64,000 nt of DNA. It comes from Streptomyces marispadix. Its GTDB lineage: Bacteria; Actinomycetota; Actinomycetes; Streptomycetales; Streptomycetaceae. The DNA lies in NCBI RefSeq assembly GCF_022524345.1, contig NZ_JAKWJU010000002.1:1054001-1118000 (forward strand), in the 5' to 3' direction. A program made the position numbers and the translations under genes. How positions within the stretch are numbered: position 1 is the first letter of the stretch; each line of letters starts with the position of its first letter. The notes below the pieces were generated by a model, which ran no database searches, was not told the origin of the DNA, and saw only the letters and a program-made list of their open reading frames with translations. Shown here piece by piece: positions 1-64,000 of this stretch.

Positions 1-117
1 CCGGCGTCCGACCGGGCGGCGTACGGCCCCTCGGCTCCCGGCGCATCGGAATCCGGCGCATCGGAATCCGGCGCGCCCTCCCCCGGCGACCGCCTCCCCG
101 GGGAGGTCGCCCCATGA
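1..117 (+). CDS. C-terminal tail of a truncated upstream gene
   Basis: An open frame of 38 codons runs from the window edge to a TGA at 115-117. That stop overlaps the ATG of the first permease as ATGA, the same coupling used throughout the operon. The residues are low complexity (Pro, Ala, Ser, Gly) and include two copies of a GASES-like unit from a direct repeat in the DNA. No domain is visible, so the product cannot be named; it is inferred to be an earlier gene of the same operon. Confidence 0.5.
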   Translation, partial: PASDRAAYGPSAPGASESGASESGAPSPGDRLPGEVAP

Positions 118-1076
118 GCGCCACCGCCACCGGGACCGGCGTCTCGCCTTCCGCGAGCACCGGCACCCCGCCGCCCCGTACCACGGCGGCCCGCAAGCGG
201 GCCCTCGGTCTCGACCGCGACGCCTGGTTCCTGCTGCTGCCCGCTCTGCTGCCGGTGCTGCTGCTGAGCGCGGGCCCGCTGTTGTACGGACTCTCGCTGG
301 CCTTCACCGACGCCCAGTCCGGCCGCAGGGAGGTCACCAGATTCACCGGCCTCGCCAACCTGTCCGATCTGCGGCTGGATTCGCTCTTCTGGGACTCCTT
401 CAGGATCGGCCTCGTATGGGCCGTGTCCGTGACGGCACTGCAACTGCTGCTCTCGCTCGGCCTCGCGCTGCTGCTCGACCAGAACCTCCGGTTCCGCTGG
501 CTGGCCCGCACGCTCGCGCTCGTGCCGTGGGCGATGCCCGAGGTCGTCGTCGGCGTGATGTGGCGGCTCGTCTACAACCAGGACGCGGGCATCCTCAACT
601 CCACGCTCCGCGACCTGCATCTGATCTCCGAGAACGTCGACTGGCTCGCCGGGATCTCGCTCGCCCTGCCCGCGGTGATCGTGGTCGGCGTGTGGGCGGG
701 CATGCCGCAGACCACGGTCGTACTGCTCGCGGGGCTCCAGAACGTACCGCTGGATCTGCACGAGGCCGCGGCGCTGGACGGCGCGGGCCTGTGGCAGCGC
801 TTCCGTTCGGTGACCTGGCCCGCGCTGAAGCCCGTGGTGCTGGCGATCACGGCGCTCGACTTCATCTGGAACTTCAACTCCTTCGGCCTGGTCTACGTGC
901 TCACCGGCGGAGGACCGGGCGGGGCGACGCGGCTGCCGATGCTCTTCGCATACGAAGAGGCGTTCCGCTACGGGCAGTTCGGCTACGCCGCCGCGATGGG
1001 GCTGGTGATGGTCGCGGTCGTAGCCGTGCTGCTGACGGTCTTTCTGCGCAACCGGCTGAGGGAGGACGACCAGTGA
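114..1076 (+). CDS. Sugar ABC transporter permease (MalF/UgpA type)
   Basis: This is a 320-residue integral membrane permease of the carbohydrate-uptake ABC family. A Pro/Thr-rich cytoplasmic N-terminus of about 35 residues is followed by about six membrane segments. The cytoplasmic EAA loop is clear around residue 220 (EAAALDGAGLWQRF, then WPAL) and is the contact site for the ATPase. A GGAGG ribosome site lies 8 nt before the ATG. It overlaps the next permease by 4 bp (GTGA). No ATPase gene is present in the operon, so a shared MsiK-type ATPase encoded elsewhere is the likely partner, as is usual in streptomycetes. Confidence 0.93.
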   Translation: MSATATGTGVSPSASTGTPPPRTTAARKRALGLDRDAWFLLLPALLPVLLLSAGPLLYGLSLAFTDAQSGRREVTRFTGLANLSDLRLDSLFWDSFRIGLVWAVSVTALQLLLSLGLALLLDQNLRFRWLARTLALVPWAMPEVVVGVMWRLVYNQDAGILNSTLRDLHLISENVDWLAGISLALPAVIVVGVWAGMPQTTVVLLAGLQNVPLDLHEAAALDGAGLWQRFRSVTWPALKPVVLAITALDFIWNFNSFGLVYVLTGGGPGGATRLPMLFAYEEAFRYGQFGYAAAMGLVMVAVVAVLLTVFLRNRLREDDQ

Positions 1077-2008
1077 CCCGCCCAGCGACCCGGCCGACTT
1101 CCCGGCCTGTGACCCCGTCAGGGACCCGGCCAGGGCCCCGGCCAGGGCCCCGATCAGGGCCCCGATCAGGGACCGCTCTGCGCTCGGGCGCGGCCCGCGC
1201 CGGCCAGTATCTGGCCCTGCTCTGCTATCTGGTCTTCCTCGCCTTCCCTCTCCTGTGGCTGCTGTCGACGGCCTTCAAGTCCCCTCAGGAACTGGGCTCG
1301 GTGGACGCGTCCTGGCTGCCCCGGCACCCGTCACTGGACAGCTTCACCGCCGCATTCGGGCAGCAGCCGCTGGCGCGTTCGGCGCTCAACAGCGTCATCG
1401 TGGCCTCGTGCGCGGCGGCGGTCTCGGTGGCGATCGCGGTGCCCGCCGCGTACGCGATGGCCAGATACCGCTCGGTGGTCGGCAAGGCGGCCACGGGCTG
1501 GATTCTGGTCAGCCAGATGTTCCCCTTCGTGCTGGTGATCATCCCGCTGTTCCTGGTGCTGAAGAGCTTCCACCTCATCGACTCCCTCACCGGGCTCGTC
1601 CTCGTGTACGTGGTGTGGAACCTGCCGTTCGCGCTGTGGATGCTCCAGGGCTATGTGCGCGCCGTGCCCGCCTCGCTGGAGGAGGCCGCCGCCATCGACG
1701 GCTGCGGACGGCTGCGGACCTTGCGCAGCGTCGTACTCCCCCTGCTCACGCCGGGGCTGGTGGCGACGGTGATGTTCTCCTTCGTCACCGCCTGGAACGA
1801 GTTCTTCTTCGCCCTGGTCCTGCTCAAGTCGCCGGAGAAGCAGACGATGTCCGTGATCCTCACCCACTTCATAGGCGCCGAGGGCGCCGCCGACCTGGGG
1901 CCGCTGGCCGCGGCGGCGCTGATGGCGACCCTGCCCAGCCTGCTGTTCTTCGCGCTGCTCCAGCGGAGGCTGGTCAGCGGCGTGATGAGCGGGGCGGTGA
2001 AGGGCTGA
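1073..2008 (+). CDS. Sugar ABC transporter permease (MalG/UgpE type)
   Basis: This 311-residue protein is the second membrane subunit of the importer. The GTG at 1073 overlaps the previous stop as GTGA, which fixes the start despite a longer open frame upstream. The first ~45 residues are a cytoplasmic Arg/Pro/Gly-rich tail encoded by five 12-bp tandem repeats. About six membrane segments follow, with an EAA loop (EEAAAIDGCGRLRTLRSVVLP) near residue 205. The stop shares its last base with the ATG of the binding protein (TGATG), so all three transporter genes are coupled. Confidence 0.93.
   Translation: MTRPATRPTSRPVTPSGTRPGPRPGPRSGPRSGTALRSGAARAGQYLALLCYLVFLAFPLLWLLSTAFKSPQELGSVDASWLPRHPSLDSFTAAFGQQPLARSALNSVIVASCAAAVSVAIAVPAAYAMARYRSVVGKAATGWILVSQMFPFVLVIIPLFLVLKSFHLIDSLTGLVLVYVVWNLPFALWMLQGYVRAVPASLEEAAAIDGCGRLRTLRSVVLPLLTPGLVATVMFSFVTAWNEFFFALVLLKSPEKQTMSVILTHFIGAEGAADLGPLAAAALMATLPSLLFFALLQRRLVSGVMSGAVKG
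1111..1170 (+). repeat. Five 12-bp tandem repeats in the second permease N-terminus
   Basis: Five consecutive 12-bp units resembling gccccgatcagg occupy the coding sequence just after the GTG start. They encode alternating Arg/Ser-Gly-Pro residues. The unit is a multiple of three, so copy-number change would not break the frame. Confidence 0.85.
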
Positions 2009-3321
2009 TGAGGCGCCGCGACTTCCTCACAGCGGCGGCGACGGCCGGAGCGGCCGGAGCCCCCGCCCTGCTCGGCGGCTGCGCGACCACCGGTGGCGGC
2101 GACTCCGGGCCGATGGACTTCCTCAGCCTGGCCTGGCAGAAGGAGTCCATCGCGGTCAACAAGGCGCTGGTGGCCGAGTGGAACAGGCGCCATCCGAAGG
2201 CACGGGTCCGCTATGTGCAGGGCGCCTGGGAGTCCGTGCACGACCAGTTGCTCACGTCCTTCGAGGGGGGTGAGGCGCCCGACATCATCCACGACGAGGC
2301 CAACGACCTCACCGACTTCGCCCACGGCGGCTATCTCGCCGACCTCCGCCCGCTGCTGCCCGAAGACCTCAAGCAGCAGATATCGCAGGCCAATTGGGAC
2401 ACCGCCACCATCGAGGGCGGCGTGTACGGAGTGCCGTTCCTGCACGACCCACGCGTACTGATAGCCGACCGCAGGCTGCTGGAGAAGTCCGGCGTACGGA
2501 TACCGACCGCCGAACGGCCCTGGAGCTGGGGCGAGTTCGAGGACGTCGCCAAGGAACTGACCCACGGCCGGGGACGCGACCGCAGATACGGCGTCGCCTG
2601 GTCGATGAAGGAACCCGTCAACCAGTCCGTCAATCTGGCGATGAGCACCGGCGGCGCCGTCTTCCACCGCGAGCACGGAAAGAACGTCGTGCGCTTCGAC
2701 GACGCCGACTCCCGCGTCTTCGAACTGATCCACCGCCAGGTCAACGAGGACCGTACGGCGGCCAGAAGCACCCTCGGCATGGCCGGTTCCGACACGCTTC
2801 CGGGCTTCTTCGCGGGCCGGTACGCGATCGTGCCGCTCAACTTCTCCTTCCGGCAGCAGGTCCAGCAGCAGGCACCGGACGACTTCGAATGGGTGACGCT
2901 GCCGATGCCCGCCGGGCGCGGCACGAAGGGCGGGGGACAACTCCAGGGCGTGAGCCCGCAGACCCTGTCCGTCTCCCAGGACACCTCGCGGAAGGAGGCA
3001 GCCATGGCGTTCATCGCGTTCCTGACCCGCCCCGGCCACATGGCTCGTCTCGCGAAGGGCGACTGGCTCGTTCCCACCGGACGTGAGGCACTGCGCGATC
3101 CGGCCCTCGACACCGGGAAGTACGGCTGGAGCACCGGGCTTCGGATCGCCTCCGACCTGCGGGCGTCGCCCGTACTGGGCGTACGCGGCTACCCGGAGTG
3201 GAAGGACAAGGTCGCCACGCCCGCCCTCCAGGAGTACTACGCGGGCGGCATCGGCCTGCGCGCCCTGCGGGACAAGCTCGTCGTCGACGGCAACCGCATC
3301 CTCGCCAGGTATCAGCGCTGA
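2008..3321 (+). CDS. Extracellular substrate-binding lipoprotein, ABC sugar type
   Basis: This 437-residue family 1 extracellular solute-binding protein captures the substrate for the two permeases. The N-terminus combines a twin-arginine motif (RRRDFL, residues 2-7) with a lipobox ending LLGGC at Cys25, so it is predicted to be a Tat-exported lipoprotein. The mature part has the usual features of the fold (residues near 90 read DIIHDEANDL; HDPRVL near 150; NLAMSTGG near 210). The start overlaps the permease stop by one base. The ligand cannot be read from sequence; the downstream ribokinase and ARH genes suggest a riboside or related glycoside. Confidence 0.92.
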   Translation: MRRRDFLTAAATAGAAGAPALLGGCATTGGGDSGPMDFLSLAWQKESIAVNKALVAEWNRRHPKARVRYVQGAWESVHDQLLTSFEGGEAPDIIHDEANDLTDFAHGGYLADLRPLLPEDLKQQISQANWDTATIEGGVYGVPFLHDPRVLIADRRLLEKSGVRIPTAERPWSWGEFEDVAKELTHGRGRDRRYGVAWSMKEPVNQSVNLAMSTGGAVFHREHGKNVVRFDDADSRVFELIHRQVNEDRTAARSTLGMAGSDTLPGFFAGRYAIVPLNFSFRQQVQQQAPDDFEWVTLPMPAGRGTKGGGQLQGVSPQTLSVSQDTSRKEAAMAFIAFLTRPGHMARLAKGDWLVPTGREALRDPALDTGKYGWSTGLRIASDLRASPVLGVRGYPEWKDKVATPALQEYYAGGIGLRALRDKLVVDGNRILARYQR

Positions 3322-3543
3322 CCGGCGACGTACGGCAGCGAGAGCGAGGCCCGGGCGCACGGGCGCACGGGCACGGAGCGAAGAACCGAGAACGGCAGCA
3401 GAGAGCGAACGCGCAGAAAGACGGCAAACAACAGCAAACGACGGCAAACAGCAGCAGCTACGACAGCGGCAACAGGCAGCAGCAACAGCTACGGATCAAC
3501 GGAACAGACGCAGGAACAACGGCACAGAACGGCAATCCGCACC
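3322..3543 (+). other. T-poor, A/C-rich spacer between transporter and hydrolase genes
   Basis: This is the only sizeable gap inside the operon (222 bp). From about 3360 to 3540 it has very few T residues on the coding strand and is rich in CAG/CAA/ACGGCA words, with lower GC than its surroundings. I see no inverted repeat resembling a terminator, no convincing promoter and no conserved ORF. It would give an unstructured purine/C-rich RNA stretch. Confidence 0.6.
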
Positions 3544-4839
3544 ATGAGCGCAGCCCCCGCCTCCCCGGCACCCTCCGCCCCCTTTCCCGCACGGGAGCAT
3601 CCGCCCGCCCCCGTACCGGCGCCGTCCGCGGAAGGGACGTCCCCCGCGCGGAAGGCGGCGCCGAACGTCCCCGCGCCCGCGGATCTGCGTGAGAGGGCAC
3701 GCGGCGGAATGCTGGGGCTCGCGGTCGGCGACGCGCTCGGCGCGCCCGCCGAGAACATGAAACCGTCGCAGATCAGGGAGCGTTGGGGCCGCATCGAGGG
3801 CTTCGTGGAGGAGGAGCCGTCGGGCACCGACGACACCGAGTACGCCGTCTTCTCCGGCCTGATGCTCGCCGAGCACGGCTCCGAATTGACCCTCGCGCAC
3901 GTCGAGGAGGCGTGGCACCGCTGGATCGCCAACCTCGACGAGGGCCCTTTCCGGGGTGCCGGGTTCAGCGAGCGCGGCACCCTGGAGAACCTCCGGCGCG
4001 GCCTGGCCGCCCCCATCTCGGCACAGCACCGGCACGCGTGGAGCGACGGACTGGCCATGCGTGCCGCGCCGTTCGGGATCTTCGCCGCCGGGCGCCCGGC
4101 CGAGGCCGCGCGCCTCGTCGCTCTCGACGGCACCGTCAGCCACGACGGCGAGGGCATCTACGGAGGCCAGGCCGTCGCCGCGGGTGTGGCCGCCGCGATG
4201 GTGGGGCGCGGTACGGACGCCGTGATCGCCGCCGCGCTCTCCGTCGTACCGGAGGACTCCTGGACGGCACGCTCGCTGCGCCGCGCCGTCGCCACAGCGC
4301 AACGCGCCCGCCACGACCGCGACGCCACGCGGCTGGGGCGGGAGCGTGCCGTGCGTTCGGCCGTGGTGATCGGCGGCTATCCGTGGATGGATCTGGCGCC
4401 GGAGGCGGTGGGGCTGGCGTTCGGCGCCTTCGCCGTCGCCCAGGGCGACTTCAGGGACTCCGTGCTGACCGCCGTCAACATGGGACGCGACGCCGATACG
4501 ACGGCCGCCGTCGCGGGCGCGCTCGCCGGGGCTCTGGGCGGTGCGGGTGCCGTGCCCGAGGAGTGGGCGGCGGAGATCGGGCCCGCACGAGGGAGTTGTC
4601 TGCCGTCGATGGCGGGCTATCACGTCCTGGACATCGCGGAGTTGCTCACGCCGCTCCCCGAGCACTCGGACACTCCCCCGGGCTCGGCCCCGGGTTCTTC
4701 ACGGCGGGGGACGTCCGGCCGCGGCGGCGCCAAGAGCCGTGCCAAGAGCCGTGACGACGCCGAGAACCGTGACGGTGCCGAGAACCGTGACGGTGCCGAG
4801 AGCCGAGACGGTGCGACGAAGAAGAGGACGCGGCGATGA
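3544..4839 (+). CDS. ADP-ribosylglycohydrolase family protein (copy A)
   Basis: This 431-residue protein belongs to the ARH/DraG family of di-metal hydrolases that cleave N- or O-ribosyl bonds. After ~50 Pro/Ala-rich residues the fold starts with GLAVGDALGAP (Asp63). The metal motif TDDTE lies at residues 95-99, HDGEGIYGG near 200, and the C-terminal metal motif GRDADTTAA (Asp316, Asp318). All expected ligands are present, so catalysis is likely. The tail carries tandem repeats rich in Asp, Glu and Arg. No good ribosome site precedes the ATG. It overlaps copy B by 4 bp. Confidence 0.9.
   Translation: MSAAPASPAPSAPFPAREHPPAPVPAPSAEGTSPARKAAPNVPAPADLRERARGGMLGLAVGDALGAPAENMKPSQIRERWGRIEGFVEEEPSGTDDTEYAVFSGLMLAEHGSELTLAHVEEAWHRWIANLDEGPFRGAGFSERGTLENLRRGLAAPISAQHRHAWSDGLAMRAAPFGIFAAGRPAEAARLVALDGTVSHDGEGIYGGQAVAAGVAAAMVGRGTDAVIAAALSVVPEDSWTARSLRRAVATAQRARHDRDATRLGRERAVRSAVVIGGYPWMDLAPEAVGLAFGAFAVAQGDFRDSVLTAVNMGRDADTTAAVAGALAGALGGAGAVPEEWAAEIGPARGSCLPSMAGYHVLDIAELLTPLPEHSDTPPGSAPGSSRRGTSGRGGAKSRAKSRDDAENRDGAENRDGAESRDGATKKRTRR
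4741..4812 (+). repeat. Four 18-bp tandem repeats at the end of copy A
   Basis: Four 18-bp units of the form gccgagaaccgtgacggt (two identical, two diverged) encode repeated AENRDG-like hexapeptides. A separate GC-rich 18-bp repeat follows inside the start of copy B around 4970-5030, encoding GTGTRA-type residues. The gene junction is thus flanked by low-complexity tails. Confidence 0.85.
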
Positions 4840-6275
4840 GCGGTACGGGGTCAGGCGGAGGGGCAGTCCGCCTGGGGGGCGCCGCACAAGCCGGTACGGA
4901 CGGCAGTACGGGCGTCCACGGCGGCGCCGGTGCCCACGGCCTCGCGGGAGACGGCAACGGGGCCGGGACAAGGACCGGGACCGGGACACGGGCCGGGACC
5001 GGGACACGGGCCGGGACCGGGACCGGAGACGGCCCAAGTGACGCCGCCGGCGGCCGAGTCGGCGCCCGCCGCGCGGCCGCTGCCGCCCCCGCCGGCAGTG
5101 AACCGCCCCCGGACCCGCGCCGTATCGAGGGCCTGCTGCTGGGCATCGCCGCGGGCGACGCCGCCGGGTGGCCCGCGGCACGGCACCGCGCTTCCCGTAT
5201 GCCGGAGTGGACGCGCAGGCTCACCCGTGAGCTGGACACCTTCGCCGAGCACAACGCCACCACCACCCTCCCGGTGCCCATCGCGCTCAACCAGCCGCCC
5301 GAGCCGCTGCGGCTGGGCCCCTCCGACGACGCCGAATGGGCCGCGTTCACCGCGGAGTCGGTGCTCACCGCCGCGGGTGCGCTGCTGAGCGACCTGGGCC
5401 GGGACCGCAGAATCCGCGCCGCCGTCGACCTCGCCTGGAACGAACTCGCCGGTGAGGTCGCCGCCGCCGCGGGCCGCGCTCCCGAGGTGGAGTCGGCGGT
5501 GCTGCCGCTGCGTGCCCGCATCTCCGTACGGGCCGGGCTGGGGAACCTCGCGACGGGCCTGCGGCCCCCGGCGACAGGCCACGACAATCCGCACTTCTTC
5601 GACGACGCCGCCTGCGTACGCGCGGCCGTGCTGGCGACCGTCCACCCCGGAAGTCCGTCCCGTGCCGCCGACCTCGCCGAGTGCGACGCCCGCTACACAC
5701 AGGACGGCGACGGCGTGCACGGCGCCCGTGCCATGGCGGCGGCCGTCGCCGCGGCGCTCGGCGGCTCGGACGCGGAGACATGTGTCGCGGCGGCGATGGT
5801 CCAACTGCCTTCCGGTACGGAGATCCGCCGCAACGCGCGGCACGCCGTACGCCTCGCCCGCGAGGCCGCCGCCGACCGGCCCGGCGGCGCGGGCAACGCC
5901 TTCGCCCTCGTGCCGGTGCTGGAGCACGAGATCGTCGACCACATCTACAGCTACGGCATCGCCGCCGCCGAGACCGTTCCCGTAGCGCTGGCGCTCTGCC
6001 TCGCCGGGGGCGGCTCGATCGCCGAGGCGGTACCGGCGGCGGCCTGTCTCTCCCGCGTCGCGGACTCCGCTCCTGCCCTCGCGGGCGCGTTGACGGGTGC
6101 GATCGGCGGCGGTGCGGCCATCCCCGGGAGCTGGCGGAAGGCATGCCGCACGCTCTCCGGCTGCGCCCTGCCGCGCCTCGCCGGAAGAGACCTCGTCGAG
6201 CTGGCCGAACTGCTCGTACAGACCGAACTGACCACGCCCGAGGGCACTTTCGCGGAAGGAACGACCTGCGTATGA
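4836..6275 (+). CDS. ADP-ribosylglycohydrolase family protein (copy B), degenerate metal site
   Basis: This is a 479-residue ARH-family protein with a ~95-residue Gly/Thr/Arg low-complexity N-terminus. The fold is recognisable: GLLLGIAAGDAAGWP near 105, SDDAEW near 165 in place of TDDT, and QDGDGVHGARAMAAAVAAAL near 290. The C-terminal motif that usually reads GRDxDT is replaced by SRVADSAPALAGAL, losing one metal Asp. It may bind metal weakly, have changed chemistry or act as a non-catalytic partner of its neighbours. ATGA overlaps couple it on both sides. Confidence 0.85.
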   Translation: MSGTGSGGGAVRLGGAAQAGTDGSTGVHGGAGAHGLAGDGNGAGTRTGTGTRAGTGTRAGTGTGDGPSDAAGGRVGARRAAAAAPAGSEPPPDPRRIEGLLLGIAAGDAAGWPAARHRASRMPEWTRRLTRELDTFAEHNATTTLPVPIALNQPPEPLRLGPSDDAEWAAFTAESVLTAAGALLSDLGRDRRIRAAVDLAWNELAGEVAAAAGRAPEVESAVLPLRARISVRAGLGNLATGLRPPATGHDNPHFFDDAACVRAAVLATVHPGSPSRAADLAECDARYTQDGDGVHGARAMAAAVAAALGGSDAETCVAAAMVQLPSGTEIRRNARHAVRLAREAAADRPGGAGNAFALVPVLEHEIVDHIYSYGIAAAETVPVALALCLAGGGSIAEAVPAAACLSRVADSAPALAGALTGAIGGGAAIPGSWRKACRTLSGCALPRLAGRDLVELAELLVQTELTTPEGTFAEGTTCV

Positions 6276-7684
6276 GGCCCACACCGATCTCCGCACCGAC
6301 GACCGCATCCGCCTCCACCGGCCCGTCCGGCGAGGCGCCCTCGGATACGTGTGCGGGTGAGTCCGCGGACAAGTCCGCGAGCCCCGACGCGAGTACGGGC
6401 ACGCCGACGCTGGAGGACCGCGTCACCGGCTGCCTCGTCGGGGCCGCGGTCGGCGACGCCCTCGGCGGGCCCGTCGAGGGCTGGAGCCCCGAGCAGATCG
6501 TGGAGCGCCACGGCGGACGGGTGGAGGGCATCGTCGGCCCGTTCTACGAGGACTGGCGCAACGCAAGGCCGATCGCCCCGTACCACAAGGGCGACGGCCA
6601 CGTCACCGACGACACCCTGATGACCCACGCTCTGGTGCGGGTCTATGAGAAGGTCCGCGACCACCTCGGCGCGTACGACGTCGCCGAGCATCTGGTGCCG
6701 GATCTGATGGGCGATCCCCGCTGGATTCCCGAACTCGAGGCGGAGGCACTGCCGTTGCAGCGGCTCTTCCTCGCGGAGAAGTGGATCGTCGCAAGGCTCC
6801 ACTACGGCCACGCCGACCCGCGCGAGGCGGGCACGGGGAACATCGTCAACTGCGGTGCGGCGATGTACATGGCGCCCGTGGGGCTGGTCAACGCCGGTAA
6901 TCCCGCGGGTGCTTACGCCGAGGCGCTGGATGTGGCGGGCGCTCACCAGTCGTCCTACGGGCGTGAGGCCGCCGGGGTCTTCGCCGCGGCGGTCGCCTCG
7001 GCGTGCGGACCGGGCGCGACACCGCAGTCCGTCGTGGAGGACGTGCTGGCGCTGGCGAAGGACGGCACCCGGGAGGCGATCGCGGCGGTGTGCGAAGTGG
7101 CCGCCGGATACGGCGCCTTCGAGGAGGCGCTGAAGCCGCTGCGCGACGCGGTCGCCCCGTACGACACGGTCGGCCCGGAGTACCGCAACCCGTCGCTGGG
7201 CGCCCGCCGCCCCTCGCGGCTGCACTCCATCGAGGAACTGCCCGTCGCCCTGGGCATGTTGCTCGTCGGCGGCGGCGACTTCCGCCGTACGGTGCTGGGT
7301 TCGGTCAACTACGGGCGCGACTGCGACTCCATCGCCACGATGAGCGGCGCCGTCGTCGGCGCCATGCGGGGCGCTGACGCCGTACCGGAGGAGTGGGGCA
7401 CGGAGGTCGCACGCGCCAGCAGACTCGATCTGCACGCCCCGGCGGCTTCGCTCGCGAAGGTCGCACGTGAGGTCTTCGAACGCGACCTGGGACGCCGCAG
7501 GGCCCACGAGGCCGCGTTCCGCGCCATCGCACCGGACGACGACGGGGAGGCGAACCCGGGCCGCAGCGGCGGCAGTTCGGCACAGGCGCCACAGGAGACC
7601 GACGGGGCCCGTGCCACCGGCACCGGTGACGCCCGTACGAGCGGCGCACCCGGCGCGCCCCGCACCGCCGAGGACGGTTCATGA
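6272..7684 (+). CDS. ADP-ribosylglycohydrolase family protein (copy C)
   Basis: This 470-residue ARH-family hydrolase has an intact metal site. A Ser/Thr/Ala-rich leader of ~45 residues precedes GCLVGAAVGDALGGPVEGW. TDDTLM lies near residue 112, HQSSYGREAAGVFAAAVASA near 225, and the C-terminal motif NYGRDCDSIATMSGA near 350. An insertion with WRNARPIAPYHKGDGH before TDDT sets it apart from copy A and suggests a different substrate pocket. The C-terminus is a disordered Gly/Ala/Thr tail. The start overlaps copy B (ATGA), and the stop overlaps the next start (ATGATG). Confidence 0.9.
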   Translation: MRPTPISAPTTASASTGPSGEAPSDTCAGESADKSASPDASTGTPTLEDRVTGCLVGAAVGDALGGPVEGWSPEQIVERHGGRVEGIVGPFYEDWRNARPIAPYHKGDGHVTDDTLMTHALVRVYEKVRDHLGAYDVAEHLVPDLMGDPRWIPELEAEALPLQRLFLAEKWIVARLHYGHADPREAGTGNIVNCGAAMYMAPVGLVNAGNPAGAYAEALDVAGAHQSSYGREAAGVFAAAVASACGPGATPQSVVEDVLALAKDGTREAIAAVCEVAAGYGAFEEALKPLRDAVAPYDTVGPEYRNPSLGARRPSRLHSIEELPVALGMLLVGGGDFRRTVLGSVNYGRDCDSIATMSGAVVGAMRGADAVPEEWGTEVARASRLDLHAPAASLAKVAREVFERDLGRRRAHEAAFRAIAPDDDGEANPGRSGGSSAQAPQETDGARATGTGDARTSGAPGAPRTAEDGS

Positions 7685-8002
7685 TGCGGCTGACCTGGGT
7701 GCAGCCCGAGGATCTGCTCGGGCACGAGCTACGGCAGGCAGCAGAGGACGGCCGTGACGTCTCCGGGGTCGAACGGGTGTGGCGCGATGCGGGAGGCGCG
7801 CCCGCGCCCGAGCGGGCGGGCGCGTCCGAGGCGCCCGCCGATGCGCGGCTGCGTGCTACGGCGCTGCGTCTCCTGGATGAACTCGCCCTGCTCCCCTCCC
7901 CGTTGGCCGACGACGAGCCCACGGATCTCGCCGCTGTGAAAGCGGCGTGCCCGGACTGGCCGGAGCCGCCACGGCCACGCGACGGGTCCGCCCCACGGCC
8001 GC
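7681..8002 (+). pseudogene. N-terminal segment of ARH copy D, out of frame with its catalytic domain
   Basis: An ATG overlapping the stop of copy C begins a sequence reading MMRLTWVQPEDLLGHELRQA and continuing to LAAVKAACPDWPEPP near 7966. This is the N-terminal extension I expect in this ARH subfamily, but the catalytic domain that should follow lies one base away in another frame. The frame continues only as a shadow to 8460. Codon third-position bias switches frames between about 7958 and 8003. Either one base is extra in this sequence (error or mutation) or translation shifts by +1 here. Confidence 0.65.
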
Positions 8003-9202
8003 ATGGGCGGCGACGAGGGCCTGCGGGAGCGTCTGGAGGCCGCGTGGCTCGGCCGTGCCGCGGGCTGTCTCCTCGGCAAGCCCGTCGAGAAGATGCCGCT
8101 CGACGGCATCCGCGAGATCGCCCGCGCCACGGGCAACTGGCCGCTCGACGGCTGGTTCACCCAAGTCGGCCTGCCCGACGCCACGTTGAGGCGGCTGCCG
8201 TGGAACCGCCGCAGCGCGGCCACCTCTCTCGCCGAGAACATCGACGGCATGCCCGAGGACGACGACCTCAACTACCCACTGCTGGGCCTGCTGTTGCTCC
8301 AGCGTCACGGGAACGCCTTCACCACCGCGGACGTCGCCTCGCTCTGGCTGGACGAGCTGCCCGCGGGCCGCACCTTCACCGCCGAACGCATCGCCTACCG
8401 CAACCTCCTCGACGGCCTGGAGCCACCGGAGACCGCCCGCCGTCACAACCCGTTCCGTGAGTGGATCGGCGCGCAGATCCGAGCCGACGTCTTCGGCTGG
8501 ACCCACCCCGGCGATCCGGGTACGGCTGCCGAACTCGCCTGGCGCGACGCCGTGTTGAGCCACACCGGCAACGGCGTCTACGGGGAGATGTTCGCCGCCG
8601 CCGTCGTCGCCGAGGCGGCCTCCGTCGACTCCCCCGACGTCGTGTCCTGTCTGCGTACCGGGCTGCGGGTCGTGCCGCCGCGTTCCCGTCTCGCCCGTGC
8701 CGTCGGCTTCGGCATCGAGGCGGCACTCGCCGAACCGGCGGGCGACGCCGCCGGGTTCGAGTCCGTGGTCGACCGTCTCCACCGCGAGTACGGGCACCAC
8801 CACTGGGTGCATGTGCTGCCCAACGCGGCGCTGCTCGCCGCCGCGCTCACCCATGCGCGAGGCGACTTCACCGGCTCCGTCTGCCGTGCGGTGTCCGGGG
8901 GTTGGGACACCGACTCGGTCGGCGCCACCGCCGGTTCCGTCGCGGGACTCCTCGCGGGCTCGCCCGGCGTACTGCCCTCCCGATGGACCGCACCGCTGAA
9001 GAACCGGCTGGCCACCAGCGTCCGCGGCTTCGACGGCACCGGCTTCGACGCCCTTGCCGCTCTCACCCGTGACCTGGCCGTGCCGCATCCGTCCGTTCCA
9101 CACGAACCTGCGTACGCGCATGGGGGGTTCGAACAGCCGCACCCGTACGGCCCGTCAGCCGGTGCCACCGGCCGAGACCGACAGGAGACCTCCGCACCGT
9201 GA
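8003..9202 (+). CDS. ADP-ribosylglycohydrolase family protein (copy D), catalytic part
   Basis: This 399-residue ARH-family domain starts within WLGRAAGCLLGKPVEKMP, carries the metal motif EDDDLNY near residue 90, SHTGNGVYGEMFAAAV near 180, and a C-terminal GGWDTDSVGATAGS motif near 300, so it looks catalytically complete. The ATG at 8003 has no ribosome site nearby, and the upstream frame from 7681 supplies the missing N-terminus, so the true product is probably one protein of about 500 residues interrupted by a frameshift. The open frame continues upstream of 8003 to 7940 without a start. It overlaps the ribokinase start by 4 bp (GTGA). Confidence 0.82.
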   Translation: MGGDEGLRERLEAAWLGRAAGCLLGKPVEKMPLDGIREIARATGNWPLDGWFTQVGLPDATLRRLPWNRRSAATSLAENIDGMPEDDDLNYPLLGLLLLQRHGNAFTTADVASLWLDELPAGRTFTAERIAYRNLLDGLEPPETARRHNPFREWIGAQIRADVFGWTHPGDPGTAAELAWRDAVLSHTGNGVYGEMFAAAVVAEAASVDSPDVVSCLRTGLRVVPPRSRLARAVGFGIEAALAEPAGDAAGFESVVDRLHREYGHHHWVHVLPNAALLAAALTHARGDFTGSVCRAVSGGWDTDSVGATAGSVAGLLAGSPGVLPSRWTAPLKNRLATSVRGFDGTGFDALAALTRDLAVPHPSVPHEPAYAHGGFEQPHPYGPSAGATGRDRQETSAP

Positions 9203-10146
9203 CCGACACGACGCCAAGTTCCCTGCCACGACCGGCGATCGCCGTGCTGGGCAGCACCAACATGGACCTCGTCGCCTACGTCGAGACCGCACCCCGCCGG
9301 GGCGAGACCGTCACCGGCCGCGCCTTCCGTACCGTCCCCGGCGGCAAGGGCGCCAACCAGGCGGTCGCCGCCGCCCGTTCGGGCGGTTCCGTCTCGATGA
9401 TCGGAGCCGTCGGCGAGGACGACTTCGGCGTGCGGCTGCGCGCCTCGCTGGCCGACGCGGGCGTGGACACGACCGGGCTGCGCACCGTCGAGGGTGAGAG
9501 CGGCACCGCCCACATCGTCGTCGACGACGACGGCGGCAACGCGATCGTCGTCGTGCCCGGCGCCAACGGCACCGTCGACGGCCTCGCCGACGGCGACGAA
9601 CAGCGCATCGCCGCCGCCGACGCCCTCCTCCTCCAACTGGAGATCCCGCTCCCCGGTGTGATCGCCGCGGCCCGCACCGCCTGGGAACACGGCGTGAGCG
9701 TCGTCCTCACCCCCGCGCCCGCCCGTCCGCTGCCGTCCGAACTCCTCGCCGTCACCGGGCTGTTGGTGCCCAACGAACACGAGGCCGCCGTGCTCACCGG
9801 CAAATCCGACCCACGTGACGCCGCCGCCTCGCTGCTGGCCCACGTACCCGAGGTGGTCGTGACGCTCGGCGAGAAGGGCTCCCTCTACGCCGTACGGGAC
9901 GCGGAACCGCTGTGGATTCCCGCACCCCGGGTGAAGGCCGAGGACACGACCGCCGCCGGTGACACCTTCGTCGGCGCGCTGGCCGTCGCCCGCGGCGAAG
10001 GCCGTGCCATGCCCGACGCGCTGACCTGGGCGTCCGCGGCGTCCGCCCTGTCCGTACAGCGGCCGGGCGCGTCCGCGTCCATGCCGTACCGCACCGAGAC
10101 CGACGCCTTCGCCGCCACGCTCAACGGAAGCCGGACGCCCTCATGA
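9199..10146 (+). CDS. rbsK: Ribokinase (PfkB family)
   Basis: This 315-residue PfkB carbohydrate kinase phosphorylates ribose to ribose 5-phosphate. Ribokinase hallmarks are LGSTNMDLVAYVE at the N-terminus, PGGKGANQAVAAARSG near 45, PAPARPLPSELL near 170, NEHEA near 190 and the catalytic DTTAAGDTF near 255 with its anion-hole glycine. The match to E. coli RbsK covers the whole length. GTG overlaps the previous stop, and ATGA overlaps the next gene. In this operon it would capture the ribose freed by the ARH hydrolases and feed it to the pentose phosphate pathway. Confidence 0.9.
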   Translation: MTDTTPSSLPRPAIAVLGSTNMDLVAYVETAPRRGETVTGRAFRTVPGGKGANQAVAAARSGGSVSMIGAVGEDDFGVRLRASLADAGVDTTGLRTVEGESGTAHIVVDDDGGNAIVVVPGANGTVDGLADGDEQRIAAADALLLQLEIPLPGVIAAARTAWEHGVSVVLTPAPARPLPSELLAVTGLLVPNEHEAAVLTGKSDPRDAAASLLAHVPEVVVTLGEKGSLYAVRDAEPLWIPAPRVKAEDTTAAGDTFVGALAVARGEGRAMPDALTWASAASALSVQRPGASASMPYRTETDAFAATLNGSRTPS

Positions 10147-11375
10147 ACCAAGCGCCTCGCCCGCCGCATGCGGACTCCGCCCGCCCGCGGCCCGGCCCGC
10201 TCGACGGGCTCCGCGTGCTCGACCTCGCGACGCTCTTCGCGGGCCCGCTCGCCGCCACCATGCTCGGCGACTTCGGCGCGGACGTCATCAAGGTCGAGCA
10301 TCCGCGCCGTCCCGACCCGTCCCGTGGCCACGGCCCCGCCAAGGACGGCGTCGGCCTGTGGTGGAAGCTGCTGGGCCGCAACAAGCGCAACGTCACCCTC
10401 GACCTGTCGACGCCCGGCGGCCATGACGTGCTGCTGCGCCTGGCCGCCCGCTCGGACGTCGTCATCGAGAACTTCCGCCCCGGCACCCTGGAGAAGTGGG
10501 ACCTGGGCTGGGACCGGCTCTCGGCCGCCAACCCCCGGCTGGTGCTCGCGAGGGTCACCGGCTTCGGGCAGTTCGGCCCGTACGCGCGGCGCCCCGGCTT
10601 CGGCACCCTCGCCGAGGCCATGACCGGATTCGCCGCGATCACCGGCGAACCGGACGGCCCGCCGACGCTGCCGCCGTTCGGTCTCGCCGACTCCATCGCC
10701 GCACTGGCCACGTCGTACGCGGTCATGGCGGCGCTGCGCGGCAGGGAGTCGACCGGCCGAGGGCAGGTCGTCGACATGTCCATCATCGAGCCGATGCTCA
10801 TCGCGCTCGGCCCGCAGCCCCTCTGGTACGACCAACTCGGCTATGTACAGCCCCGTATGGGCAACCGCTCCGCCAACAACGCGCCCCGGAACACCTATCG
10901 CACTGCGGACGGCGCCTGGCTGGCCGTCTCGACGTCCGCGCAGTCGGTGGCGGAGCGCGTGCTGAGGCTCGTCGGGCGCCCGGAGTTCATCGACGAGCCG
11001 TGGTTCGCGTCGGGCGCGGGACGCGCGGCGCACGCCGACGAGCTGGACGAGGCGGTCGGCGGCTGGATCGCACGGCACGGCCGCGACGAGGTCGTCGCCG
11101 CGTTCGAGCAGGCCGAGGCGGCCGTGGCGACGGTCAACGACATCCGGGGCGTGATGGAGGACGAGCAGTTCCGTGCGCTGGGCTCCGTCACCGAGGTCGA
11201 GGACGAGGAACTGGGCACCGTACGCATGCAGAACGTCCTCTTCCGGCTCTCGGAGACGCCCGGCGCGATCAAGTGGGCGGGCCGGGCGCACGGCCGCGAC
11301 ACGGACGCCGTTCTCGCCGAACTCGGCCTGGACGAACGGGAGATCGCCACGCTGCGGGAGGGCGGCGCACTGTGA
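10143..11375 (+). CDS. CaiB/BaiF family (family III) CoA-transferase
   Basis: This 410-residue family III CoA-transferase moves CoA between carboxylic acids. It shows LDGLRVLDLATLFAGPLAATMLGDFGADV-type N-terminal sequence, VIKVEHP near 50, NKRNVTLDLSTPGG near 85 and VIENFRPGTLEKWDLG near 115. The catalytic Asp is predicted in GLADSIAAL near residue 185. It is coupled to its neighbours by ATGA and GTGA overlaps. With the following CoA-ester lyase it forms a plausible two-step module: activation of an acid as its CoA thioester, then C-C cleavage. The acid substrate is not known. Confidence 0.9.
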   Translation: MNQAPRPPHADSARPRPGPLDGLRVLDLATLFAGPLAATMLGDFGADVIKVEHPRRPDPSRGHGPAKDGVGLWWKLLGRNKRNVTLDLSTPGGHDVLLRLAARSDVVIENFRPGTLEKWDLGWDRLSAANPRLVLARVTGFGQFGPYARRPGFGTLAEAMTGFAAITGEPDGPPTLPPFGLADSIAALATSYAVMAALRGRESTGRGQVVDMSIIEPMLIALGPQPLWYDQLGYVQPRMGNRSANNAPRNTYRTADGAWLAVSTSAQSVAERVLRLVGRPEFIDEPWFASGAGRAAHADELDEAVGGWIARHGRDEVVAAFEQAEAAVATVNDIRGVMEDEQFRALGSVTEVEDEELGTVRMQNVLFRLSETPGAIKWAGRAHGRDTDAVLAELGLDEREIATLREGGAL

Positions 11376-12397
11376 ACGGCGGCAGGCTGAGCGACACCGC
11401 CGACGGAGCGCACGGGAGTCAGAGCCGAGGCCCGCACGAGGTGCCGGGCGGAGGCCCGCACGAGGTCGCGCCCGAAGGCGCCCAGGGTCCGGAGTCGTTT
11501 CCGCTGACCTGGCTCTACGCTCCGGGCGACCGTCCTGAAGTGGTACGCAAGGCCCTCACGTCCGGTGCCGATGTGGTGATCGTCGACTTGGAGGACGCGG
11601 TCGCCTCCGAGCGCAAGGCGTACGCACTGCACGCCACGGCCGGCCTTCTCGCACGGCCGCGTCCCGGGCCGCCCGTGCATGTGCGGATCAACGCGCTGGA
11701 CGGGCCGCTCGCCGCCGACGAGGTGCGTGCCCTCGCCGGGCTGCCGGGGCTGGCGGGCCTGCGGCTGCCGAAGGTCGACGGTCCGGAGGACGTGCTGCGA
11801 GTCGCACGGTGGGCGAGGGAGGCCCGTGGGGAGGGGGCGGGAGCGCAGGCGGATGCGCTCACGGGCGCGGGCGCGGGATCGCCGGGCGTCGGCTCCGGCG
11901 TGGGCGTACCCCCGCTGTACGCGCTGCTCGAATCCGCCCTCGGCATCGAGAACGCCTTCGCGATCGCCACCGCGCATCCGTCCGTACGCGGCATCGCGCT
12001 CGGTGAGGCCGATCTGCGCGCGGTGCTCGGCGTGACCGGCGAGGCGGGGCTGGCCTGGCCGCGCAGCCGCACGGTGGTCGCGGCACGCGCCGCCGGTCTC
12101 GCTCCCCCACCGCAGTCCGTCTATCCGGACGTCGCCGACATCGCGGGCCTGGCCCGATCGTGCGCCGAGGGACGGGCGCTGGGCTTCTGCGGACGTACGG
12201 CTGTCCATCCGTCCCAGTTGGCGATCATCGAGCGGGCGTATCTGCCCACACGCCAGGAGACCGAGGCCGCGGAGGAGGTCGTGAAGGCGGCGGCGAGCAG
12301 AGCGGGCGCGCTGGCGCTCCCTGACGGGAGGTTCGTCGACGCGGCGGTCGTCGCTGGCGCCCGGCGCACGCTGGCACTGGCGAGGCGTCGCGGCTGA
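11372..12397 (+). CDS. CoA-ester lyase (HpcH/HpaI aldolase, CitE-like)
   Basis: This 341-residue TIM-barrel lyase is related to citrate lyase beta, malyl-CoA and citramalyl-CoA lyases. Landmarks are LYAPGDRPEVVRKAL near 45, VDLEDAV near 68, VHVRINALDG near 102 (substrate Arg), ALLESALGIENAFA near 190, GEADLRAVLG near 215 (metal acid) and GRTAVHPSQLAII near 275. The GTG start overlaps the CoA-transferase stop, excluding the long shadow frame upstream. It is the last gene of the operon and would cleave the CoA ester made by the transferase, giving an acyl-CoA and an oxoacid. Confidence 0.88.
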   Translation: MNGGRLSDTADGAHGSQSRGPHEVPGGGPHEVAPEGAQGPESFPLTWLYAPGDRPEVVRKALTSGADVVIVDLEDAVASERKAYALHATAGLLARPRPGPPVHVRINALDGPLAADEVRALAGLPGLAGLRLPKVDGPEDVLRVARWAREARGEGAGAQADALTGAGAGSPGVGSGVGVPPLYALLESALGIENAFAIATAHPSVRGIALGEADLRAVLGVTGEAGLAWPRSRTVVAARAAGLAPPPQSVYPDVADIAGLARSCAEGRALGFCGRTAVHPSQLAIIERAYLPTRQETEAAEEVVKAAASRAGALALPDGRFVDAAVVAGARRTLALARRRG

Positions 12398-12507
12398 CCG
12401 CGAGGAGACAGGGCGATAGGAACGCCGGAGTCCCTACGTCAACTCGGGCTCTCGGCCGCCAGATTGAACCGCCGGTCGTCAGATCGAACTCTCGGACGTC
12501 TCAGACG
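12398..12507. other. Convergent gap between CoA lyase and lgt
   Basis: The 110-bp gap contains three degenerate direct repeats of the form cagattgaac / cagatcgaac / cagcttgaac spaced about 25 bp, plus the short palindromic word gacgtc twice. No strong terminator hairpin is evident. Confidence 0.5.
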
Positions 12508-13515
12508 TCAGCTTGAACTCTCCGGCGCGGAGACGGCCGACGGCGCTCCGCCGTCGCTCCCGTCGCCGCCCTTGCTCCCGGCTTCCTCGGGGGAAGCAGG
12601 AGACGCGGCGGAAGCACCGGCCTTGTGCTTCCTGCCGCCCAAGCGACCGGAGCCGCCGGAACCACCGGCAGACGAACCGTCACCGGCGGCCTCCGGCTCG
12701 ACGATCTTCTCCCTGCCCGGCCGGGTCTTCGCGGAGATCACGATGCCGACGACGGCACCGACGAAGACGAGGATCGACGTCCAGTCGTTGAGCCGCAGCC
12801 CGGCGATGTGGTGGGCGTCGTCGACGCGCAGATACTCGACCCAGAAGCGGCCGACGGTGTACGACGCGACGTAGAGGCCCAGCGCACGGCCGTGCCCCAG
12901 CTTGAAGCGGCGGTCGGCCCAGATCACCAGGAACCCCACGCCCACGCACCACAGGGACTCGTAGAGGAACGTCGGGTGGTAGGTCGCCAGGCTGGGGGTG
13001 TCGACGGGCCGGTGCTGGGCGTCGATCTCGACCGCCCAGGGGAGATCCGTGGCCCGCCCGTACAGCTCCTGGTTGAACCAGTTGCCCCAGCGGCCGATCG
13101 CCTGCGCGAACGCCACCCCGGGGGCCACCGCGTCCGCGTACGCGGGAAGCGGGATGCCGCGCCTGCGGCACCCGATCCAGGCACCCAGGGCGCCGAGGGC
13201 GACCGCGCCCCAGATGCCGAGCCCGCCGTCCCAGATCTTGAAGGCGTCGACCCAGTTGCGGCCCTCGCCGAAGTAGAGCTGGTAGTCGGTGACGACGTGG
13301 TAGAGACGCCCGCCCACCAGGCCGAACGGCACGGCCCACACGGCGATGTCGGCGACGGTGCCGACCCGGCCGCCCCGCTCGACCCAGCGGCGGCCGCCGA
13401 GCCATACGGCGACGAAGACGCCGATGATGATGCAGAAGGCGTAGCCGCGCAGCGGCACCGGACCGAGATGGATCTCGCCGGCCGAGGGGCTGGGAATGAA
13501 TGCAAGGATCTCCAT
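12508..13515 (-). CDS. lgt: Prolipoprotein diacylglyceryl transferase
   Basis: This 335-residue polytopic membrane enzyme transfers diacylglyceryl from phosphatidylglycerol to the lipobox Cys of prolipoproteins, the first step of lipoprotein maturation. It has about seven membrane segments, the signature GRWGNWFNQELYG near 145 (catalytic region with conserved Arg and Asn), an HPTFLYESLW segment near 195 and VEYLRVDD near 240. The C-terminal ~60 residues form a charged Gly/Ser tail typical of actinobacterial Lgt. A -10-like box TAGCGT lies 10 nt upstream of the ATG and there is no clear ribosome site. Confidence 0.96.
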   Translation of the reverse strand: MEILAFIPSPSAGEIHLGPVPLRGYAFCIIIGVFVAVWLGGRRWVERGGRVGTVADIAVWAVPFGLVGGRLYHVVTDYQLYFGEGRNWVDAFKIWDGGLGIWGAVALGALGAWIGCRRRGIPLPAYADAVAPGVAFAQAIGRWGNWFNQELYGRATDLPWAVEIDAQHRPVDTPSLATYHPTFLYESLWCVGVGFLVIWADRRFKLGHGRALGLYVASYTVGRFWVEYLRVDDAHHIAGLRLNDWTSILVFVGAVVGIVISAKTRPGREKIVEPEAAGDGSSAGGSGGSGRLGGRKHKAGASAASPASPEEAGSKGGDGSDGGAPSAVSAPESSS

Positions 13516-13525
13516 GGCGGTCCCG

Positions 13526-13556
13526 ACGCTACATTGCCCGGCCTCGCCATCGGCAA
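13526..13556 (-). promoter_or_regulatory. Candidate lgt promoter
   Basis: On the minus strand TTGCCG (13556-13551) and TAGCGT (13531-13526) are separated by 19 bp, 10 nt before the lgt ATG. A small inverted repeat TGCAC-CCT-GTGCA at 13557-13569 adjoins the -35 box and could be an operator. The spacing is slightly long. Confidence 0.4.
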
Positions 13557-13760
13557 TGCACCCTGTGCAACAGCTCCATAACGGCCGATCGGCTCAGGCC
13601 CCTGACCGGTGCCTATCCGCCAGGCCCGGCCCACCGGCCGGGCCCCCGCGACCTGCACCGCTGCGGGCGCCCGCCGGAACGAGACGTTCACCACAGAAGC
13701 GGCCGCGGAGCAGGCGGTCCGGTGGGGTACGGGGCAGGCCGGGGCGGACCGGTGGCCGGA

Positions 13761-13790
13761 GGCCGGGCGGGCGCGGCGGGCGGCCCGGCC
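13761..13790 (-). terminator. GC-rich hairpin downstream of the DsbA-like gene
   Basis: GGCCGGGC (13761-13768) pairs perfectly with GCCCGGCC (13783-13790) across a 14-nt G-rich loop, just after the stop of the minus-strand gene ending at 13805. No T-run follows, as is common in streptomycete terminators. Confidence 0.4.
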
Positions 13791-13804
13791 CCGGCTGGAC
13801 GGCG

Positions 13805-14581
13805 TCAGTCCGCCGACTCGACCTTCTCCCTCAGCGACGCCGGGGTCAGCGGCTCACTGCGTCCGTAGATGTTCTCCCCGTCGAGCAGCACGGTGGGAGT
13901 CGACTGATGGCCCGACTTCTTGAAGGCGGCGGCGGTCTTCTTCACCCAGCCGTCGTGCTCACCGCCGTCGACGCACTCACGGAAGCGCGGGCCGTCCAGT
14001 CCGTCCACCTTCCCGGCCAGCTCGATGAGCCGCTTCGTACTGCCGAAGGCGTCCTTCTGCTCGGGCGGCTGATGCCGGTAGAGCACGTCGTGGAACTGGC
14101 GGAACCTGCCCTCGTCCTCCGCGCACGCGGCCGCGTTGGCCGCACGGCGGGAGCCCTTGCCGCCGAGGTTGTCGTCGATGATCGTGACGAGGTGGTAGTC
14201 GGTCCTGAGCTTGCCGCGCTTCTCCAGGCCCCGGATCGTGTTACGGAACCGGTTCTCGAACTGGCCGCAGGCCGGGCAGCGGAAGTCCTCGTAGACGGTG
14301 AGCTGCGCGGGAGCGTTCCGCTTGCCCACGGCGATCCCCTTCGCGTCGTCCTTGTGTCGTCCGCTCTTCGCGGTCTGCTGCGCGACGAGGGCGGCGACTC
14401 CGGTGCCCACGGCCAGCAGCGCCACCACGGCGCCCGCGACCTTGAGCTGACGGCCGAGCCGCTGCACCGAGCGCTCCCGTTCCCGCGAGGCCCTCATGCG
14501 TTGCGTCGCGGTGCGCCGGCCCTCGCTGCCTTCGCTGCCTTCCCGGTCCCGGCGTTCTTCGTTCTTCTTCTGGCTCTTCAC
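13805..14581 (-). CDS. DsbA/thioredoxin-like thiol oxidoreductase, membrane anchored
   Basis: This 258-residue protein has a basic cytoplasmic start (KSQKKNEERR), one membrane segment near residues 45-67 (VAGAVVALLAVGTGVAALVA) and an extracytoplasmic thioredoxin fold with the redox motif CPAC in EDFRCPACGQFENRF. STPTVLLDGENIYG near the end supplies the cis-Pro element. It likely oxidises or isomerises disulfides of secreted proteins. The GTG at 14581 is chosen because upstream residues are unconserved. It lies 117 bp downstream of trpA. A second protein of this type occurs at 56741-57532. Confidence 0.85.
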   Translation of the reverse strand: MKSQKKNEERRDREGSEGSEGRRTATQRMRASRERERSVQRLGRQLKVAGAVVALLAVGTGVAALVAQQTAKSGRHKDDAKGIAVGKRNAPAQLTVYEDFRCPACGQFENRFRNTIRGLEKRGKLRTDYHLVTIIDDNLGGKGSRRAANAAACAEDEGRFRQFHDVLYRHQPPEQKDAFGSTKRLIELAGKVDGLDGPRFRECVDGGEHDGWVKKTAAAFKKSGHQSTPTVLLDGENIYGRSEPLTPASLREKVESAD

Positions 14582-14698
14582 ACCGTGAGCCAACGAACAA
14601 GAGCCCGTACCGCCTGCGCGACCGCCCCGCGTTTCGCCCGAAAGAGCGAGACGCGGGGCGGTACGCAACTCGGCGAGGAACGCCTGTGCCCAACTGCC

Positions 14699-15610
14699 TT
14701 ACGGGGACCGGCGCGTGGGCCTCCGCCGTACCCCCTCGGCCAGTTCGGCGGCGAGCGTACGGATCTCGTCCAGCCCGGAACGGAGATCGTCCGGGTGCGC
14801 CAGCAGCCGCTTGACGAAGGCCGATCCCACGATCACGCCGTCCGCGAAGGCGGCGACCTCCTCCGCCTGTGCGGCGTTGGAGACCCCGAGCCCTACACAC
14901 ACGGGCAGCCGCGTCGTCTCCCGCGTACGGGCCACGAGTCGCTGTGCCTCCCGGCCCACCGACTCCCTGGTGCCGGTGACGCCCATCAGCGACGCGGCGT
15001 AGACGAAGCCGCTGCCCGCGGCGGTGATCCTGGCCAGCCGCTCGTCCTTGCTGCTGGGCGCGACGACGAACACCGTGGCCAGCCCGTGCTGTTCGGCCGC
15101 CTTGCGCCAGCCCTCGGACTCCTCCACCGGGAGGTCGGGCAGGATGCAGCCCGCGCCGCCCGCCTCGGCGAGTTCGGCGGCGAAGCGCTCGACGCCGTAG
15201 CGGTCGACCGGGTTCCAGTACGTCATGCACAGCACCGGCTTGCCCGTGGCCGCGTGTGCGTCGCGCACGGTGCGCACGACGTCGGCGATGCGGACGCCGC
15301 CGCGCAGCGCGATGTCGTCGGCGGTCTGGATGACGGGGCCGTCCAGCACTGGGTCGCTGTGCGGCAGACCCACCTCGACGATGTCGCAGCCGCTCTCCAG
15401 CAGCGCGACGCACGCCTCGATTCCGCCGTCGACGGTCGGGAACCCGGCGGGCAGATAGCCGACGAGCGCCGCCCTGTCCTCCTCGCGCGCCCGCGCCAGC
15501 ACGGAGTCCAGCAGCTCGATGCCGCCGGTGCGCGAGCCGGGGCCGTCGGTGCGTGAGCCGGGACCGTTCTGCGCCGTGGTCGCCTCCGTGCCGCTGCTCA
15601 TGTCGCTCAC
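14699..15610 (-). CDS. trpA: Tryptophan synthase alpha chain
   Basis: This 303-residue TIM-barrel subunit cleaves indole-3-glycerol phosphate to indole and glyceraldehyde 3-phosphate. Signature segments are [15 protein letters not shown] near 47, [21 protein letters not shown] near 73 (catalytic Glu and Asp), LPDLPVEES near 140 and the phosphate-binding [10 protein letters not shown] and [10 protein letters not shown]. The first ~28 residues are an added Gly/Ser-rich tail. The GTG at 15610 overlaps the trpB stop as GTGA; an ATG at 15601 is the alternative start. Confidence 0.96.
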
Positions 15611-16842
15611 AGGTCCGCCCCCTCGTCGTAGAGCCCGAAGTAACGCGCGGCGGTGTCCATGTCCTTGTCGCCGCGTCCGGAAAGATTCACCAGGATCAGC
15701 CCCTCGGGCCCCAGCTCACGCCCCAACTCCAGCGCACCGGCGAGCGCGTGAGCGCTCTCGATGGCCGGGATGATGCCTTCCGACTCCGACAGCAGCCGCA
15801 GTGCGCGCATCGCCTCGTCGTCCGTGACGGGCCGGTACTCGCCGCGTCCGGACTGCTTCAGATACGCGTGCTCGGGCCCGATCCCCGGGTAGTCCAGCCC
15901 GGCCGAGATCGAGTACGGCTCGGTGATCTGACCCTCGTCGTCCTGGAGTACGTAGCTGCGCGAGCCGTGCAGGATGCCGGGCTCGCCCACGGAGAGCGTG
16001 GCCGCGTGCTCGCCGGAGTCGACCCCGTGCCCTGCCGCTTCGAGGCCGACGAGCCGTACGTCCTCGTCGCCGAGGAACGCGTGGAAGAGCCCGATCGCGT
16101 TGGAGCCGCCGCCGACGCACGCCGCGACGGCGTCCGGCAGCCGCCCGGCCCGCTCCAGGATCTGACGGCGTGCCTCCACGCCGATCACGCGGTGGAAGTC
16201 CCGTACGAGCTGCGGGAAGGGGTGCGGTCCGGCGACCGTGCCGAAGAGGTAGTGGGTGCGGTCGACGTTGGCGACCCAGTCGCGGAACGCCTCGTTGATG
16301 GCGTCCTTGAGGGTGCGGCTGCCGGAGGCGACGGGCACGACCTCGGCGCCGAGCATCCGCATGCGCGCCACGTTCAGCGCCTGGCGGCGGGTGTCGATCT
16401 CGCCCATGTAGACGGTGCATTCGAGGCCGAAGAGGGCGCAGGCCGTGGCGGTGGCCACGCCGTGCTGCCCGGCGCCGGTCTCGGCGATGACACGGGTCTT
16501 GCCCATGCGCTTGGTCAGCAGGGCCTGCCCGAGCACGTTGTTGATCTTGTGGGAGCCGGTGTGGTTGAGGTCTTCGCGCTTGAGGAAGACCCGGGCGCCG
16601 CCTGCCTGTTCGGCGAAGCGCGGCACCTCGGTCAGGGGGCTGGGCCGACCGGTGTAGTTGACCATCAGGTCTTCGAGTTCGGCCGTGAAGACCGGGTCGG
16701 CCTTGGCCTTCTCGTACTCGACGGCCACTTCGTCGACGGCGGCGACGAGCGCCTCCGGAATGAACTTGCCGCCGAAGGCGCCGAAATAACCGCCGGAGTC
16801 GGGGACTCGGCCTTCGGGGTCGGGGACAAAGAAGTCGGACAT
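15607..16842 (-). CDS. trpB: Tryptophan synthase beta chain
   Basis: This 411-residue PLP enzyme condenses indole with serine. It contains [15 protein letters not shown] near 18, the PLP lysine in [14 protein letters not shown] near 95, [12 protein letters not shown] near 120 and the cofactor phosphate loop [10 protein letters not shown] near 240. AGGAG stands 9 nt before the ATG. It is coupled to trpA by a 4-bp overlap and follows trpM after 301 bp. Confidence 0.97.
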
Positions 16843-17143
16843 CCGACGTGCTCCTTGTGAAGTACAGGTGTGCGGAAGCAGATACGCGAAGGTGCGTGCG
16901 TTGTTCCTGGGCGTGGGTACGGGCGCAACTGAGGCGCCGCGCCCACCGCGCCCGCGCCGACGTCGCCCGCCGCTCGTCACCCGTGTCGCCGCGTACGGCC
17001 GAAGACCTGCGGTGACGGAATCAACTCCCGTACCGCATCGGCGACTTCGCCCGAACTTCGGCGACTCAAGGACCGACGGGACTGACGGGCCCGCCCGTCG
17101 GCCCCCGTCTCGGCGGGCGGGGACGGCGACAGACGTATGGCGC
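16843..17143 (-). other. Gap between trpM and trpB
   Basis: These 301 bp contain the trpB ribosome site but no convincing gene. Short open frames on both strands are compositionally like shadows. TATCTG and TGTACT on the minus strand near 16865-16882 could be -10 boxes for a trpB promoter, but no matching -35 box was found. Confidence 0.4.
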
Positions 17144-17353
17144 TCAGCGGACGTGTGGGGCGCGGGCGCCCGTACGCCATCGCCTGCCGTTGATCTGCCC
17201 TGGCTCACAGCCGATGTGGTAGCGCACCCGCCTTCCGTGCACCCGCCGTGCCGGCGCCCGGCAGCCGCGAGGCCGGCAGCCGCGCGCCAGCGCCGCATGG
17301 GGGCAGCGCGCCGCGGGCCGGCGTTCACGGACGGCGGTCGTGCGGGGGCCCAT
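17144..17353 (-). CDS. trpM: TrpM, small modulator of tryptophan biosynthesis
   Basis: This small basic protein (69 residues) lies between trpC and trpB, exactly where trpM sits in Streptomyces coelicolor. The core reads [19 protein letters not shown], then [19 protein letters not shown], which I recognise as the TrpM family pattern. In S. coelicolor TrpM is reported to influence tryptophan biosynthesis and development. The ATG is 6 nt after the trpC stop and lacks a clear ribosome site, so translation probably depends on trpC. A start further inside is possible. Confidence 0.7.
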
Positions 17354-17359
17354 GGGAGT

Positions 17360-18175
17360 TCAGCCCCTACCGTGCCCGTGCCGCAGCGCCGGGTGCGCAC
17401 CTGCCGCGACGAGGTCCGCGACGGCCGACTTGGGGTCCTTGCCGGTGACGAGCGATTCGCCGACGAGCACGGCGTCGGCTCCGTCGTTGGCGTAGGCGAT
17501 CAGGTCGTGCGGCCCACGGACGCCGGACTCGGCGATCTTGACGATGTGGTCGGGGATGTCGGGGGCGATGCGGGCGAAGTTGCCGCGGTCCACCTCGAGC
17601 GTCTTGAGATTACGCGCATTGATCCCCACGATCCGGGCCCCGGCGTCCAGCGCACGCTGGGCCTCCTCCTCGTCGTGCGCCTCGACGAGCGGGGTCAGCC
17701 CGATCGACTCGGCACGCTCGATCAGCGAGACCAGCGCCTCCTGCTCCAGCGCGGCGACGATCAGCAGCACCAGGTCGGCGCCGTGCGCACGCGCCTCCCA
17801 GAGCTGATACGAGGAGAAGACGAAGTCCTTGCGCAGCACCGGGACGTCGACCTTGGCCCGCACCGCTTCGAGGTCCGCGAGCGAGCCGCCGAAGCGCCGC
17901 TGCTCGGTGAGTACGGAGATGACCGCCGCGCCGCCCGTCTCGTAGTCCACGGCGAGTGCGGCCGGGTCGGCGATCGCCGCGAGGGCGCCCTTGGAGGGGC
18001 TGGAGCGCTTCACCTCGCAGATGACCCTGACGTCCTCGCCCTTCAGCGCGGCCACGCCGTCCTTCGCGGGACGCCCCGCGGCGGCGCGCTCCTTGAGCTC
18101 GTCGAGGCTGACGCGGGCCTGCCGCTCGGCAAGGTCCTCACGCACCCCTTCGATGATCTCGTCGAGCACACTCAC
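17360..18175 (-). CDS. trpC: Indole-3-glycerol phosphate synthase
   Basis: This 271-residue TIM-barrel enzyme converts carboxyphenylamino-deoxyribulose 5-phosphate to indole-3-glycerol phosphate. Family motifs are [10 protein letters not shown] near 53 (catalytic Lys and Glu), [12 protein letters not shown] near 87, [12 protein letters not shown] near 113, [13 protein letters not shown] near 183 and ESGVRGP near 216. The GTG start is preceded by GGAGG at 7 nt. It begins the trpC-trpM-trpB-trpA block; the segment upstream carries an inverted repeat. Confidence 0.97.
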
Positions 18176-18260
18176 CGAGCGGCCTCCTTCGGGTCGGGTA
18201 CGGGCTCCTCGCGGCGGGCGGAGGAATGGTCAGATCGGGCACTGCGATGCTATCGGGCGG

Positions 18261-18323
18261 GAGCCGGAGGACTCGCATCCGCCCGTCTTGAATCCCACAT
18301 TCCGGACAAACCGCCTCCGGCTC
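18261..18323 (-). promoter_or_regulatory. Long-loop inverted repeat upstream of trpC
   Basis: GAGCCGGAGG (18261-18270) and CCTCCGGCTC (18314-18323) are perfect 10-bp complements separated by 43 bp, inside the 212-bp gap between the DUF2752 gene and trpC. It could be a terminator of the trpE transcript, a leader structure of trpC or a two-site operator. No leader peptide with tandem Trp codons was recognised. Confidence 0.4.
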
Positions 18324-18387
18324 CGTTGCCGTGACGCCGCTCGTATCGGCTCGGGACGTTGGTGCTTTCCGGCTCGCTGCCCGGACT

Positions 18388-18777
18388 TCAGGGCGCGAGC
18401 GCCGCTCCCGCCGGCAGGTTCCGTACGACGGTGAAGGCGAGCGCGAGCACGCCCAGGGCCCACCAGTGCGAGGTACGCAGCGGCACCGTCACCGGCCGGG
18501 CCCGAAGCACCCGCACCACCCAATGAACCATGAACAGCGCGAAGACGCCGAAGGCGGCCACCGCCAGGGCGTTCGCACCGAGAGCGCCCGCGAGGTCGCC
18601 GTGCACGAGGGCGTGAGCGCAGCGGAGCCCGCCGCAGCCGGGGCAGTAGAGGCCGGTGAAGCGCAGCAGCGGGCAGACCGGATAGTGGCCGGGCTCACCC
18701 GGGTCAACGGCTCCCACATACGCGAAGGCCGCGCCGACGGCCACGAGCGTGCCGGCCGGCGCGGCGAGACGGGACAC
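18388..18777 (-). CDS. DUF2752 membrane protein
   Basis: This 129-residue membrane protein has the DUF2752 signature CPLLRFTGLYCPGCGGLRC with paired cysteines, flanked by three predicted membrane segments (LVAVGAAFAYV; LAVAAFGVFALFMVHWVV; ALGVLALAFTVV). Its function is unknown; it is a regular member of the streptomycete trp cluster. The GTG at 18777 is the only standard start after the previous gene's stop, although a non-standard CTG overlapping that stop would give a longer N-terminus. Confidence 0.8.
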   Translation of the reverse strand: MSRLAAPAGTLVAVGAAFAYVGAVDPGEPGHYPVCPLLRFTGLYCPGCGGLRCAHALVHGDLAGALGANALAVAAFGVFALFMVHWVVRVLRARPVTVPLRTSHWWALGVLALAFTVVRNLPAGAALAP

Positions 18778-18821
18778 CGGGATCGCGGTCCGGCGCCCCG
18801 CTGGTGCGGGCTCGTGCCCGC

Positions 18822-19082
18822 TCAGGACGACTGCTCCTGCGGCCGGCCCTGGGCGCGTGCGCTGCCGGAGGTGCCGGACGTGCCGGACGCCTTCGGCTGG
18901 CCGAGGCCCGCGGCCTTCATCAGCAGGCCGACGACGCCGCCGCCGACCGCCACGACGAGGCCGGCCACGAAGCCGATCGGCTGGGCCAGCACCGTGCAGA
19001 TGCCGGAGATGCAGAAGCCGACGAAGCTGATCGTCACGCCCGTCCACGCGGCCAGGGTGTGACCGTGGCTGTTGCCCGCCAT
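18822..19082 (-). CDS. HGxxPAAW family small membrane protein
   Basis: This 86-residue protein starts MAGNSHGHTLAAWTGV, the HGxxPAAW motif with Pro replaced by Leu. Two membrane segments follow (ISFVGFCISGICTVLA and GFVAGLVVAVGGGVVGLLM) and a Ser/Gly tail. AGGAG lies 7 nt before the ATG at 19082, which rules out the longer upstream frame. The family is a constant but uncharacterised companion of actinobacterial trp genes. Confidence 0.85.
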   Translation of the reverse strand: MAGNSHGHTLAAWTGVTISFVGFCISGICTVLAQPIGFVAGLVVAVGGGVVGLLMKAAGLGQPKASGTSGTSGSARAQGRPQEQSS

Positions 19083-19275
19083 GTGTGTGCTCCTCGTAAG
19101 TTCAACCGAATGGGCCACCGGCCCGCTCGCCCACCATTGTTCCCCCTGTCCCGCCGGGACGCCGAGCCAGGGGTGCACTGGGCGCCCGGCGGGGCTCAAC
19201 TCCCGCCCCGGCGCTGCTGTTTCGCCACGCCGGGCGTCGTCGCTTACGGGGCGGGCGGGGCGCTTGCCCGCGTGC

Positions 19276-20073
19276 TCAGGGCGCGTCCCCCGTGGGGTCC
19301 TCGCCGCGGTCGAGGGCCTTCCACATCTCCTCGGGACGGCCGGGGTCGGCCGCCGTCGCGGCGCCGCGTGGCCCTGGACGGCGGCGGCGCGGCACCCGCT
19401 CGTTCCTCTCGTAGCGTGCGCTGCCCGACATCGACGGCCACGCCGTCCCGTATCGCAGCGCCAGTACGCCCGCGATCAGCAGCAGCGCACCGCCTGTCGC
19501 AGAGAGGTACGGCCAGGCGCTGACGTGCACCGCGTCGACGCCGGTGCGGGCGAGACCGCTCGCCTTGGCCGCCTTCTCCTCCAGCGCCGCGCTGTCGTCG
19601 GCGGTGAGGAGTGCGGCGGCGAGGGTGCCCGTACCGCAGAGGGCGAGCAGCGCGGCGACGAGGACCCGGCCCGCCCGCTTGACCGCGAACACCGCGACGA
19701 GGGCGGCGAGTCCGACGAGCGCGAGGGCGCTGGGCAGGCCGGTGACGTCGCCGCCCTTGGCCTTCACGGGAAGCTCGCCCTGTGCGAACGACGCCGTGGC
19801 GTGGCTCCACACCTGGCCACCGGCGAGCAGCACGAGGGCGGCACCTGCCGCTCCGCACAGCAGCGCGAACGCGAGGGCGCGGCGGGCGGCACGCGCGCCC
19901 GGCCGTGCGGGAGCGCCCGTGGAAGCGGCCGTGGAAGCGGCCTGCTCCGCACGGCGTTCGGCGGCCGGACCTGTCGCTCCCCCGGTCTCCACACCGGTCT
20001 CGTCGCCGGTCTGATCGCCGGTCTCCTCGCCGTGCGGGGCGTCCGAGGAGCGTGCCTTTGGTACGGAAGTCAC
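19276..20073 (-). CDS. Trp biosynthesis-associated membrane protein (TIGR02234 type)
   Basis: This 265-residue protein has a disordered, acidic N-terminus with repeated [15 protein letters not shown] residues and about four membrane segments ([71 protein letters not shown]). The ATG overlaps the trpE stop as ATGA, so it is co-translated with trpE. The family is known only by its association with tryptophan genes. Confidence 0.85.
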
Positions 20074-21689
20074 CCGTCCACGCTACCGCCGAGCCTTTCG
20101 GCCGAGGCGACCGCCCTGAGGACCGCTGCGGCCTTGTTCCTGCACTCCGTGTCCTCGGCCGCGGGGTCCGAGTCGGCGACGACGCCCGCCCCGGCCTGCA
20201 CATACGCGGTGCCCTCGCGCAGCAGTGCCGTACGGATCGCGATGGCCATGTCGGCGTCCCCGGCGAAGTCGAGATAGCCGGCGCAGCCGCCGTAGACGCC
20301 GCGGCGGGTCGGCTCCAGTTCTTCGATGATCTGCAAGGCGCGCGGCTTGGGAGCGCCGGAGAGCGTCCCGGCGGGGAAGCATGCGGTGAGCGCGTCGAAG
20401 GCCGTGCGCCCGTGGGCGAGCCGACCGGTCACGGTGGAGACGATGTGCATGACGTGGCTGTAGCGCTCGATCGACATGAAGTCGACGACCTCGACGCTGC
20501 CCGGCTCGCAGACCTTGCCCAGGTCGTTGCGGCCGAGGTCGACGAGCATCAGATGCTCGGCGCGCTCCTTGGGGTCGGCGAGGAGTTCGTCGGCCAGCGC
20601 CGTGTCCTCCTGCGGGGTGTGGCCTCGGGGCCTGGTGCCTGCGATGGGGTGCATCATCGCCTGCCCGTCCTCGACCTTGACCAGGGCCTCCGGGCTCGAA
20701 CCGACGACGTCGAAGCCGCCGTCGCGCTCCGGGGTGCCGTCCCCGTCGGCCGTGTCCGCGAAGCGGAACAGATACATGTACGGGCTGGGGTTGGTCGCCC
20801 TCAGCACCCGGTAGACGTCGAGTGCGCTCGCGCGGCACTCGGCCTCGAAGCGCTGGGAGGGCACGACCTGGAACGCCTCGCCCGCGCGGATGCGTTCCTT
20901 GATGTCCTCCACCCACGCCCGGTACATCGCGCCGCCCGAGCGTGCCGTGAACTCCGGGAGCCGGGACGGCGGGAGCACCGCGGGCGCCGCGGGCACCGGG
21001 CGCGCCAGGTCGGCGGCCATCGCGTCCAGCCGTGCGACGGCGTCCTCGTACGCCTCGTCGACGCCGGTGTCGAGGTCGTTGTGGTTGATGGCGTTGGCGA
21101 TGAGCATCACCGTGCCGTCGCGGTGGTCGAGTACGGCCAGGTCCGAGGCGAGGAGCATCGTCAGCTCGGGCAGCCGGAGGTCGTCGACCGTGCCGCTTCC
21201 CCTCTGTTCGCCCTCGCCGTCGCCGTCACCGGCGTTGCCGTCGCCGTCGCCCTCGGGGCCGTCCGCGCTGATCTTCTCCAGCCTTCGCACGATGTCGTAG
21301 CCGAGGTAGCCGACCATGCCGCCGGTGAACGGCGGCAGGTCGGAGTCCTCATGGAGGTCGCGCGGGGTGTGCAGGGCCTCGACCGTCTCGCGCAGGGCGG
21401 TCAGCGGATCGCCGCCGACGGGCACTCCCACGGGCGGCGCGCCCAGCCAGTGCGCGCGGCCTTCGCGCACCGTGAGCGTCGCCGCGCTGCGCACGCCGAT
21501 GAAGGAGTACCGCGACCAAGTCCGGCCGTTCTCCGCCGACTCCAGCAGAAAAGTGCCGGGGCGTTCACCGGCGAGCTTGCGGTAGAGCGCGATGGGGGTG
21601 TCGCCGTCGACGAGCAGGCGCCGGGTCACGGGGATGACGCGGCGGTCCTTCGCGAGCGTGCGGAATGTGTCGAGGTCCGGAGTCGTCAT
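20070..21689 (-). CDS. trpE: Anthranilate synthase component I
   Basis: This 539-residue chorismate-binding enzyme makes anthranilate with a glutamine amidotransferase partner (no trpG here). It shows [20 protein letters not shown] near 45 including the Trp-feedback element [17 protein letters not shown] near 118, AYMYL-like PSPYMYLF near 300, [12 protein letters not shown] near 330, PIAGTRPRG near 350 and the metal-binding Glu region in [12 protein letters not shown] near 420. It begins 21 bp after hisI and overlaps the downstream membrane-protein gene by 4 bp. Confidence 0.97.
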
Positions 21690-21710
21690 GATCGGTGACC
21701 TTACTGTCCG

Positions 21711-22151
21711 TCAGCCCTCGTCGGCTTGCGGACCGGAGGGCGGTACGGAGTGCGTCCCGGAGCGCGCTCCGGCGGGCGGCGCCTCGACCGGCAGCCCGCC
21801 CGCGTCGAAGCAGGTACGGTCGCCGGTGTGGCAGGCCCCGCCGGTCTGGTCGACCTTGACGAGCACCGTGTCGCCGTCGCAGTCGAGGGCCACGGAACGT
21901 ACGTGCTGGACGTGCCCGGAGGTGTCGCCCTTGACCCAGTACTCCTGGCGGCTGCGGCTGAAGTAGGTCGCGCGCCCGGTGGTGAGGGTCCGGTGCAGCG
22001 CCTCGTCGTCCATCCATCCCAGCATCAGCACCTCGCCCGTGTCGTACTGCTGGGCTACGGCGGGGAAAAGGCCGTGCGCGTCGCGCTTGAGGCGAGCGGC
22101 GATCTCGGGGGCGAGCGAGGTCGCGGAGGTTCGTGCGGGCATGCGGCCCAT
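21711..22151 (-). CDS. hisI: Phosphoribosyl-AMP cyclohydrolase
   Basis: This 146-residue metalloenzyme catalyses the third step of histidine synthesis. Motifs are [16 protein letters not shown] near 43, [19 protein letters not shown] near 65, [14 protein letters not shown] near 90 (metal Asp/Cys) and [12 protein letters not shown] near 105 (zinc Cys residues). It lacks the HisE part found in fused enzymes. The start may be 22151 or the ATG at 22142. Lying 21 bp before trpE, it ties a histidine gene to the tryptophan operon. Confidence 0.95.
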
Positions 22152-22182
22152 TCTCGCGCATGCGGCGGGCGAACGTGCACGT

Positions 22183-22220
22183 GGTGTGCGTACCTGCTTC
22201 CGGTGTGCGTGCCTGCTTCG
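22183..22220. repeat. Two 19-bp direct repeats in the hisI/desaturase divergent gap
   Basis: Two adjacent 19-bp copies starting ggtgtgcgt and ending cctgcttc differ at only two positions. They lie upstream of hisI in the divergent intergenic region and could be regulator sites or duplicated sequence. Confidence 0.7.
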
Positions 22221-22268
22221 CGAGGCATTCCCGGGCGGCCCGGCACGGAGCCGTTCATGGAGCGGGGT

Positions 22269-22283
22269 ATAGAGCGGATCTAT
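22269..22283. promoter_or_regulatory. Possible operator before the desaturase gene
   Basis: ATAGA-GCGGA-TCTAT is a perfect inverted repeat (5-bp arms, 5-bp spacer). It lies about 95 bp upstream of the desaturase start and next to an unusually T-rich tract (22290-22312), in otherwise GC-rich DNA. It may bind the LysR protein encoded downstream, but that is inference. Confidence 0.35.
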
Positions 22284-22377
22284 GCCGGTTCTTTGTTTTT
22301 TCTATTCGACACCGCGGGCCTTTTTCGCTCATCGTATGGCTGGGACTTCACCGCTGGAGACGGGAGGAGTACGGCCT

Positions 22378-23379
22378 ATGACACCGACGCCGGGCCACGG
22401 CGAGACGGACCCCTGGGCGAAGCCGGTGAAACCGCCTCTTCCACGCAAGGAGCTCAAAGGACTCCAGCGGCGGCGCAACGGCCCCGCACTGCGGCACATG
22501 GCCGGGCACCTGGCGACCGGAGCGGCCACCACGGGCCTCATCGCGTGGAGTTGGGGGACGTACTGGATGATCCCCGCGATGTTCGCGCAGGGGATCGTGG
22601 TGGTTTTCCTCTTCGCTCCCATGCATGAGTGCACACACGGCACGGCTTTCCGTACGCGGCGGCTGAACAGCGCGGTGGCGGCATTCTGCGGTGTGCTGAT
22701 GATGCGGCCCGCGCTTTATTTCCGTTACCGTCACGCCGCTCACCATTCCTACACACAGGACCCGGAGCGCGACCCCGATCTGGTGGCGATGCCGGACGGT
22801 GTCTCCGGATATCTCGGCGAGGTTTTCGGAATGGAATTCTGGCCGAAGGTCGCGGGCACCCTGTACCGGAGCTGCACGGGGCGCTTCAACGACCGCGAGC
22901 GGTTCTTCCTCCCGGAGTCCGAACGGCCCCGTGTGGTGCGGGAGGCCCGGCTGATGGTCGGCCTCTACGCGGCCGTGGCCACCGTATGCGGCGTGACGGG
23001 GACATGGCCGGGACTGCTGGCGTTCTGGCTGCTGCCGAGGATCGTGGCCGAGCCCGCGCTGCGCCTCGTGAGGATGGCCGAGCACACCGGCATGGCCGAG
23101 GGCGCGGACCCGCTCACCAACACCCGGACCACGCTCACCAATCCGCTGGTGCGGTTCCTGTACTGGAACATGCCCTTCCACGCGGAGCACCATCTGGCGC
23201 CCTCCGTTCCCTTTCACAGCCTTCGGCAGTTGCACAGGGCGCTGCCCGGCGCCCCCGGGGAGCGGCCGTACGTCGTGAGCAAGGGGTACGTACGGGCCCA
23301 CCGCGACATCGTCGGCAACCTCGGCAACGGGTCCGGTTCGACCGTGCCGACCAGCACGTCCGCAGCGGTGACCGGCTGA
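22378..23379 (+). CDS. Membrane di-iron fatty acid desaturase/hydroxylase family protein
   Basis: This 333-residue membrane non-haem di-iron oxygenase has all three histidine boxes: HECTHGT near 82, RHAAHHS near 120 and HAEHHL near 265. Four hydrophobic segments surround them. GGGAGGAG lies 8 nt before the ATG at 22378, so the upstream frame is excluded. The family includes lipid desaturases and small-molecule hydroxylases such as MocD of rhizopine catabolism, which uses a Rieske ferredoxin. A MocE-like Rieske gene lies downstream, so a hydroxylase or demethylase role is at least as likely as lipid desaturation. Confidence 0.85.
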   Translation: MTPTPGHGETDPWAKPVKPPLPRKELKGLQRRRNGPALRHMAGHLATGAATTGLIAWSWGTYWMIPAMFAQGIVVVFLFAPMHECTHGTAFRTRRLNSAVAAFCGVLMMRPALYFRYRHAAHHSYTQDPERDPDLVAMPDGVSGYLGEVFGMEFWPKVAGTLYRSCTGRFNDRERFFLPESERPRVVREARLMVGLYAAVATVCGVTGTWPGLLAFWLLPRIVAEPALRLVRMAEHTGMAEGADPLTNTRTTLTNPLVRFLYWNMPFHAEHHLAPSVPFHSLRQLHRALPGAPGERPYVVSKGYVRAHRDIVGNLGNGSGSTVPTSTSAAVTG

Positions 23380-23491
23380 CCCCGGGGCCCGTTCCGTTCC
23401 GGTGGCGGGGCCCGATACGGGGCGGGCCCGATCCGGGTGCCGCCGGCACGGGAAGCCCCCGGGCGCACACCGTCCCGCGCGGGCGCTCCAT

Positions 23492-23525
23492 GCGGCGCGG
23501 CGGCCTGGCCTCGCCGCCGCGCCGC
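23492..23525 (+). terminator. Strong hairpin downstream of the desaturase
   Basis: GCGGCGCGGCGG (23492-23503) and CCGCCGCGCCGC (23514-23525) form a perfect 12-bp stem with a 10-nt loop in the 309-bp gap before the kinase. There is no T-run. It may end the desaturase transcript or attenuate read-through into the kinase. Nothing else in the gap was recognised apart from the kinase ribosome site. Confidence 0.55.
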
Positions 23526-23688
23526 GTGCGGTGCGCGACGCTCCGTTCCGGTCCGGTCCGCCGCCGTCCGCCTGCGGCCTTACGTGTCCGAACTCCCCTG
23601 CCGTACGGGGAAGTCCGCACTCCCCCTGCCCGTCCGCACATCACCCCCGACTCCGCTCCCCGACTCCCGCGATGCAAAGGAGCATCCG

Positions 23689-25278
23689 TTGTCCGGACAC
23701 CTCACGCTCGGCATCGACATCGGCACCACCAACGTCAAGGCGTGCGTCCTCGACACCGCGGAGGGCCGGGTCGTGGCCTCCGCCGCGGCCGAACACCCGC
23801 TGCACCACCCGCACCCCGGCTGGGCCGAGCAGGACCCCGACGACTACTGGCGTGCCGTCTCCTCCTGCATCGCCCGCTGCCTGAACGACTGTCCGGGCCC
23901 GGCCTCCGACGTGGCGGCGGTGTCCGTCTCGGGCCTGGTCGGCGTGACCCTCCCCGTCGACCGCGACGGACGGCCGCTGCGCCGGGCGATGATCTGGATG
24001 GACAGCCGCTCGCAGCGCGAGTGCGAGGAGATACGCGAACAGGTCGGCGAGGACCGCATCAAGGCCGTCAACGGCAACCGGGTCGCACCCTGGTTCATCG
24101 AGCCGAAGGCGATGTGGCTGCGCCGCCACGAGCCGGAGGTCTACGCCGCGATCCACAAGCTGCTCTCCCCGGCCGGCTACTGCACCCTGCGCCTGAGCGG
24201 CGAATACGCGATGAACCACGGCGACGCCGGGCTGTTCTACCCGTACGAGCACCGACGCTCGCGCTGGGACCACTCCCTCACGGAGGCGCTCGGCCTCTCC
24301 CCCGGCGTCTATCCGGACATCCACCCCTCGGACACGGTCATCGGGGCGGTCACCTCGCGGGCGGCCCGCGAGACCGGACTGCGCGAGGGCACGGCCGTGG
24401 TGGCGGGCGGCACCGACATCGGCGCGGCCGCCCTCGGCGCCGGAGCCATCGAGACCGGGCAGGCGTACTACTCGATGGGCACCGGTTCCAATCTGGGCGT
24501 CGTAGTGCCCCGGGAGGAGCTGCCGGAGGAGTACCGCATCCTCAAGTGGCCCCACGTCATCGACGGGTTGACGCTCTTCGACGCGCCGATGGCCTTCACG
24601 GGCGCCTCGCTGAAGTGGTTCCGCGACAAGTTCGCCGACCCCGAGAGCGCGCTCGCCGAACGTATGGGACGCAACGTCTTCGATCTGGTGACGGCGCAGG
24701 CCGAGCGCATCACGCCGGGCGCCGACGGGCTGCTGTACCTGCCGTACCTCGGCAACTCCCTCTCGCCGCGCTGGGACGGGAACGCCTGCGGGGTCTTCTT
24801 CGGGATGCAGCCGTTCACCAGCCGCGCCCATGTGATCAGGGCGCTGATCGAGGGCGTCGCCTTCGACCTCTACTCAAACGTGCGCATCGCCGAGGCCGGC
24901 GGCGCGGACTTCCCCGAACTCGTGCTCAACGGCGGCCCGACGAAGAGCGCCCTGTGGAACCAGATCACCGCGAACGTCACCGGCAGGCGGCTGCTGATCC
25001 CGGACGTTGACGAGGCCGCGCCGCTCGGCGACGCCGTCGTGGCCGCTTCGGGCGCCGGACTGTACGACGACATGCGCGAGCCGATGAAGGACCTCGCCCC
25101 CGTACGGGACGTAGTGGAACCCGATCCCGAACTCCACGCCATGTACGCCGACTTCTTCGAACTGTGGTCCCGGATCTACGACGACCTCGCACCCAGCATG
25201 AGCCGCCACCACGCCCTGGTGGAGCGCTACAGCGACCCGGAGCCCAGCGTCGTCAGCGGTGCGGGCGGCGGCAGTTGA
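23689..25278 (+). CDS. FGGY-family carbohydrate kinase
   Basis: This 529-residue sugar kinase has the ATPase fold of xylulokinase/glycerol kinase: LGIDIGTTNVKACVLD at the N-terminus (phosphate 1 loop with catalytic-region Asp), HPGWAEQDPDDYW near 44, MIWMDSRSQRE near 100, a C-terminal VVAGGTDIGAAALGAG near 235 and VLNGGPTKSALWNQ near 405 (FGGY signature 2 region). The start is TTG at 23689, supported by AAAGGAG 6 nt upstream. The sugar or polyol substrate cannot be assigned. It lies between a di-iron oxygenase and a Rieske ferredoxin, so it may phosphorylate a demethylated or hydroxylated cyclitol or sugar. Confidence 0.88.
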   Translation: MSGHLTLGIDIGTTNVKACVLDTAEGRVVASAAAEHPLHHPHPGWAEQDPDDYWRAVSSCIARCLNDCPGPASDVAAVSVSGLVGVTLPVDRDGRPLRRAMIWMDSRSQRECEEIREQVGEDRIKAVNGNRVAPWFIEPKAMWLRRHEPEVYAAIHKLLSPAGYCTLRLSGEYAMNHGDAGLFYPYEHRRSRWDHSLTEALGLSPGVYPDIHPSDTVIGAVTSRAARETGLREGTAVVAGGTDIGAAALGAGAIETGQAYYSMGTGSNLGVVVPREELPEEYRILKWPHVIDGLTLFDAPMAFTGASLKWFRDKFADPESALAERMGRNVFDLVTAQAERITPGADGLLYLPYLGNSLSPRWDGNACGVFFGMQPFTSRAHVIRALIEGVAFDLYSNVRIAEAGGADFPELVLNGGPTKSALWNQITANVTGRRLLIPDVDEAAPLGDAVVAASGAGLYDDMREPMKDLAPVRDVVEPDPELHAMYADFFELWSRIYDDLAPSMSRHHALVERYSDPEPSVVSGAGGGS

Positions 25279-25393
25279 CGCGGACGTACGGGCGAGAGCG
25301 GCCGACGAGGACGGCCGGCGGCGCCGACGGGAACGCATCGGCGACGGCAGGCGGACCGAGCGCGTCCGGCGAGACGAGCGGAAGCGGAGCGAC

Positions 25394-25723
25394 ATGGTGA
25401 GCGGACCCGAACCGGGCTGGTACGCCCTGACCGACGCCCGCGAGGTGGAGGAGGACGACTGCGTACGCGTGACCCTGCACGGGCGTGCGTACGCCGTCTT
25501 CAACGTCGCGGGGGACTACTACGTGACCGACGACTGCTGCACCCACCAGGAGGCGTCGCTGTCGGAGGGGTACGTGCAGGACGACACCGTCGAATGCCCG
25601 CGCCACCAGGGCGTCTTCCACATACCGACGGGCAAGGCCATGGGCCCGCCGCTGACCCGGCCCTTGCGCGTGTATCCGGCACGGGTCGACGATGGAAAGG
25701 TCTGGGCCCGCGTCTCGGAGTAG
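25394..25723 (+). CDS. Rieske [2Fe-2S] ferredoxin, MocE-like
   Basis: This 109-residue soluble Rieske protein binds its cluster through CTH (in DDCCTHQEASL) and CPRH (in DTVECPRHQGVF), 15-20 residues apart, with no membrane segment. Flanking sequence GWYALTDAREVEEDD and TGKAMGPPLTRPLRVYPARV resembles the MocE-type ferredoxins that feed electrons to desaturase-like oxygenases. The ATG at 25394 has GGAG 4 nt upstream. It lies 115 bp after the kinase and 14 bp before the LysR gene. The likely partner is the di-iron protein at 22378-23379. Confidence 0.9.
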   Translation: MVSGPEPGWYALTDAREVEEDDCVRVTLHGRAYAVFNVAGDYYVTDDCCTHQEASLSEGYVQDDTVECPRHQGVFHIPTGKAMGPPLTRPLRVYPARVDDGKVWARVSE

Positions 25724-25737
25724 GGGTGACGGAGCTG

Positions 25738-27003
25738 ATGTCCGAGTCCGTCGCCGCACCCGGAACGACCTCCGCACCCGGAACGACCTCCGCACCGGGA
25801 ACGACCTCCGCGCCCAACTCCGCCGATTCGGTAACCGACGCCGCGCCCGGGGCCGTTGAGCCCGGGGCCGTTGAGGCCGGGGCCGTTGAGCCCGGGGCCG
25901 GTACGGGACGAGCCGACACGGGACGAGCCGATACGGCCGGGGGCCGGGCGCAGCATCGCGAGGCCGGGCCGGAGCCCGCGGACAGCGCCGCCGGGCAGCC
26001 CGACGCGCTGCCGTACGTCAGCTTCAACCAGCTCCGCTCCTTTCACGCAGTGGCCGTCGCCGGAAGCATCACCGCGGCGGCCTCGCTGCTGCATGTGAGC
26101 CAGCCGACGGTGACGGTCCAACTCCGCCAGCTCGAAGCCCACTACGGCGTCGAACTGGTGCGCCGTACGCCCCGCAGCTTCCAACTCACCGACCTGGGCG
26201 AGTCCCTGTACACCATCACCAGACAGCTCTTCGCCCTGGAGGGCGAGGCGGTGGAGCTGCTGAACTCGGCGGGCAGCACCCTGCGGGGCAGGCTCCGCGT
26301 GGGCGGTGTGGCGCCGTACTTCGTGATGCGGCTGCTGTCGGCCTTCAACCGGGCACACCCAGGCGTCGACCTCTCCCTCCAACTCGACAACTCCGCAACG
26401 GTCGTTCGCAGGCTCACAGGCCGGGAGATCGATGTGGGCATCGTCGGCCAGACCACCCTGGACAGCCGCCTGCACGCGCTGCCCTACAGCAGACAGGACG
26501 TGGTCCTCTTCTGCCGGGACGACCATCCCTGGGCGGGGCGCGACGGCGTCCGGCTCGCCGAACTCGCCGACGCCGCACTGGTGTTGCGCGAGAAGGGCTC
26601 GACTTGCCGGCTCACACTGGAGCAGGCGCTACAGGAACGCGGCGTCGTTCCCCGGGTCACCCTGGAGGTGTGCCGCGAGGGCGTGCGGGAGGCCGTCGTC
26701 GCGGGTTTCGGTGTGGGCATCACCACTGAGATCGAATACGTGCCTGACAGCCGCACCCGCATGCTGCGCATCCTCGACGCCGACATCTTCACCGAAGCGT
26801 TCGCGGTGTGCCTGCGTGAGCGCCGTACGTACTCGGTGATCCGCGCGTTCATGGCGACCGCCGAGGAGTTCTTCGACCGGGGTCCGCGGGAGGCCGGAGC
26901 ACGGAAGGCATCGAAGGCACCGCGGACGCCGAGCACAACGAGGACGCCGAGGACCCCACGGGTCTCCGAAGCCCTCGGAGAACGCGGGGAGTCAGGGGAA
27001 TAG
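25738..27003 (+). CDS. LysR-family transcriptional regulator with long disordered N-terminus
   Basis: This 421-residue LysR regulator is longer than the usual ~300. Residues 1-95 are low complexity, with APGTTS repeated three times, then GAVEPGAVEAGAVE and GRADTGRADT. The winged helix follows (SFNQLRSFHAVAVAGSITAA, then VSQPTVTVQLRQLE), and the effector domain includes GVGITTEIEYVPD near 325. The C-terminus is a Thr/Arg/Pro tail. The effector region resembles regulators associated with aminoethylphosphonate catabolism, but this is from memory and tentative. GTG at 25726 is an alternative start. It probably controls the adjacent oxygenase/kinase cluster. Confidence 0.82.
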   Translation: MSESVAAPGTTSAPGTTSAPGTTSAPNSADSVTDAAPGAVEPGAVEAGAVEPGAGTGRADTGRADTAGGRAQHREAGPEPADSAAGQPDALPYVSFNQLRSFHAVAVAGSITAAASLLHVSQPTVTVQLRQLEAHYGVELVRRTPRSFQLTDLGESLYTITRQLFALEGEAVELLNSAGSTLRGRLRVGGVAPYFVMRLLSAFNRAHPGVDLSLQLDNSATVVRRLTGREIDVGIVGQTTLDSRLHALPYSRQDVVLFCRDDHPWAGRDGVRLAELADAALVLREKGSTCRLTLEQALQERGVVPRVTLEVCREGVREAVVAGFGVGITTEIEYVPDSRTRMLRILDADIFTEAFAVCLRERRTYSVIRAFMATAEEFFDRGPREAGARKASKAPRTPSTTRTPRTPRVSEALGERGESGE

Positions 27004-27049
27004 CGCCCGCGCCGGGGCGTGAATCGGCGCTACGGCGGGCCCGCCGCCG

Positions 27050-27055
27050 TACCCT
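27050..27055 (+). promoter_or_regulatory. -10 box TACCCT, leaderless start for the TIGR03085 gene
   Basis: TACCCT ends 7 nt before the ATG at 27063 and there is no ribosome site, the arrangement of leaderless actinobacterial mRNAs. No good -35 box is visible. Confidence 0.35.
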
Positions 27056-27062
27056 TGGCCAC

Positions 27063-27695
27063 ATGTCCACCCATGCCAAGCGTGAACGCCTCATTCTGGC
27101 GGATCTGTTGGAGAGCGGCGGCCCCGAGGCCCCCACCCTGTGCGACGGATGGAAGGCCCGCGACCTCGCCGCGCACGTGGTGGTGCGCGAGCGCCGCGCG
27201 GACGCCGCCGGCGGGATACTGCTCAAGTCGCTCGCCCCACGGCTCGAACGGGTGCAAGGCGAGTTCACCGCCAAGCCCTACGAGGAGCTGATCCAGCTCA
27301 TCCGCACGGGTCCGCCGCGCATGTCCCCGTACGCGCTGAAGCAGGTCGACGAGGCCGCCAACACCGTCGAGTTCTACGTGCACGCGGAAGACGTCCGCCG
27401 CGCGGTGCCCGACTGGACGCCGCGCGAACTGGACGCCGTCTTCCAGAACGCGCTGTGGAAGCGCCTGGAGACCATGGCACGCGTCTTCGGCCGCAAGTCG
27501 CCCGTGGGACTCGTGCTGCGCCGCCCCGACGGCCAGACCGCCGTCACCCGCAAGGGCACACCCGTGGTGACGGTCACCGGCGAGCCCAACGAACTGGTGC
27601 TGTACGTATCTGGCCGCCAGCGGGTCGCGGTGGTCGAGGAGGAGGGCGAGAAGGAGGCCGTGGCGCGGGTCCACGACGCGTCGTTGGGACTCTGA
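27063..27695 (+). CDS. TIGR03085 family metal-binding (DinB-like) protein
   Basis: This 210-residue protein of the maleylpyruvate isomerase/DinB-like superfamily has a four-helix bundle N-terminal half. Predicted metal histidines are in CDGWKARDLAAHVVVRE near 30-45 and NTVEFYVHAEDVRRA near 105. The C-terminal half carries VGLVLRRPDGQTAVTRKG and VVTVTGEPNELVLYVSGR, typical of TIGR03085. Function is unknown; thiol-dependent chemistry is suggested by the superfamily. No ribosome site; a -10-like box just upstream suggests a leaderless message. Confidence 0.85.
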   Translation: MSTHAKRERLILADLLESGGPEAPTLCDGWKARDLAAHVVVRERRADAAGGILLKSLAPRLERVQGEFTAKPYEELIQLIRTGPPRMSPYALKQVDEAANTVEFYVHAEDVRRAVPDWTPRELDAVFQNALWKRLETMARVFGRKSPVGLVLRRPDGQTAVTRKGTPVVTVTGEPNELVLYVSGRQRVAVVEEEGEKEAVARVHDASLGL

Positions 27696-27709
27696 GCGGT
27701 ACGGGGAGC

Positions 27710-27743
27710 CGGGGGCCTGGGCGGAGCGCCACCCCGGCCCCCG
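27710..27743. terminator. Bidirectional terminator between TIGR03085 and nitrile hydratase genes
   Basis: CGGGGGCC (27710-27717) and GGCCCCCG (27736-27743) pair perfectly, with a small inner stem GGCG-GAG-CGCC. It lies between convergent stop codons. Confidence 0.6.
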
Positions 27744-27818
27744 TTGCTGCGCGGGCCCGCTCGCTGCCCGCGCTGCCCGTAGCGCTGCCCGCTCAAGTAC
27801 AGCCGCCCGTACGGGACT

Positions 27819-28409
27819 TCAGACGGCCGCCGTACCGATGAGCCCTTCCCTCGTCACAAGCTGCGCCAGCTCATCCTCGCTCAACTCGCCTGTCCCGTCG
27901 GGCCGTTGCGGCAGCACCATGTAGCGGCTCTCCGCGCTGGAGTCCCAGACCGTGATCTCCTGCCCGCCGGGAACGTCGAGGCCGAACTCGGTGAGCACGG
28001 CACGCGGTTCACGTACCACGCGCGAGCGGTACGCCTCGCTCTTGTACCAGGAAGGGGACGGCCCGAGCAGCGCCACCGGATAGCACGAACACAGCGTGCA
28101 GACCAGCACGTTGTGGCGTTCCGGGGTGTTCGCCACGACCTTCAGGCGCTGCTCCTGGAGACCGCCCGCCATGGAGAGACCCAACTCGGGAAGGGCTGCG
28201 TTTGCGTCGGCCAGCAGCCGCTCGCGGAACCCGGCGTCGCACCAGGCATGCGCCACGACACGGGCGCCGTTGAGCGGTGACGCCCCGTCGAGGACCGCGC
28301 TGAGGACGGCGTCCAGTTCGTCGTCGGTCACAAGCCCCTGCTCGATCAGCCGCTCCTCCAGTCGGCGCACCCGCGCCGCGACGGGGTTGCCGGTGTGCGT
28401 ACCGCTCAT
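27819..28409 (-). CDS. Nitrile hydratase alpha subunit, cobalt type
   Basis: This 196-residue catalytic subunit carries the metal claw VCTLCSCYP near residue 103. Thr in CTLCSC is typical of the cobalt enzymes (iron enzymes have CSLCSC), and two of the Cys residues would be oxidised in the active enzyme. Other family segments are VVAHAWCDAGFRERLL near 45, WYKSEAYRSRVVREPRAVL near 118 and VWDSSAESRYMVLPQRP near 155. The ATG at 28409 overlaps the preceding stop (ATGA). It could act on a nitrile, thiocyanate or a cyano-nucleoside; substrate cannot be assigned. Confidence 0.92.
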   Translation of the reverse strand: MSGTHTGNPVAARVRRLEERLIEQGLVTDDELDAVLSAVLDGASPLNGARVVAHAWCDAGFRERLLADANAALPELGLSMAGGLQEQRLKVVANTPERHNVLVCTLCSCYPVALLGPSPSWYKSEAYRSRVVREPRAVLTEFGLDVPGGQEITVWDSSAESRYMVLPQRPDGTGELSEDELAQLVTREGLIGTAAV

Positions 28410-28741
28410 GACGCGGCCTTTCCGTGAGGCTCCAGATACGACTGCCACAGATCCAGCGTCACCTCGTGGTCGCCCTCGCCCCACAGCTCACGCGCGGCGA
28501 ACGCCACGGTGTAGACGGGTTCGACGCGAGGCTCCACATCCGGCTCGGCCCGCCTTCGTGCTACATCGTCGGCGAGCGGCCAGGTCCCGGTGACGGCGAC
28601 GATCCGGCCGGTGCATCCGCGTGCGTATCGCGGCAGGCGCGTATGCCGGTCGGGGTCGAGGGCACGAGTACGGACCCGGTCGCCCGGCGCGAAGCGGGCA
28701 GCGGCGGCTTGGGCGGCGGCCTCGGCGGCGGGCTCAGTCAT
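28406..28741 (-). CDS. Nitrile hydratase beta-like subunit, C-terminal half
   Basis: This 111-residue protein corresponds to the SH3-like C-terminal half of nitrile hydratase beta: FAPGDRVRTRALDPDRHTRL, then LPRYARGCTGRIVAVTGTWPL and VYTVAFAARELWGEGDHEV, ending LDLWQSYLEP. The N-terminal half is a separate upstream gene, so the beta subunit is split, as in toyocamycin nitrile hydratase (ToyJKL) and thiocyanate hydrolase. The ATG at 28741 overlaps the preceding stop by 8 bp; an in-frame GTG at 28750 is an alternative start. Confidence 0.88.
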   Translation of the reverse strand: MTEPAAEAAAQAAAARFAPGDRVRTRALDPDRHTRLPRYARGCTGRIVAVTGTWPLADDVARRRAEPDVEPRVEPVYTVAFAARELWGEGDHEVTLDLWQSYLEPHGKAAS

Positions 28742-29003
28742 CTTTGCCACCGCTCGGCCCGGCGGTCAGCTCCTCGATCGCGTGGAGCCAGCGCTCGTAG
28801 TACGAGGCGGCCAAGTACGCCTGCGGAGGCATGCGTTCGATGGCGTCACGGAACTCGTCGAGGGTGTACGCGCCCCGCCGCACCAGCGCGGTGTTCAGCG
28901 CATAGACCCGTGCCTCCCAGTCGGCGTGGAAGACCGGTTCGTTCTCCTCGGGCACGACGGACCCGAAGCCCGTCTGCCCGCCGACGTCGTTCACCCTGCT
29001 CAT
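28734..29003 (-). CDS. Nitrile hydratase beta-like subunit, N-terminal half
   Basis: This 89-residue protein matches the N-terminal domain of nitrile hydratase beta: MSRVNDVGGQTGFGSVVPEE, NEPVFHADWEARVYALNTAL, YTLDEFRDAIERMPPQAYL and SYYERWLHAIEELTA. It is the first gene of a three-gene operon with the other beta half and alpha. Such short proteins can also resemble nitrile hydratase activators (metallochaperones), and no separate activator gene is nearby, so a dual role is possible. There is no ribosome site, and TAGGGT lies 7 nt upstream. Confidence 0.85.
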   Translation of the reverse strand: MSRVNDVGGQTGFGSVVPEENEPVFHADWEARVYALNTALVRRGAYTLDEFRDAIERMPPQAYLAASYYERWLHAIEELTAGPSGGKDD

Positions 29004-29010
29004 ACGCCGC

Positions 29011-29016
29011 ACCCTA
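29011..29016 (-). promoter_or_regulatory. -10 box TAGGGT, leaderless start of the nitrile hydratase operon
   Basis: On the minus strand TAGGGT is followed by 7 nt and then the ATG at 29003, with no ribosome site. No clear -35 box was found. Confidence 0.4.
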
Positions 29017-29126
29017 AGCGCGCTCACGGGCTGCGGGAACCGCCCGGCACCGGCGTGCCGGGGTCCGGACGGGTGCCGGTCCCGGGTGGCGGGGATACGG
29101 CACGACGTCGCGGCTGTTGCCATCAC

Positions 29127-29180
29127 CCGAAGCCGAAGCCGAAGCCGAAGCCGGAGTCGGAATCGGAATCGGAGACGGAG
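29127..29180 (+). repeat. Hexanucleotide tandem repeat
   Basis: Nine 6-bp units run in tandem: four identical ccgaag units, then ccggag, two tcggaa, tcggag and acggag. They lie about 125 bp upstream of the nitrile hydratase operon. Any translation would be a simple Glu/Ala- or Arg/Leu-type repeat; no gene is supported. Confidence 0.85.
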
Positions 29181-29823
29181 ACACTCGCGGACATGACCGG
29201 CCCCCGACGATCCTGTAGGAGGCAAGCGGATGCGCCCAGACGGGAGGCGGCTCGGTCGACTCCCCTCCCCCGGCCGCCACTTGACCGCCCGCCAGAGGAA
29301 ACCGCGGAAAGGGACGAATTCGCGCTTTCCTCCCGGCTTCGCGCTTTCTTCCCGTCAGGCCCGGGACCGGCTACGCCCGCCGTCGGGGAAACGTATTCGA
29401 CGCTGACAAAAGCGGCCCGCGCGGCGGGGGTTCGTTTGCCCTCTTCATGGCATGTCATCAGGTCTTGCGGAGCGCTGTGGCACGCGGCGCGGGTACTCGC
29501 TCAACTTCTCCTGTCCGTCGTCTTGAATTCAATGACCGCTGCCGTATCTTGACGTACCACCGGAGTCGCCCCGCTTCGATTGCGCCAAGTGCACCGACCA
29601 TGGGCACAGGTTCGGCCTGTCCGTTCGAACGGAGCCCTGATGATTTCAGCCATTCGTGACTTGGTGACAGGTCCATCCCGCGGGCGGCGTCCCGTGCCCG
29701 GCGTACGCGGGCCCGACTTCGAGGCGTGGCAGGCGACTTCCCGTGCCGGGCCGGTCCGTTGGGCCTCCGCCTCCGCTCATGCACATCCGACCGGCGAAGT
29801 TGCTCCTGCTTGAGGATTCGAAG
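29181..29823. other. Divergent intergenic region before the conservon
   Basis: About 640 bp without a convincing gene, part of an 820-bp gap between the divergent nitrile hydratase and cvnA genes. The stretch 29290-29660 is noticeably richer in A/T than its surroundings. It holds the palindrome TTGAATTCAA at 29523-29532 and a candidate promoter. Short open frames here have no recognisable family features. Confidence 0.5.
29523..29550 (+). promoter_or_regulatory. Candidate promoter upstream of the conservon
   Basis: TTGAAT (29523-29528) and TATCTT (29545-29550) are separated by 16 bp, resembling a housekeeping sigma promoter. The -35 box is part of the palindrome TTGAATTCAA. It lies ~270 bp before cvnA, so a long leader would result. 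Confidence 0.35.
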
Positions 29824-31329
29824 ATGCACATATCGGACGTAGCCCTCTGGCTCGTGCCGCCCCTCGCAGTGGCCGCGGTCGCGGCCTGGATCACGGCACT
29901 CCGGTACCGCGGGCACTCGGCGCACCACGCACGGCGTGCCGACGCGCTCGAACAGCAGGTCCGCATGAGAGACAAGGAGACCCAGCACCTGGTCCGCGAG
30001 CGGCTTCAGGCACTCGCGGACGCGCAGTGGAAGGGGCGGCGCAGGCAGGTGCCGGGACCGCTGCACGAAGAGCTGGCGGGTACGGAGTTCGCCGACGCGC
30101 ACGACTCGGTGCTGGAGATGTTCAGCTTCGCGAGCGACCGCGCCGAACAGTCGGCGGAGGGCCTGCTGCTGGCCGTGGCCCGCAAGCTCCAGGGGCTGGC
30201 GAACGGTCAGCAGCTCAAGATCAACGAGATGACGGAGCGTCACGACGACCCCGTCTTCCTAGAGGATCTGATGCAGCTCGACCACACCAACGCCCAGATC
30301 CTCCGGCGGGCGGTGGGCATGGCCGTGGCCTGCCGTGCGTGGCCGGGCCGTCAGCACAACGCGACCTCGCTGCACGACATCGTCCGTGGCGCCATCGGCC
30401 GCATCCTGGACTACAAGCGCGTGCAGATCGTACGTATCGAGGACACTCGTGCGGTGACGGGCCGCGTCGTGGAACCCCTCGTCATGACGATCGCGGAGCT
30501 GCTGGAGAACGCCACCCGCTCCTCGCACCCGCAGACCCCCGTCCAGGTGCATGTCCAACTCACCCACACCGGGCTGGCGTTCGTGATCGAGGACGCCGGA
30601 GTGGGGCTCAACGCCGCCGAGCAGGAGAAGGCGGTACGACTGCTCAACGACGAGTCGCTGGGACTCGCGAAGCTGGGCGACCCGCCGCGCTTCGGGCTCG
30701 CCGCGTGCGGTGCGCTCGCCAGGCGTTACGGCTTCAAGGTCTCGGTCGACACGGCCTCGGCGTTCGGCGGCGTACGTGCCGTGGTGAACCTTCCGCGGAC
30801 CTTGCTGACCGACCCCGTCGACACGGTGTCGTCGCCCGCTCCGGGTACGCGGCGACAGGAGACGGCCGCACCCGCGGCGGCTGCCGTGGCCGGAGCGGAT
30901 GCCGGGACTGCCTCGCCCACAGAGCCCACCGCGCCCCCGGCGGACCCGGGACCCGCCTCGCCCGACAGGGGCCGGCAGCCGACGCCCGCCGCCTCGGCGA
31001 CCGACGCGAGGGACGCGACCGACGCGAAGGAACCCGCACCGACGACCGGCACGACGGACGCCACCACAACGACGGACACGAGCCGCACGACCGACGCGAC
31101 GCCGAAGGCGACCCCCACCACCGCGAACGGGCTGCCCAAGCGCACACGTAAGCAGCCCGCCCCCAGCGCCGAACACACCCCGCCCCCCACCGCGCGGCCG
31201 GCCCCGGAGCCGAAGCCGGACGAGCGCACACCCAGCCAGGCGGCGGCCTCGATCGGAGCGTTCCAGCGAGCAGGCAAGGCGGCGGCCGACCGTCTCCGTC
31301 AGTCCACGGAAGGAACTCCCGAGTCATGA
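29824..31329 (+). CDS. cvnA: CvnA: conservon sensor histidine kinase-like protein
   Basis: This 501-residue protein has one N-terminal membrane segment (VALWLVPPLAVAAVAAWITAL), a coiled helical region to about residue 130, and a GHKL ATP-binding domain with N-box ELLENATRSS near 223 and FVIEDAGVGLNAAEQ near 255. The last ~140 residues are a Pro/Thr/Ala-rich disordered tail. Conservon CvnA proteins resemble histidine kinases and are thought to signal through CvnB-D at the membrane. GAGGA lies 9 nt before the ATG at 29824. It overlaps cvnB by 4 bp. Confidence 0.9.
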   Translation: MHISDVALWLVPPLAVAAVAAWITALRYRGHSAHHARRADALEQQVRMRDKETQHLVRERLQALADAQWKGRRRQVPGPLHEELAGTEFADAHDSVLEMFSFASDRAEQSAEGLLLAVARKLQGLANGQQLKINEMTERHDDPVFLEDLMQLDHTNAQILRRAVGMAVACRAWPGRQHNATSLHDIVRGAIGRILDYKRVQIVRIEDTRAVTGRVVEPLVMTIAELLENATRSSHPQTPVQVHVQLTHTGLAFVIEDAGVGLNAAEQEKAVRLLNDESLGLAKLGDPPRFGLAACGALARRYGFKVSVDTASAFGGVRAVVNLPRTLLTDPVDTVSSPAPGTRRQETAAPAAAAVAGADAGTASPTEPTAPPADPGPASPDRGRQPTPAASATDARDATDAKEPAPTTGTTDATTTTDTSRTTDATPKATPTTANGLPKRTRKQPAPSAEHTPPPTARPAPEPKPDERTPSQAAASIGAFQRAGKAAADRLRQSTEGTPES

Positions 31330-31730
31330 CCCAGAATTCGGACGCCTGGATGCTCAATCAGGTGCTGGACCAGCCCGAGGTCCACGACGCCATCCTCATC
31401 ACCGCCGACGGGCTGGTGAAGGCGTTCTCGCAGGGCCTGGACCAGGACCAGGCCGACAGCATCGCCGCCGCCCTCGCGGGAGTGCAGTCCACCAGCAGCG
31501 CCACCGCGATGTTCTGCCGTGCGCCCGCCGACTCGTGGCGGCAGAGCATGGTCGAGTTCGACGGCGGATTCGTGGTCACCATCCGTGCCCACGACTCGAC
31601 GTTCCTGTCCGTGGCGACGTCGGGCGCCGCGGACGTCGGGCAGGTCGCGTACCGGATGCACGAGGTCGTGGCCCAGCTCGGGCGGGAGATGGGCGCCGAA
31701 CTCCGCGAGGACGTTGGCAGCGGAGCATGA
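31326..31730 (+). CDS. cvnB: CvnB: roadblock/LC7 domain protein
   Basis: This 134-residue single-domain roadblock/LC7 protein contains LNQVLDQPEVHDAILITADGLVKAF-type start, SIAAALAGVQSTSSATAMF in the middle helix and VAYRMHEVVAQLGREMG at the end. Roadblock proteins in conservons act as regulators of the cognate GTPase. It is joined to cvnA and cvnC by ATGA overlaps. Confidence 0.93.
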   Translation: MTQNSDAWMLNQVLDQPEVHDAILITADGLVKAFSQGLDQDQADSIAAALAGVQSTSSATAMFCRAPADSWRQSMVEFDGGFVVTIRAHDSTFLSVATSGAADVGQVAYRMHEVVAQLGREMGAELREDVGSGA

Positions 31731-32122
31731 CCCACCGGCACAGGCACGACCTGGTGAGATCGTTCGTGCTGACGGGCGGACGCGCTCAGCCCGCACAGGG
31801 CGCCGGCGCACTCGACGTACTGACGATGGTGACCGCCGTACCGGGCAAGCCCCCGGGTACGGGACTCCAGCCCGAACACCTCAAGGTGATCGACCTGTGC
31901 CGCGGTGGCTATCTCTCCGTCGTCGAAGTGGCCGGCCACCTCGGGCAGCCGCTCACCATCACCCGCGTACTGCTGGGCGATCTCATCGACGCGGGCCTGC
32001 TGTCGGTCAAGGCGGACCAGACGGCCCCGGACGCCGGGTCCGCGCCGGCCCCCGGCACGAAGCCCGACCCCGACCGACTGCGAACCCTGGAGAGGATGCT
32101 GCATGGCCTCCAGGCTCTCTGA
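31727..32122 (+). CDS. cvnC: CvnC: DUF742 protein
   Basis: This 131-residue DUF742 protein has the typical N-terminal VRSFVLTGGRAQP, DVLTMVTA, then a winged-helix-like HLKVIDLCRGGYLSVVEVAGHL and LTITRVLLGDLIDAGLLSV. The ATG at 31727 overlaps the cvnB stop, which selects this start. The end overlaps cvnD by 20 bp. It is the third conserved partner of conservon signalling complexes. Confidence 0.92.
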   Translation: MTHRHRHDLVRSFVLTGGRAQPAQGAGALDVLTMVTAVPGKPPGTGLQPEHLKVIDLCRGGYLSVVEVAGHLGQPLTITRVLLGDLIDAGLLSVKADQTAPDAGSAPAPGTKPDPDRLRTLERMLHGLQAL

Positions 32123-32696
32123 CGGTGTCTATGTACGAGACACCGTGCAGATCACTCCGAAGCTGATGGTGGTCGGCCCCTTCGGCGTCGGCAAGACGAC
32201 CCTGATCGGGGCCGTGAGCGAGATAGAGCCGCTGCGCACCGAGGAGTTGATGACGCAGAACAGCGCCGTGGTGGACGACCTGACCGGCGTGCCAGGCAAG
32301 AGATCCACCACCGTCGCCCTCGACTTCGGGCGGCTCACACTCGCCGAGGACCTCGCGCTGTATCTGTTCGGCACACCCGGCCAGCACCGCTTCAAGCAGA
32401 TCTGGGACGACCTCTCCCGGGGGGCGTACGGGGCGCTGGTGCTCGCCGACTCACGCTTCCTCGACCAGTCCTTCGAGGCGCTGAGCCTGGTGGAGAAGAG
32501 CGGACTGCCGCACGTCGTCGCCCTCAACACCTTCCCCGACACCCCGGACTACCCCGACGAGGAGCTGCGTGAGGCGCTCGACCTCGACTCCCGTACGCCG
32601 CTGATCAATTGCGACGCCAGGGACCGCGAGTCCGCGAAGGGCGCCCTCATCTCGCTCGTCAAGCACCTGTACGCCGGCCACCAGGAGTCGTCGTGA
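32103..32696 (+). CDS. cvnD: CvnD: small Ras-like GTPase
   Basis: This 197-residue GTPase has P-loop GPFGVGKTTL near 25, switch region residues near RSTTVALDFGRL at 68, G3 motif LFGTPGQHRF near 90 and ALNTFPD near 140 at the position of the NKxD motif, where it is degenerate as in other CvnD/MglA-like proteins. It starts inside the end of cvnC (20-bp overlap) and overlaps the P450 start by 4 bp (GTGA). Confidence 0.93.
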   Translation: MASRLSDGVYVRDTVQITPKLMVVGPFGVGKTTLIGAVSEIEPLRTEELMTQNSAVVDDLTGVPGKRSTTVALDFGRLTLAEDLALYLFGTPGQHRFKQIWDDLSRGAYGALVLADSRFLDQSFEALSLVEKSGLPHVVALNTFPDTPDYPDEELREALDLDSRTPLINCDARDRESAKGALISLVKHLYAGHQESS

Positions 32697-34441
32697 CCTC
32701 CTCCTCCGAGCACACCGAACAAACCGAGCCCACCGGAGCGGCCGGAGCCGCCGAACACACCGAGCGGCCCGGGCACTTGGAACGCCCCGGCGGCCCCGGC
32801 AAGCCCGAGCACCTCCAGGCGCTGTCCGCCCTGCGGGAGCCCCTGCCGGAGGCCGCGCCGGAACCCGCACGGTCCGAGGCGGGCCCGCCCGCTTCCGGCC
32901 CGCGGGGCTGCCCCGTACAGCGGCCGTCGTCCGGGACTGCGTCCGGGACTGGGACCGGGGGCGGACCTGAATCCGGTTCAGGACTGCCGAAGCTCTACGA
33001 CGACGCCTTCGCCAGGGACCCCAACGCCCTCTACGACAGGCTCCGTTCACAGGGCGGCCCCGCGCAGTGGGTGGAGCTGGCGCCGGGCGTCGAGTCCATA
33101 CTCGTCACCGGCTACCAGGCGTGCCTCGAAGTCCTGCGCAGCCCGTACTTCTCCAAGGACGCCCACCGCTGGAAGGCGCTGGCCGACGGCGAGGTGCCCG
33201 CCGACAGCCCCATCCTCCCGATCATGGGTCCGCGGAAGAGCCTCTGGTTCGCCGACGGCCAGGAGCATCTGCGGCTGCGCACGCCCGTCGACCGCGCTCT
33301 CGCCGGGATCGACCCGCACGAACTGCGAGCCGTCGTACAGCGCAGCGCCACTCAGCTCATCGACGAGTTCGCGAAGGACGGCCGGGCCGACCTGGTCTCC
33401 CAGTACGCGGCGCGAATCCCCGTCATGGTCCTCACTCAGCTCTTCGGCTGCCCGAACCATCTCAACGGCCGCATCTCCACCGCGTTCCTCCAGATGGTCA
33501 ACGCCGTCGAACCGGACGCCGCCACCGAGGGGTTGAAGGACCTGGTGGCCTGTCTGAACGAGCTGATCGAGATCAAGTACCGGACCCCCGGCGACGATGT
33601 CACGACCCGGCTGCTGCGCCACTCCGCCAATGTGACGCGCGAGGAACTGATCGACCAGCTCGTGGTGCTCACCGGTGCCGGGCAGGTGCCCGGCACGGCC
33701 TGGATCTCCACCGCCACGATGATGCTGCTCTCCGACGACCGCTTCGCAGGCGACCTGACCGGGGGCAGCCTCACGGTCACCGACGCGCTCAACGAGGTGC
33801 TGTGGCTGCACGCCCCGCACTCGAACTACTCGTTCGTCTACGCCATCGAGGACTACGTACTGCGCGACCAGGAGACCGGCGAGGAGACCTTCGTCCCCGC
33901 AGGCGTCCCGGTGACGATCAGTCACGCCGCGGCCAATCTGGACCCGAGCCTGCCGACCAGCCAGACCCAGCGCGCCTCCAACACCGCCCATCTCGCCTTC
34001 AGCGCGGGCCCGCACGCCTGCCCCGCGCAGGACATCGCCGGTGTCATCGCCGAGGTCGCCATCGACACCCTGCTCGACCGGCTCCCCGAGATGGAACTCG
34101 CCGTGCCCGCCGATCAACTCGCCTGGCGCCCCGGCCCGTTCATCCGCGCCCTGACCGAACTGCCGGTGCGCTTCTCCTCGGCGGCCGAGCGCACACGGTA
34201 CGAGCCACCGGGGCGGACCGGTGCGGTCGACGCACCCGTCACGAACGGCGCGGGCGATCCCCCGGGCGGGGGCGCGGGTGTCGACGGCACGGCGACGGCG
34301 TACGGGGCAGACGTGAGTACGGGCACGGGTACGGGCTCCGGCTCCGGTACGCCCACGCCCGATGCGGAGCGGCAGCACCAGGCCCCGGCACGTAAGGCGC
34401 CGCGCCGCTACTGGGCACTGCCGGGCCGCCGCCGACGGTGA
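32693..34441 (+). CDS. CvnE: cytochrome P450 without a normal ExxR motif (CYP157-like)
   Basis: This 582-residue P450 has ~100 disordered N-terminal residues and a Gly/Thr-rich C-terminal tail. The haem loop is normal (FSAGPHACPAQ, Cys ligand), and the I-helix reads LTGAGQVPGTAW rather than AGxDTT. The K-helix motif ExxR is replaced by NEVLW, with Trp in place of the invariant Arg. CYP157 enzymes in Streptomyces conservons are known to break this motif. The GTG overlaps the cvnD stop. The substrate is unknown and activity cannot be assumed. Confidence 0.88.
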   Translation: MTSSSEHTEQTEPTGAAGAAEHTERPGHLERPGGPGKPEHLQALSALREPLPEAAPEPARSEAGPPASGPRGCPVQRPSSGTASGTGTGGGPESGSGLPKLYDDAFARDPNALYDRLRSQGGPAQWVELAPGVESILVTGYQACLEVLRSPYFSKDAHRWKALADGEVPADSPILPIMGPRKSLWFADGQEHLRLRTPVDRALAGIDPHELRAVVQRSATQLIDEFAKDGRADLVSQYAARIPVMVLTQLFGCPNHLNGRISTAFLQMVNAVEPDAATEGLKDLVACLNELIEIKYRTPGDDVTTRLLRHSANVTREELIDQLVVLTGAGQVPGTAWISTATMMLLSDDRFAGDLTGGSLTVTDALNEVLWLHAPHSNYSFVYAIEDYVLRDQETGEETFVPAGVPVTISHAAANLDPSLPTSQTQRASNTAHLAFSAGPHACPAQDIAGVIAEVAIDTLLDRLPEMELAVPADQLAWRPGPFIRALTELPVRFSSAAERTRYEPPGRTGAVDAPVTNGAGDPPGGGAGVDGTATAYGADVSTGTGTGSGSGTPTPDAERQHQAPARKAPRRYWALPGRRRR

Positions 34442-34462
34442 ACCGCCCGGCCTCCACCGGGC

Positions 34463-34595
34463 CTCACCGCTGAACCGGCGAACCGCGAACCCGCGAAGCC
34501 GCGAACGGACGGTCCTCCGAACCTGCGAACCGGCGGTCCCGCGAACCCGCGAACCGGCGGTCCCCCGAACTCGTAACCTGCGAACCGCGATCCGC
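34463..34595. repeat. gcgaaccggcgg-type repeats between the conservon and hisF
   Basis: The 160-bp convergent gap is filled with imperfect repeats of cgaacc/cgcgaa words, including two near-identical ~25-bp units around cgaaccggcggtcccgcgaac and cgaaccggcggtcccccgaac. No gene is present, and no simple terminator hairpin was identified. Confidence 0.65.
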
Positions 34596-34602
34596 CCCGC
34601 GC

Positions 34603-35373
34603 TCAGCGGACGGGCGCGCCCGCCTCACGCAGCGCGTCCTTGACCTGCCCGATCCGCAGTTCGCCGAAGTGGAAGACGGAGGCCGCCAGCACCGCGTCGG
34701 CTCCCGCGCCGACCGCGGCGGGAAAGTGCTCCAGCCTGCCCGCACCGCCCGACGCGATCACCGGTACGGAGACATGCCGTCCCACGGCCTCGATCATCTC
34801 GGTGTCGTAGCCGTCCTTGGTGCCGTCCGCGTCCATCGAGTTCAGCAGGATCTCCCCCACGCCCAACTCGGCCGCGCGGCGCGCCCATTCGGCGGCGTCC
34901 ATCCCGGTGCCGCGGCGGCCGCCGTGCGTGGTGACCTCGAAGCCGGAGGGCGTGGAAGCGTCCTCGCCGCAGCGCCGGGCGTCGACCGACAGCACCAGCA
35001 CCTGGCTGCCGAAGCGTTCGGCGATCTCACGGATCAGCTCGGGCCGTGCGATGGCCGCGGTGTTCACGCCGACCTTGTCGGCGCCCGCGCGCAGCAGCCT
35101 GTCGACGTCGTCGCCGCTGCGTACGCCGCCGCCGACCGTGAGCGGGATGAAGACCTGCTCGGCGGTGCGCCGTACGACGTCGTATGTCGTCTCACGGTCG
35201 GAGGAGGAGGCGGTGATGTCGAGGAAGGTGAGTTCGTCGGCGCCTTCCTGGTCGTAGATCTTCGCCATCTCGACCGGGTCGCCCGCGTCCCGCAGATTAC
35301 GGAAGTTGACGCCCTTCACGACCCGTCCGGCGTCGACGTCCAGGCAGGGGATGACTCGTACGGCCACGGACAT
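34603..35373 (-). CDS. hisF: Imidazole glycerol phosphate synthase cyclase subunit
   Basis: This 256-residue TIM barrel pairs with HisH. Catalytic Asp residues lie in [18 protein letters not shown] (near 11) and [10 protein letters not shown] (near 130). Phosphate-binding loops are [12 protein letters not shown] and [19 protein letters not shown] lies 8 nt before the ATG. It is the last gene of the his cluster, after ridA across a 176-bp repeat-containing gap. Confidence 0.97.
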
Positions 35374-35460
35374 GCTGTGCTGACTCCTTGTTGGATGGTG
35401 CGAGGGACGTGCCGGGGGCGGTGCCGGGCGGGTTCGGACGCCGCGGCAGTACGGAGGCGG

Positions 35461-35535
35461 TGACTGCGGACAACCGGGCTGCGGACGAGCGGGCTGCGGA
35501 CAACGGAGCTGCCGACGACAGGGCTGCGAAGCCCG
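35461..35535. repeat. Five 15-bp tandem repeats between ridA and hisF
   Basis: Five imperfect 15-bp units based on ctgcggacaacggg run in tandem between the ridA stop and the hisF ribosome site. They could form weak alternative structures in the his transcript. No promoter was recognised. Confidence 0.7.
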
Positions 35536-35549
35536 GGATCGTACGGCCG

Positions 35550-35966
35550 TCAGGAACGGTCGGTGCGGAACGCCTCCAACTCCACCTGCACCAGCACCCG
35601 GGAGTCCACGAAGCCCGAGACGATCACGACGGTCGCCGCGGGGGCGACCTCGCCGAAGATCTCACGGTGCGCGCGTCCGACGTCCCCCACGTCCCGCGCG
35701 TGCGTGAGATACATCCGGGTGCGGATCACCGACTCCGCGCCGAGCCCGAACGGTTCGAGTGCCTTGAGGGCGTTGCCGAAAGCGGCCCTGGTCTGCTCGT
35801 AGGGCGAGCCCTCGCCGAGCAGCTTGCCGTCCGCGAGCGGCATCGTCCCCGCCACCAGCACCCGGTCTCCCGCGGCGACGGCGCGTGCGAAGCCGATCGT
35901 CTCTTCCCAGGTGCTTCCGGAGCGGTCACGCTCCACTTCGGGGTCACGCCGTTCGGGCGGGGTCAT
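35550..35966 (-). CDS. RidA/YjgF family protein (reactive enamine/imine deaminase)
   Basis: This 138-residue Rid-family protein hydrolyses reactive enamine/imine intermediates. Family segments are [17 protein letters not shown] near 32, [19 protein letters not shown] near 55, [14 protein letters not shown] near 80 and [13 protein letters not shown] near 120 containing the catalytic Arg. It lies inside the his operon, overlapping priA by 4 bp (ATGA). Confidence 0.9.
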
Positions 35967-36724
35967 GACGACACGGCCTCCAAAGCCTCTTCAAGTGTGA
36001 ACGCCTCGGCGTAGAGGGCCTTGCCGACGATGGCTCCCTCGACGCCCTCCGGTACCAGAGTGGCGATCGCCCGCAGATCGTCAAGGGAGGAGACCCCGCC
36101 GGACGCGATGACGGGACGGTCCGTGACGGAGCAGACGTTGCGCAGCAGTTCGAGGTTGGGGCCCTTGAGGGTGCCGTCCTTGTTGATGTCCGTGACGACG
36201 TAGCGGGCACAGCCCTCGGAGTCGAGCCGGGCCAGCGTCTCGTAGAGGTCGCCGCCGTCGCGGGTCCAGCCGCGGCCGCGCAGCGTCGTGCCCCTCACGT
36301 CCAGTCCGACCGCGATCCTGTCGCCGTGCTCGGCGATGACCTTGGCGACCCACTCGGGCGTCTCCAGGGCCGCCGTACCGAGGTTGACGCGGCGGCAGCC
36401 CGTGGCGAGGGCGGCGGCGAGGCTCGCGTCGTCGCGGATGCCGCCCGAAAGCTCCACCTCGATGTCCATCGCACGGGCGACCTCGGCGATGCGGTCGCGG
36501 TTGTCGCCGGTGCCGAAGGCCGCGTCGAGGTCGACGAGGTGCAGCCAACGGGCGCCCGCCCGCTGCCAGTTGAGGGCCGCCTCAAGCGGGTCGCCGTAGG
36601 AGGTCTCGGAACCGGACTCGCCGTGGACGAGGCGTACGGCCTGCCCGTCGCGCACATCGACGGCGGGGAGGAGTTCCAGCGTGTGAACGGACGGCCCGTA
36701 CGGGGTGGACGAAGGCGTGGACAC
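35963..36724 (-). CDS. priA: Bifunctional ProFAR/PRA isomerase (HisA/TrpF)
   Basis: This 253-residue TIM barrel catalyses the HisA step and, in streptomycetes, also the TrpF step. Catalytic Asp residues are in [19 protein letters not shown] (near 23) and [14 protein letters not shown] (near 185), with phosphate loops ELSGGIRDD and [11 protein letters not shown]. The SETSYGDP loop is typical of PriA. No trpF occurs in the trp cluster here, consistent with the dual role. The GTG start has GGGAG 5 nt upstream. Confidence 0.95.
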
Positions 36725-36867
36725 GTGCTCTCCCGGCTCGTTGTTCAGTGATCGTCAATGTTTCAGGACTGGCTTCGGTCTTCAGAGCGTTCGGGCTTCC
36801 GGCGTTCCCGGGTTGTACGGGCCCGGGTCGTAAGGGCCCGGCTCCCCGGGTTCGCACAGGTCCGGTC

Positions 36868-37554
36868 TCACAGCGAGGCGACCCAGTTGGACAGCAGCCG
36901 CGCACCGGCGTCGCCGGACTTCTCGGGATGGAACTGCGTCGCCCACAGCGGCCCGTTCTCCACGGCGGCCACGAACGGCGCGCCGTGCTCCGCCCAGCTC
37001 ACCTTCGGCGGTGCCATCGCCGGGTTAGTGACCGTCAGCTCCCAGTCGTGGACGGCGTAGGAGTGGACGAAGTAGAAGCGGTCGCTGTCGGACAGCCCCT
37101 CGAAGAGACGCGAACCGGCGGCGGGCGTCACCGTGTTCCACCCCATGTGCGGCACGGCGTGGTCGGCGTCCGCCTTCAACGGGCCCACGGTGCCCGGCCA
37201 TTCGCCCAAGCCCTCGGCCTCCGTGCCGTGCTCGACGCCGCGCGAGAAGAGGATCTGCATGCCCACGCAGATGCCCAGCACGGGACGGCCGCCCGCGAGC
37301 CGCCGCTCGACGACCCAGTCGCCACGTGCCGCCCGCAGCCCCTCGACGCAGGCCGCGAAGGCGCCGACGCCGGGCACCAGCAGCCCGTCGGCGGCCATCG
37401 CCCTGTCGTAGTCACGGGTGATCTCCACGTCCGCGCCGGCCCTCACGAGGGCGCGCTCGGCCGAACGCACGTTGCCGAAGCCGTAGTCGAAGACCACTGC
37501 CTTCTTGCGCTCCGCACCCGGCGCGCTCGTGTCGGCGCTCCTGGCCCCGCTCAT
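36868..37554 (-). CDS. hisH: Imidazole glycerol phosphate synthase glutamine amidotransferase subunit
   Basis: This 228-residue class I amidotransferase supplies ammonia to HisF. The nucleophile Cys lies in [11 protein letters not shown] near 105, and the His/Glu of the triad in [13 protein letters not shown] near 210. [16 protein letters not shown] starts the domain, and VPHMGWNTV near 155 is characteristic. The ATG at 37554 overlaps the preceding small gene (ATGA). Confidence 0.96.
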
Positions 37555-37715
37555 GTCCACACCTCCAGCCGCAGCACCCCGGCGAGCAGCGCCAGCGCCG
37601 AGGCCGTGCCGAGCACCGCCACCACGCCCTTCGGCAGCTTCTGCTTCCAGAAGGAGACCGCCCCGCCGAGCAGGAAGAGCCCGACGAAGATGAGCACCGC
37701 CGACAGGCCCGTCAC
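37551..37715 (-). CDS. Small two-helix membrane protein in the his operon
   Basis: This 54-residue protein consists of two hydrophobic segments ([20 protein letters not shown] and [20 protein letters not shown]) joined by the basic turn WKQKLPKG. The GTG overlaps the hisB stop (GTGA), and its stop overlaps the hisH start (ATGA), so it is a real, translated operon member. No known family function; other streptomycetes have a similar small gene between hisB and hisH. Confidence 0.8.
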
Positions 37716-38308
37716 AGCGCCCCCTTGGTCGAGGGGATGCCGGTCTGGCGCGGGTCGATCTCGCTGGCGTGACGCAGCGCGCGCGCGAGCGCCTTGAACT
37801 GGCACTCCACGATGTGGTGCGCGTTGCGCCCGTAGGGCACGTGCACATGCAGCGCCACCTGTGCCTGCGCGACGAAGGACTCCAGGATGTGCCGCGTCAT
37901 CGTCGTGTCGTACTCGCCGATCATCGGGGCCATGCCGTCCGGCTCGCTGTGCACGAGGTACGGCCGTCCCGACAGGTCGACCGTCACCTGCGCCAGCGAC
38001 TCGTCGAGCGGAACGGAGGCGTTCGCGAAGCGCACGATGCCGCTCTTGTCGCCGAGGGCCTGCTTGAAGGCGGCGCCGAGCGCGAGAGAGGTGTCCTCTA
38101 TCGTGTGGTGGCTGTCGACGTGCAGATCGCCCTCGGTCTTGACCGTCAGGTCGAACAGGCCGTGGCGGCCGAGCTGGTCGAGCATGTGGTCGTAGAAGCC
38201 GACGCCGGTGGAGACGTCGGCCTTGCCGGTGCCGTCGAGGTTGATCTCGACGAGGACCGAGGTCTCCTTCGTGGTGCGCTCCGCACGGCCCACGCGAGCC
38301 AGAGTCAT
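37712..38308 (-). CDS. hisB: Imidazoleglycerol-phosphate dehydratase
   Basis: This 198-residue enzyme is the monofunctional type, lacking the phosphatase domain. Manganese-binding histidine motifs are [13 protein letters not shown] near 40, [14 protein letters not shown] near 67, TRHILESF near 140 and [19 protein letters not shown] near 165. ATGA overlaps hisC, and the stop overlaps the small membrane-protein gene. Confidence 0.97.
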
Positions 38309-39411
38309 CGGATGCTCTCCTTCGTCACTGCGCGTACCGCGTCGAGGAACGCGTCGTTCTCTTCGGGCGTGCCCGCGGTCACCCGCAGCCGTCCCGGCAC
38401 TCCGTTGTCCCTCACGAGGACTCCGTGCTCCAGCAGGGCGCGCCAGGTGGCCTGAGCGTCCTCGAACCGGCCGAACTGGATGAAGTTGGCGTCGGACTCG
38501 GTGACTTCGAGCCCGAGGGCCCGCAGCTCCCGAACCAGCCGGTCACGCTCGTCCTTGAGCCGTTCGACATAGCCGAGCAGTGTGCCGGTGTGTTCGAGGG
38601 CGGCGAGCGCGGTGGCCTGTGTGACCGCCGAGAGGTGGTACGGCAGCCGTACGAGCTGCACCGCGTCGACGACGGCGGGATCGGCGGCGAGATAGCCCAG
38701 GCGCAGCCCGGCCGCCCCGAACGCCTTCGACATCGTACGGCTGACCACGAGGTTCGGGCGGCCCTCGATCAGCGGCAGCAGCGAGGGCCGGTGGGAGAAC
38801 TCGCCGTACGCCTCGTCGACGATCACCATCGAGGGCCCCGCCGCCTGGGCCGCGTCGTAGAGCGCCACGACGGTGTCGCGGTCGACGGCGGTGCCCGTGG
38901 GGTTGTTCGGCGAGCAGACGAAGACGACCTCCGGGGCGTGCTCCGCGATCGCCCGCACGGCCGCTTCGGTGTCGACGGTGAAGTCCTCACGGCGCGGGCC
39001 CGGCAGCCAACCCGTGCCGGTGCCACGGGAGATGAGGCAGTGCATCGAGTAGGACGGCTCGAAGCCGAGGGCGCTTCGGCCGGGCCCGCCGAAGGTCTGA
39101 AGAAGCTGCTGGATGACCTCGTTGGAGCCGTTGGCCGCCCAGACCTGCTCACGGGAGACCTCATGGCCCGCCGTGCGGGAGAGATAAGCGGCGAGCGCGG
39201 AACGCAGCTCCAGAGCGTCGCGGTCCGGGTAGCGGTTCAGGGTGCGCGCGGCCTCGGTGACGCGCTCGCCGATGCGCCGCACCAGCTCCTCGGGCAGGGG
39301 GTACGGATTCTCGTTGGTGTTCAGCCGTACGGGCACGTCGAGCTGCGGGGCGCCGTACGGGGTCTTGCCGCGCAACTCGTCCCGGACGGGGAGCTGTTCG
39401 ATGCCGGTCAC
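38305..39411 (-). CDS. hisC: Histidinol-phosphate aminotransferase
   Basis: This 368-residue fold-type I PLP aminotransferase shows [15 protein letters not shown] near 28, [12 protein letters not shown] near 90, [12 protein letters not shown] near 162, [10 protein letters not shown] near 195 and the PLP Lys in [17 protein letters not shown] near 225. The GTG at 39411 overlaps the hisD stop by 4 bp, fixing the start. Confidence 0.96.
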
Positions 39412-40787
39412 TTGCTCTGCGGCGCCTTTCCGTCGGGCCCGCCGGGAGCCTGCGCCCCGCCGGAGCCCCTGGACTCCTTGAACCCTTCGAACCTGGCCTT
39501 GAGCGCCGTGCCGTGCGCGGGCAGGTCCTCGGCCTCGGCGAGCGTGACGACGTGGTGGGTGACGTCGGCCAGCGCCTCGCGCGAGTAGTCGACGACGTGG
39601 ATGCCGCGCAGGAAGGACTGCACGGACAGGCCCGAGGAGTGGCAGGCGCAACCGCCCGTCGGCAGCACGTGGTTGGAGCCCGCGCAGTAGTCGCCGAGCG
39701 AGACCGGCGCGTAGGGGCCTACGAAGACCGCGCCCGCGTTGCGCACCCGGGACGCCCACGCGGGGGCGTCCGCGGTCTGGATCTCCAGGTGCTCCGCGGC
39801 GTAGGCGTCGACGACGGCGAGGCCGTCCTCCAGGGAGTCGACGAGCACGATGCCCGACTGCCGCCCGGCGAGCGCCTCGGTGATCCGCTCACGGTGCCGT
39901 GCCGCGGCGACCTGCTCCTTCAGTTCGGCCTCGACCGCGTCGGCCAGCGCCTCGGACGGCGTGACCAGCACGGCGGCGGCGACCGTGTCGTGCTCGGCCT
40001 GGCTGACGAGGTCGGCGGCGACGTGCACCGGGTCCGCGGTGTCGTCCGCGAGTACGGCGATCTCGGTCGGCCCCGCCTCGGAGTCGATGCCGATACGGCC
40101 CTTGAGCAGGCGCTTCGCGGCGGCGACATAGATGTTTCCGGGGCCGGTGACGAGCTGCGCGGGCGGGCACTCGCCGGTGCCGTACGCGAACATCGCGACG
40201 GCCTGTGCGCCCCCGGCCGCGTACACCTCGTACACCCCCAGCAGTGCGCACGCGGCGAGCACCGTCGGGTGCGGCAGTCCGCCGTGCTCGGCCTGCGGGG
40301 GTGATGCGACGGCGAGGGAGCCGACACCGGCCTCCTGCGCGGGCACGACGTTCATCACGACCGACGAGGGATACACGGCCCGGCCGCCCGGCACATAGAG
40401 CCCGACCCGCTCGACGGGCACCCAGCGCTCGGTGACCGTGCCGCCGGGCACGACGGTGACCGTCGAGTCGCTGCGCCGCTGGTCGCGGTGTACGACGCGG
40501 GCCCGGCGAACGGACTCCTCCAGCGCCGCCCTTACGTCCGGGTCGAGCCCGGCCAGGGCGTCGTCGAGGGCCTCGCGCGGTACGCGCACCAGCTCCAGAG
40601 TCACGCCGTCGAACCGCTGCGCGTAATCCACGAGCGCCGCCGTGCCGCGATGCCGGACGTCCTCACAGATCGGGCGCACCTTCTCCAGGGCGGCCTCGAC
40701 GTCCAGCTCGGCACGGGGAAGCAGATCGCGGTCGAGGCCGCCGTCGACGGGGACGGCGGAACCGCGCAGGTCGATTCGGGAGATCAC
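39408..40787 (-). CDS. hisD: Histidinol dehydrogenase
   Basis: This 459-residue zinc and NAD-dependent enzyme catalyses the last two oxidation steps of histidine synthesis. Conserved segments are [20 protein letters not shown] near 125, [15 protein letters not shown] near 220, [15 protein letters not shown] near 245, VSQAEHDT near 270 and [12 protein letters not shown] near 390 (zinc ligand region). It is the first gene of the operon, starting with GTG, and a perfect palindrome lies 39-59 bp upstream. Confidence 0.97.
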
Positions 40788-41096
40788 GGGTCCAGTCTCT
40801 CAGACCTCGTCCGGCCACCGGTCGCGCGTATCAGTGAGTGATACGCACCCCGGGAGACGATCGTCGCCTCTGGCGTTCATACAGTCACTCAGAGGGAAAG
40901 AAGCGGACGGGCCCGGCCGGAGCCCCGTCCGGGCCCTGCCCGCCGGGCCCGGCGAACGCACGCGGCACGGGCACGACCGGCCCGGCAGCCGCGGCGGCGA
41001 GGCGGAACAGGAGCAGGACAGACGCCGGACGGCGGCGGGCCGGAAGCAGAGCAGACGCAGGACAGAGGCAGAGGAAGCAGAGGGGGAAGCAGACCA
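40788..41096. other. Divergent intergenic region hisD / membrane protein
   Basis: These 309 bp contain the hisD-proximal palindrome. From about 40890 onward they are T-poor and rich in G/A/C on the plus strand, ending in gaggaagcagagggggaag before the GTG at 41097. Open frames in the T-poor part are low complexity and not supported. Confidence 0.5.
40826..40846. promoter_or_regulatory. Perfect palindromic operator candidate upstream of hisD
   Basis: GCGTATCA (40826-40833) and TGATACGC (40839-40846) form a perfect inverted repeat around GTGAG, 39 bp upstream of the hisD GTG. A further related word, ACAGTCACTCA, occurs at 40880-40890. The size and symmetry suit a dimeric repressor. The regulator is not identified. 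Confidence 0.55.
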
Positions 41097-42710
41097 GTGA
41101 GCGAGCCGGTGGACTCAAGAGAGCCGCCTTCCTGGCTGACGAGGGCCGAGTGGGGCATGTGGCAGGCGTTCCTCAACGGCAGCGAGTACGACCTGCGCAG
41201 CGGCGAAGCCGAACTCGACGACCCCAACGGCGACCAGGTCTGGGGACCGGACCGCACCGTGCGCGCCCGCGTCATCTCGCTGCTGCTGCTGCACGGACCG
41301 CCGCCGCTGCTGGGGCGCGTGGCGTCGCTGCACGTCTCGGGCGCCCACATCACCGACGTGCTCGACCTGTCGGGCGGCATCATCGAGCCGTACTTCGAGC
41401 TGCGGCAGTGCCGCTTCGAGAAGGAGGTGCGGATGGCGGAGGCGCGGATGCACACCGCGCGCCTCGTCGACTGCTACATACCGCGGCTGGAGGCGGCCCG
41501 GCTGAACACCGACGGCGATCTCCATCTGCCGCGCTGCTCGATACCCGAGGGCGTCAAGCTCACCGACGCCACCATCGGCACCGACCTGATGCTCAACGAG
41601 GCCACCATCGGCAGCGGGCGCCGGATACGCGCCATAGCCGCCGACGGCATCACCGTCTCCCAGGAACTACAGGCGAGCCTGCTGGTCACCGACGGCGAAG
41701 TGAGCCTGCGCGGCGCGACGATCGGCAGTTCGCTGCACATGTTCGGCTCGGTGCTGCGCAACACCAAGGGCCGCTACGCCCTGCACGCCCCGCAGATGAC
41801 CGTCGAGCACGTGGCGAGCTTCGCCGACGCCAACCGGGGCCGCTCCTCCCAGCTACAGGGCGGCGCCACTCCCGCGTCCGGCACCCCCGTCTCCTTCGCC
41901 GAGGGCGGCAGCCGCTGGCGTACGAAGCGCTTCGAGTGCACGGGCGGAGTGGTGCTGGACGACGGCAGGTTCGGCTCGTCACTCGTCATCGAGAACGCCC
42001 GCTTCGAACTCAAGCGGGACCAGGAGCTGTCCCTGCGGCGCATCCAGACACCGGAGTTGAACTTCACGCCGCGTGCGCCCGAGCGCGGCCTCGTCGTGCT
42101 CTCCGGCGCCACCGTGGAGAAGCTGCTGGACCGCGTCGGAAGCTGGCCGAGGGACCAGCGGCTGTGGATGGCGGGCTTCACCTACCAGCAGGCCATCCCC
42201 AAGGAGGGCCACTTCAACGTCCGCGAGCGGCTGCGCTGGCTGGCCGCGGCCACGCCTGAGTACTCGCCGCTTCCCTACGAGCAGTTGGCGCTGATGTACC
42301 GCAACAGCGGCGAGGACACCAACGCCCGTGCGGTGCTCCTCGCCAAGCAGCGCCGGCGCCGCGAGACGCTGCCGCTGGTGGGCAAGGTATGGGGCTACTT
42401 ACAGGACTGGACGGTCGCATACGGATACCGCCCGGCGCAGGCCGCGCTGTGGATGGCGCTGCTGTGGGCGGCGAGCGCCATGTACTTCGGGGTGCATCGG
42501 CCCGAACCGCTCAAGGGCAACGAGTCGCCGCACTGGAACGCCGCGCTGTACGCGCTCGATCTGCTGCTGCCCGTCATCACGCTCGGGCAGGACAACGCCT
42601 GGGATCCGGCGGGCCTTCCGCAGTGGGTCGCTGCCGGGCTGATCCTCCTCGGCTGGATCCTCGCCACGACCGTGGCGACGGGCGCGACGCGGCTGCTTCG
42701 CCGTCAGTGA
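41097..42710 (+). CDS. Solenoid-like membrane protein (often called membrane-associated oxidoreductase)
   Basis: This 537-residue protein starts with SWLTRAEWGMWQAFLNGSEYDL. A long regular region (about 80-370) follows in which short strands recur (VLDLSGGIIEPYFELRQCRF, LTDATIGTDLMLNEATIG, VSLRGATIGSSLHMFGSVL), suggesting a pentapeptide-like beta-solenoid. Two to three membrane segments lie at the C-terminus (ALWMALLWAASAMYFGV; LLLPVITLGQDNAW; AAGLILLGWILATTVA). No nucleotide-binding or redox motif is visible, so the oxidoreductase name is not supported by what I see. GTG at 41097 is preceded by agggggaag. Confidence 0.8.
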   Translation: MSEPVDSREPPSWLTRAEWGMWQAFLNGSEYDLRSGEAELDDPNGDQVWGPDRTVRARVISLLLLHGPPPLLGRVASLHVSGAHITDVLDLSGGIIEPYFELRQCRFEKEVRMAEARMHTARLVDCYIPRLEAARLNTDGDLHLPRCSIPEGVKLTDATIGTDLMLNEATIGSGRRIRAIAADGITVSQELQASLLVTDGEVSLRGATIGSSLHMFGSVLRNTKGRYALHAPQMTVEHVASFADANRGRSSQLQGGATPASGTPVSFAEGGSRWRTKRFECTGGVVLDDGRFGSSLVIENARFELKRDQELSLRRIQTPELNFTPRAPERGLVVLSGATVEKLLDRVGSWPRDQRLWMAGFTYQQAIPKEGHFNVRERLRWLAAATPEYSPLPYEQLALMYRNSGEDTNARAVLLAKQRRRRETLPLVGKVWGYLQDWTVAYGYRPAQAALWMALLWAASAMYFGVHRPEPLKGNESPHWNAALYALDLLLPVITLGQDNAWDPAGLPQWVAAGLILLGWILATTVATGATRLLRRQ

Positions 42711-42877
42711 ACCAGCCGACCGTTGCCGTACGGCGGCGCGAAGTCGGGGCCCCGACGGCGCGCTGCCGTACGGACGCGCCGCCCGTGTACGGCGGCTGCG
42801 CGGCGCTGCGGCCGCGGGTGCCCGCTCGTAGTTGCACTCGTGATCGATCGGGAGCACCCCGTACGCCCCGAAGGCTT

Positions 42878-42883
42878 TAGGCT
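42878..42883 (+). promoter_or_regulatory. -10 box TAGGCT, leaderless start for the LON-domain gene
   Basis: TAGGCT is followed by 8 nt and the GTG at 42892, with no ribosome site. This matches the leaderless transcript layout common in actinobacteria. Confidence 0.45.
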
Positions 42884-42891
42884 TACTCGTT

Positions 42892-43746
42892 GTGACAACC
42901 GCGCTTCCGCTCTTCCCCCTCAACTCGGTGCTGTTCCCTGGTCTTGTGCTGCCGTTGAACATCTTCGAGCAGCGGTACCGCGCGCTGATGCGGGACCTGC
43001 TGAAGATCCCCGAGGACACGCCCCGCCGCTTCGGTGTCGTCGCCATCCGCGACGGCCGCGAGGTCGCACAGACCTCGACGGGCCTGCCGGAGAGCGCGCC
43101 GCCGCAGGGCGCCGAGCCGATGGCCGGGTTCGGACCCGATCCGATGACGTCCTTCTACACGGTGGGCTGCGTCGCCGACGCCTCCACGATCCGCGAACGT
43201 ACGGGCACGGGGAGCGGTACGGGCTCCGGCACCGGCGGGGGACCGGGCTCCGGCGCGGCCGGCGGCACCGGCTCCGGCCCTGACGACGCGTCCGTCGACG
43301 AGGACGAGGCCGCCCACGACGACCCGGGCTACGAGGTGCTGGCCACCGGCACCACACGCTTCCGGCTTCTCTCGGTGGACACGAGCGGCCCGTATCTCAC
43401 GGGCGAGATCGAGGAGTTGCCGGAGGAGGAGGGCGACGGCGCGGGGACTTTGTCCTCCGGTGTGCTGCGGGCGTTCCGCGGTTACCAGAAGCGTCTCGCG
43501 AGCGCCCGGGAGCGCACCCTGGCCGCCGGTCAGGAGCTGCCTGACGACCCGTCGGTCGTCTCGTATCTCGTGGCCGCGGCGACCATCCTCGACACCCCGA
43601 CCAAGCAGCGCCTCCTCCAGGCCCCGGACACCGCGACGCGGCTCGCGGACGAGCTGAAGATCCTGCGCCGCGAGACGGCCGTGATCGGAAAGCTGCCCTC
43701 GCTCCCGGCGGCCGACCTCACGCGCAGCCCGACAAGCCCCAACTGA
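42892..43746 (+). CDS. LON peptidase substrate-binding domain protein
   Basis: This 284-residue protein is only the N-terminal (substrate-binding) domain of Lon, with no AAA or protease domain: LPLFPLNSVLFPGLVLPLNIFE at the start, RYRALMRDLL, FGVVAI near 47, FYTVGCVADAS near 90 and VLATGTTRFRLL near 148. A Gly/Thr-rich insert with Asp/Glu (about 105-143) is unusual and encoded by repetitive DNA. Stand-alone LON-domain proteins are common, with unclear roles. GTG start; likely leaderless. Confidence 0.88.
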   Translation: MTTALPLFPLNSVLFPGLVLPLNIFEQRYRALMRDLLKIPEDTPRRFGVVAIRDGREVAQTSTGLPESAPPQGAEPMAGFGPDPMTSFYTVGCVADASTIRERTGTGSGTGSGTGGGPGSGAAGGTGSGPDDASVDEDEAAHDDPGYEVLATGTTRFRLLSVDTSGPYLTGEIEELPEEEGDGAGTLSSGVLRAFRGYQKRLASARERTLAAGQELPDDPSVVSYLVAAATILDTPTKQRLLQAPDTATRLADELKILRRETAVIGKLPSLPAADLTRSPTSPN

Positions 43747-43885
43747 GCCTCGGTCAGGGCGAGTTCGGCCGAGGCGGCGACGGTCTCCCATGGTCCTGCG
43801 GCGACGACGGACGACGTACGGCACACAGCCGCCGGGCCGATGCGGGCCACGCACACGGCACGGCGGACGGACGACGGTGCACGCG

Positions 43886-44407
43886 ATGGCGAAGAAGAAG
43901 CAACAACGGCAACGGCAGCAGCAGGCGGCGACCCCGGCGACGCTGGCCGTGTCCCGTGCGGGCGTGGAGTTCGCCACGCACTCCTACGAGCACGACCCCT
44001 CCGCCGCCTCCTACGGCACGGAGGCCGCCGAAGCCCTGGGCATCGATCCCGGCCGGGTCTTCAAGACGCTCGTCGCGGAGATCGACGGGGCGATGACCGT
44101 GGCGATCGTCCCGGTCTCCGCGTCGCTGGATCTGAAGGCCCTCGCCTCGGCGGCCGGCGGCAAGCGGGCGGCCATGGCGGACCCGAAGGCCGTAGAACGC
44201 AGCACGGGCTATGTGCTGGGCGGCGTCTCGCCGTTGGGACAACGGCGGCGACTGCCCACGGTCGTCGACACCTCGGCGTCCGAGCACGCCACCGTCTGTG
44301 TCTCGGCGGGGCGGCGCGGCCTGGAGATCGAGCTCGCCCCGGCCGACCTGATCGCCCTCACCGGAGCGGCCACCGCGGCCATCGCCCGTACGGGTGGCAC
44401 ATCGTGA
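43886..44407 (+). CDS. ybaK: YbaK/EbsC family aminoacyl-tRNA deacylase (Cys-tRNA(Pro) type)
   Basis: This 173-residue protein has a basic Gln-rich start (AKKKQQRQRQQQ) and the YbaK fold: EALGIDPGRVFKTLVAEIDG near 50 (catalytic-region Lys), AIVPVSASLDLKALA near 75, YVLGGVSPLGQRRRLP near 112 (GxxSP motif) and SAGRRGLEIELAPADL near 145. It hydrolyses Cys-tRNA(Pro) made by ProRS. The ATG at 43886 begins the conserved part; upstream residues are shadow. Confidence 0.9.
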   Translation: MAKKKQQRQRQQQAATPATLAVSRAGVEFATHSYEHDPSAASYGTEAAEALGIDPGRVFKTLVAEIDGAMTVAIVPVSASLDLKALASAAGGKRAAMADPKAVERSTGYVLGGVSPLGQRRRLPTVVDTSASEHATVCVSAGRRGLEIELAPADLIALTGAATAAIARTGGTS

Positions 44408-44480
44408 GGGGCTGAGGGGCTGAGGGCACGAGGAGCGGCCGGGGGCCCGGCTCGATGATGCGCCGAGCGCGGGCCTGCCC

Positions 44481-45503
44481 TCACCAGTGCTGCGGGGCTC
44501 CCCCGTCCTTGGGCGGTACCGGCGGCGGAGGGGCCGCCGGTGCCATGGGCTCCGGATCGCGGTGGCCGAAGGAACCCATCAGCAGCAGATGAGTCAGCAG
44601 CGCCATGAACGGCCAGACGATCAGCGCGCCCTTGGCCTGAAGCTTCAGCGGCCCGTCGAAGGTCTTGTTCGTGCCCGCCGCCTTCGCCGAGGCGGCCAGA
44701 TCGCTCGACGGCCCCAGTTGTACGCCGAGCTGCCACGCCAGCACGGAACCCAGCAGCGCACCCACCGCGAGCCCGACGGCGAGCCCGATGCCTCCGCCGC
44801 GGCTGCGCAGGAACACCAGCAGTCCCGTCACCACCCCGAAACCGAGCGCGAGCAGCACGAACGTGCCGTCCGCTCCGATCGCCTCCTCGCCCTCCGGGTC
44901 CTTGAGGAAGACACCGCCGTCGACCTTGACGAGCGGTACGCGCGGCGCAAGCCACAGCCACAGCAGCCCGAGCGCCACTCCCACCACGAGCATGACGGCC
45001 GCGCACAGAGCGCCGGAGCGTGCCTCGCGCCGGACATCGGGGCGTTCCTGGTCCGCGTACTCGTCGTGCCCGTATCCGTGCGGGTACTCGGGCTGTACGG
45101 GACCGCCCGCCGGGCCCTGCTCCGTACGGTCGCCGGGGTGTCCGTACGCTCCGGACCCGCCGTATGAGGGCGGCTGGCCCGAGGCTCCCGCACCGGAGCC
45201 GCCCGCGCCCGTCCCGCCGTAGCCGGGTCCGCCGTGGCCCGCTCCTCCGTAGCCGGACCCGCCGTAGCCGGACCCCTCGTAGTCCCGGCCTCCGTCGTCG
45301 GACCCGCCGTAGTCGGGGCCGCCGGGACTGTGGCCGCCGGGGCCGGCTGGCCCGTAGGGAGACGCGGGGTGATCGCCGCCCGCGTGGTCGCCGCGCCGGT
45401 GGGAGCCCGGCTGTCCGCCGCGCCGGCCGCCACGGCCGTGCTGCGAGCGGGAGGAGCGACGCGAGTGGTCGGGGTCGGGTGAGGAAGGCGTTGGTGCGGT
45501 CAC
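44481..45503 (-). CDS. Membrane protein with Gly/Tyr-rich N-terminal region (DUF2567-like)
   Basis: This 340-residue protein has ~160 N-terminal residues rich in Gly, Ser, Tyr and His, with many YGGS/GYGG repeats. About four membrane segments follow: ALCAAVMLVVGVALGLLWLW, FVLLALGFGVVTGLLVFL, GLAVGLAVGALLGSVLAW and ALIVWPFMALLTHLLLMG. Between the first two an extracellular loop reads LVKVDGGVFLKDPEGEEAIG. Membrane part and position near ybaK suggest the DUF2567-type family. GTG start. Function unknown. Confidence 0.78.
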   Translation of the reverse strand: MTAPTPSSPDPDHSRRSSRSQHGRGGRRGGQPGSHRRGDHAGGDHPASPYGPAGPGGHSPGGPDYGGSDDGGRDYEGSGYGGSGYGGAGHGGPGYGGTGAGGSGAGASGQPPSYGGSGAYGHPGDRTEQGPAGGPVQPEYPHGYGHDEYADQERPDVRREARSGALCAAVMLVVGVALGLLWLWLAPRVPLVKVDGGVFLKDPEGEEAIGADGTFVLLALGFGVVTGLLVFLRSRGGGIGLAVGLAVGALLGSVLAWQLGVQLGPSSDLAASAKAAGTNKTFDGPLKLQAKGALIVWPFMALLTHLLLMGSFGHRDPEPMAPAAPPPPVPPKDGGAPQHW

Positions 45504-45692
45504 GACGCCATCGTGCCAGTTCCGGGCACCAGTTCGGGCGGCGGGCCGTAGATGGCTGCGACTGACAGCGGCTCCCGTCCCGGCCTCGCCTGCTCAGGCG
45601 CCGTCCGTACGCAGGCCGGGATCTCTTCGGCCGTCGGCCGGACCAGGGCGTATGCGGGCCCGGCACATGGTCCGGACGCTGACCGGAGACCG

Positions 45693-45776
45693 CTCTCGGT
45701 TCTCGGCTCTCGGTTCTCGGCTCTCGGTTCTCGGCTCTCGGTTCTCGGCTCTCGGTTCTCGGCTCTCGGTTCTCGG
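45693..45776 (+). repeat. Six perfect 14-bp tandem repeats
   Basis: Six identical copies of ctctcggttctcgg are followed by a diverged seventh (45777-45790). The array lies in the 305-bp gap between the divergently placed starts/ends of the 44481-45503 gene and the ABC permease, 32 bp after the permease stop. The 14-bp period is not a multiple of three. No gene is supported here. Confidence 0.95.
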
Positions 45777-45808
45777 TTCTCGGTTCCTCGTTCCGGTCGG
45801 CCCCGGGC

Positions 45809-46810
45809 TCAGCGCACCGCGGCCCGCCGGTACGCCCAGGTCGCCAGCGCCAGCGACGCCACCCCCACGGCCGCGCACACGCCCAGATCCAGCGCCGCGT
45901 GGAGCCAGTCGGGCCGCGTCTCGAACGCCCGGGTCAGCGCCTCGACTCCATACGTAGACGGCAGCAGATCACGTAGCAGACCCACGGGCTGCGGCAGCCG
46001 GTCCCCGGGCAGCACGCCCAGCAGGAGCGCCGCCGACATCCCGAGCTGACCGCAGAGCGTGGCGATCTCCGGCTTCGGAGCGAGCAGGCCCAGCGCCGCG
46101 CCGAGACCGGCCAGGGCCGCGCCCGCCAGCGGTACGACGGCCACGAGCAGCCAGAGCCCGCCGAGCGGCAGTTGATACATCACACCGCCCACGACGGCGG
46201 TCACCACGACCCCCGGCACCGTGAACGACGCGTACGCACCCGCCGCCCCGAGTACGACCGCCGCCGCGGGCACCGGAAGCGTCGCGTAGTGGTCGAGTCC
46301 GCCGCCCGCACGCAGCTGCCCGAAGTACTGGGCCAGCAGATTCAGCGCCACGAACGCCACCACCAGAACCGCGGACCCGGCGACCACCGCCCGCGACTCC
46401 GCGCCGCCGTCGACGACGCCCCTCATCAGCACCATGATCCCCAGCGACTGGAACGTCGCCACGAACAGCAGCGGTACGCGGGCGACCCGCGCACGGGAGA
46501 GCTGCGCCCGGTAGACGGCGGCCATCGCGGGCCACAACCGGGCGCGGGGCGCCAGCGGAACGGGAGCCTCACCGGCCGGGGCGCGCACGCCGACGGCGCC
46601 CTCGGCCGCTTTTCCGTACGGCTCGGACCGCGCCTGCCGCGGGGGCTGCGGGGACCGCGATTCCGCTGACAGCCCGGACCGCGCCTCCCGTGTGGGTTCC
46701 GCTTCGCCCCCGGGCCTCGCTTCGTACCCGGGCCTCGCTTCGCTCGCGGGTTCCGCCTCGCTTGCGGACTTCGCCGCCTGCGCCTCGCGTGCCGACGCGG
46801 TCGTACTCAC
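45809..46810 (-). CDS. ABC-2 type exporter, permease subunit
   Basis: This 333-residue permease has a ~75-residue disordered N-terminus with repeated EARPG/EAEP units, then about six membrane segments (LLFVATFQSLGIMVLM; VAGSAVLVVAFVALNLLAQY; VVLGAAGAYASFTVPGVVVT; GLWLLVAVVPLAGAALAGLG; ATLCGQLGMSAALLLGVLPG; LGVCAAVGVASLALATWAY). The GTG at 46810 overlaps the ATPase stop by 4 bp. LLRDLLPSTYGVEAL is typical of ABC-2 exporters. Cargo unknown. Confidence 0.88.
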   Translation of the reverse strand: MSTTASAREAQAAKSASEAEPASEARPGYEARPGGEAEPTREARSGLSAESRSPQPPRQARSEPYGKAAEGAVGVRAPAGEAPVPLAPRARLWPAMAAVYRAQLSRARVARVPLLFVATFQSLGIMVLMRGVVDGGAESRAVVAGSAVLVVAFVALNLLAQYFGQLRAGGGLDHYATLPVPAAAVVLGAAGAYASFTVPGVVVTAVVGGVMYQLPLGGLWLLVAVVPLAGAALAGLGAALGLLAPKPEIATLCGQLGMSAALLLGVLPGDRLPQPVGLLRDLLPSTYGVEALTRAFETRPDWLHAALDLGVCAAVGVASLALATWAYRRAAVR

Positions 46811-47916
46811 GCCTTCACCAGACCTTCCCCGCTGCCGCCCAGCGCGAGATACACGTCCTCCAGGCTGGGGGTGGCCAGCGAGAAGTCGTCGAGGGCCGCG
46901 AACGCGGGCCCGCCGGTGACGACGTCCACCGCGGCGCGAGCCGCCCCTGGCGCCATTCGCAGCGTCCAGCGGCGGCCGGAGACCGTGGCACGCCCGGCGA
47001 GGTCCGCGACCTGCGGCACTTCGAGGGGCGGGCGGTCCCGCCAGACCAGTTCGAGCCGTACGTCGCCGCCGACGAGCGACTTCAGCCCGCCGGGGGTGTC
47101 GCAGGCGATCACGCGGCCACGGTCGAGGACCGCGACCCGGTCGAGGACGGTCTCGGCCTCCATGACGTTGTGCGTCACCAGCACCACCGTCGTTCCGCGC
47201 TCCTTGCGTCTGCGCTCGACCGCCGACCACACCGCCCGCCGGGCGACGGGGTCCATGCCGGTCGTCGGTTCGTCGAGTACGAGCAGCGGCCGTTCGCCGA
47301 CCAGCGCCGCGGCGACGCACGCCAGTCGGCGCTGCCCGCCGGAGAGCTTCCTGAGGGGACGGCCCGCGAGGGCGCACAGGCCCAGCTCGTCCAGTACGTC
47401 GTCCCGTTCACGCCGGGCGTCGGCGGCGTCAAGGCCGCGCATCCGAGCGGTGGTCTCCGCGGCCAGGGCGACGGTCAACTCGTCCAGCGCCACGGACTCC
47501 TGGCCGAGATGCGCGAGGACCCGCGCGGCACGCTCCGGATGGCGTACCAGATCGTGCCCGAGGACCTCCACCGTGCCCGAGTCGGGCCGCAGCAGACCCG
47601 TCAACTGCCTTACGACGGTGGACTTGCCCGCTCCATTGGGCCCGAGCAGGCCGAAGACCTCGCCCTGCCGTACGTCGAAGGTGACCCCGTCGCACGCGCG
47701 CACCCCCGCACGGGAACCGGTACCGAGACCGGAACCGTCGGTCACCGAGCCCGCGGCGTCCGGCGTCCTCGGGGACCTCCGTAGCAGGCCGAGGGGGAAC
47801 CCTGCGGACCGGCGCACGCTCACGGGATACGTCTTGACCAGGTCCGCTATGCGCACAGCGGCCCGTGTCGGCGTTCGTACGCTCTCCGCCGTCTGCTGCC
47901 GCGTGCCGGTTCCCAC
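46807..47916 (-). CDS. ABC-2 type exporter, ATP-binding subunit
   Basis: This ATPase of about 369 residues has Walker A GPNGAGKST, Q-loop GQESVAL, signature LSGGQRRLACVAAAL, Walker B LLVLDEPTTGMD and switch HisLVTHNVMEAE. A ~45-residue insertion rich in Arg/Pro/Gly precedes the core strand VTFDVRQGEVFGLL. The C-terminal domain ends SLEDVYLALGG. The start is uncertain: GTG at 47916 is chosen, and a TTG further upstream (47985) would add 23 residues. It is translationally coupled to the permease. Confidence 0.85.
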   Translation of the reverse strand: MGTGTRQQTAESVRTPTRAAVRIADLVKTYPVSVRRSAGFPLGLLRRSPRTPDAAGSVTDGSGLGTGSRAGVRACDGVTFDVRQGEVFGLLGPNGAGKSTVVRQLTGLLRPDSGTVEVLGHDLVRHPERAARVLAHLGQESVALDELTVALAAETTARMRGLDAADARRERDDVLDELGLCALAGRPLRKLSGGQRRLACVAAALVGERPLLVLDEPTTGMDPVARRAVWSAVERRRKERGTTVVLVTHNVMEAETVLDRVAVLDRGRVIACDTPGGLKSLVGGDVRLELVWRDRPPLEVPQVADLAGRATVSGRRWTLRMAPGAARAAVDVVTGGPAFAALDDFSLATPSLEDVYLALGGSGEGLVKA

Positions 47917-48077
47917 GAGCGACGAGCCTACGCTCCAGCGTCGGCGCACCTTCCGGAAGGGGGGTTTCCGCACGGATGCGGGCAAGCGTCAGGCCCGGGG
48001 AAGGCGGGGGCGAGGGCGAACGGGCGAGGGCGCCACGCGAAGGCGAGCGCGATGCCCCGATCAGAATCCGGCAGGGG

Positions 48078-49514
48078 TCACTGGTCGGCGACGGAGGCGT
48101 CCTCACCGGTTGCGGCGCCCTGCCCGGCCTGCCCCTCGGGCGCGCTCTGGCCGCTGCGCCCGGACTCACCCGGCTGTCCCGGCTGGCCGGTGTGGCCCGC
48201 CTGTGCCGCCTGCCCCGCTTGGCTTCCCTGCCCGTTGGGCGTCGCCTGCCCGGCCACCGGTGCGTCGACCTCGCGCCAGAAGCCCGCACGGATCGCGTAG
48301 CGGTCGTGCTCGTCGATCTGGTCGTCCTTGTGCGCGAGCAGCCCGAACCTCGCGGCGTAACGCAGCAGTTCCCCGTCGATGCGATGCGGGATGCGCGGAT
48401 ACTCACGGGCGAGGGTCTGCACATGCGCGGGCGAGCCGAGCCGCTCCAGCCAGCGCCGTGCGAAGACCTGACCGACCTCGAAGGGGTCGCCGCTGACCGC
48501 CGTGATGTCCTCCTCGCGGTCTGCCCAGCGCTGCTCGGCCGTCGTGAGCTGCGCCAGCATCGGAAGCGCGGCGACCTCCGGCGACTCACCGGGCGTACCG
48601 CGCTCCACCCAGCCCCGCTCGGAGGACCAGCGCAGCGTCGCGCCCGGCGGCGTGCTCTGGCCCTGATGCGGAGGCGGCGTGGGGCGGCCGAGGCTCGCGA
48701 GGTCCTTGGGGGTGGGCACGGCGGCGGTGCTTCTGCCCGCGGCGGCCGGTGAGTCTCCCTCGTCCTCCTCGGCGGGCGCCGCGGCGGGGGTGGCGTCCGC
48801 CGTTCCCGAAGCAGGCGGTACGGGTCCGGGCGCCGTGGGCGGCACGGGCGCGCTGCCGTTCTTCGTGGCCTCGGGCAGCGGCGCGGAGAGGATCGCGGCG
48901 ATCTCGGGGCGCGAGGCGGACTGCGGGTGGTAGGCGCCGGACGGTTCCGTGGCGCGTACCGCCTCGGTGATCCAGCTACGGTCCAGCACGCGGCGCTCGT
49001 CGGCCTCCGCCACAAGGTCCTCGGACTGGTTGTAGTCGCCGTCCGCCGCCTGCACGGCCCACAGATGTACGGCGACACCGTGCTCCTTGGCGGACATCAG
49101 CCCCGGGAGCAGATCCCCGTCGCCGGTGACGAGGACGATGTCGGAACAGGCACGGTTGCGGGCCAGTTCCGTCAGCTCGGCGTGCATCGCCGCGTCGACG
49201 CCCTTCTGAGCCCAGCGGCCGTCGCTTCTGGTCAGTGCGCCGAGACGTACGGTCACCCGCGGCATCACGCGCAGTCTGCGGTGCTCGGGCTGCGGCACCC
49301 GGTCCGGTGCGCCGTCGAACCAGTAGATGCGCAGCAGATCGCATCCCGTGTCGGCCTCGGCCCGCTCCCGCAGCCCGCGGATCAAAGCCGCGTGATCCAC
49401 GCTGATCTGGGAGCGCATGGGCTCTCCCGCCAGCAGACTCGCGGCGGCGCCCAACAGATATCCGGCATCCACCAGAACGACGCAGCGGTCCACGATCCAC
49501 CCACTCTCGGTCAC
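48078..49514 (-). CDS. NYN (PIN-like) domain protein, putative ribonuclease
   Basis: This 478-residue protein has an N-terminal NYN domain with acidic residues in VVLVDAGYLLGA near 14, IYWFDGAP near 64, KGVDAAMHAELTELA near 104 and DIVLVTGDGDLLPGL near 125, the arrangement of metal-dependent RNases. A Pro/Ala/Thr linker (210-290) leads to an OST-HTH-like helical region near 330-420 (VGQVFARRWLERLGS; RIDGELLRYAARFGLL). The tail is a run of short Gly-Gln repeats (GQAAQAGHTGQPGQ). GTG start. Confidence 0.85.
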   Translation of the reverse strand: MTESGWIVDRCVVLVDAGYLLGAAASLLAGEPMRSQISVDHAALIRGLRERAEADTGCDLLRIYWFDGAPDRVPQPEHRRLRVMPRVTVRLGALTRSDGRWAQKGVDAAMHAELTELARNRACSDIVLVTGDGDLLPGLMSAKEHGVAVHLWAVQAADGDYNQSEDLVAEADERRVLDRSWITEAVRATEPSGAYHPQSASRPEIAAILSAPLPEATKNGSAPVPPTAPGPVPPASGTADATPAAAPAEEDEGDSPAAAGRSTAAVPTPKDLASLGRPTPPPHQGQSTPPGATLRWSSERGWVERGTPGESPEVAALPMLAQLTTAEQRWADREEDITAVSGDPFEVGQVFARRWLERLGSPAHVQTLAREYPRIPHRIDGELLRYAARFGLLAHKDDQIDEHDRYAIRAGFWREVDAPVAGQATPNGQGSQAGQAAQAGHTGQPGQPGESGRSGQSAPEGQAGQGAATGEDASVADQ

Positions 49515-49735
49515 CGATCCCGGCCGGAGCCGGGCCGTGTGTTTCGCCTTCGAGTCTGCCTGACCGTACAGGGCTTACCGGCCGCGCACGATCATCGGCG
49601 TGGCGGCACACATGAGGTGGGAACGCAACAGCGCGAAGAACCGCCTTACTCACGGTGATTGTCCGACATGCGCGCTTCATACCCCCGTGCCAGGCTGAAT
49701 TCGGCCCAAAGTTCAACGGTCACCAGGAGGCGATC

Positions 49736-49912
49736 ATGGCCAAGGGCAGGAATCAGGAACGCAGTCAGAAGAAAGCCGGGGACGGCGAGCGCGACCAGAG
49801 CAGGCCGGAGAGCGGCTCAACAGAGGGCCAGCCGTCGCGCCCGTCGTCGGGCAGAAGCGTCAGCCCCGCAGACGTCGCCCGCAAACACCAGCGGCGCTTC
49901 GGACACAACTGA
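49736..49912 (+). CDS. Small basic hydrophilic protein (58 aa)
   Basis: A 58-residue charged protein starts MAKGRNQERSQKKAGDGERD and ends VSPADVARKHQRRFGHN. An almost ideal AGGAGG stands 6 nt before the ATG, and a strong terminator follows, so it is a real, well-translated single gene. No known domain; similar small proteins occur beside dnaE in other streptomycetes. Its composition suggests nucleic-acid contact or disorder. Confidence 0.75.
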   Translation: MAKGRNQERSQKKAGDGERDQSRPESGSTEGQPSRPSSGRSVSPADVARKHQRRFGHN

Positions 49913-49990
49913 CCCTGCCTGGCGCAGAGGTCGACAACAATCCGTTTGATTCACCTGTGCCCTTGGGCACCGCACGTCGGCGCGTATGAA

Positions 49991-50026
49991 GAAGTGGGCG
50001 GCCCCAGCCCCGGGGCCGCCCACTTC
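49991..50026. terminator. Perfect 15-bp hairpin terminator between the small gene and dnaE
   Basis: GAAGTGGGCGGCCCC (49991-50005) pairs perfectly with GGGGCCGCCCACTTC (50012-50026) around a 6-nt loop. It lies in the 287-bp gap between convergent genes and can act in both directions. The rest of the gap contains no recognisable feature. Confidence 0.85.
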
Positions 50027-50199
50027 CATGTACGGGCATCGGTACGTACGTCAGGAGGCGGGGGCCTCAACTGCGCCATGGCGGGCGGCAGTCGAGGCGG
50101 ACGGCGCGCACCCGCCGCGAACCCGAGCGGGCCCGTGCCGGGCCAGGACGCGTCCCGAAGATCCCCAACCGCCGGGCCCCGGCCCGCCGTCCGGCGCCG

Positions 50200-53100
50200 T
50201 CAGCCCGCCATGCAGGACGGACCGAGCAGCTCCTTGAGGTCGCCGAAGAGGGCCGGCGCGGGCGTGACCCGGTGCCGGTCCAGCCGCAGCACCGTGGTCT
50301 TGCGGGCGCCCTGGAGCCGCACCCTCACCTCGCTCGAACCCCGGTGGTGGGTGAGGACTTCGCCGAGCTTCTCCACCAGCGGCGGCGTGATCTTCACCGT
50401 GGGGATGGTGATCGTCACCGGAGCGCTCGCGGACGCCTCGCTCAGGTCGGGGATCATCAGCTCCATCGCGACCAGCCGCGGCACGTCCTCGCGCTTGTCC
50501 AGCCGTCCCTTGACGAACACGACCGCGTCCTCGACGAGTTGGGTGGAGACGAGCTGGTACGTCGCCGGGAAGAACATGCAGTCGATCGAACCGGCCAGGT
50601 CCTCCACGGTGGCGATGGCCCAGGCGTTGCCCTGCTTGGTCATCTTGCGCTGCAACCCGGAGATGATGCCGCCGATGGTCACGATCGCTCCGTCGGAGTG
50701 CTCACCGCCGGTGAGCTGGGAGATGGCGGCGTCGGCCTTCTCGTCGAGCACGTGCTCCAGTCCGAAGAGCGGATGGTCGGAGACGTAGAGACCGAGCATC
50801 TCCCGCTCCTGGGCGAGGAGATACGTCTTCTCCCATTCCTCCTCGGAGAAGGTGACGTCCAGCCCGAAGCCCGGTGAGTCGTCGCCGTCGTCGCCGCCGA
50901 GGTCCCCGAAGAGGTCGAACTGGCCCTCGGCCTCCTTGCGTTTGACCTGCACGACGTTGTCGATCATCGGCTCGAACTGTGCCGTGAGCCCCTTGCGGGT
51001 GTGGCCCATCTCGTCGAACGCGCCCGCCTTGATGAGCGATTCGACGGTGCGCTTGTTGCACACGACCGCCTCGACCTTGTCGAGGAAGTCCGGGAAGGAG
51101 GCGTACTTCCCCTTCGCCTTGCGGCACTTGACGATCGAGTCCACGACGTTCTGGCCGACGTTCCGCACGGCAGTGAGGCCGAAGACGATGGTCTTGTCGT
51201 CGCGCGAGGTGAAGTTCGCCTCCGACTCGTTGACGTCCGGGGGGAGCACCTTGATGCCCATCTTGCGGCACTCGTTGAGATACACCGCCGACTTGTCCTT
51301 GTCGTCGCGCACCGAGGTGAGCAGCGCCGACATGTACTCCGCGGGGTAGTTGGCCTTGAGATACGCCGTCCAGTACGTGACCAGTCCGTACGCGGAGGAG
51401 TGCGCCTTGTTGAAGGCGTAGCCCGCGAAGGGCACGAGCACGTCCCAGACGGCCTGGATGGCCTCGTCCGAGTAGCTCTTGTCCCGCATGCCCTTCTGGA
51501 AGTTGACGAACTCCTTGTCGAGGACCTCCTTCTTCTTCTTGCCCATCGCACGGCGAAGAAGGTCGGCCTGTCCGAGCGAGTAGCCCGCGAGCACCTGGGC
51601 GGCCTTCTGCACCTGCTCCTGGTAGACGATGAGGCCGTAGGTGACGTCGAGGACCTCCTTGAGCGGCTCCTCCAGCTCGGGGTGGATCGGGGTGATCTCC
51701 TGCTGGCCGTTCTTGCGGAGGGCGTAGTTGATGTGGCTGTTCATGCCCATCGGGCCCGGGCGGTAGAGGGCCGAGACGGCGGAGATGTCCTCGAAGTTGT
51801 CGGGTTTCATCATCCGCAGCAGGGAGCGCATGGGCCCGCCGTCGAACTGGAAGACGCCCAACGTGTCGCCGCGGCAGAGCAGTTCGAAGGTCTTGGGGTC
51901 GTCCAGCGGCAGATCCAGCAGCTTGAGGTCGACGCCCTTGTTGTTGCGGATCATCTTGACCGCGTCGTCCATGATCGTGAGGTTGCGCAGGCCGAGGAAG
52001 TCCATCTTCAGCAGGCCCAGCGCCTCGCAGCTCGGATAGTCCCACTGCGTGACGACGACGCCGTCGTTCTTCGGGGAGAAGACCGGCACGTGGTCGATCA
52101 GCCGCTCACTGGACATGATCACGCCCGCGGCGTGCACGCCCATCTGCCGCACCAGGCCCTCGATGCCACGCGCGGCGTCGATGACCTTGGTGACGTCCGG
52201 CTCGTTCTCGTACATCGCGCGGATCTCGCCCGCCTCGCTGTAGCGCGGGTGGTCCTTGTCGGTGATGCCCGACAGCGGGATGCCCTTGCCGAGGACGTCC
52301 GCGGGCATGGCCTTGGTGATGCGGTCGCCCATCGCATACGGGTAACCCAGCACGCGGGCCGAGTCCTTGATGGCGTTCTTCGCCTTGATCGTGCCGTAGG
52401 TGCCGATCATGGCGACCTTGTCCGCGCCGTACTTCTCCGTCACGTAACGGATCACGTCGCCGCGCCTGCGCTCGTCGAAGTCGATGTCGACGTCGGGCAT
52501 GGTGACGCGTTCGGGGTTGAGGAACCGCTCGAAGATCAGCCCGTGCGTGACCGGGTCGAGGTCGGTGATGCCCATGGCGTACGAGACGATCGAGCCCGCG
52601 GCGGAGCCCCGGCCGGGACCGACCGCGATGCCGTTGTCCTTGGCCCAGTTGATGAAGTCGGCGACGACGAGGAAGTAGCCGGGGAAGCCCATCGAGATGA
52701 TGACGTCCATCTCGTACTCGGCGAGCTCCTGGCGGTCCTGGGGGACGCCGCCGGGGTAGCGGCGGGCCATTCCCCGCTTGACCTCCTCCTTGAACCACGA
52801 CACCTCGTCGTAGCCCTCGGGCACGTCGAAGCGCGGCATCAGGTTCTTCGTCTCGAACATGCCCGCGGTGTCGACGCGTTCGGCGATCAGAAGCTGGGTG
52901 TTGCGGCAGCCCTGCTGCCAGACGTCCGAGGAGTCGATGGCGTACATCTCCTCGGCCGACTTGATGTAGTAGCCCGCGCCGTCGAAGCTGAAGCGGTCGG
53001 GGTCGGAGAGATTGCTGCCGGTCTGGATGCACAGCAGGGTGTCGTGCGCCGCGGACTCGTGTTCGTAGGTGTAGTGCGAGTCGTTGGTGACCACGAACGG

Positions 53101-53742
53101 GGCGTCGATGCGCCTGGCGACCTCCTCGAGGCCGTCCCTCGCCCGCTTGTCGATGTCGATGCCGTGGTCCATCAGCTCGACGAAGAAGTTCTCCTTGCCG
53201 AAGATGTCCTGGAACTCCCCGGCGGCCTGCACGGCCTCCTCTAGCTGCCCCAGACGGATCTTGGTGCTCACCTCGCCCGAGGGGCAGCCGGTGGTGGCCA
53301 TCATCCCCTTCGCATACTCGGCGAGCAGTTCGCGGTCCATGCGGGGCTTGCGGAAGAAGCCCTCCAGACCGGCGCGGGACTGGGCCCGGTAGAGGTTGTG
53401 CAGGCCCTCCTTGTCCCGGGCCCACATCGTCATGTGCGTGTACGCGCCGTTACCGGAGACGTCGTCGCGCTTCTGGTGCGGGGTGCCCCACTTGACCGGG
53501 CGCATGTTCCGCCGGTGGTCCGGGGCGACGTACGCCTCGATGCCCATGATCGGGGTGACACCGGCGTCCTTGGCCTGGTGGAAGAAGTCGTAGGCGCCGT
53601 GGAGATTCCCGTGGTCCGTCATCGCGATGTGCGACATGCCCATCTGCTCACAGGCCTTGAACATGTCCTTCAGCCGCGCCGCGCCGTCCAGGAGCGAATA
53701 CTGAGTGTGCACGTGAAGATGTGTGAACGGCTGGTCGGTCAC
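50200..53742 (-). CDS. dnaE: DNA polymerase III alpha subunit
   Basis: This replicative polymerase of about 1180 residues has an N-terminal PHP domain (FTHLHVHTQYSLLDGA, then IAMTDHGNLHGAYDF), the catalytic palm aspartates in TMPDVDIDFDERRRGDVI near 410, GPGRGSAAGSIVSYAMG near 380, KAHSSAYGLVTYWTAYLKA near 780, and a C-terminal OB-fold near 1010-1090. The GTG at 53754 overlaps its own GGAGG, so GTG at 53742 (VTDQPFTHLHVH) is taken as the start. A candidate -10 box TAGACT lies ~45 bp upstream. Confidence 0.97.
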   Translation of the reverse strand: MTDQPFTHLHVHTQYSLLDGAARLKDMFKACEQMGMSHIAMTDHGNLHGAYDFFHQAKDAGVTPIMGIEAYVAPDHRRNMRPVKWGTPHQKRDDVSGNGAYTHMTMWARDKEGLHNLYRAQSRAGLEGFFRKPRMDRELLAEYAKGMMATTGCPSGEVSTKIRLGQLEEAVQAAGEFQDIFGKENFFVELMDHGIDIDKRARDGLEEVARRIDAPFVVTNDSHYTYEHESAAHDTLLCIQTGSNLSDPDRFSFDGAGYYIKSAEEMYAIDSSDVWQQGCRNTQLLIAERVDTAGMFETKNLMPRFDVPEGYDEVSWFKEEVKRGMARRYPGGVPQDRQELAEYEMDVIISMGFPGYFLVVADFINWAKDNGIAVGPGRGSAAGSIVSYAMGITDLDPVTHGLIFERFLNPERVTMPDVDIDFDERRRGDVIRYVTEKYGADKVAMIGTYGTIKAKNAIKDSARVLGYPYAMGDRITKAMPADVLGKGIPLSGITDKDHPRYSEAGEIRAMYENEPDVTKVIDAARGIEGLVRQMGVHAAGVIMSSERLIDHVPVFSPKNDGVVVTQWDYPSCEALGLLKMDFLGLRNLTIMDDAVKMIRNNKGVDLKLLDLPLDDPKTFELLCRGDTLGVFQFDGGPMRSLLRMMKPDNFEDISAVSALYRPGPMGMNSHINYALRKNGQQEITPIHPELEEPLKEVLDVTYGLIVYQEQVQKAAQVLAGYSLGQADLLRRAMGKKKKEVLDKEFVNFQKGMRDKSYSDEAIQAVWDVLVPFAGYAFNKAHSSAYGLVTYWTAYLKANYPAEYMSALLTSVRDDKDKSAVYLNECRKMGIKVLPPDVNESEANFTSRDDKTIVFGLTAVRNVGQNVVDSIVKCRKAKGKYASFPDFLDKVEAVVCNKRTVESLIKAGAFDEMGHTRKGLTAQFEPMIDNVVQVKRKEAEGQFDLFGDLGGDDGDDSPGFGLDVTFSEEEWEKTYLLAQEREMLGLYVSDHPLFGLEHVLDEKADAAISQLTGGEHSDGAIVTIGGIISGLQRKMTKQGNAWAIATVEDLAGSIDCMFFPATYQLVSTQLVEDAVVFVKGRLDKREDVPRLVAMELMIPDLSEASASAPVTITIPTVKITPPLVEKLGEVLTHHRGSSEVRVRLQGARKTTVLRLDRHRVTPAPALFGDLKELLGPSCMAG

Positions 53743-53786
53743 GGCGCGGGACACCTCCGGGCACGGGTTCTGCTGGACGATTCCGG

Positions 53787-53792
53787 AGTCTA
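53787..53792 (-). promoter_or_regulatory. Candidate dnaE -10 box
   Basis: TAGACT on the minus strand lies about 45 bp before the dnaE start in the 316-bp divergent gap. No convincing -35 box was found. The rest of the gap is GC-rich with no recognisable gene. Confidence 0.35.
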
Positions 53793-54058
53793 CGACCCGC
53801 CACCGACAACGCGGACGGGCGGCGGCCGGTCCCCAACTCCCGGGCGGCGCGCGGCGGTACGGCCCGGCGGCGCGGCCCGGTCACGAGCGGCCGCGCGGGC
53901 TCTGCGCGGCAGCCGGTCCCGGCACAACGCACCGGGGCGCGCCATCGGCTCCGCACGCCTTTCTCTCCGCTTTACCGCCTCCCCCAACGCTTCTTTGCGC
54001 TCCGTGCGAGAAGATCCCGTCGGCACCAGCACGTCGACGACCCGGAAGGGCGGCACCA

Positions 54059-55471
54059 ATGGCAACGCAGCAGACCGGCAGCGCGGACGCCCGCGCCGAG
54101 CGGATCCTGGAGGTCTTCGACACCGCCTTCGGAGAGCTTCTGGCCGCCGATCCGGCCGCCTTCCAGGTCAAGTTCCGCAAGATGGCGGCCTCCGCGTTCG
54201 CCTTCTACCGCGGCACCGCCTGCCTCTTCTACGCCGACGCCACCGAGGAGTACGAGCGCAGCGACGCCCCGGCGAGAGCGGGGAACGGCACGGAAGGCGC
54301 CGACGGCCCCGGACTCGGCGGCCCCTTCCTCGACGAACGCACCGGCCGGGTCTGGATCCACGGCGATCTGCACGCCGAGAACTTCGGCACGTACATGGAC
54401 GCCAACGGACGGCTCACCTTCAACGTCAACGACTTCGACGAGGCGTTCGTCGGCCCCTTCACCTGGGACCTGAAGCGCTTCGCCGCCTCCGTGGCGCTGC
54501 TCGGCTACAGCAAGGCCCTCAGCGACGAGCAGATCACCGGCCTGGTGCGCGCCTACGCCGGCGCCTACCGCGAGCGCATCCGCCACCTCGCCGAGCGCGA
54601 CGCGGGCGTACGGGACGACCTCAAGGACGACGACGGCGCGCCCTCGCTCACCCTCGACACCGCGAGCGGCCCCGTACTCGCAGCGCTGCGCTCCGCACGC
54701 GCCAACACCCGCTTCGCGCTGCTGGAGAGCATGACCGAGATCCGCGACTGGGAACGCCGCTTCACGCCCGGCGGCGGCACCGTCGAACTGGACGAGGCGA
54801 CCCGCTCCGAGGTGCTGGAGGCATTCGACGCGTACATCCGCACGCTGCCGGGCGCGACCCGGTTCCGTACCGACGCCTACCGGGTCAAGGACGTCGTCGG
54901 ACGCCGCGGCATCGGCATCGGCAGCGCCGGGCTGCCCTCGTACAACATCCTGCTCGAAGGCCACAGCGACGCCCTCGAGAACGACCTGGTGATCTATATG
55001 AAGCAGGCGCAGACCCCCGCCGTCGCGCGCCACATCACCGACCCCGCCATCCACGGCTACTTCCTCCACGAGGGCCACCGCACGGTGATCTCGCAGCGGG
55101 CGCTTCAGGCGCACGCGGACCCGTGGCTGGGCTGGACCGAACTGCGTGGCGCGGGCCAGCTCGTCGCCGAGGTCTCGCCCTACGCCGTCGACCTGGACTG
55201 GTCGGACCTGGACGACCTCGGCGCCATCACCCAGGTCGTCGGCGACCTCGGCCGGGCCACAGCGACCATGCACGGCGCCGCCGACGTCGAGAGCGGCCAC
55301 TCCCTGGTGCCCTTCTCCACCGAGCGCGCCATCGACGCGGCGATCGCCAAGGACGAGGAGGGCTTCCCGCGGATGCTGACCGACTTCGCGCACGACTACG
55401 GTTCGAGGGCGAGGCGCGACCACCAGATCTTCGTGGACCTCTTCCGCAACGGCCGTATCCCCGGGCTGTAG
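54059..55471 (+). CDS. DUF2252 family protein (kinase-like fold)
   Basis: This 470-residue DUF2252 protein has the phosphotransferase-like motifs VWIHGDLHAENFGTYMD near 97 and LTFNVNDFDEAFVGPFTWD near 117, as in aminoglycoside-phosphotransferase-related folds. Further signatures are FYRGTACLFYAD near 50, GIGIGSAGLPSYNILLEG near 283, YMKQAQ near 312 and GRATATMHGAAD near 400. GGAAGGG lies about 8 nt before the ATG at 54059. The biochemical role is unknown. Confidence 0.9.
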   Translation: MATQQTGSADARAERILEVFDTAFGELLAADPAAFQVKFRKMAASAFAFYRGTACLFYADATEEYERSDAPARAGNGTEGADGPGLGGPFLDERTGRVWIHGDLHAENFGTYMDANGRLTFNVNDFDEAFVGPFTWDLKRFAASVALLGYSKALSDEQITGLVRAYAGAYRERIRHLAERDAGVRDDLKDDDGAPSLTLDTASGPVLAALRSARANTRFALLESMTEIRDWERRFTPGGGTVELDEATRSEVLEAFDAYIRTLPGATRFRTDAYRVKDVVGRRGIGIGSAGLPSYNILLEGHSDALENDLVIYMKQAQTPAVARHITDPAIHGYFLHEGHRTVISQRALQAHADPWLGWTELRGAGQLVAEVSPYAVDLDWSDLDDLGAITQVVGDLGRATATMHGAADVESGHSLVPFSTERAIDAAIAKDEEGFPRMLTDFAHDYGSRARRDHQIFVDLFRNGRIPGL

Positions 55472-55598
55472 CCGGAGCCCGGTGCACCGGTCCTGCGAGG
55501 GGCGGCGGCCCTGCGGGGAGCGGCACGGCCAGGGTGGGAGGGCGGCCGGAGGGAGCGACGGACGGGGACCGCCCGCGGACCGGTCCGGGCTCTGTGAC

Positions 55599-55640
55599 GC
55601 GGAGGTCCGCGATCCAGGGGCGGAGGTCCGCGATCCAGGG
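55599..55640 (+). repeat. Two identical 21-bp tandem repeats before a membrane-protein gene
   Basis: Two exact 21-bp copies (55599-55619, 55620-55640), each starting gcggaggtccgc, a near-palindrome, lie 32 bp upstream of the ATG at 55672. They are followed by an A/T-richer segment (gcatttaaagacc). The position suggests paired operator or activator sites. Confidence 0.75.
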
Positions 55641-55671
55641 GCCCGCATTTAAAGACCCCTTACCCCTCCGC

Positions 55672-56484
55672 ATGGCACACTTCCCGGCGATGGACATGGA
55701 TGCGGCAGGCATACGGACAGTGCGGGCGGTCGTCTTCACCGTGCTGTGCGTAACGCTGTCCGCCGGGTCCCACGTACTGCTCTCCGGGGTGCCGCTCCCC
55801 CTCGGCCCGCTGCTCGCGGTCACCGGCGTGATCTTCCTGCTCGCCTTCGCCCTCGCGGACCGCGAGCGGAGCTACGGGCGCATCGCCGCCGTGCTCATCC
55901 CGCTGGAGCTGCTCGCCGACACCGTCTTCACCTCCGGCCAGCACACCTGTTACGGGCAGGCGGGCGGCCCGGTCACCGGTCCCCTTCGCTCCGTGGGCGT
56001 CGATCTGCTGTGCGGCGGCGGCGACTTCGGCGCCGGACTGACCCACGTCGCCTCGCAGGGCGGGCACGGCGCCGCCGACGCGCTCTCGCGTAGCGCTCAG
56101 GGCGGCGGCGCGGGAGGCGGCACGGGCGCACTCGGCCAGTTCGGGGCCTCCGGTCAGGCAGGGCCGCTGGGTCCGCTCGGTCCGCTGGACGCCGCCCCCT
56201 CGGCGACGCCGTTCCTGCTGCTCGCCGCGCACGTGGCCGTCGGGCTGGTGGCCGCCGCCTGGCTGCGACGCGGCGAGGCGGCGCTGGCGAAACTGCTGCG
56301 CGCGGCCTCGGTAACGGCGTTCCGGCCGCTGCGGCTGGCGTTCGCCGCCGGTGGCCGTACGTACGACTGCTGCGGACCCGCCCCGGCCCCGCGGTCGCTG
56401 CCCGTGCTGGGCCCTCGCGCTCTGCCGCTGCTGACCCACTCCGTGCACCGACGAGGACCGCCGGCGCTGCTGCTCGCAGCCTGA
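55672..56484 (+). CDS. Uncharacterised membrane protein
   Basis: This 270-residue protein has membrane segments AVVFTVLCVTLSAGSHVLLS, LLAVTGVIFLLAFALAD, IAAVLIPLELLADTVF and TPFLLLAAHVAVGLVAAAWL. A Gly/Ala-rich loop (about 125-175) follows GQHTCYGQAGG, and the C-terminus is Arg/Pro-rich. It resembles small actinobacterial membrane proteins of unknown function. The start is uncertain: ATG at 55672 has no ribosome site and ATG at 55690 is an alternative. Confidence 0.75.
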   Translation: MAHFPAMDMDAAGIRTVRAVVFTVLCVTLSAGSHVLLSGVPLPLGPLLAVTGVIFLLAFALADRERSYGRIAAVLIPLELLADTVFTSGQHTCYGQAGGPVTGPLRSVGVDLLCGGGDFGAGLTHVASQGGHGAADALSRSAQGGGAGGGTGALGQFGASGQAGPLGPLGPLDAAPSATPFLLLAAHVAVGLVAAAWLRRGEAALAKLLRAASVTAFRPLRLAFAAGGRTYDCCGPAPAPRSLPVLGPRALPLLTHSVHRRGPPALLLAA

Positions 56485-56740
56485 CCGCCCGAGTCCGGCG
56501 CGCCCGGGTCGAGCCGGCACGCCAGGCCTCACAGACCCGGCCGCGGCAACAGCCCGGTTGCGACCGGCCGCAACGGCCGGGCACCGGCGCCCCGTTCGGC
56601 CCGGCGGACCTCGGCCACCCGGCTACCGGGCCGGCCGCCCAGCCGCCAGGGCAGGCGAGCACGCGAGCACACCACAGCCACAGCCCATCCGTCGTTCCAT
56701 ACGCAGACCGCGTACTTACGCAATTACGGAGAAGGAACCC

Positions 56741-57532
56741 ATGAGCAAGCGCAACAGCCAGGAAGCAAAGCGCGCCGCCCGCGATCGGCTGCGCGCGGAG
56801 CGCGAGCGGCAGGCCAAGAAGGACAAGATGCGCCGCCAGGCACTCGTCGGCGTCGCCGTCGTCGGCGTACTGGCCGTGGCCGGCGGCATCTTCTTCGCCG
56901 TCACCAAACTCACCGCGCCCAGCGGCTGGGAGGCGGCCAAGGACCAGAAGCTGGTCAAGCCCGCCAACTCGTCTGGGAAGAACGGCGAGTTCATCGTCGC
57001 CGGCGGCGAGAACGCGAAGAAGACCGTCGACATCTACGAGGACCTGCGCTGCCCGGCGTGCGCCCAGTTCGAGCAGGGCGCGGGCAAGATCCTCGTCAAG
57101 GGCGCCGAGCAGAACAAGTACAAGCTGAAGGTGCACCTGGGCGACCTGATCGACGGCAACCTCGGCGGCGACGGCTCCAAGAACGCCATCAGCGCCCTGG
57201 GCGCGGCGCTCAATGTGAGCAAGGGCGCCTATCAGGACTACCACGACAAGCTGTACTCCCCGAAGTTCCATCCGGAGGAGAGCCAGGACAAGTTCGCCGA
57301 CGACGACTACCTCCTGGAGGTGGCCGACACCGTACCGGCGCTGAAGAACAACGGCGGCTTCAAGAAGGCCCTGGAGGAGGGCACTTACGACAAGTGGGCG
57401 CTGGAGATGGTCGACGGATTCAAGAAGGGCAAGGTGCAGGCCACGCCCACGATCCGTATCGAGGGTAAGGACGTCGAGCAGCAGCAGCTCCCGGCCGAGC
57501 TCCAGAAGCTGGGCGTGAAGCTCAGCGGCTGA
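56741..57532 (+). CDS. DsbA/thioredoxin-like thiol oxidoreductase, membrane anchored (second copy)
   Basis: This 263-residue protein begins with a highly charged cytoplasmic segment (KRNSQEAKRAARDRLRAERE), one membrane helix (ALVGVAVVGVLAVAGGIFFAV near 35-55) and an external thioredoxin domain with CPAC in YEDLRCPACAQFEQG near 103. QATPTIRIEGKDV near 230 provides the cis-Pro loop. AAGGA lies 4 nt before the ATG at 56741. Its architecture parallels the protein at 13805-14581. Confidence 0.88.
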   Translation: MSKRNSQEAKRAARDRLRAERERQAKKDKMRRQALVGVAVVGVLAVAGGIFFAVTKLTAPSGWEAAKDQKLVKPANSSGKNGEFIVAGGENAKKTVDIYEDLRCPACAQFEQGAGKILVKGAEQNKYKLKVHLGDLIDGNLGGDGSKNAISALGAALNVSKGAYQDYHDKLYSPKFHPEESQDKFADDDYLLEVADTVPALKNNGGFKKALEEGTYDKWALEMVDGFKKGKVQATPTIRIEGKDVEQQQLPAELQKLGVKLSG

Positions 57533-57558
57533 CCGCTCCCGCCCGGGGGGTTCGCGCC

Positions 57559-57580
57559 GTTCCATGCCGCTTCATCCCCC
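57559..57580 (+). promoter_or_regulatory. PHO-box-like direct repeats upstream of phoD
   Basis: Two adjacent 11-nt units, GTTCCATGCCG and CTTCATCCCCC, resemble the PhoP direct-repeat consensus of streptomycetes, with the second unit closest (TTCATCC). They lie ~90 bp before phoD. S. coelicolor phoD is a known Pho regulon gene, which supports but does not prove this. Confidence 0.4.
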
Positions 57581-57599
57581 GTGACGGGCGGCCGAATTC

Positions 57600-57646
57600 G
57601 CCCCGACGGGAAGGCGAACTCCTGTGAGTTCCCTGCCCGTCGGGGC
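57600..57646 (+). terminator. Hairpin between the DsbA-like gene and phoD
   Basis: An 11-bp outer stem (57600-57610 with 57636-57646) and a 5-bp inner stem AACTC/GAGTT with a CTGT loop form a long hairpin. It could terminate the upstream gene or act as a leader structure. It ends 25 bp before the phoD GTG. Confidence 0.5.
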
Positions 57647-57670
57647 TACTTGTGCGTAACATCAAGGTCC

Positions 57671-59389
57671 GTGACCAATACACATGGTGAATCCCCCACA
57701 TCTGCTCCGGCGGAGAGACCCGGGCACAGACCCGGCTCCGACGTCACATCCAGACCCGGACGTCCCAGGCGCCGCACGGTAGTCGCGGCCACCGCCGCCT
57801 CCGCGGCACTGCTCCCCCTCGCCGGCGGCGCGACCGGCGCACACGCGGCCGAGGGCCCCTCCTTCCTCCACGGCGTGGCCTCCGGCGATCCGCTGCCGGA
57901 CGGCGTACTGCTGTGGACTCGCGTCACCCCCAGCGCGGACGCCGTACCCGGATCGGGCAAGGGCGGCCCGGTCACGGTGAGTTGGGAAGTCGCAGAGGAC
58001 GAGGGCTTCCGCAAGGTCGTGGCCCGCGGCACCGCGAAGGCCGAAGCCGCCTCAGACCACACCGTCAAGGCCGACGTACGAGGACTCTCGCCGGACACCT
58101 CCTACTGGTTCCGCTTCAGCGCCGGCAACGCCGACTCCCCTGCCGCGCGCACCCGTACGGCGCCCGCCGAGGACGCCGACACCCCCAACCTCCGCTTCGG
58201 CGTGGTCTCCTGCGCGCACTACGAGGCCGGCTACTTCTCCTCGTACAGACATCTCGCCGCACGCTCCGATCTGCACGCGGTCCTCCATCTCGGCGACTAC
58301 ATATACGAGTACGGGCACGAGGGGTACCCCCTGCGAGGGGCGGACACCGTGCGCACCGTCCAGCCCGAACACGAGACCGTCACACTCGCCGACTACCGGC
58401 TGCGGCACGGGCACACCAAGCTCGACCCCGACGTACAGGCCATGCACGCCGCGCACCCCCTCGTCGCCATGTGGGACGACCACGAATTCGCCAACGACGC
58501 CTGGTCGGGCGGCGCCGAGAACCACACCGAGGGCCAGGAGGGCACCTGGGCGGACCGCCGACGGGCCGCGCAGCAGGCGTACTTCGAGTGGATGCCCGTA
58601 CGCCCCTCCACCGGAGGCACCACCTACCGCCGGCTGCGCTTCGGACGCCTCGCGGATCTGCACCTGCTCGACCTGCGCTCCTTCCGCGACGAGCAGGCGT
58701 CCATCGGCGACGGCGACGTCATCGACGACCCCGACCGCACCCTCACGGGCCGCAAGCAGCTCGACTGGCTCAAGTCCGGCCTTTCGGCCTCGGCTTCGCG
58801 CTGGCGCATGGTCGGTACGTCGGTGATGATCGCGCCGATCGCGTTCGGTGCCGTACCGGCCCATCTGCTGGGCCCGCTCGCGGAGTTGCTGGGCATTCCC
58901 AAGGAGGGCCTGGCCGTCAACGTCGACCAGTGGGACGGCTACACGGACGACCGCCGCGAGCTGCTGACGCATCTGCGCGACCAGCACATCGACAACACCG
59001 TCTTCCTCACCGGCGACATCCATATGGCCTTCGCCAACGAGGTGCCGGTGAAGGCCGCGACCTATCCCGAAGACGCGCCCGTGGCAACGGAGTTCGTCGT
59101 CACGTCCGTCACCTCCGACAATCTCGACGACGTGCTGAACGTCGCGCCCGACACCGTCTCGTCCGTCGCCGAGGCCGCCGTCAAGGCCACCAACGGGCAT
59201 GTGCGATGGCTGGACATGGACTCGCACGGCTACGGAGTCCTCGACGTCGACTCCGAGCGGGCGCACATGGACTACTTCGTGCTGTCCGACAAGGCCGACC
59301 GCGACGCCACCGCCGAGGTGCGCCGCTCCTACCGGACGCTCTCCGGCACCCAGCGCCTGGAGAAGGCGGACGGGCCGCTGGACGCCTGA
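57671..59389 (+). CDS. phoD: Alkaline phosphatase D, Tat-secreted
   Basis: This 572-residue PhoD-type metallophosphatase/phosphodiesterase has a Tat signal with [20 protein letters not shown] near 30 and cleavage near AHAA. Catalytic motifs are [18 protein letters not shown] near 73, [14 protein letters not shown] near 178 (metal Cys), [11 protein letters not shown] near 208, [12 protein letters not shown] near 265 and [10 protein letters not shown] near 440. GTG at 57671 follows AAGG by 4 nt; TAACAT 8 nt upstream could serve as a leaderless -10 box. It scavenges phosphate outside the cell. Confidence 0.93.
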
Positions 59390-59407
59390 CCGGCCGCCTA
59401 TGGGACA

Positions 59408-59445
59408 CCACCGGGCCGGACGGCCGTCCCCGACCGGCCTGGTGG
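59408..59445. terminator. Bidirectional terminator between phoD and the dienelactone hydrolase gene
   Basis: CCACCGGGCCGG (59408-59419) and CCGGCCTGGTGG (59434-59445) pair over 12 bp with one G-T pair, loop 14 nt, between convergent stops. Confidence 0.6.
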
Positions 59446-59473
59446 ACGCCGGCCCGCGTCCCCGCCGGGGCGG

Positions 59474-60049
59474 TCACCCCACGCTGTCGAGGAACCCCAG
59501 CGCCGTGCGCCAGGTGCGCTCCGCCGCGTCCTCGTCGTAGTCGTCCAGATCCTCGTCGGTGAACAGATGTCCCGCCCCCGGGGACCGGAAGACCTCGACG
59601 TCCGCGCCCGCACCCCGCATCCGCAGATACCAGGCGTTCAGCCAGTCGTGCGGCTCGAAGGGGTCGGGGTCGGCGACGTGAAGCTGTACGGGCAGATCGT
59701 CCACGGCGGCGTCCTCCGCGAGGTCCGACGTGCCGTGCAGCAGGAGCAGCGCCCGCGCCCGCTCGTCGGCCAGGGCGAGGTTCTGCGCGATGGCACCGCC
59801 GAGGGAGAACCCCCCGTAGACCAGGCCCCGTTCGGAGAGCGGAGCGGTCACGGTGACGGCCCGCATCAGCAGTTCGTCCCGGCCGATCTCGTCCTTCAGC
59901 TCCATGCCCTCCTCGACGGTCGCCGCCGTACGGCCGTCGAAGAGGTCCGGGGTGTGCACCTCATGACCGGCGGCGCGCAGCCGGTCCGCCGCCCTGTGCA
60001 CGGCGGGTCGCAGCCCGTGGACGGAGTGGAACAGCACGACGGTGGCCAA
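59474..60049 (-). CDS. Dienelactone hydrolase family protein
   Basis: This 191-residue alpha/beta hydrolase begins VVLFHSVHGLRPAVHRAADRL and has the nucleophile elbow GGFSLGGAIAQNLA near 82 (Ser in place of the Cys of classical dienelactone hydrolase). The acid is in HVADPDPFEPHDW near 130 and the His in PGAGHLFTDEDLDDYD near 160. The start is TTG at 60049, with GGAAG about 10 nt upstream. Substrate unknown. Confidence 0.88.
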   Translation of the reverse strand: MATVVLFHSVHGLRPAVHRAADRLRAAGHEVHTPDLFDGRTAATVEEGMELKDEIGRDELLMRAVTVTAPLSERGLVYGGFSLGGAIAQNLALADERARALLLLHGTSDLAEDAAVDDLPVQLHVADPDPFEPHDWLNAWYLRMRGAGADVEVFRSPGAGHLFTDEDLDDYDEDAAERTWRTALGFLDSVG

Positions 60050-60158
60050 AGTGTCACTTCCCTCACATAGCGCCTGCGGACCCGATACGGGCCGGGACCC
60101 CGCACATGGTGGCAGGTACGGTCGGCAGTGCCCGTCAACCCCGAGGAGTCATCCCGCC

Positions 60159-61253
60159 ATGGAGAACGTGCTACGGCCGCTCATCGTGTTCGGCGGTGCG
60201 ATCGTGCTCGCGTTCGCCGTCGCATGGGGAGTCGACCGGCTGCTGCGCCGGGTCGACGCCCGCCGCCCGGAGACGCCGCTGTGGGGCCTGCTGCGCCGTG
60301 GGCGCGTGCCGCTCCAGGCCGTCGTCTTCGTAGCGCTCCTCAACATCTTCTACGACCAGGCCGAGATCGCCAGGCACTACCGTCCGGCCGTCAACCTGTG
60401 GCTGCACATCATCCTCATCGCGGCCACCGCCTGGCTGGCGCTGCGCGTGCTCGCCGCCGTCGTGGAGACGACGACCGTGCGCTACGCGGGCGTGGCCCAC
60501 GACCCGGCACGCGCCCGGCGTGTGAAGACCCAGCTCACGCTGATCCAGCGCCTGGTCACCACGGTCGTGGTGGTGATCGCCGCCTCCGCGATCCTCCTCC
60601 AGTTCGACGCGATGAAGACGCTGGGCACCTCGATGCTCGCGTCCGCCGGCGTGCTGGGAATCGTCGCGGGCATCGCCGCCCAGTCCACCCTGGGCAACCT
60701 CTTCGCGGGGCTGTCCATCGCCTTCGGCGACATGGTGCGCATCGGCGACGAGGTCGTCGTGGACGGGGAGTTCGGCACGGTCGACGAGATCACCGTCTCC
60801 TATCTGGTGCTTCGCACATGGGACGAGCGCCGCGTGACGATGCCGGTCTCGTACTTCACCAGCAAGCCCTTCGAGAACTGGTCACGCGGCGGGCCGCAGA
60901 TGCACGGCACCGTCTACCTCCAGCTCGACCACTCCGCGCCCATCGCGGAGCTGCGCAAGCGGACCGAGGAGCTGGTGCGCGCCAACGACCTCTGGGACGG
61001 GCGCAGTTGGAGCCTCGTCGTCACCGACACCACTCCCACCACCATCGAGGTCCGTGCCGCCGTCTCGGCCCGTACCTCCGACGACCTGTGGACGCTCCGC
61101 TGCGACCTGCGCGAGCAGCTCGTCGAATGGCTCCAGCGTGAACACCCCTACGCGCTGCCCGGAATCCGCCTCTCCTCCGCGGGCGACCCGCCCGGTACGT
61201 ACCCCAACGGCCGCCCGGAACACCGCAACCACCAGGAGAGCGGCCTCCCCTGA
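60159..61253 (+). CDS. MscS-family mechanosensitive ion channel
   Basis: This 364-residue channel has three to four membrane segments (LIVFGGAIVLAFAVAW; LQAVVFVALLNIF; LWLHIILIAATAWLALRV; LVTTVVVVIAASAIL). The pore helix reads TSMLASAGVLGIVAGIAAQS near 160, followed by LGNLFAGLSIAFGDMVRIGD and the beta-domain VSYLVLRTWDERRVTMP, then FENWSR. GAGGAG lies 10-12 nt before the ATG. It releases osmolytes on hypo-osmotic shock. Confidence 0.93.
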   Translation: MENVLRPLIVFGGAIVLAFAVAWGVDRLLRRVDARRPETPLWGLLRRGRVPLQAVVFVALLNIFYDQAEIARHYRPAVNLWLHIILIAATAWLALRVLAAVVETTTVRYAGVAHDPARARRVKTQLTLIQRLVTTVVVVIAASAILLQFDAMKTLGTSMLASAGVLGIVAGIAAQSTLGNLFAGLSIAFGDMVRIGDEVVVDGEFGTVDEITVSYLVLRTWDERRVTMPVSYFTSKPFENWSRGGPQMHGTVYLQLDHSAPIAELRKRTEELVRANDLWDGRSWSLVVTDTTPTTIEVRAAVSARTSDDLWTLRCDLREQLVEWLQREHPYALPGIRLSSAGDPPGTYPNGRPEHRNHQESGLP

Positions 61254-61393
61254 CCGTGGGACCGGGCCGGGCCCGCGGGTGCGGACCGGCCGCCGCGGAC
61301 CTGCCGCCGCAGACCGGGCGACTCGGGGGAGGGGGCACATCCCCGTAAGGCGACCCAGACGGGCCCGGACGGCCCGATAACCGTCCCGCCGCC

Positions 61394-62986
61394 TCAGATC
61401 CGGAAGCTGCGCAGATCGAGCTGATGCAGCACCCGGTCGCAGATCTCCGGGTCCGCGCCCGGCTCCCCGCGTGCCGCGAGGACCTCGTGACGGGCGGCGG
61501 AGAGCAGTTCGCCGTTGAGCCGGTGGACCTTCTTCATCCGGGACGCACGCCGCGAGTACGCCTCGCGCCGCTCCTCGTCCACGATGTCCGGCGAGATGCG
61601 TGCGCCCACATCGTGCGCCCGCCGCAGCAGCGCCTCCGAGACCTCCTCCGGAAGGTCCTCGTCCGCTTCGATCTCACGCAGCCGCCGTCTCGCCGCCTTC
61701 GCGCAGCGCATCGCCAACTGCCGCTCCAGCTCCCGTTCCGCGGCGCTGTCCGCCCGTACCCGCAGCCGCTTCACCAGCCACGGCAGCGTCAGCCCCTGTA
61801 GTACGAGAGTGGCCAGCACGACGGCGAAGGCGATGAAGAGTATGGCGTCGCGCTCCGGGAAGTCGCCGCCGCCCTCGACGGTCAGCGGCACCGCGAGCGC
61901 CAGCGCCACCGACGCCACCCCGCGCATCCCGGCCCACCAGACGACCGTCGTCTCACGCCAGTTGAGCGGGATGTCCTCGTCGAGGTCCTTGCGCCGGTGC
62001 AGCCGCTTGGCCAACCGCGCCGCAGGCAGCAGCCACACCAGCCGGATCACGACCACCGCGGCGATCACGGCGAGCGCGGCAGGCAGCAGTTCGCTCCACC
62101 GCCCGCTCACGGGGCCCACCACGACGGCCAGTTCGAGCCCGATCAGCCCGAAGGCGACGCCGGTGACGAGCGTGTCGACGATCGACCAGAAGCTCTGCCC
62201 GACCAGCCTTCCCTGTACGTCGTCGGCGTCCACCGCACGCCCCGAGGAGAGGTACAGCGCGGTCATCAGCACCGCCAGCACACCGGAGCCCTTCAGCTCC
62301 TCCGCCAGTACGTACGAGGCGAACGGCACCAGTAGCGTCAGCCCCGTCTGAAGCGTCGCGTCCGCGAGGAACCCCGCGAGCTTGTTCGCCGCCCACCCCA
62401 GCGCCAGCCCCACCAGCACGGCAACCACACCGGAGAGCACCAGCTCCCCCACGGCGCCGCCTACCGAGAACGTCCCCGTGACGGCCGCGGCCACCGCCAC
62501 GTGGTAGAGCGTGATCGCGGTGACGTCGTTGAAGAGGCCCTCGCCCTCCAGGATGGACACCAGCCGCCGCGGCAGCCCCAGCCTCCCCGCGACCGACGTC
62601 GCCGCCACGGGATCGGGCGGCGCGACGAGCGCCCCGAGAGCGACGGCCCCGGCTATGCCCAGCCCCGGCACCAGGGCGTGCGCCACGGCAGCGACCACCG
62701 CGGTCGTCACGAAGACCAGCGCCACCGCCAGCAGCAGGATCGGCCGCCTGTTCGCCGCGAACTGACGCCACGACGTACGGTGCACCGCCGCGTAGAGCAG
62801 CGGCGGCAGCACCAGCGGCAGGATGAACTCCGGCGGCACCTCCACGTCCGGCACGAACGGCAGCAGCGCCAGCACCCCGCCCAGCAGCGTCATCAGCACC
62901 GGCGAGGGCACACCCGTACGGTCCCCGAGCGGGACGGTCAGTACGGCGCCGAGCAGCAGCGCGAAGAGCAGAGCGAGCTGGTCCAC
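61394..62986 (-). CDS. Na+/H+ antiporter, CPA1 family
   Basis: This 530-residue antiporter has about 12 membrane segments. Ion-binding motifs are GALVAPPDPVAATSVAGRLG near 120 and ILEGEGLFNDVTAITLYHV near 145; WWAGMRGVASVALALAVPL near 355 carries the conserved Arg. A cytoplasmic helical tail of ~110 residues follows. GTG at 62986 overlaps neither neighbour and lies 3 bp after the rluD stop, so it is co-transcribed with rluD. Confidence 0.92.
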   Translation of the reverse strand: MDQLALLFALLLGAVLTVPLGDRTGVPSPVLMTLLGGVLALLPFVPDVEVPPEFILPLVLPPLLYAAVHRTSWRQFAANRRPILLLAVALVFVTTAVVAAVAHALVPGLGIAGAVALGALVAPPDPVAATSVAGRLGLPRRLVSILEGEGLFNDVTAITLYHVAVAAAVTGTFSVGGAVGELVLSGVVAVLVGLALGWAANKLAGFLADATLQTGLTLLVPFASYVLAEELKGSGVLAVLMTALYLSSGRAVDADDVQGRLVGQSFWSIVDTLVTGVAFGLIGLELAVVVGPVSGRWSELLPAALAVIAAVVVIRLVWLLPAARLAKRLHRRKDLDEDIPLNWRETTVVWWAGMRGVASVALALAVPLTVEGGGDFPERDAILFIAFAVVLATLVLQGLTLPWLVKRLRVRADSAAERELERQLAMRCAKAARRRLREIEADEDLPEEVSEALLRRAHDVGARISPDIVDEERREAYSRRASRMKKVHRLNGELLSAARHEVLAARGEPGADPEICDRVLHQLDLRSFRI

Positions 62987-62988
62987 CC

Positions 62989-63930
62989 CTACGCGCTCTC
63001 CGCACGCACCAGGTCGAGGGCCCGCTGAAGGTCGTCCGGGTAGGCGCTCTCGTACTCCACCCACTGCCCGTCGGACGGATGCTCGAAGGAGAGCCGCACG
63101 GCGTGCAGCCACTGCCGCTCCAGGCGCAGCCGCTTGGCGAGCGTCGGGTCGGCCCCGTAGGTGAGGTCGCCCACGCACGGGTGCCGGTGCGCGGCCATGT
63201 GCACCCGGATCTGATGCGTACGCCCGGTCTCCAGCTTGATGTCGAGAAGGCTGGCCGCGCGGAACGCCTCGATCAGGTCGTAGTGCGTGACCGAAGGCTT
63301 GCCGTCGGCGGTGACGGCCCACTTGTAGTCGTGCTGCGGATGCCGTCCGACAGGAGCGTCGATCGTGCCGCTGAGCGGATCGGGATGCCCCTGCACCAGC
63401 GCGTTGTACCGCTTGTCCACGGCCCGCTCCCGGAACTGCTGCTTCAGCAGCGTGTACGCACGCTCCGACTTGGCGACGACCATCAGCCCGGAGGTGCCCA
63501 CGTCCAGCCGGTGCACGATGCCCTGCCGCTCCGCCGCACCCGAGGTGGCGATCGAGTAACCGGCTGCGGCGAGCCCGCCGATCACGGTGGGACCGCTCCA
63601 GCCGGGGCTGGGATGCGCGGCGACGCCCACGGGCTTGTCGACGACAACGACATCGGCGTCGTCGTGCACGACGGTCATGCCCTCCACGGGCTCGGCCACG
63701 ATCCGTACCGGCTCGGGCGGAGGCGGCAGCTCCACCTCCAGCCACGCACCCCCGTGCACCCGGTCCGACTTTCCTGCCTCGGTGCCGTCGAGCAACACCT
63801 TTCCACCTGCGGCCAGTTCGGCCGCCTTGGTACGTGAGAAGCCGAACATCCGGGCGATGGCGGCGTCGACGCGCTCGCCCTCCAGACCGTCCGGTACGGG
63901 CAGGGTGCGGGTTTCGGGGATCGTGCTCAC
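62989..63930 (-). CDS. rluD: RluA/RluD-type ribosomal pseudouridine synthase
   Basis: This 313-residue enzyme isomerises uridines in 23S rRNA. An S4 RNA-binding domain ([34 protein letters not shown]) is followed by [15 protein letters not shown] near 100 and the catalytic Asp in [18 protein letters not shown] near 137, then [13 protein letters not shown] near 235. The GTG at 63930 is taken as start; the open frame runs to the window edge without a ribosome site. Specificity (RluD rather than RluA/RluC) is inferred from context. Confidence 0.92.
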
Positions 63931-64000
63931 CCGATCGAGTATGCCGGAAGCCGCGGTCCGCTTCGTCACCGAGTGCTGCGGCCCGGGCACCGGGCGCCCC
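63931..64000. other. Window edge upstream of rluD
   Basis: In streptomycetes lspA usually precedes rluD. These 70 bp are open in two minus-strand frames and too short to identify a gene, so none is called. Confidence 0.3.

Follow-up and report, generated by a model that had tools for sequence, protein, structure and literature searches.

ARH-family proteins are usually annotated as ADP-ribosylglycohydrolases and are read as signalling or repair enzymes. What do four of them do in one operon with a sugar importer, a ribokinase and enzymes of CoA ester chemistry, as in the 64,000-nucleotide window of Streptomyces marispadix DNA analyzed here? A single plus-strand run at 114–12397 encodes two CUT1-type permeases (P1 and P2), a lipoprotein solute binder (SBP), four ARH proteins (A1 to A4), a ribokinase (RK), a family III CoA-transferase (CoAT) and a CitE-like lyase. 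Pfam confirms every family that the initial annotation had named on this strand (PF00528 twice, PF01547, PF03747 four times, PF00294, PF02515 and PF03328). The near-complete 1–4 bp overlaps that it described are also borne out, occurring at 9 of 10 gene junctions when the LacI-family gene just upstream is included. The only non-overlapping junction is a 222-bp spacer 5′ of A1 (3322–3543). The proposed operon extent of 114–12397 is correct for the genes listed and not for the start, which lies earlier, at a LacI regulator gene that begins upstream of the window.

The whole regulator gene (G000:C2:1052921-1054117, plus strand) encodes 398 amino acids; its 3′ end occupies window positions 1–117 and overlaps P1 by 4 bp. 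The operator GTAAACGTTTCC lies 28 bp 5′ of the gene start. A LacI-type operator is found 5′ of the LacI gene in 29 of 29 relatives and is absent 5′ of all nine other genes tested (0/9), with a search pattern fixed after the sites had been inspected and shuffle controls that preserve base composition only. Scanning of window positions 1–13000, the 222-bp spacer included, finds no LacI operator. LacI presumably controls the operon.

The importer is of the CUT1 type, combining two PF00528 permeases, P1 (114–1076) and P2 (1073–2008), with a PF01547 binder, SBP (2008–3321). P1 is 70% identical to the permease of another locus, L125. SBP is of a type common for oligosaccharides and not of the nucleoside-type Bmp family, and its profile matches in the PDB are mostly sugar ABC binders, largely for oligosaccharides. 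Pfam detects no importer ATPase among the operon's genes. Elsewhere, this genome encodes a protein related to UgpC of Mycolicibacterium (63%), and UgpC adjoins importer sets in rhizobia and Mycolicibacterium; the importer would use a shared ATPase.

All four ARH proteins fall within the ARH/DraG family, scoring 120–201 bits with PF03747 against a gathering score of 26.2. A1 (3544–4839; E 4.7e-59) carries TDDTE and GRDADTT, and A3 (6272–7684) carries TDDT and GRDxDS, the usual form of the acidic motifs that we take to build the two metal sites. A4 has a variant form of both, PEDDDLN and GWDTDS. Each A1 motif is present in 78 of 79 relatives, and the A3 motifs are present in 82 of 82. A2 (4836–6275) is degenerate and lacks the two-site pattern, its second motif being reduced to ADS, as in 72 of 74 A2 relatives. 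A4 is frameshifted in this genome, through either a sequencing error or a real mutation, which separates codons 1 to about 105 in frame 1 (7681–8002) from the ARH domain in frame 2 (8003–9202). Both parts share one open frame in 92 of the 93 relatives that have both at the locus, the exception (L073) also being shifted; the count leaves out L039 and L166, whose contigs end inside A4. Of the three intact ARH pockets envisaged earlier, acidic motifs at both sites are indeed found in A1, A3 and A4, and not in A2, but A4 is interrupted here.

Phylogenetic analysis places A3 and A4 in separate old ARH subfamilies, with A4 in a DDD-type subfamily, and A1 and A2 as sister groups; the positions of the long branches YegU, L251, L169_A2 and a fifth ARH in this tree are unsure. 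A recent tandem duplication giving all four genes is ruled out by the separate subfamilies of A3 and A4, the only sister pair being A1 and A2. A second A4-like paralog in Streptomyces proved uninformative as a functional guide; a glycerate kinase gene adjoins it in L119. In contrast to the operon, matches to P1, P2 or SBP are absent from its surroundings in 8 of 8 loci, and L127 and L129 likewise have none near their A4 relatives.

Downstream, RK (9199–10146; PF00294) passes the TIGR02152 equivalog cut-off with 306.5 bits against 299.65, and lies under the narrower NF008353 cut-off (274.8 against 341). CoAT (10143–11375) matches PF02515 with 406.3 bits (E 1.7e-121), and its GLAD motif, which presumably supplies the catalytic Asp, is present in 87 of 87 relatives; it reaches none of the NCBIfam equivalog cut-offs, that of mesaconate CoA-transferase included. 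The CitE-like C–C lyase (11372–12397) scores 115.4 with PF03328 against a gathering score of 25, and the closest NCBIfam models, citE and RipC, are both missed at the equivalog level (130.1 against 443.4 and 128.4 against 375). The itaconate/citramalate pathway uses a CoA-transferase, a hydratase and the citramalyl-CoA lyase RipC. The operon resembles it in having a CoA-transferase followed by a CitE-type lyase, but no hydratase gene is found among the operon's genes; itaconate degradation is ruled out for this reason and because the equivalog cut-offs are not reached.

We lean towards reading the operon as a catabolic system that imports and degrades a ribosyl conjugate under LacI control. 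Uptake would fall to the CUT1-type importer, powered by an MsiK-like ATPase shared with other importers, and A1, A3 and A4 would hydrolyze ribosyl bonds at a binuclear metal site, with A2 as a non-catalytic or altered partner. The released ribose would be phosphorylated by RK. CoAT would convert the leftover acid, which we infer to be of the malate or citramalate type, to a CoA ester, and cleavage of this ester by the CitE-like lyase would yield a 2-oxoacid and an acyl-CoA; judged from family chemistry, this acid branch is chemically plausible. Gene identity, operon structure, conservation, the operator, the motifs and the recurrence with importers and kinases can be read from the sequence itself, and they suggest import of a riboside and its cleavage by the ARH proteins.

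Comparison with related loci indicates how far the set holds together. The best 80 of 459 confirmed relatives from a pattern scan with A2 were compared, a choice that makes the sample lean to close relatives, and gene order is kept in 79 of these 80 loci (75 named Streptomyces), with a duplication within L079. Among 18 loci viewed from other families, 15 have the same order, one is rearranged and two are cut by contig ends. The whole set occurs in the same order in Jiangellaceae (f21) and in a second non-Streptomyces family (f19), and is rearranged in f38. In a class sample of 197 genomes, SBP orthologs occur in 28, all of them among the 34 with A3 (Fisher p 1.7e-28, in a test that ignores kinship). 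Two loci, L164 and L170, have extra genes between CoAT and CitE, read by eye as unrelated insertions. A protein of about 659 amino acids with an FGE-like domain is added in 10 of the 18 loci from other families; its N-terminal half has no Pfam match above cut-off, and its PDB matches lie only in the FGE part.

The set also comes apart in places. Within the same best 80 of 459, RK is missing from 11 and CoAT/CitE from 4 of the 73 loci with a downstream view, and four loci retain only A1–A4, beside lgt. Elsewhere, G012 (L128) has A4 and RK alone within 18 kb, L169 lacks RK, and L165 lacks RK, CoAT and CitE. The branches for import, ribose and acid are therefore separable, given the A1–A4-only loci and an importer found next to the set in no more than 12 of the 71 loci with an upstream view (best 80 of 459).

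The pair of CoAT and CitE could be an independent dicarboxylate module that neighbors the riboside genes by chance, which we consider unlikely. CoAT relatives are also present in genomes without A3 (14 of 197), CoAT–CitE pairs adjoin DctM permeases at L223–L225, and the Ensifer CitE shares only 30% identity with that of the window. Two of the DctM-linked pairs come from A3 genomes, G221 and G231, whose ARH loci, as far as the sequence extends, are without the pair. Nevertheless, CoAT is found at E 1e-120 or better in 34 of 34 A3 genomes (the match in G221 and G231 being the DctM-linked copy) and lies inside the operon at 16 of the 18 loci viewed outside Streptomyces, and the linkage of CoAT–CitE to ARH genes recurs in Alphaproteobacteria.

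The importer is not nearby in 59 of the 71 loci, which are mostly Streptomyces and drawn from the best 80 of 459. The ARH, CoAT and CitE proteins of Streptomyces may handle a ribosylated metabolite of internal origin, in salvage or repair, with the importer as an accessory in some lineages. Where SBP is not linked, the operator is also absent 5′ of A1 (60 of 60 loci), and at the threshold used the class sample shows no SBP ortholog in 5 of the 13 other Streptomyces genomes that encode A3. In the other 8 of these 13 the importer lies elsewhere, as a single clade sister to the linked form that may take up the same substrate or another, and among loci viewed from other families it is linked in 16 of 18, the remaining two being cut by contig ends. 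We regard an internal metabolite as quite unlikely.

Related sets extend beyond the actinomycetes. Importer and ARH genes, some with ribokinase or CoA-transferase/lyase genes, lie together on rhizobial, Deinococcus and Mycolicibacterium plasmids, and in loci of Mycolicibacterium, Deinococcus, Agrobacterium and Halostella an ARH is accompanied by an importer of sugar or nucleoside type and by a ribokinase or PfkB kinase. At A3-type plasmid loci, a CUT1-type importer lies directly 5′ of the ARH in 12 of 13 examined, and of these 13, 7 have CoAT and 6 have CitE next to the ARH genes; ribokinase is absent from most of the 12 rhizobial-type loci. For A4-type ARHs, part of an importer adjoins in 5 of 6 loci, the sixth having a weak permease match 5 kb away, and a PfkB kinase or ribokinase is present in 4 of 6. 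This recurrence in distant taxa fits riboside catabolism and favors catabolic ribosidases over repair of ADP-ribosylated protein. The riboside pathway of the initial annotation is thus strengthened by a set conserved in several actinomycete families, related sets in other phyla and SBP orthologs confined to A3 genomes. Its imported ribosyl conjugate gains from the repeated company of ARH, importer and kinase and loses from an often non-adjacent importer and a binder that is not of Bmp type; its union of ribose and acid branches gains from rhizobia and loses from the loci reduced to A1–A4.

Those reduced loci would also suit ARH proteins that reverse the ADP-ribosylation of protein or nucleic acid, or dispose of ADP-ribosyl metabolites, and whose genes are only co-transcribed with sugar genes, a reading that we find improbable. 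The A1 profile matches 16 PDB sequences, 15 with ADP-ribosyl, DraG or ARH3 names and the last the hypothetical MJ1187. DraG, ARH1 and ARH3 share PF03747 with the window proteins, as well as acidic motifs at both metal sites with A1, A3 and A4. Here, by contrast, the ARH genes lie in a catabolic operon with a degenerate A2, A4 has DDD where TDDT is expected, and the DraG loop GNGAAMR, presumably the ADP-ribose binding loop, aligns with sdGlamr of A1. The best ARH scores are far under the equivalog cut-offs of DraG (TIGR02662; 76.6 against 337.05) and Tri1 (NF041672; 58.5 against 490), and a plain DraG role is rejected because neither is reached. No transferase gene is found among the operon's genes, and importers and kinases accompany ARHs in distant taxa. 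It is very improbable that the ARH genes are hitchhikers beside an importer for an unrelated oligosaccharide, as the oligosaccharide binders matched by SBP and the added FGE-like protein might suggest, given that ARH is repeatedly linked to CUT1- or Bmp-type importers and ribokinase in unrelated taxa.

A ribosyl-conjugate pathway has partial parallels in known systems. Nucleoside catabolism uses IU nucleoside hydrolases or PsuG/PsuK, together with ribokinase. It shares import, ribosyl-bond cleavage and a kinase with the operon but employs another hydrolase family, of which no member is found among the operon's genes. The two types meet in the archaeon Halostella, where the ARH of L259 lies with a Bmp-type importer, two IU nucleoside hydrolase genes and a PfkB kinase. 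The yegTUV genes of Escherichia coli likewise combine a transporter, an ARH and a PfkB-type sugar kinase, with a regulator (YegW/GgaR) alongside, and YegU groups with the A3 subfamily (97/86) on a long branch. They differ in having one ARH, an MFS-type transporter, a GntR-type regulator and no CoA branch, and their functions are still given as unassigned in an extract of PMC10819704. Extracts of the open-licence literature do not describe an ARH as a catabolic ribosidase, which is weak evidence of absence because it is restricted to open-licence papers.

More broadly, we tentatively propose, at less than even confidence, that much of the non-eukaryotic ARH superfamily consists of ribosidases that serve nutrition. 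In two old subfamilies, the ARHs linked to importers would supply PfkB kinases with ribose, and those of actinomycetes and rhizobia would also release a hydroxy-dicarboxylate aglycone for a CoA-transferase and a CitE-type lyase, with reversal of protein ADP-ribosylation as one specialized use. The TDDT type would include A3, rhizobial ARHa and perhaps YegU, and the DDD type A4, rhizobial ARHb and the ARHs of Deinococcus, Mycolicibacterium, Subdoligranulum and Halostella. If importer-linked ARHs act as ribosidases, many annotations in bacteria, and some in archaea, are misleading, a class of metal-dependent glycosidases awaits description, and the unexplained yegTUV operon gains a testable hypothesis, for which the small Mycolicibacterium and Deinococcus versions are suited to a clean experiment. 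The branch of CoA-transferase and lyase would then be a pointer to a ribosyl-acid conjugate in nature that has so far gone unrecognized as a nutrient.

The operon begins with a LacI-family regulator gene 1.1 kb upstream of the window edge, the 3' end of which overlaps the first permease gene (P1) by 4 bp. The ten genes claimed in the initial annotation, encoding two permeases (P1 and P2), a substrate-binding protein (SBP), four ARH-family proteins (A1–A4; PF03747), a ribokinase (RK), a family III CoA-transferase (CoAT), and a CitE-like lyase (CitE), are all in place on a single strand with the Pfam identities proposed for them. Nine of the ten operon junctions overlap by 1–4 bp, the SBP–A1 junction having a 222-bp spacer. 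At one end the cluster is flanked by gltB and a VIT-like gene, both identified by eye and located in relatives, and at the other by lgt, likewise identified by eye. The window spans G000:C2:1054001–1118000 of a Streptomyces-type genome, and the closest loci in the relative search are from Streptomyces.

The recurring gene sets are best fitted by a pathway in which a ribosyl conjugate would be imported, its ribosyl bond cleaved, the ribose phosphorylated by ribokinase, and the remaining acid degraded through a CoA branch; we consider the whole chain somewhat better than an even bet. The ribose half draws on recurrence in unrelated taxa next to nucleoside-type or sugar-type importers, the acid half on recurrence in actinomycetes and rhizobia only. 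Evidence against the whole chain comes from the numerous Streptomyces loci with no importer close by and from four ARH-only loci.

Among the best 80 of 459 confirmed relative loci (75 of the 80 named Streptomyces), the members present keep their order in 79, but P1, P2, and SBP are adjacent in only 12 of the 71 loci with an upstream view and the LacI gene in 13, and A1–A4 stand alone in four (L049, L063, L072, and L106). Downstream, where 73 of these 80 loci could be viewed, RK is found in 62 and CoAT and CitE in 69 each. A3 occurs in 34 of 197 genomes of a class-level sample (E 1e-60), 14 of them Streptomyces and 20 others, and in 8 of 296 genomes of a phylum-level sample (E 1e-50), all Streptomyces. 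Eighteen loci were viewed from the 20 other A3 genomes, and 15 have the order LacI-P1-P2-SBP-A1-A2-A3-A4 (L166 breaks off within A4 where its contig ends). Of the other three, L169 is rearranged and two are truncated at contig ends. RK is present in 15 of the 18, CoAT-CitE in 16, and a protein of ~659 amino acids lies between RK and CoAT in ten. This extra protein (L125 5380–7359 and nine other loci) combines a C-terminal FGE-like domain with an N-terminal half of no assigned family, is carried by Jiangellaceae and family group f17, and has no match in 16 of 16 Streptomyces genomes. Family group f21 is Jiangellaceae, including genomes G224, G264, and G292. Group f19 is probably Streptosporangiaceae, since A3 homologs of comparable identity carry genus names such as Nonomuraea and Streptosporangium, and A1, A3, and A4 stand in order in a record assigned to Nonomuraea. 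In one relative, G012, the 18 kb viewed contain no members of the set other than A4 and RK.

A LacI-type palindrome, G.AA[AG]CG.TT.C, a pattern fixed after sites had been seen, lies within 160 bp upstream of the LacI gene in every one of 29 relatives. This genome has it too, 28 bp before the gene start. It was found upstream of none of P1, P2, SBP, A1, A2, A3, RK, CoAT, and CitE (28–94 loci per gene), and shuffled sequences contain it in at most 0.1 locus per gene on average. The palindrome is also absent from the 340 bp upstream of A1 in all 60 loci that lack a linked SBP, and upstream of P1 in eight of eight loci with an unlinked importer; judged from this distribution, LacI-operator control seems to have been lost in most such lineages. 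Locus L097 keeps the LacI gene and palindrome without a linked importer.

At E 1e-60, 28 of the 197 class-level genomes have an SBP ortholog, and all 28 carry A3. Eight Streptomyces have SBP, P1, and P2 at a separate locus without the LacI operator (L234–L241), and their SBPs form one sister clade of 14 linked Streptomyces-type SBPs. A glycosyltransferase-like gene adjoins SBP in four of five unlinked loci viewed (by eye; Pfam-checked in L234); in L238 its place is taken by what looks by eye like an rRNA methyltransferase gene. At E 1e-60, SBP was found neither in five further A3-carrying Streptomyces nor in genome G268, which has a linked 32% relative. PDB profile matches of SBP (24 sequences) are mostly sugar ABC binders and include some fusion constructs. 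An ATPase encoded elsewhere in this genome is 63% identical to the UgpC of a Mycolicibacterium plasmid-database locus.

The ARH motifs are TDDTE and GRDADTT in A1 (each in 78 of 79 relatives), TDDT and GRD[CSA]DS in A3 (82 of 82), and EDDD[LI]N and WDTDS in A4 (83 and 86 of 93). A2 keeps (S/G)DDAEW, with its second motif reduced to ADS (each in 72 of 74). A1 and A2 are sister groups in the ARH tree (99/96). A3 groups with ARHa, one of two ARHs of rhizobial plasmid loci (100/98), joined on a long branch by E. coli YegU (97/86), and A4 belongs to a DDD-type clade (100/100) that also includes ARHs of Mycolicibacterium, Deinococcus, Subdoligranulum, Halostella, and Enterobacter and the second rhizobial protein, ARHb. 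In the window, a frameshift separates the N-terminal extension of A4 (7681–9202, + strand) from its ARH domain; 92 of the 93 relatives holding both parts have them in a single frame, and L073 is shifted too. A fifth ARH of this genome lies outside the operon (L001, G000:C2:2649444–2650352), and its long branch joins the tree basally on the A3 side. Streptomyces also has a second A4-like ARH, 45–52% identical and outside any importer operon (L118–L124 and L130), which adjoins a glycerate kinase gene in L119; P1, P2, and SBP have no matches around it in eight of eight loci, nor in loci L127 and L129.

PLSDB records matched A3 in 22 cases, A4 in seven, and A1 in one. The one record common to these queries is a chromosome-sized Nonomuraea sequence, which was left out of the fetched records examined (13 for A3, six for A4). 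LacI-P-P-SBP lies directly upstream of the ARH in 12 of the 13 A3 records, Halalkalicoccus being the exception. All 12 have a UgpC-type ATPase, and 11 a second ARH of the 700-amino-acid type (not L246). CoAT is present in seven of the 13 records and CitE in six; ribokinase is in line in L244, divergent in L255, and a fragment in L249. Several genes of the set are annotated in pieces in L253. The A4 records comprise Mycolicibacterium (LacI-ARH-SBP-P-P-ribokinase-UgpC), Deinococcus (LacI-P-P-SBP-x-ARH-ribokinase-ARH), Enterobacter (LacI-ARH-SBP), Rhizobium ACO-34A (Bmp importer-ARH), a Halostella plasmid (L259 406–11749; Bmp-type binder, two IU nucleoside hydrolases, ARH, and PfkB kinase), and Subdoligranulum (PfkB-DUF4434-ARH-ARH, with only a weak permease match ~5 kb away). 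The 700-amino-acid rhizobial ARHb genes (L243–L258) have a C-terminal extension; a weak Laminin G match, below cut-off, appears in one of three such ARHs scanned (two rhizobial, one Deinococcus).

CoAT relatives (E 1e-120) occur in 48 of the 197 genomes, among them every one of the 34 that carry A3; what matches in genomes G221 and G231 is a copy on a different contig. Locus L165 is without RK, CoAT, and CitE. Outside the ARH operon, CoAT-CitE pairs lie next to a DctM permease (L223–L225), MmgE/PrpD (L218 and L220), or a cyclase gene (L219). The DctM linkage suggests a separate dicarboxylate pathway, also present in the ARH-operon genomes G221 and G231. Family III transferases paired with CitE-type lyases use 2-hydroxy-dicarboxylates, such as malate or citramalate; the acid used by CoAT and CitE in this operon may be of this kind.

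Literature searches of open-licence PMC found no paper with such a pathway in its title or abstract opening; the nearest described system, E. coli yegTUV, is of unknown function (PMC10819704). The gene families are known, and their joint use as a nutrient pathway would be new.
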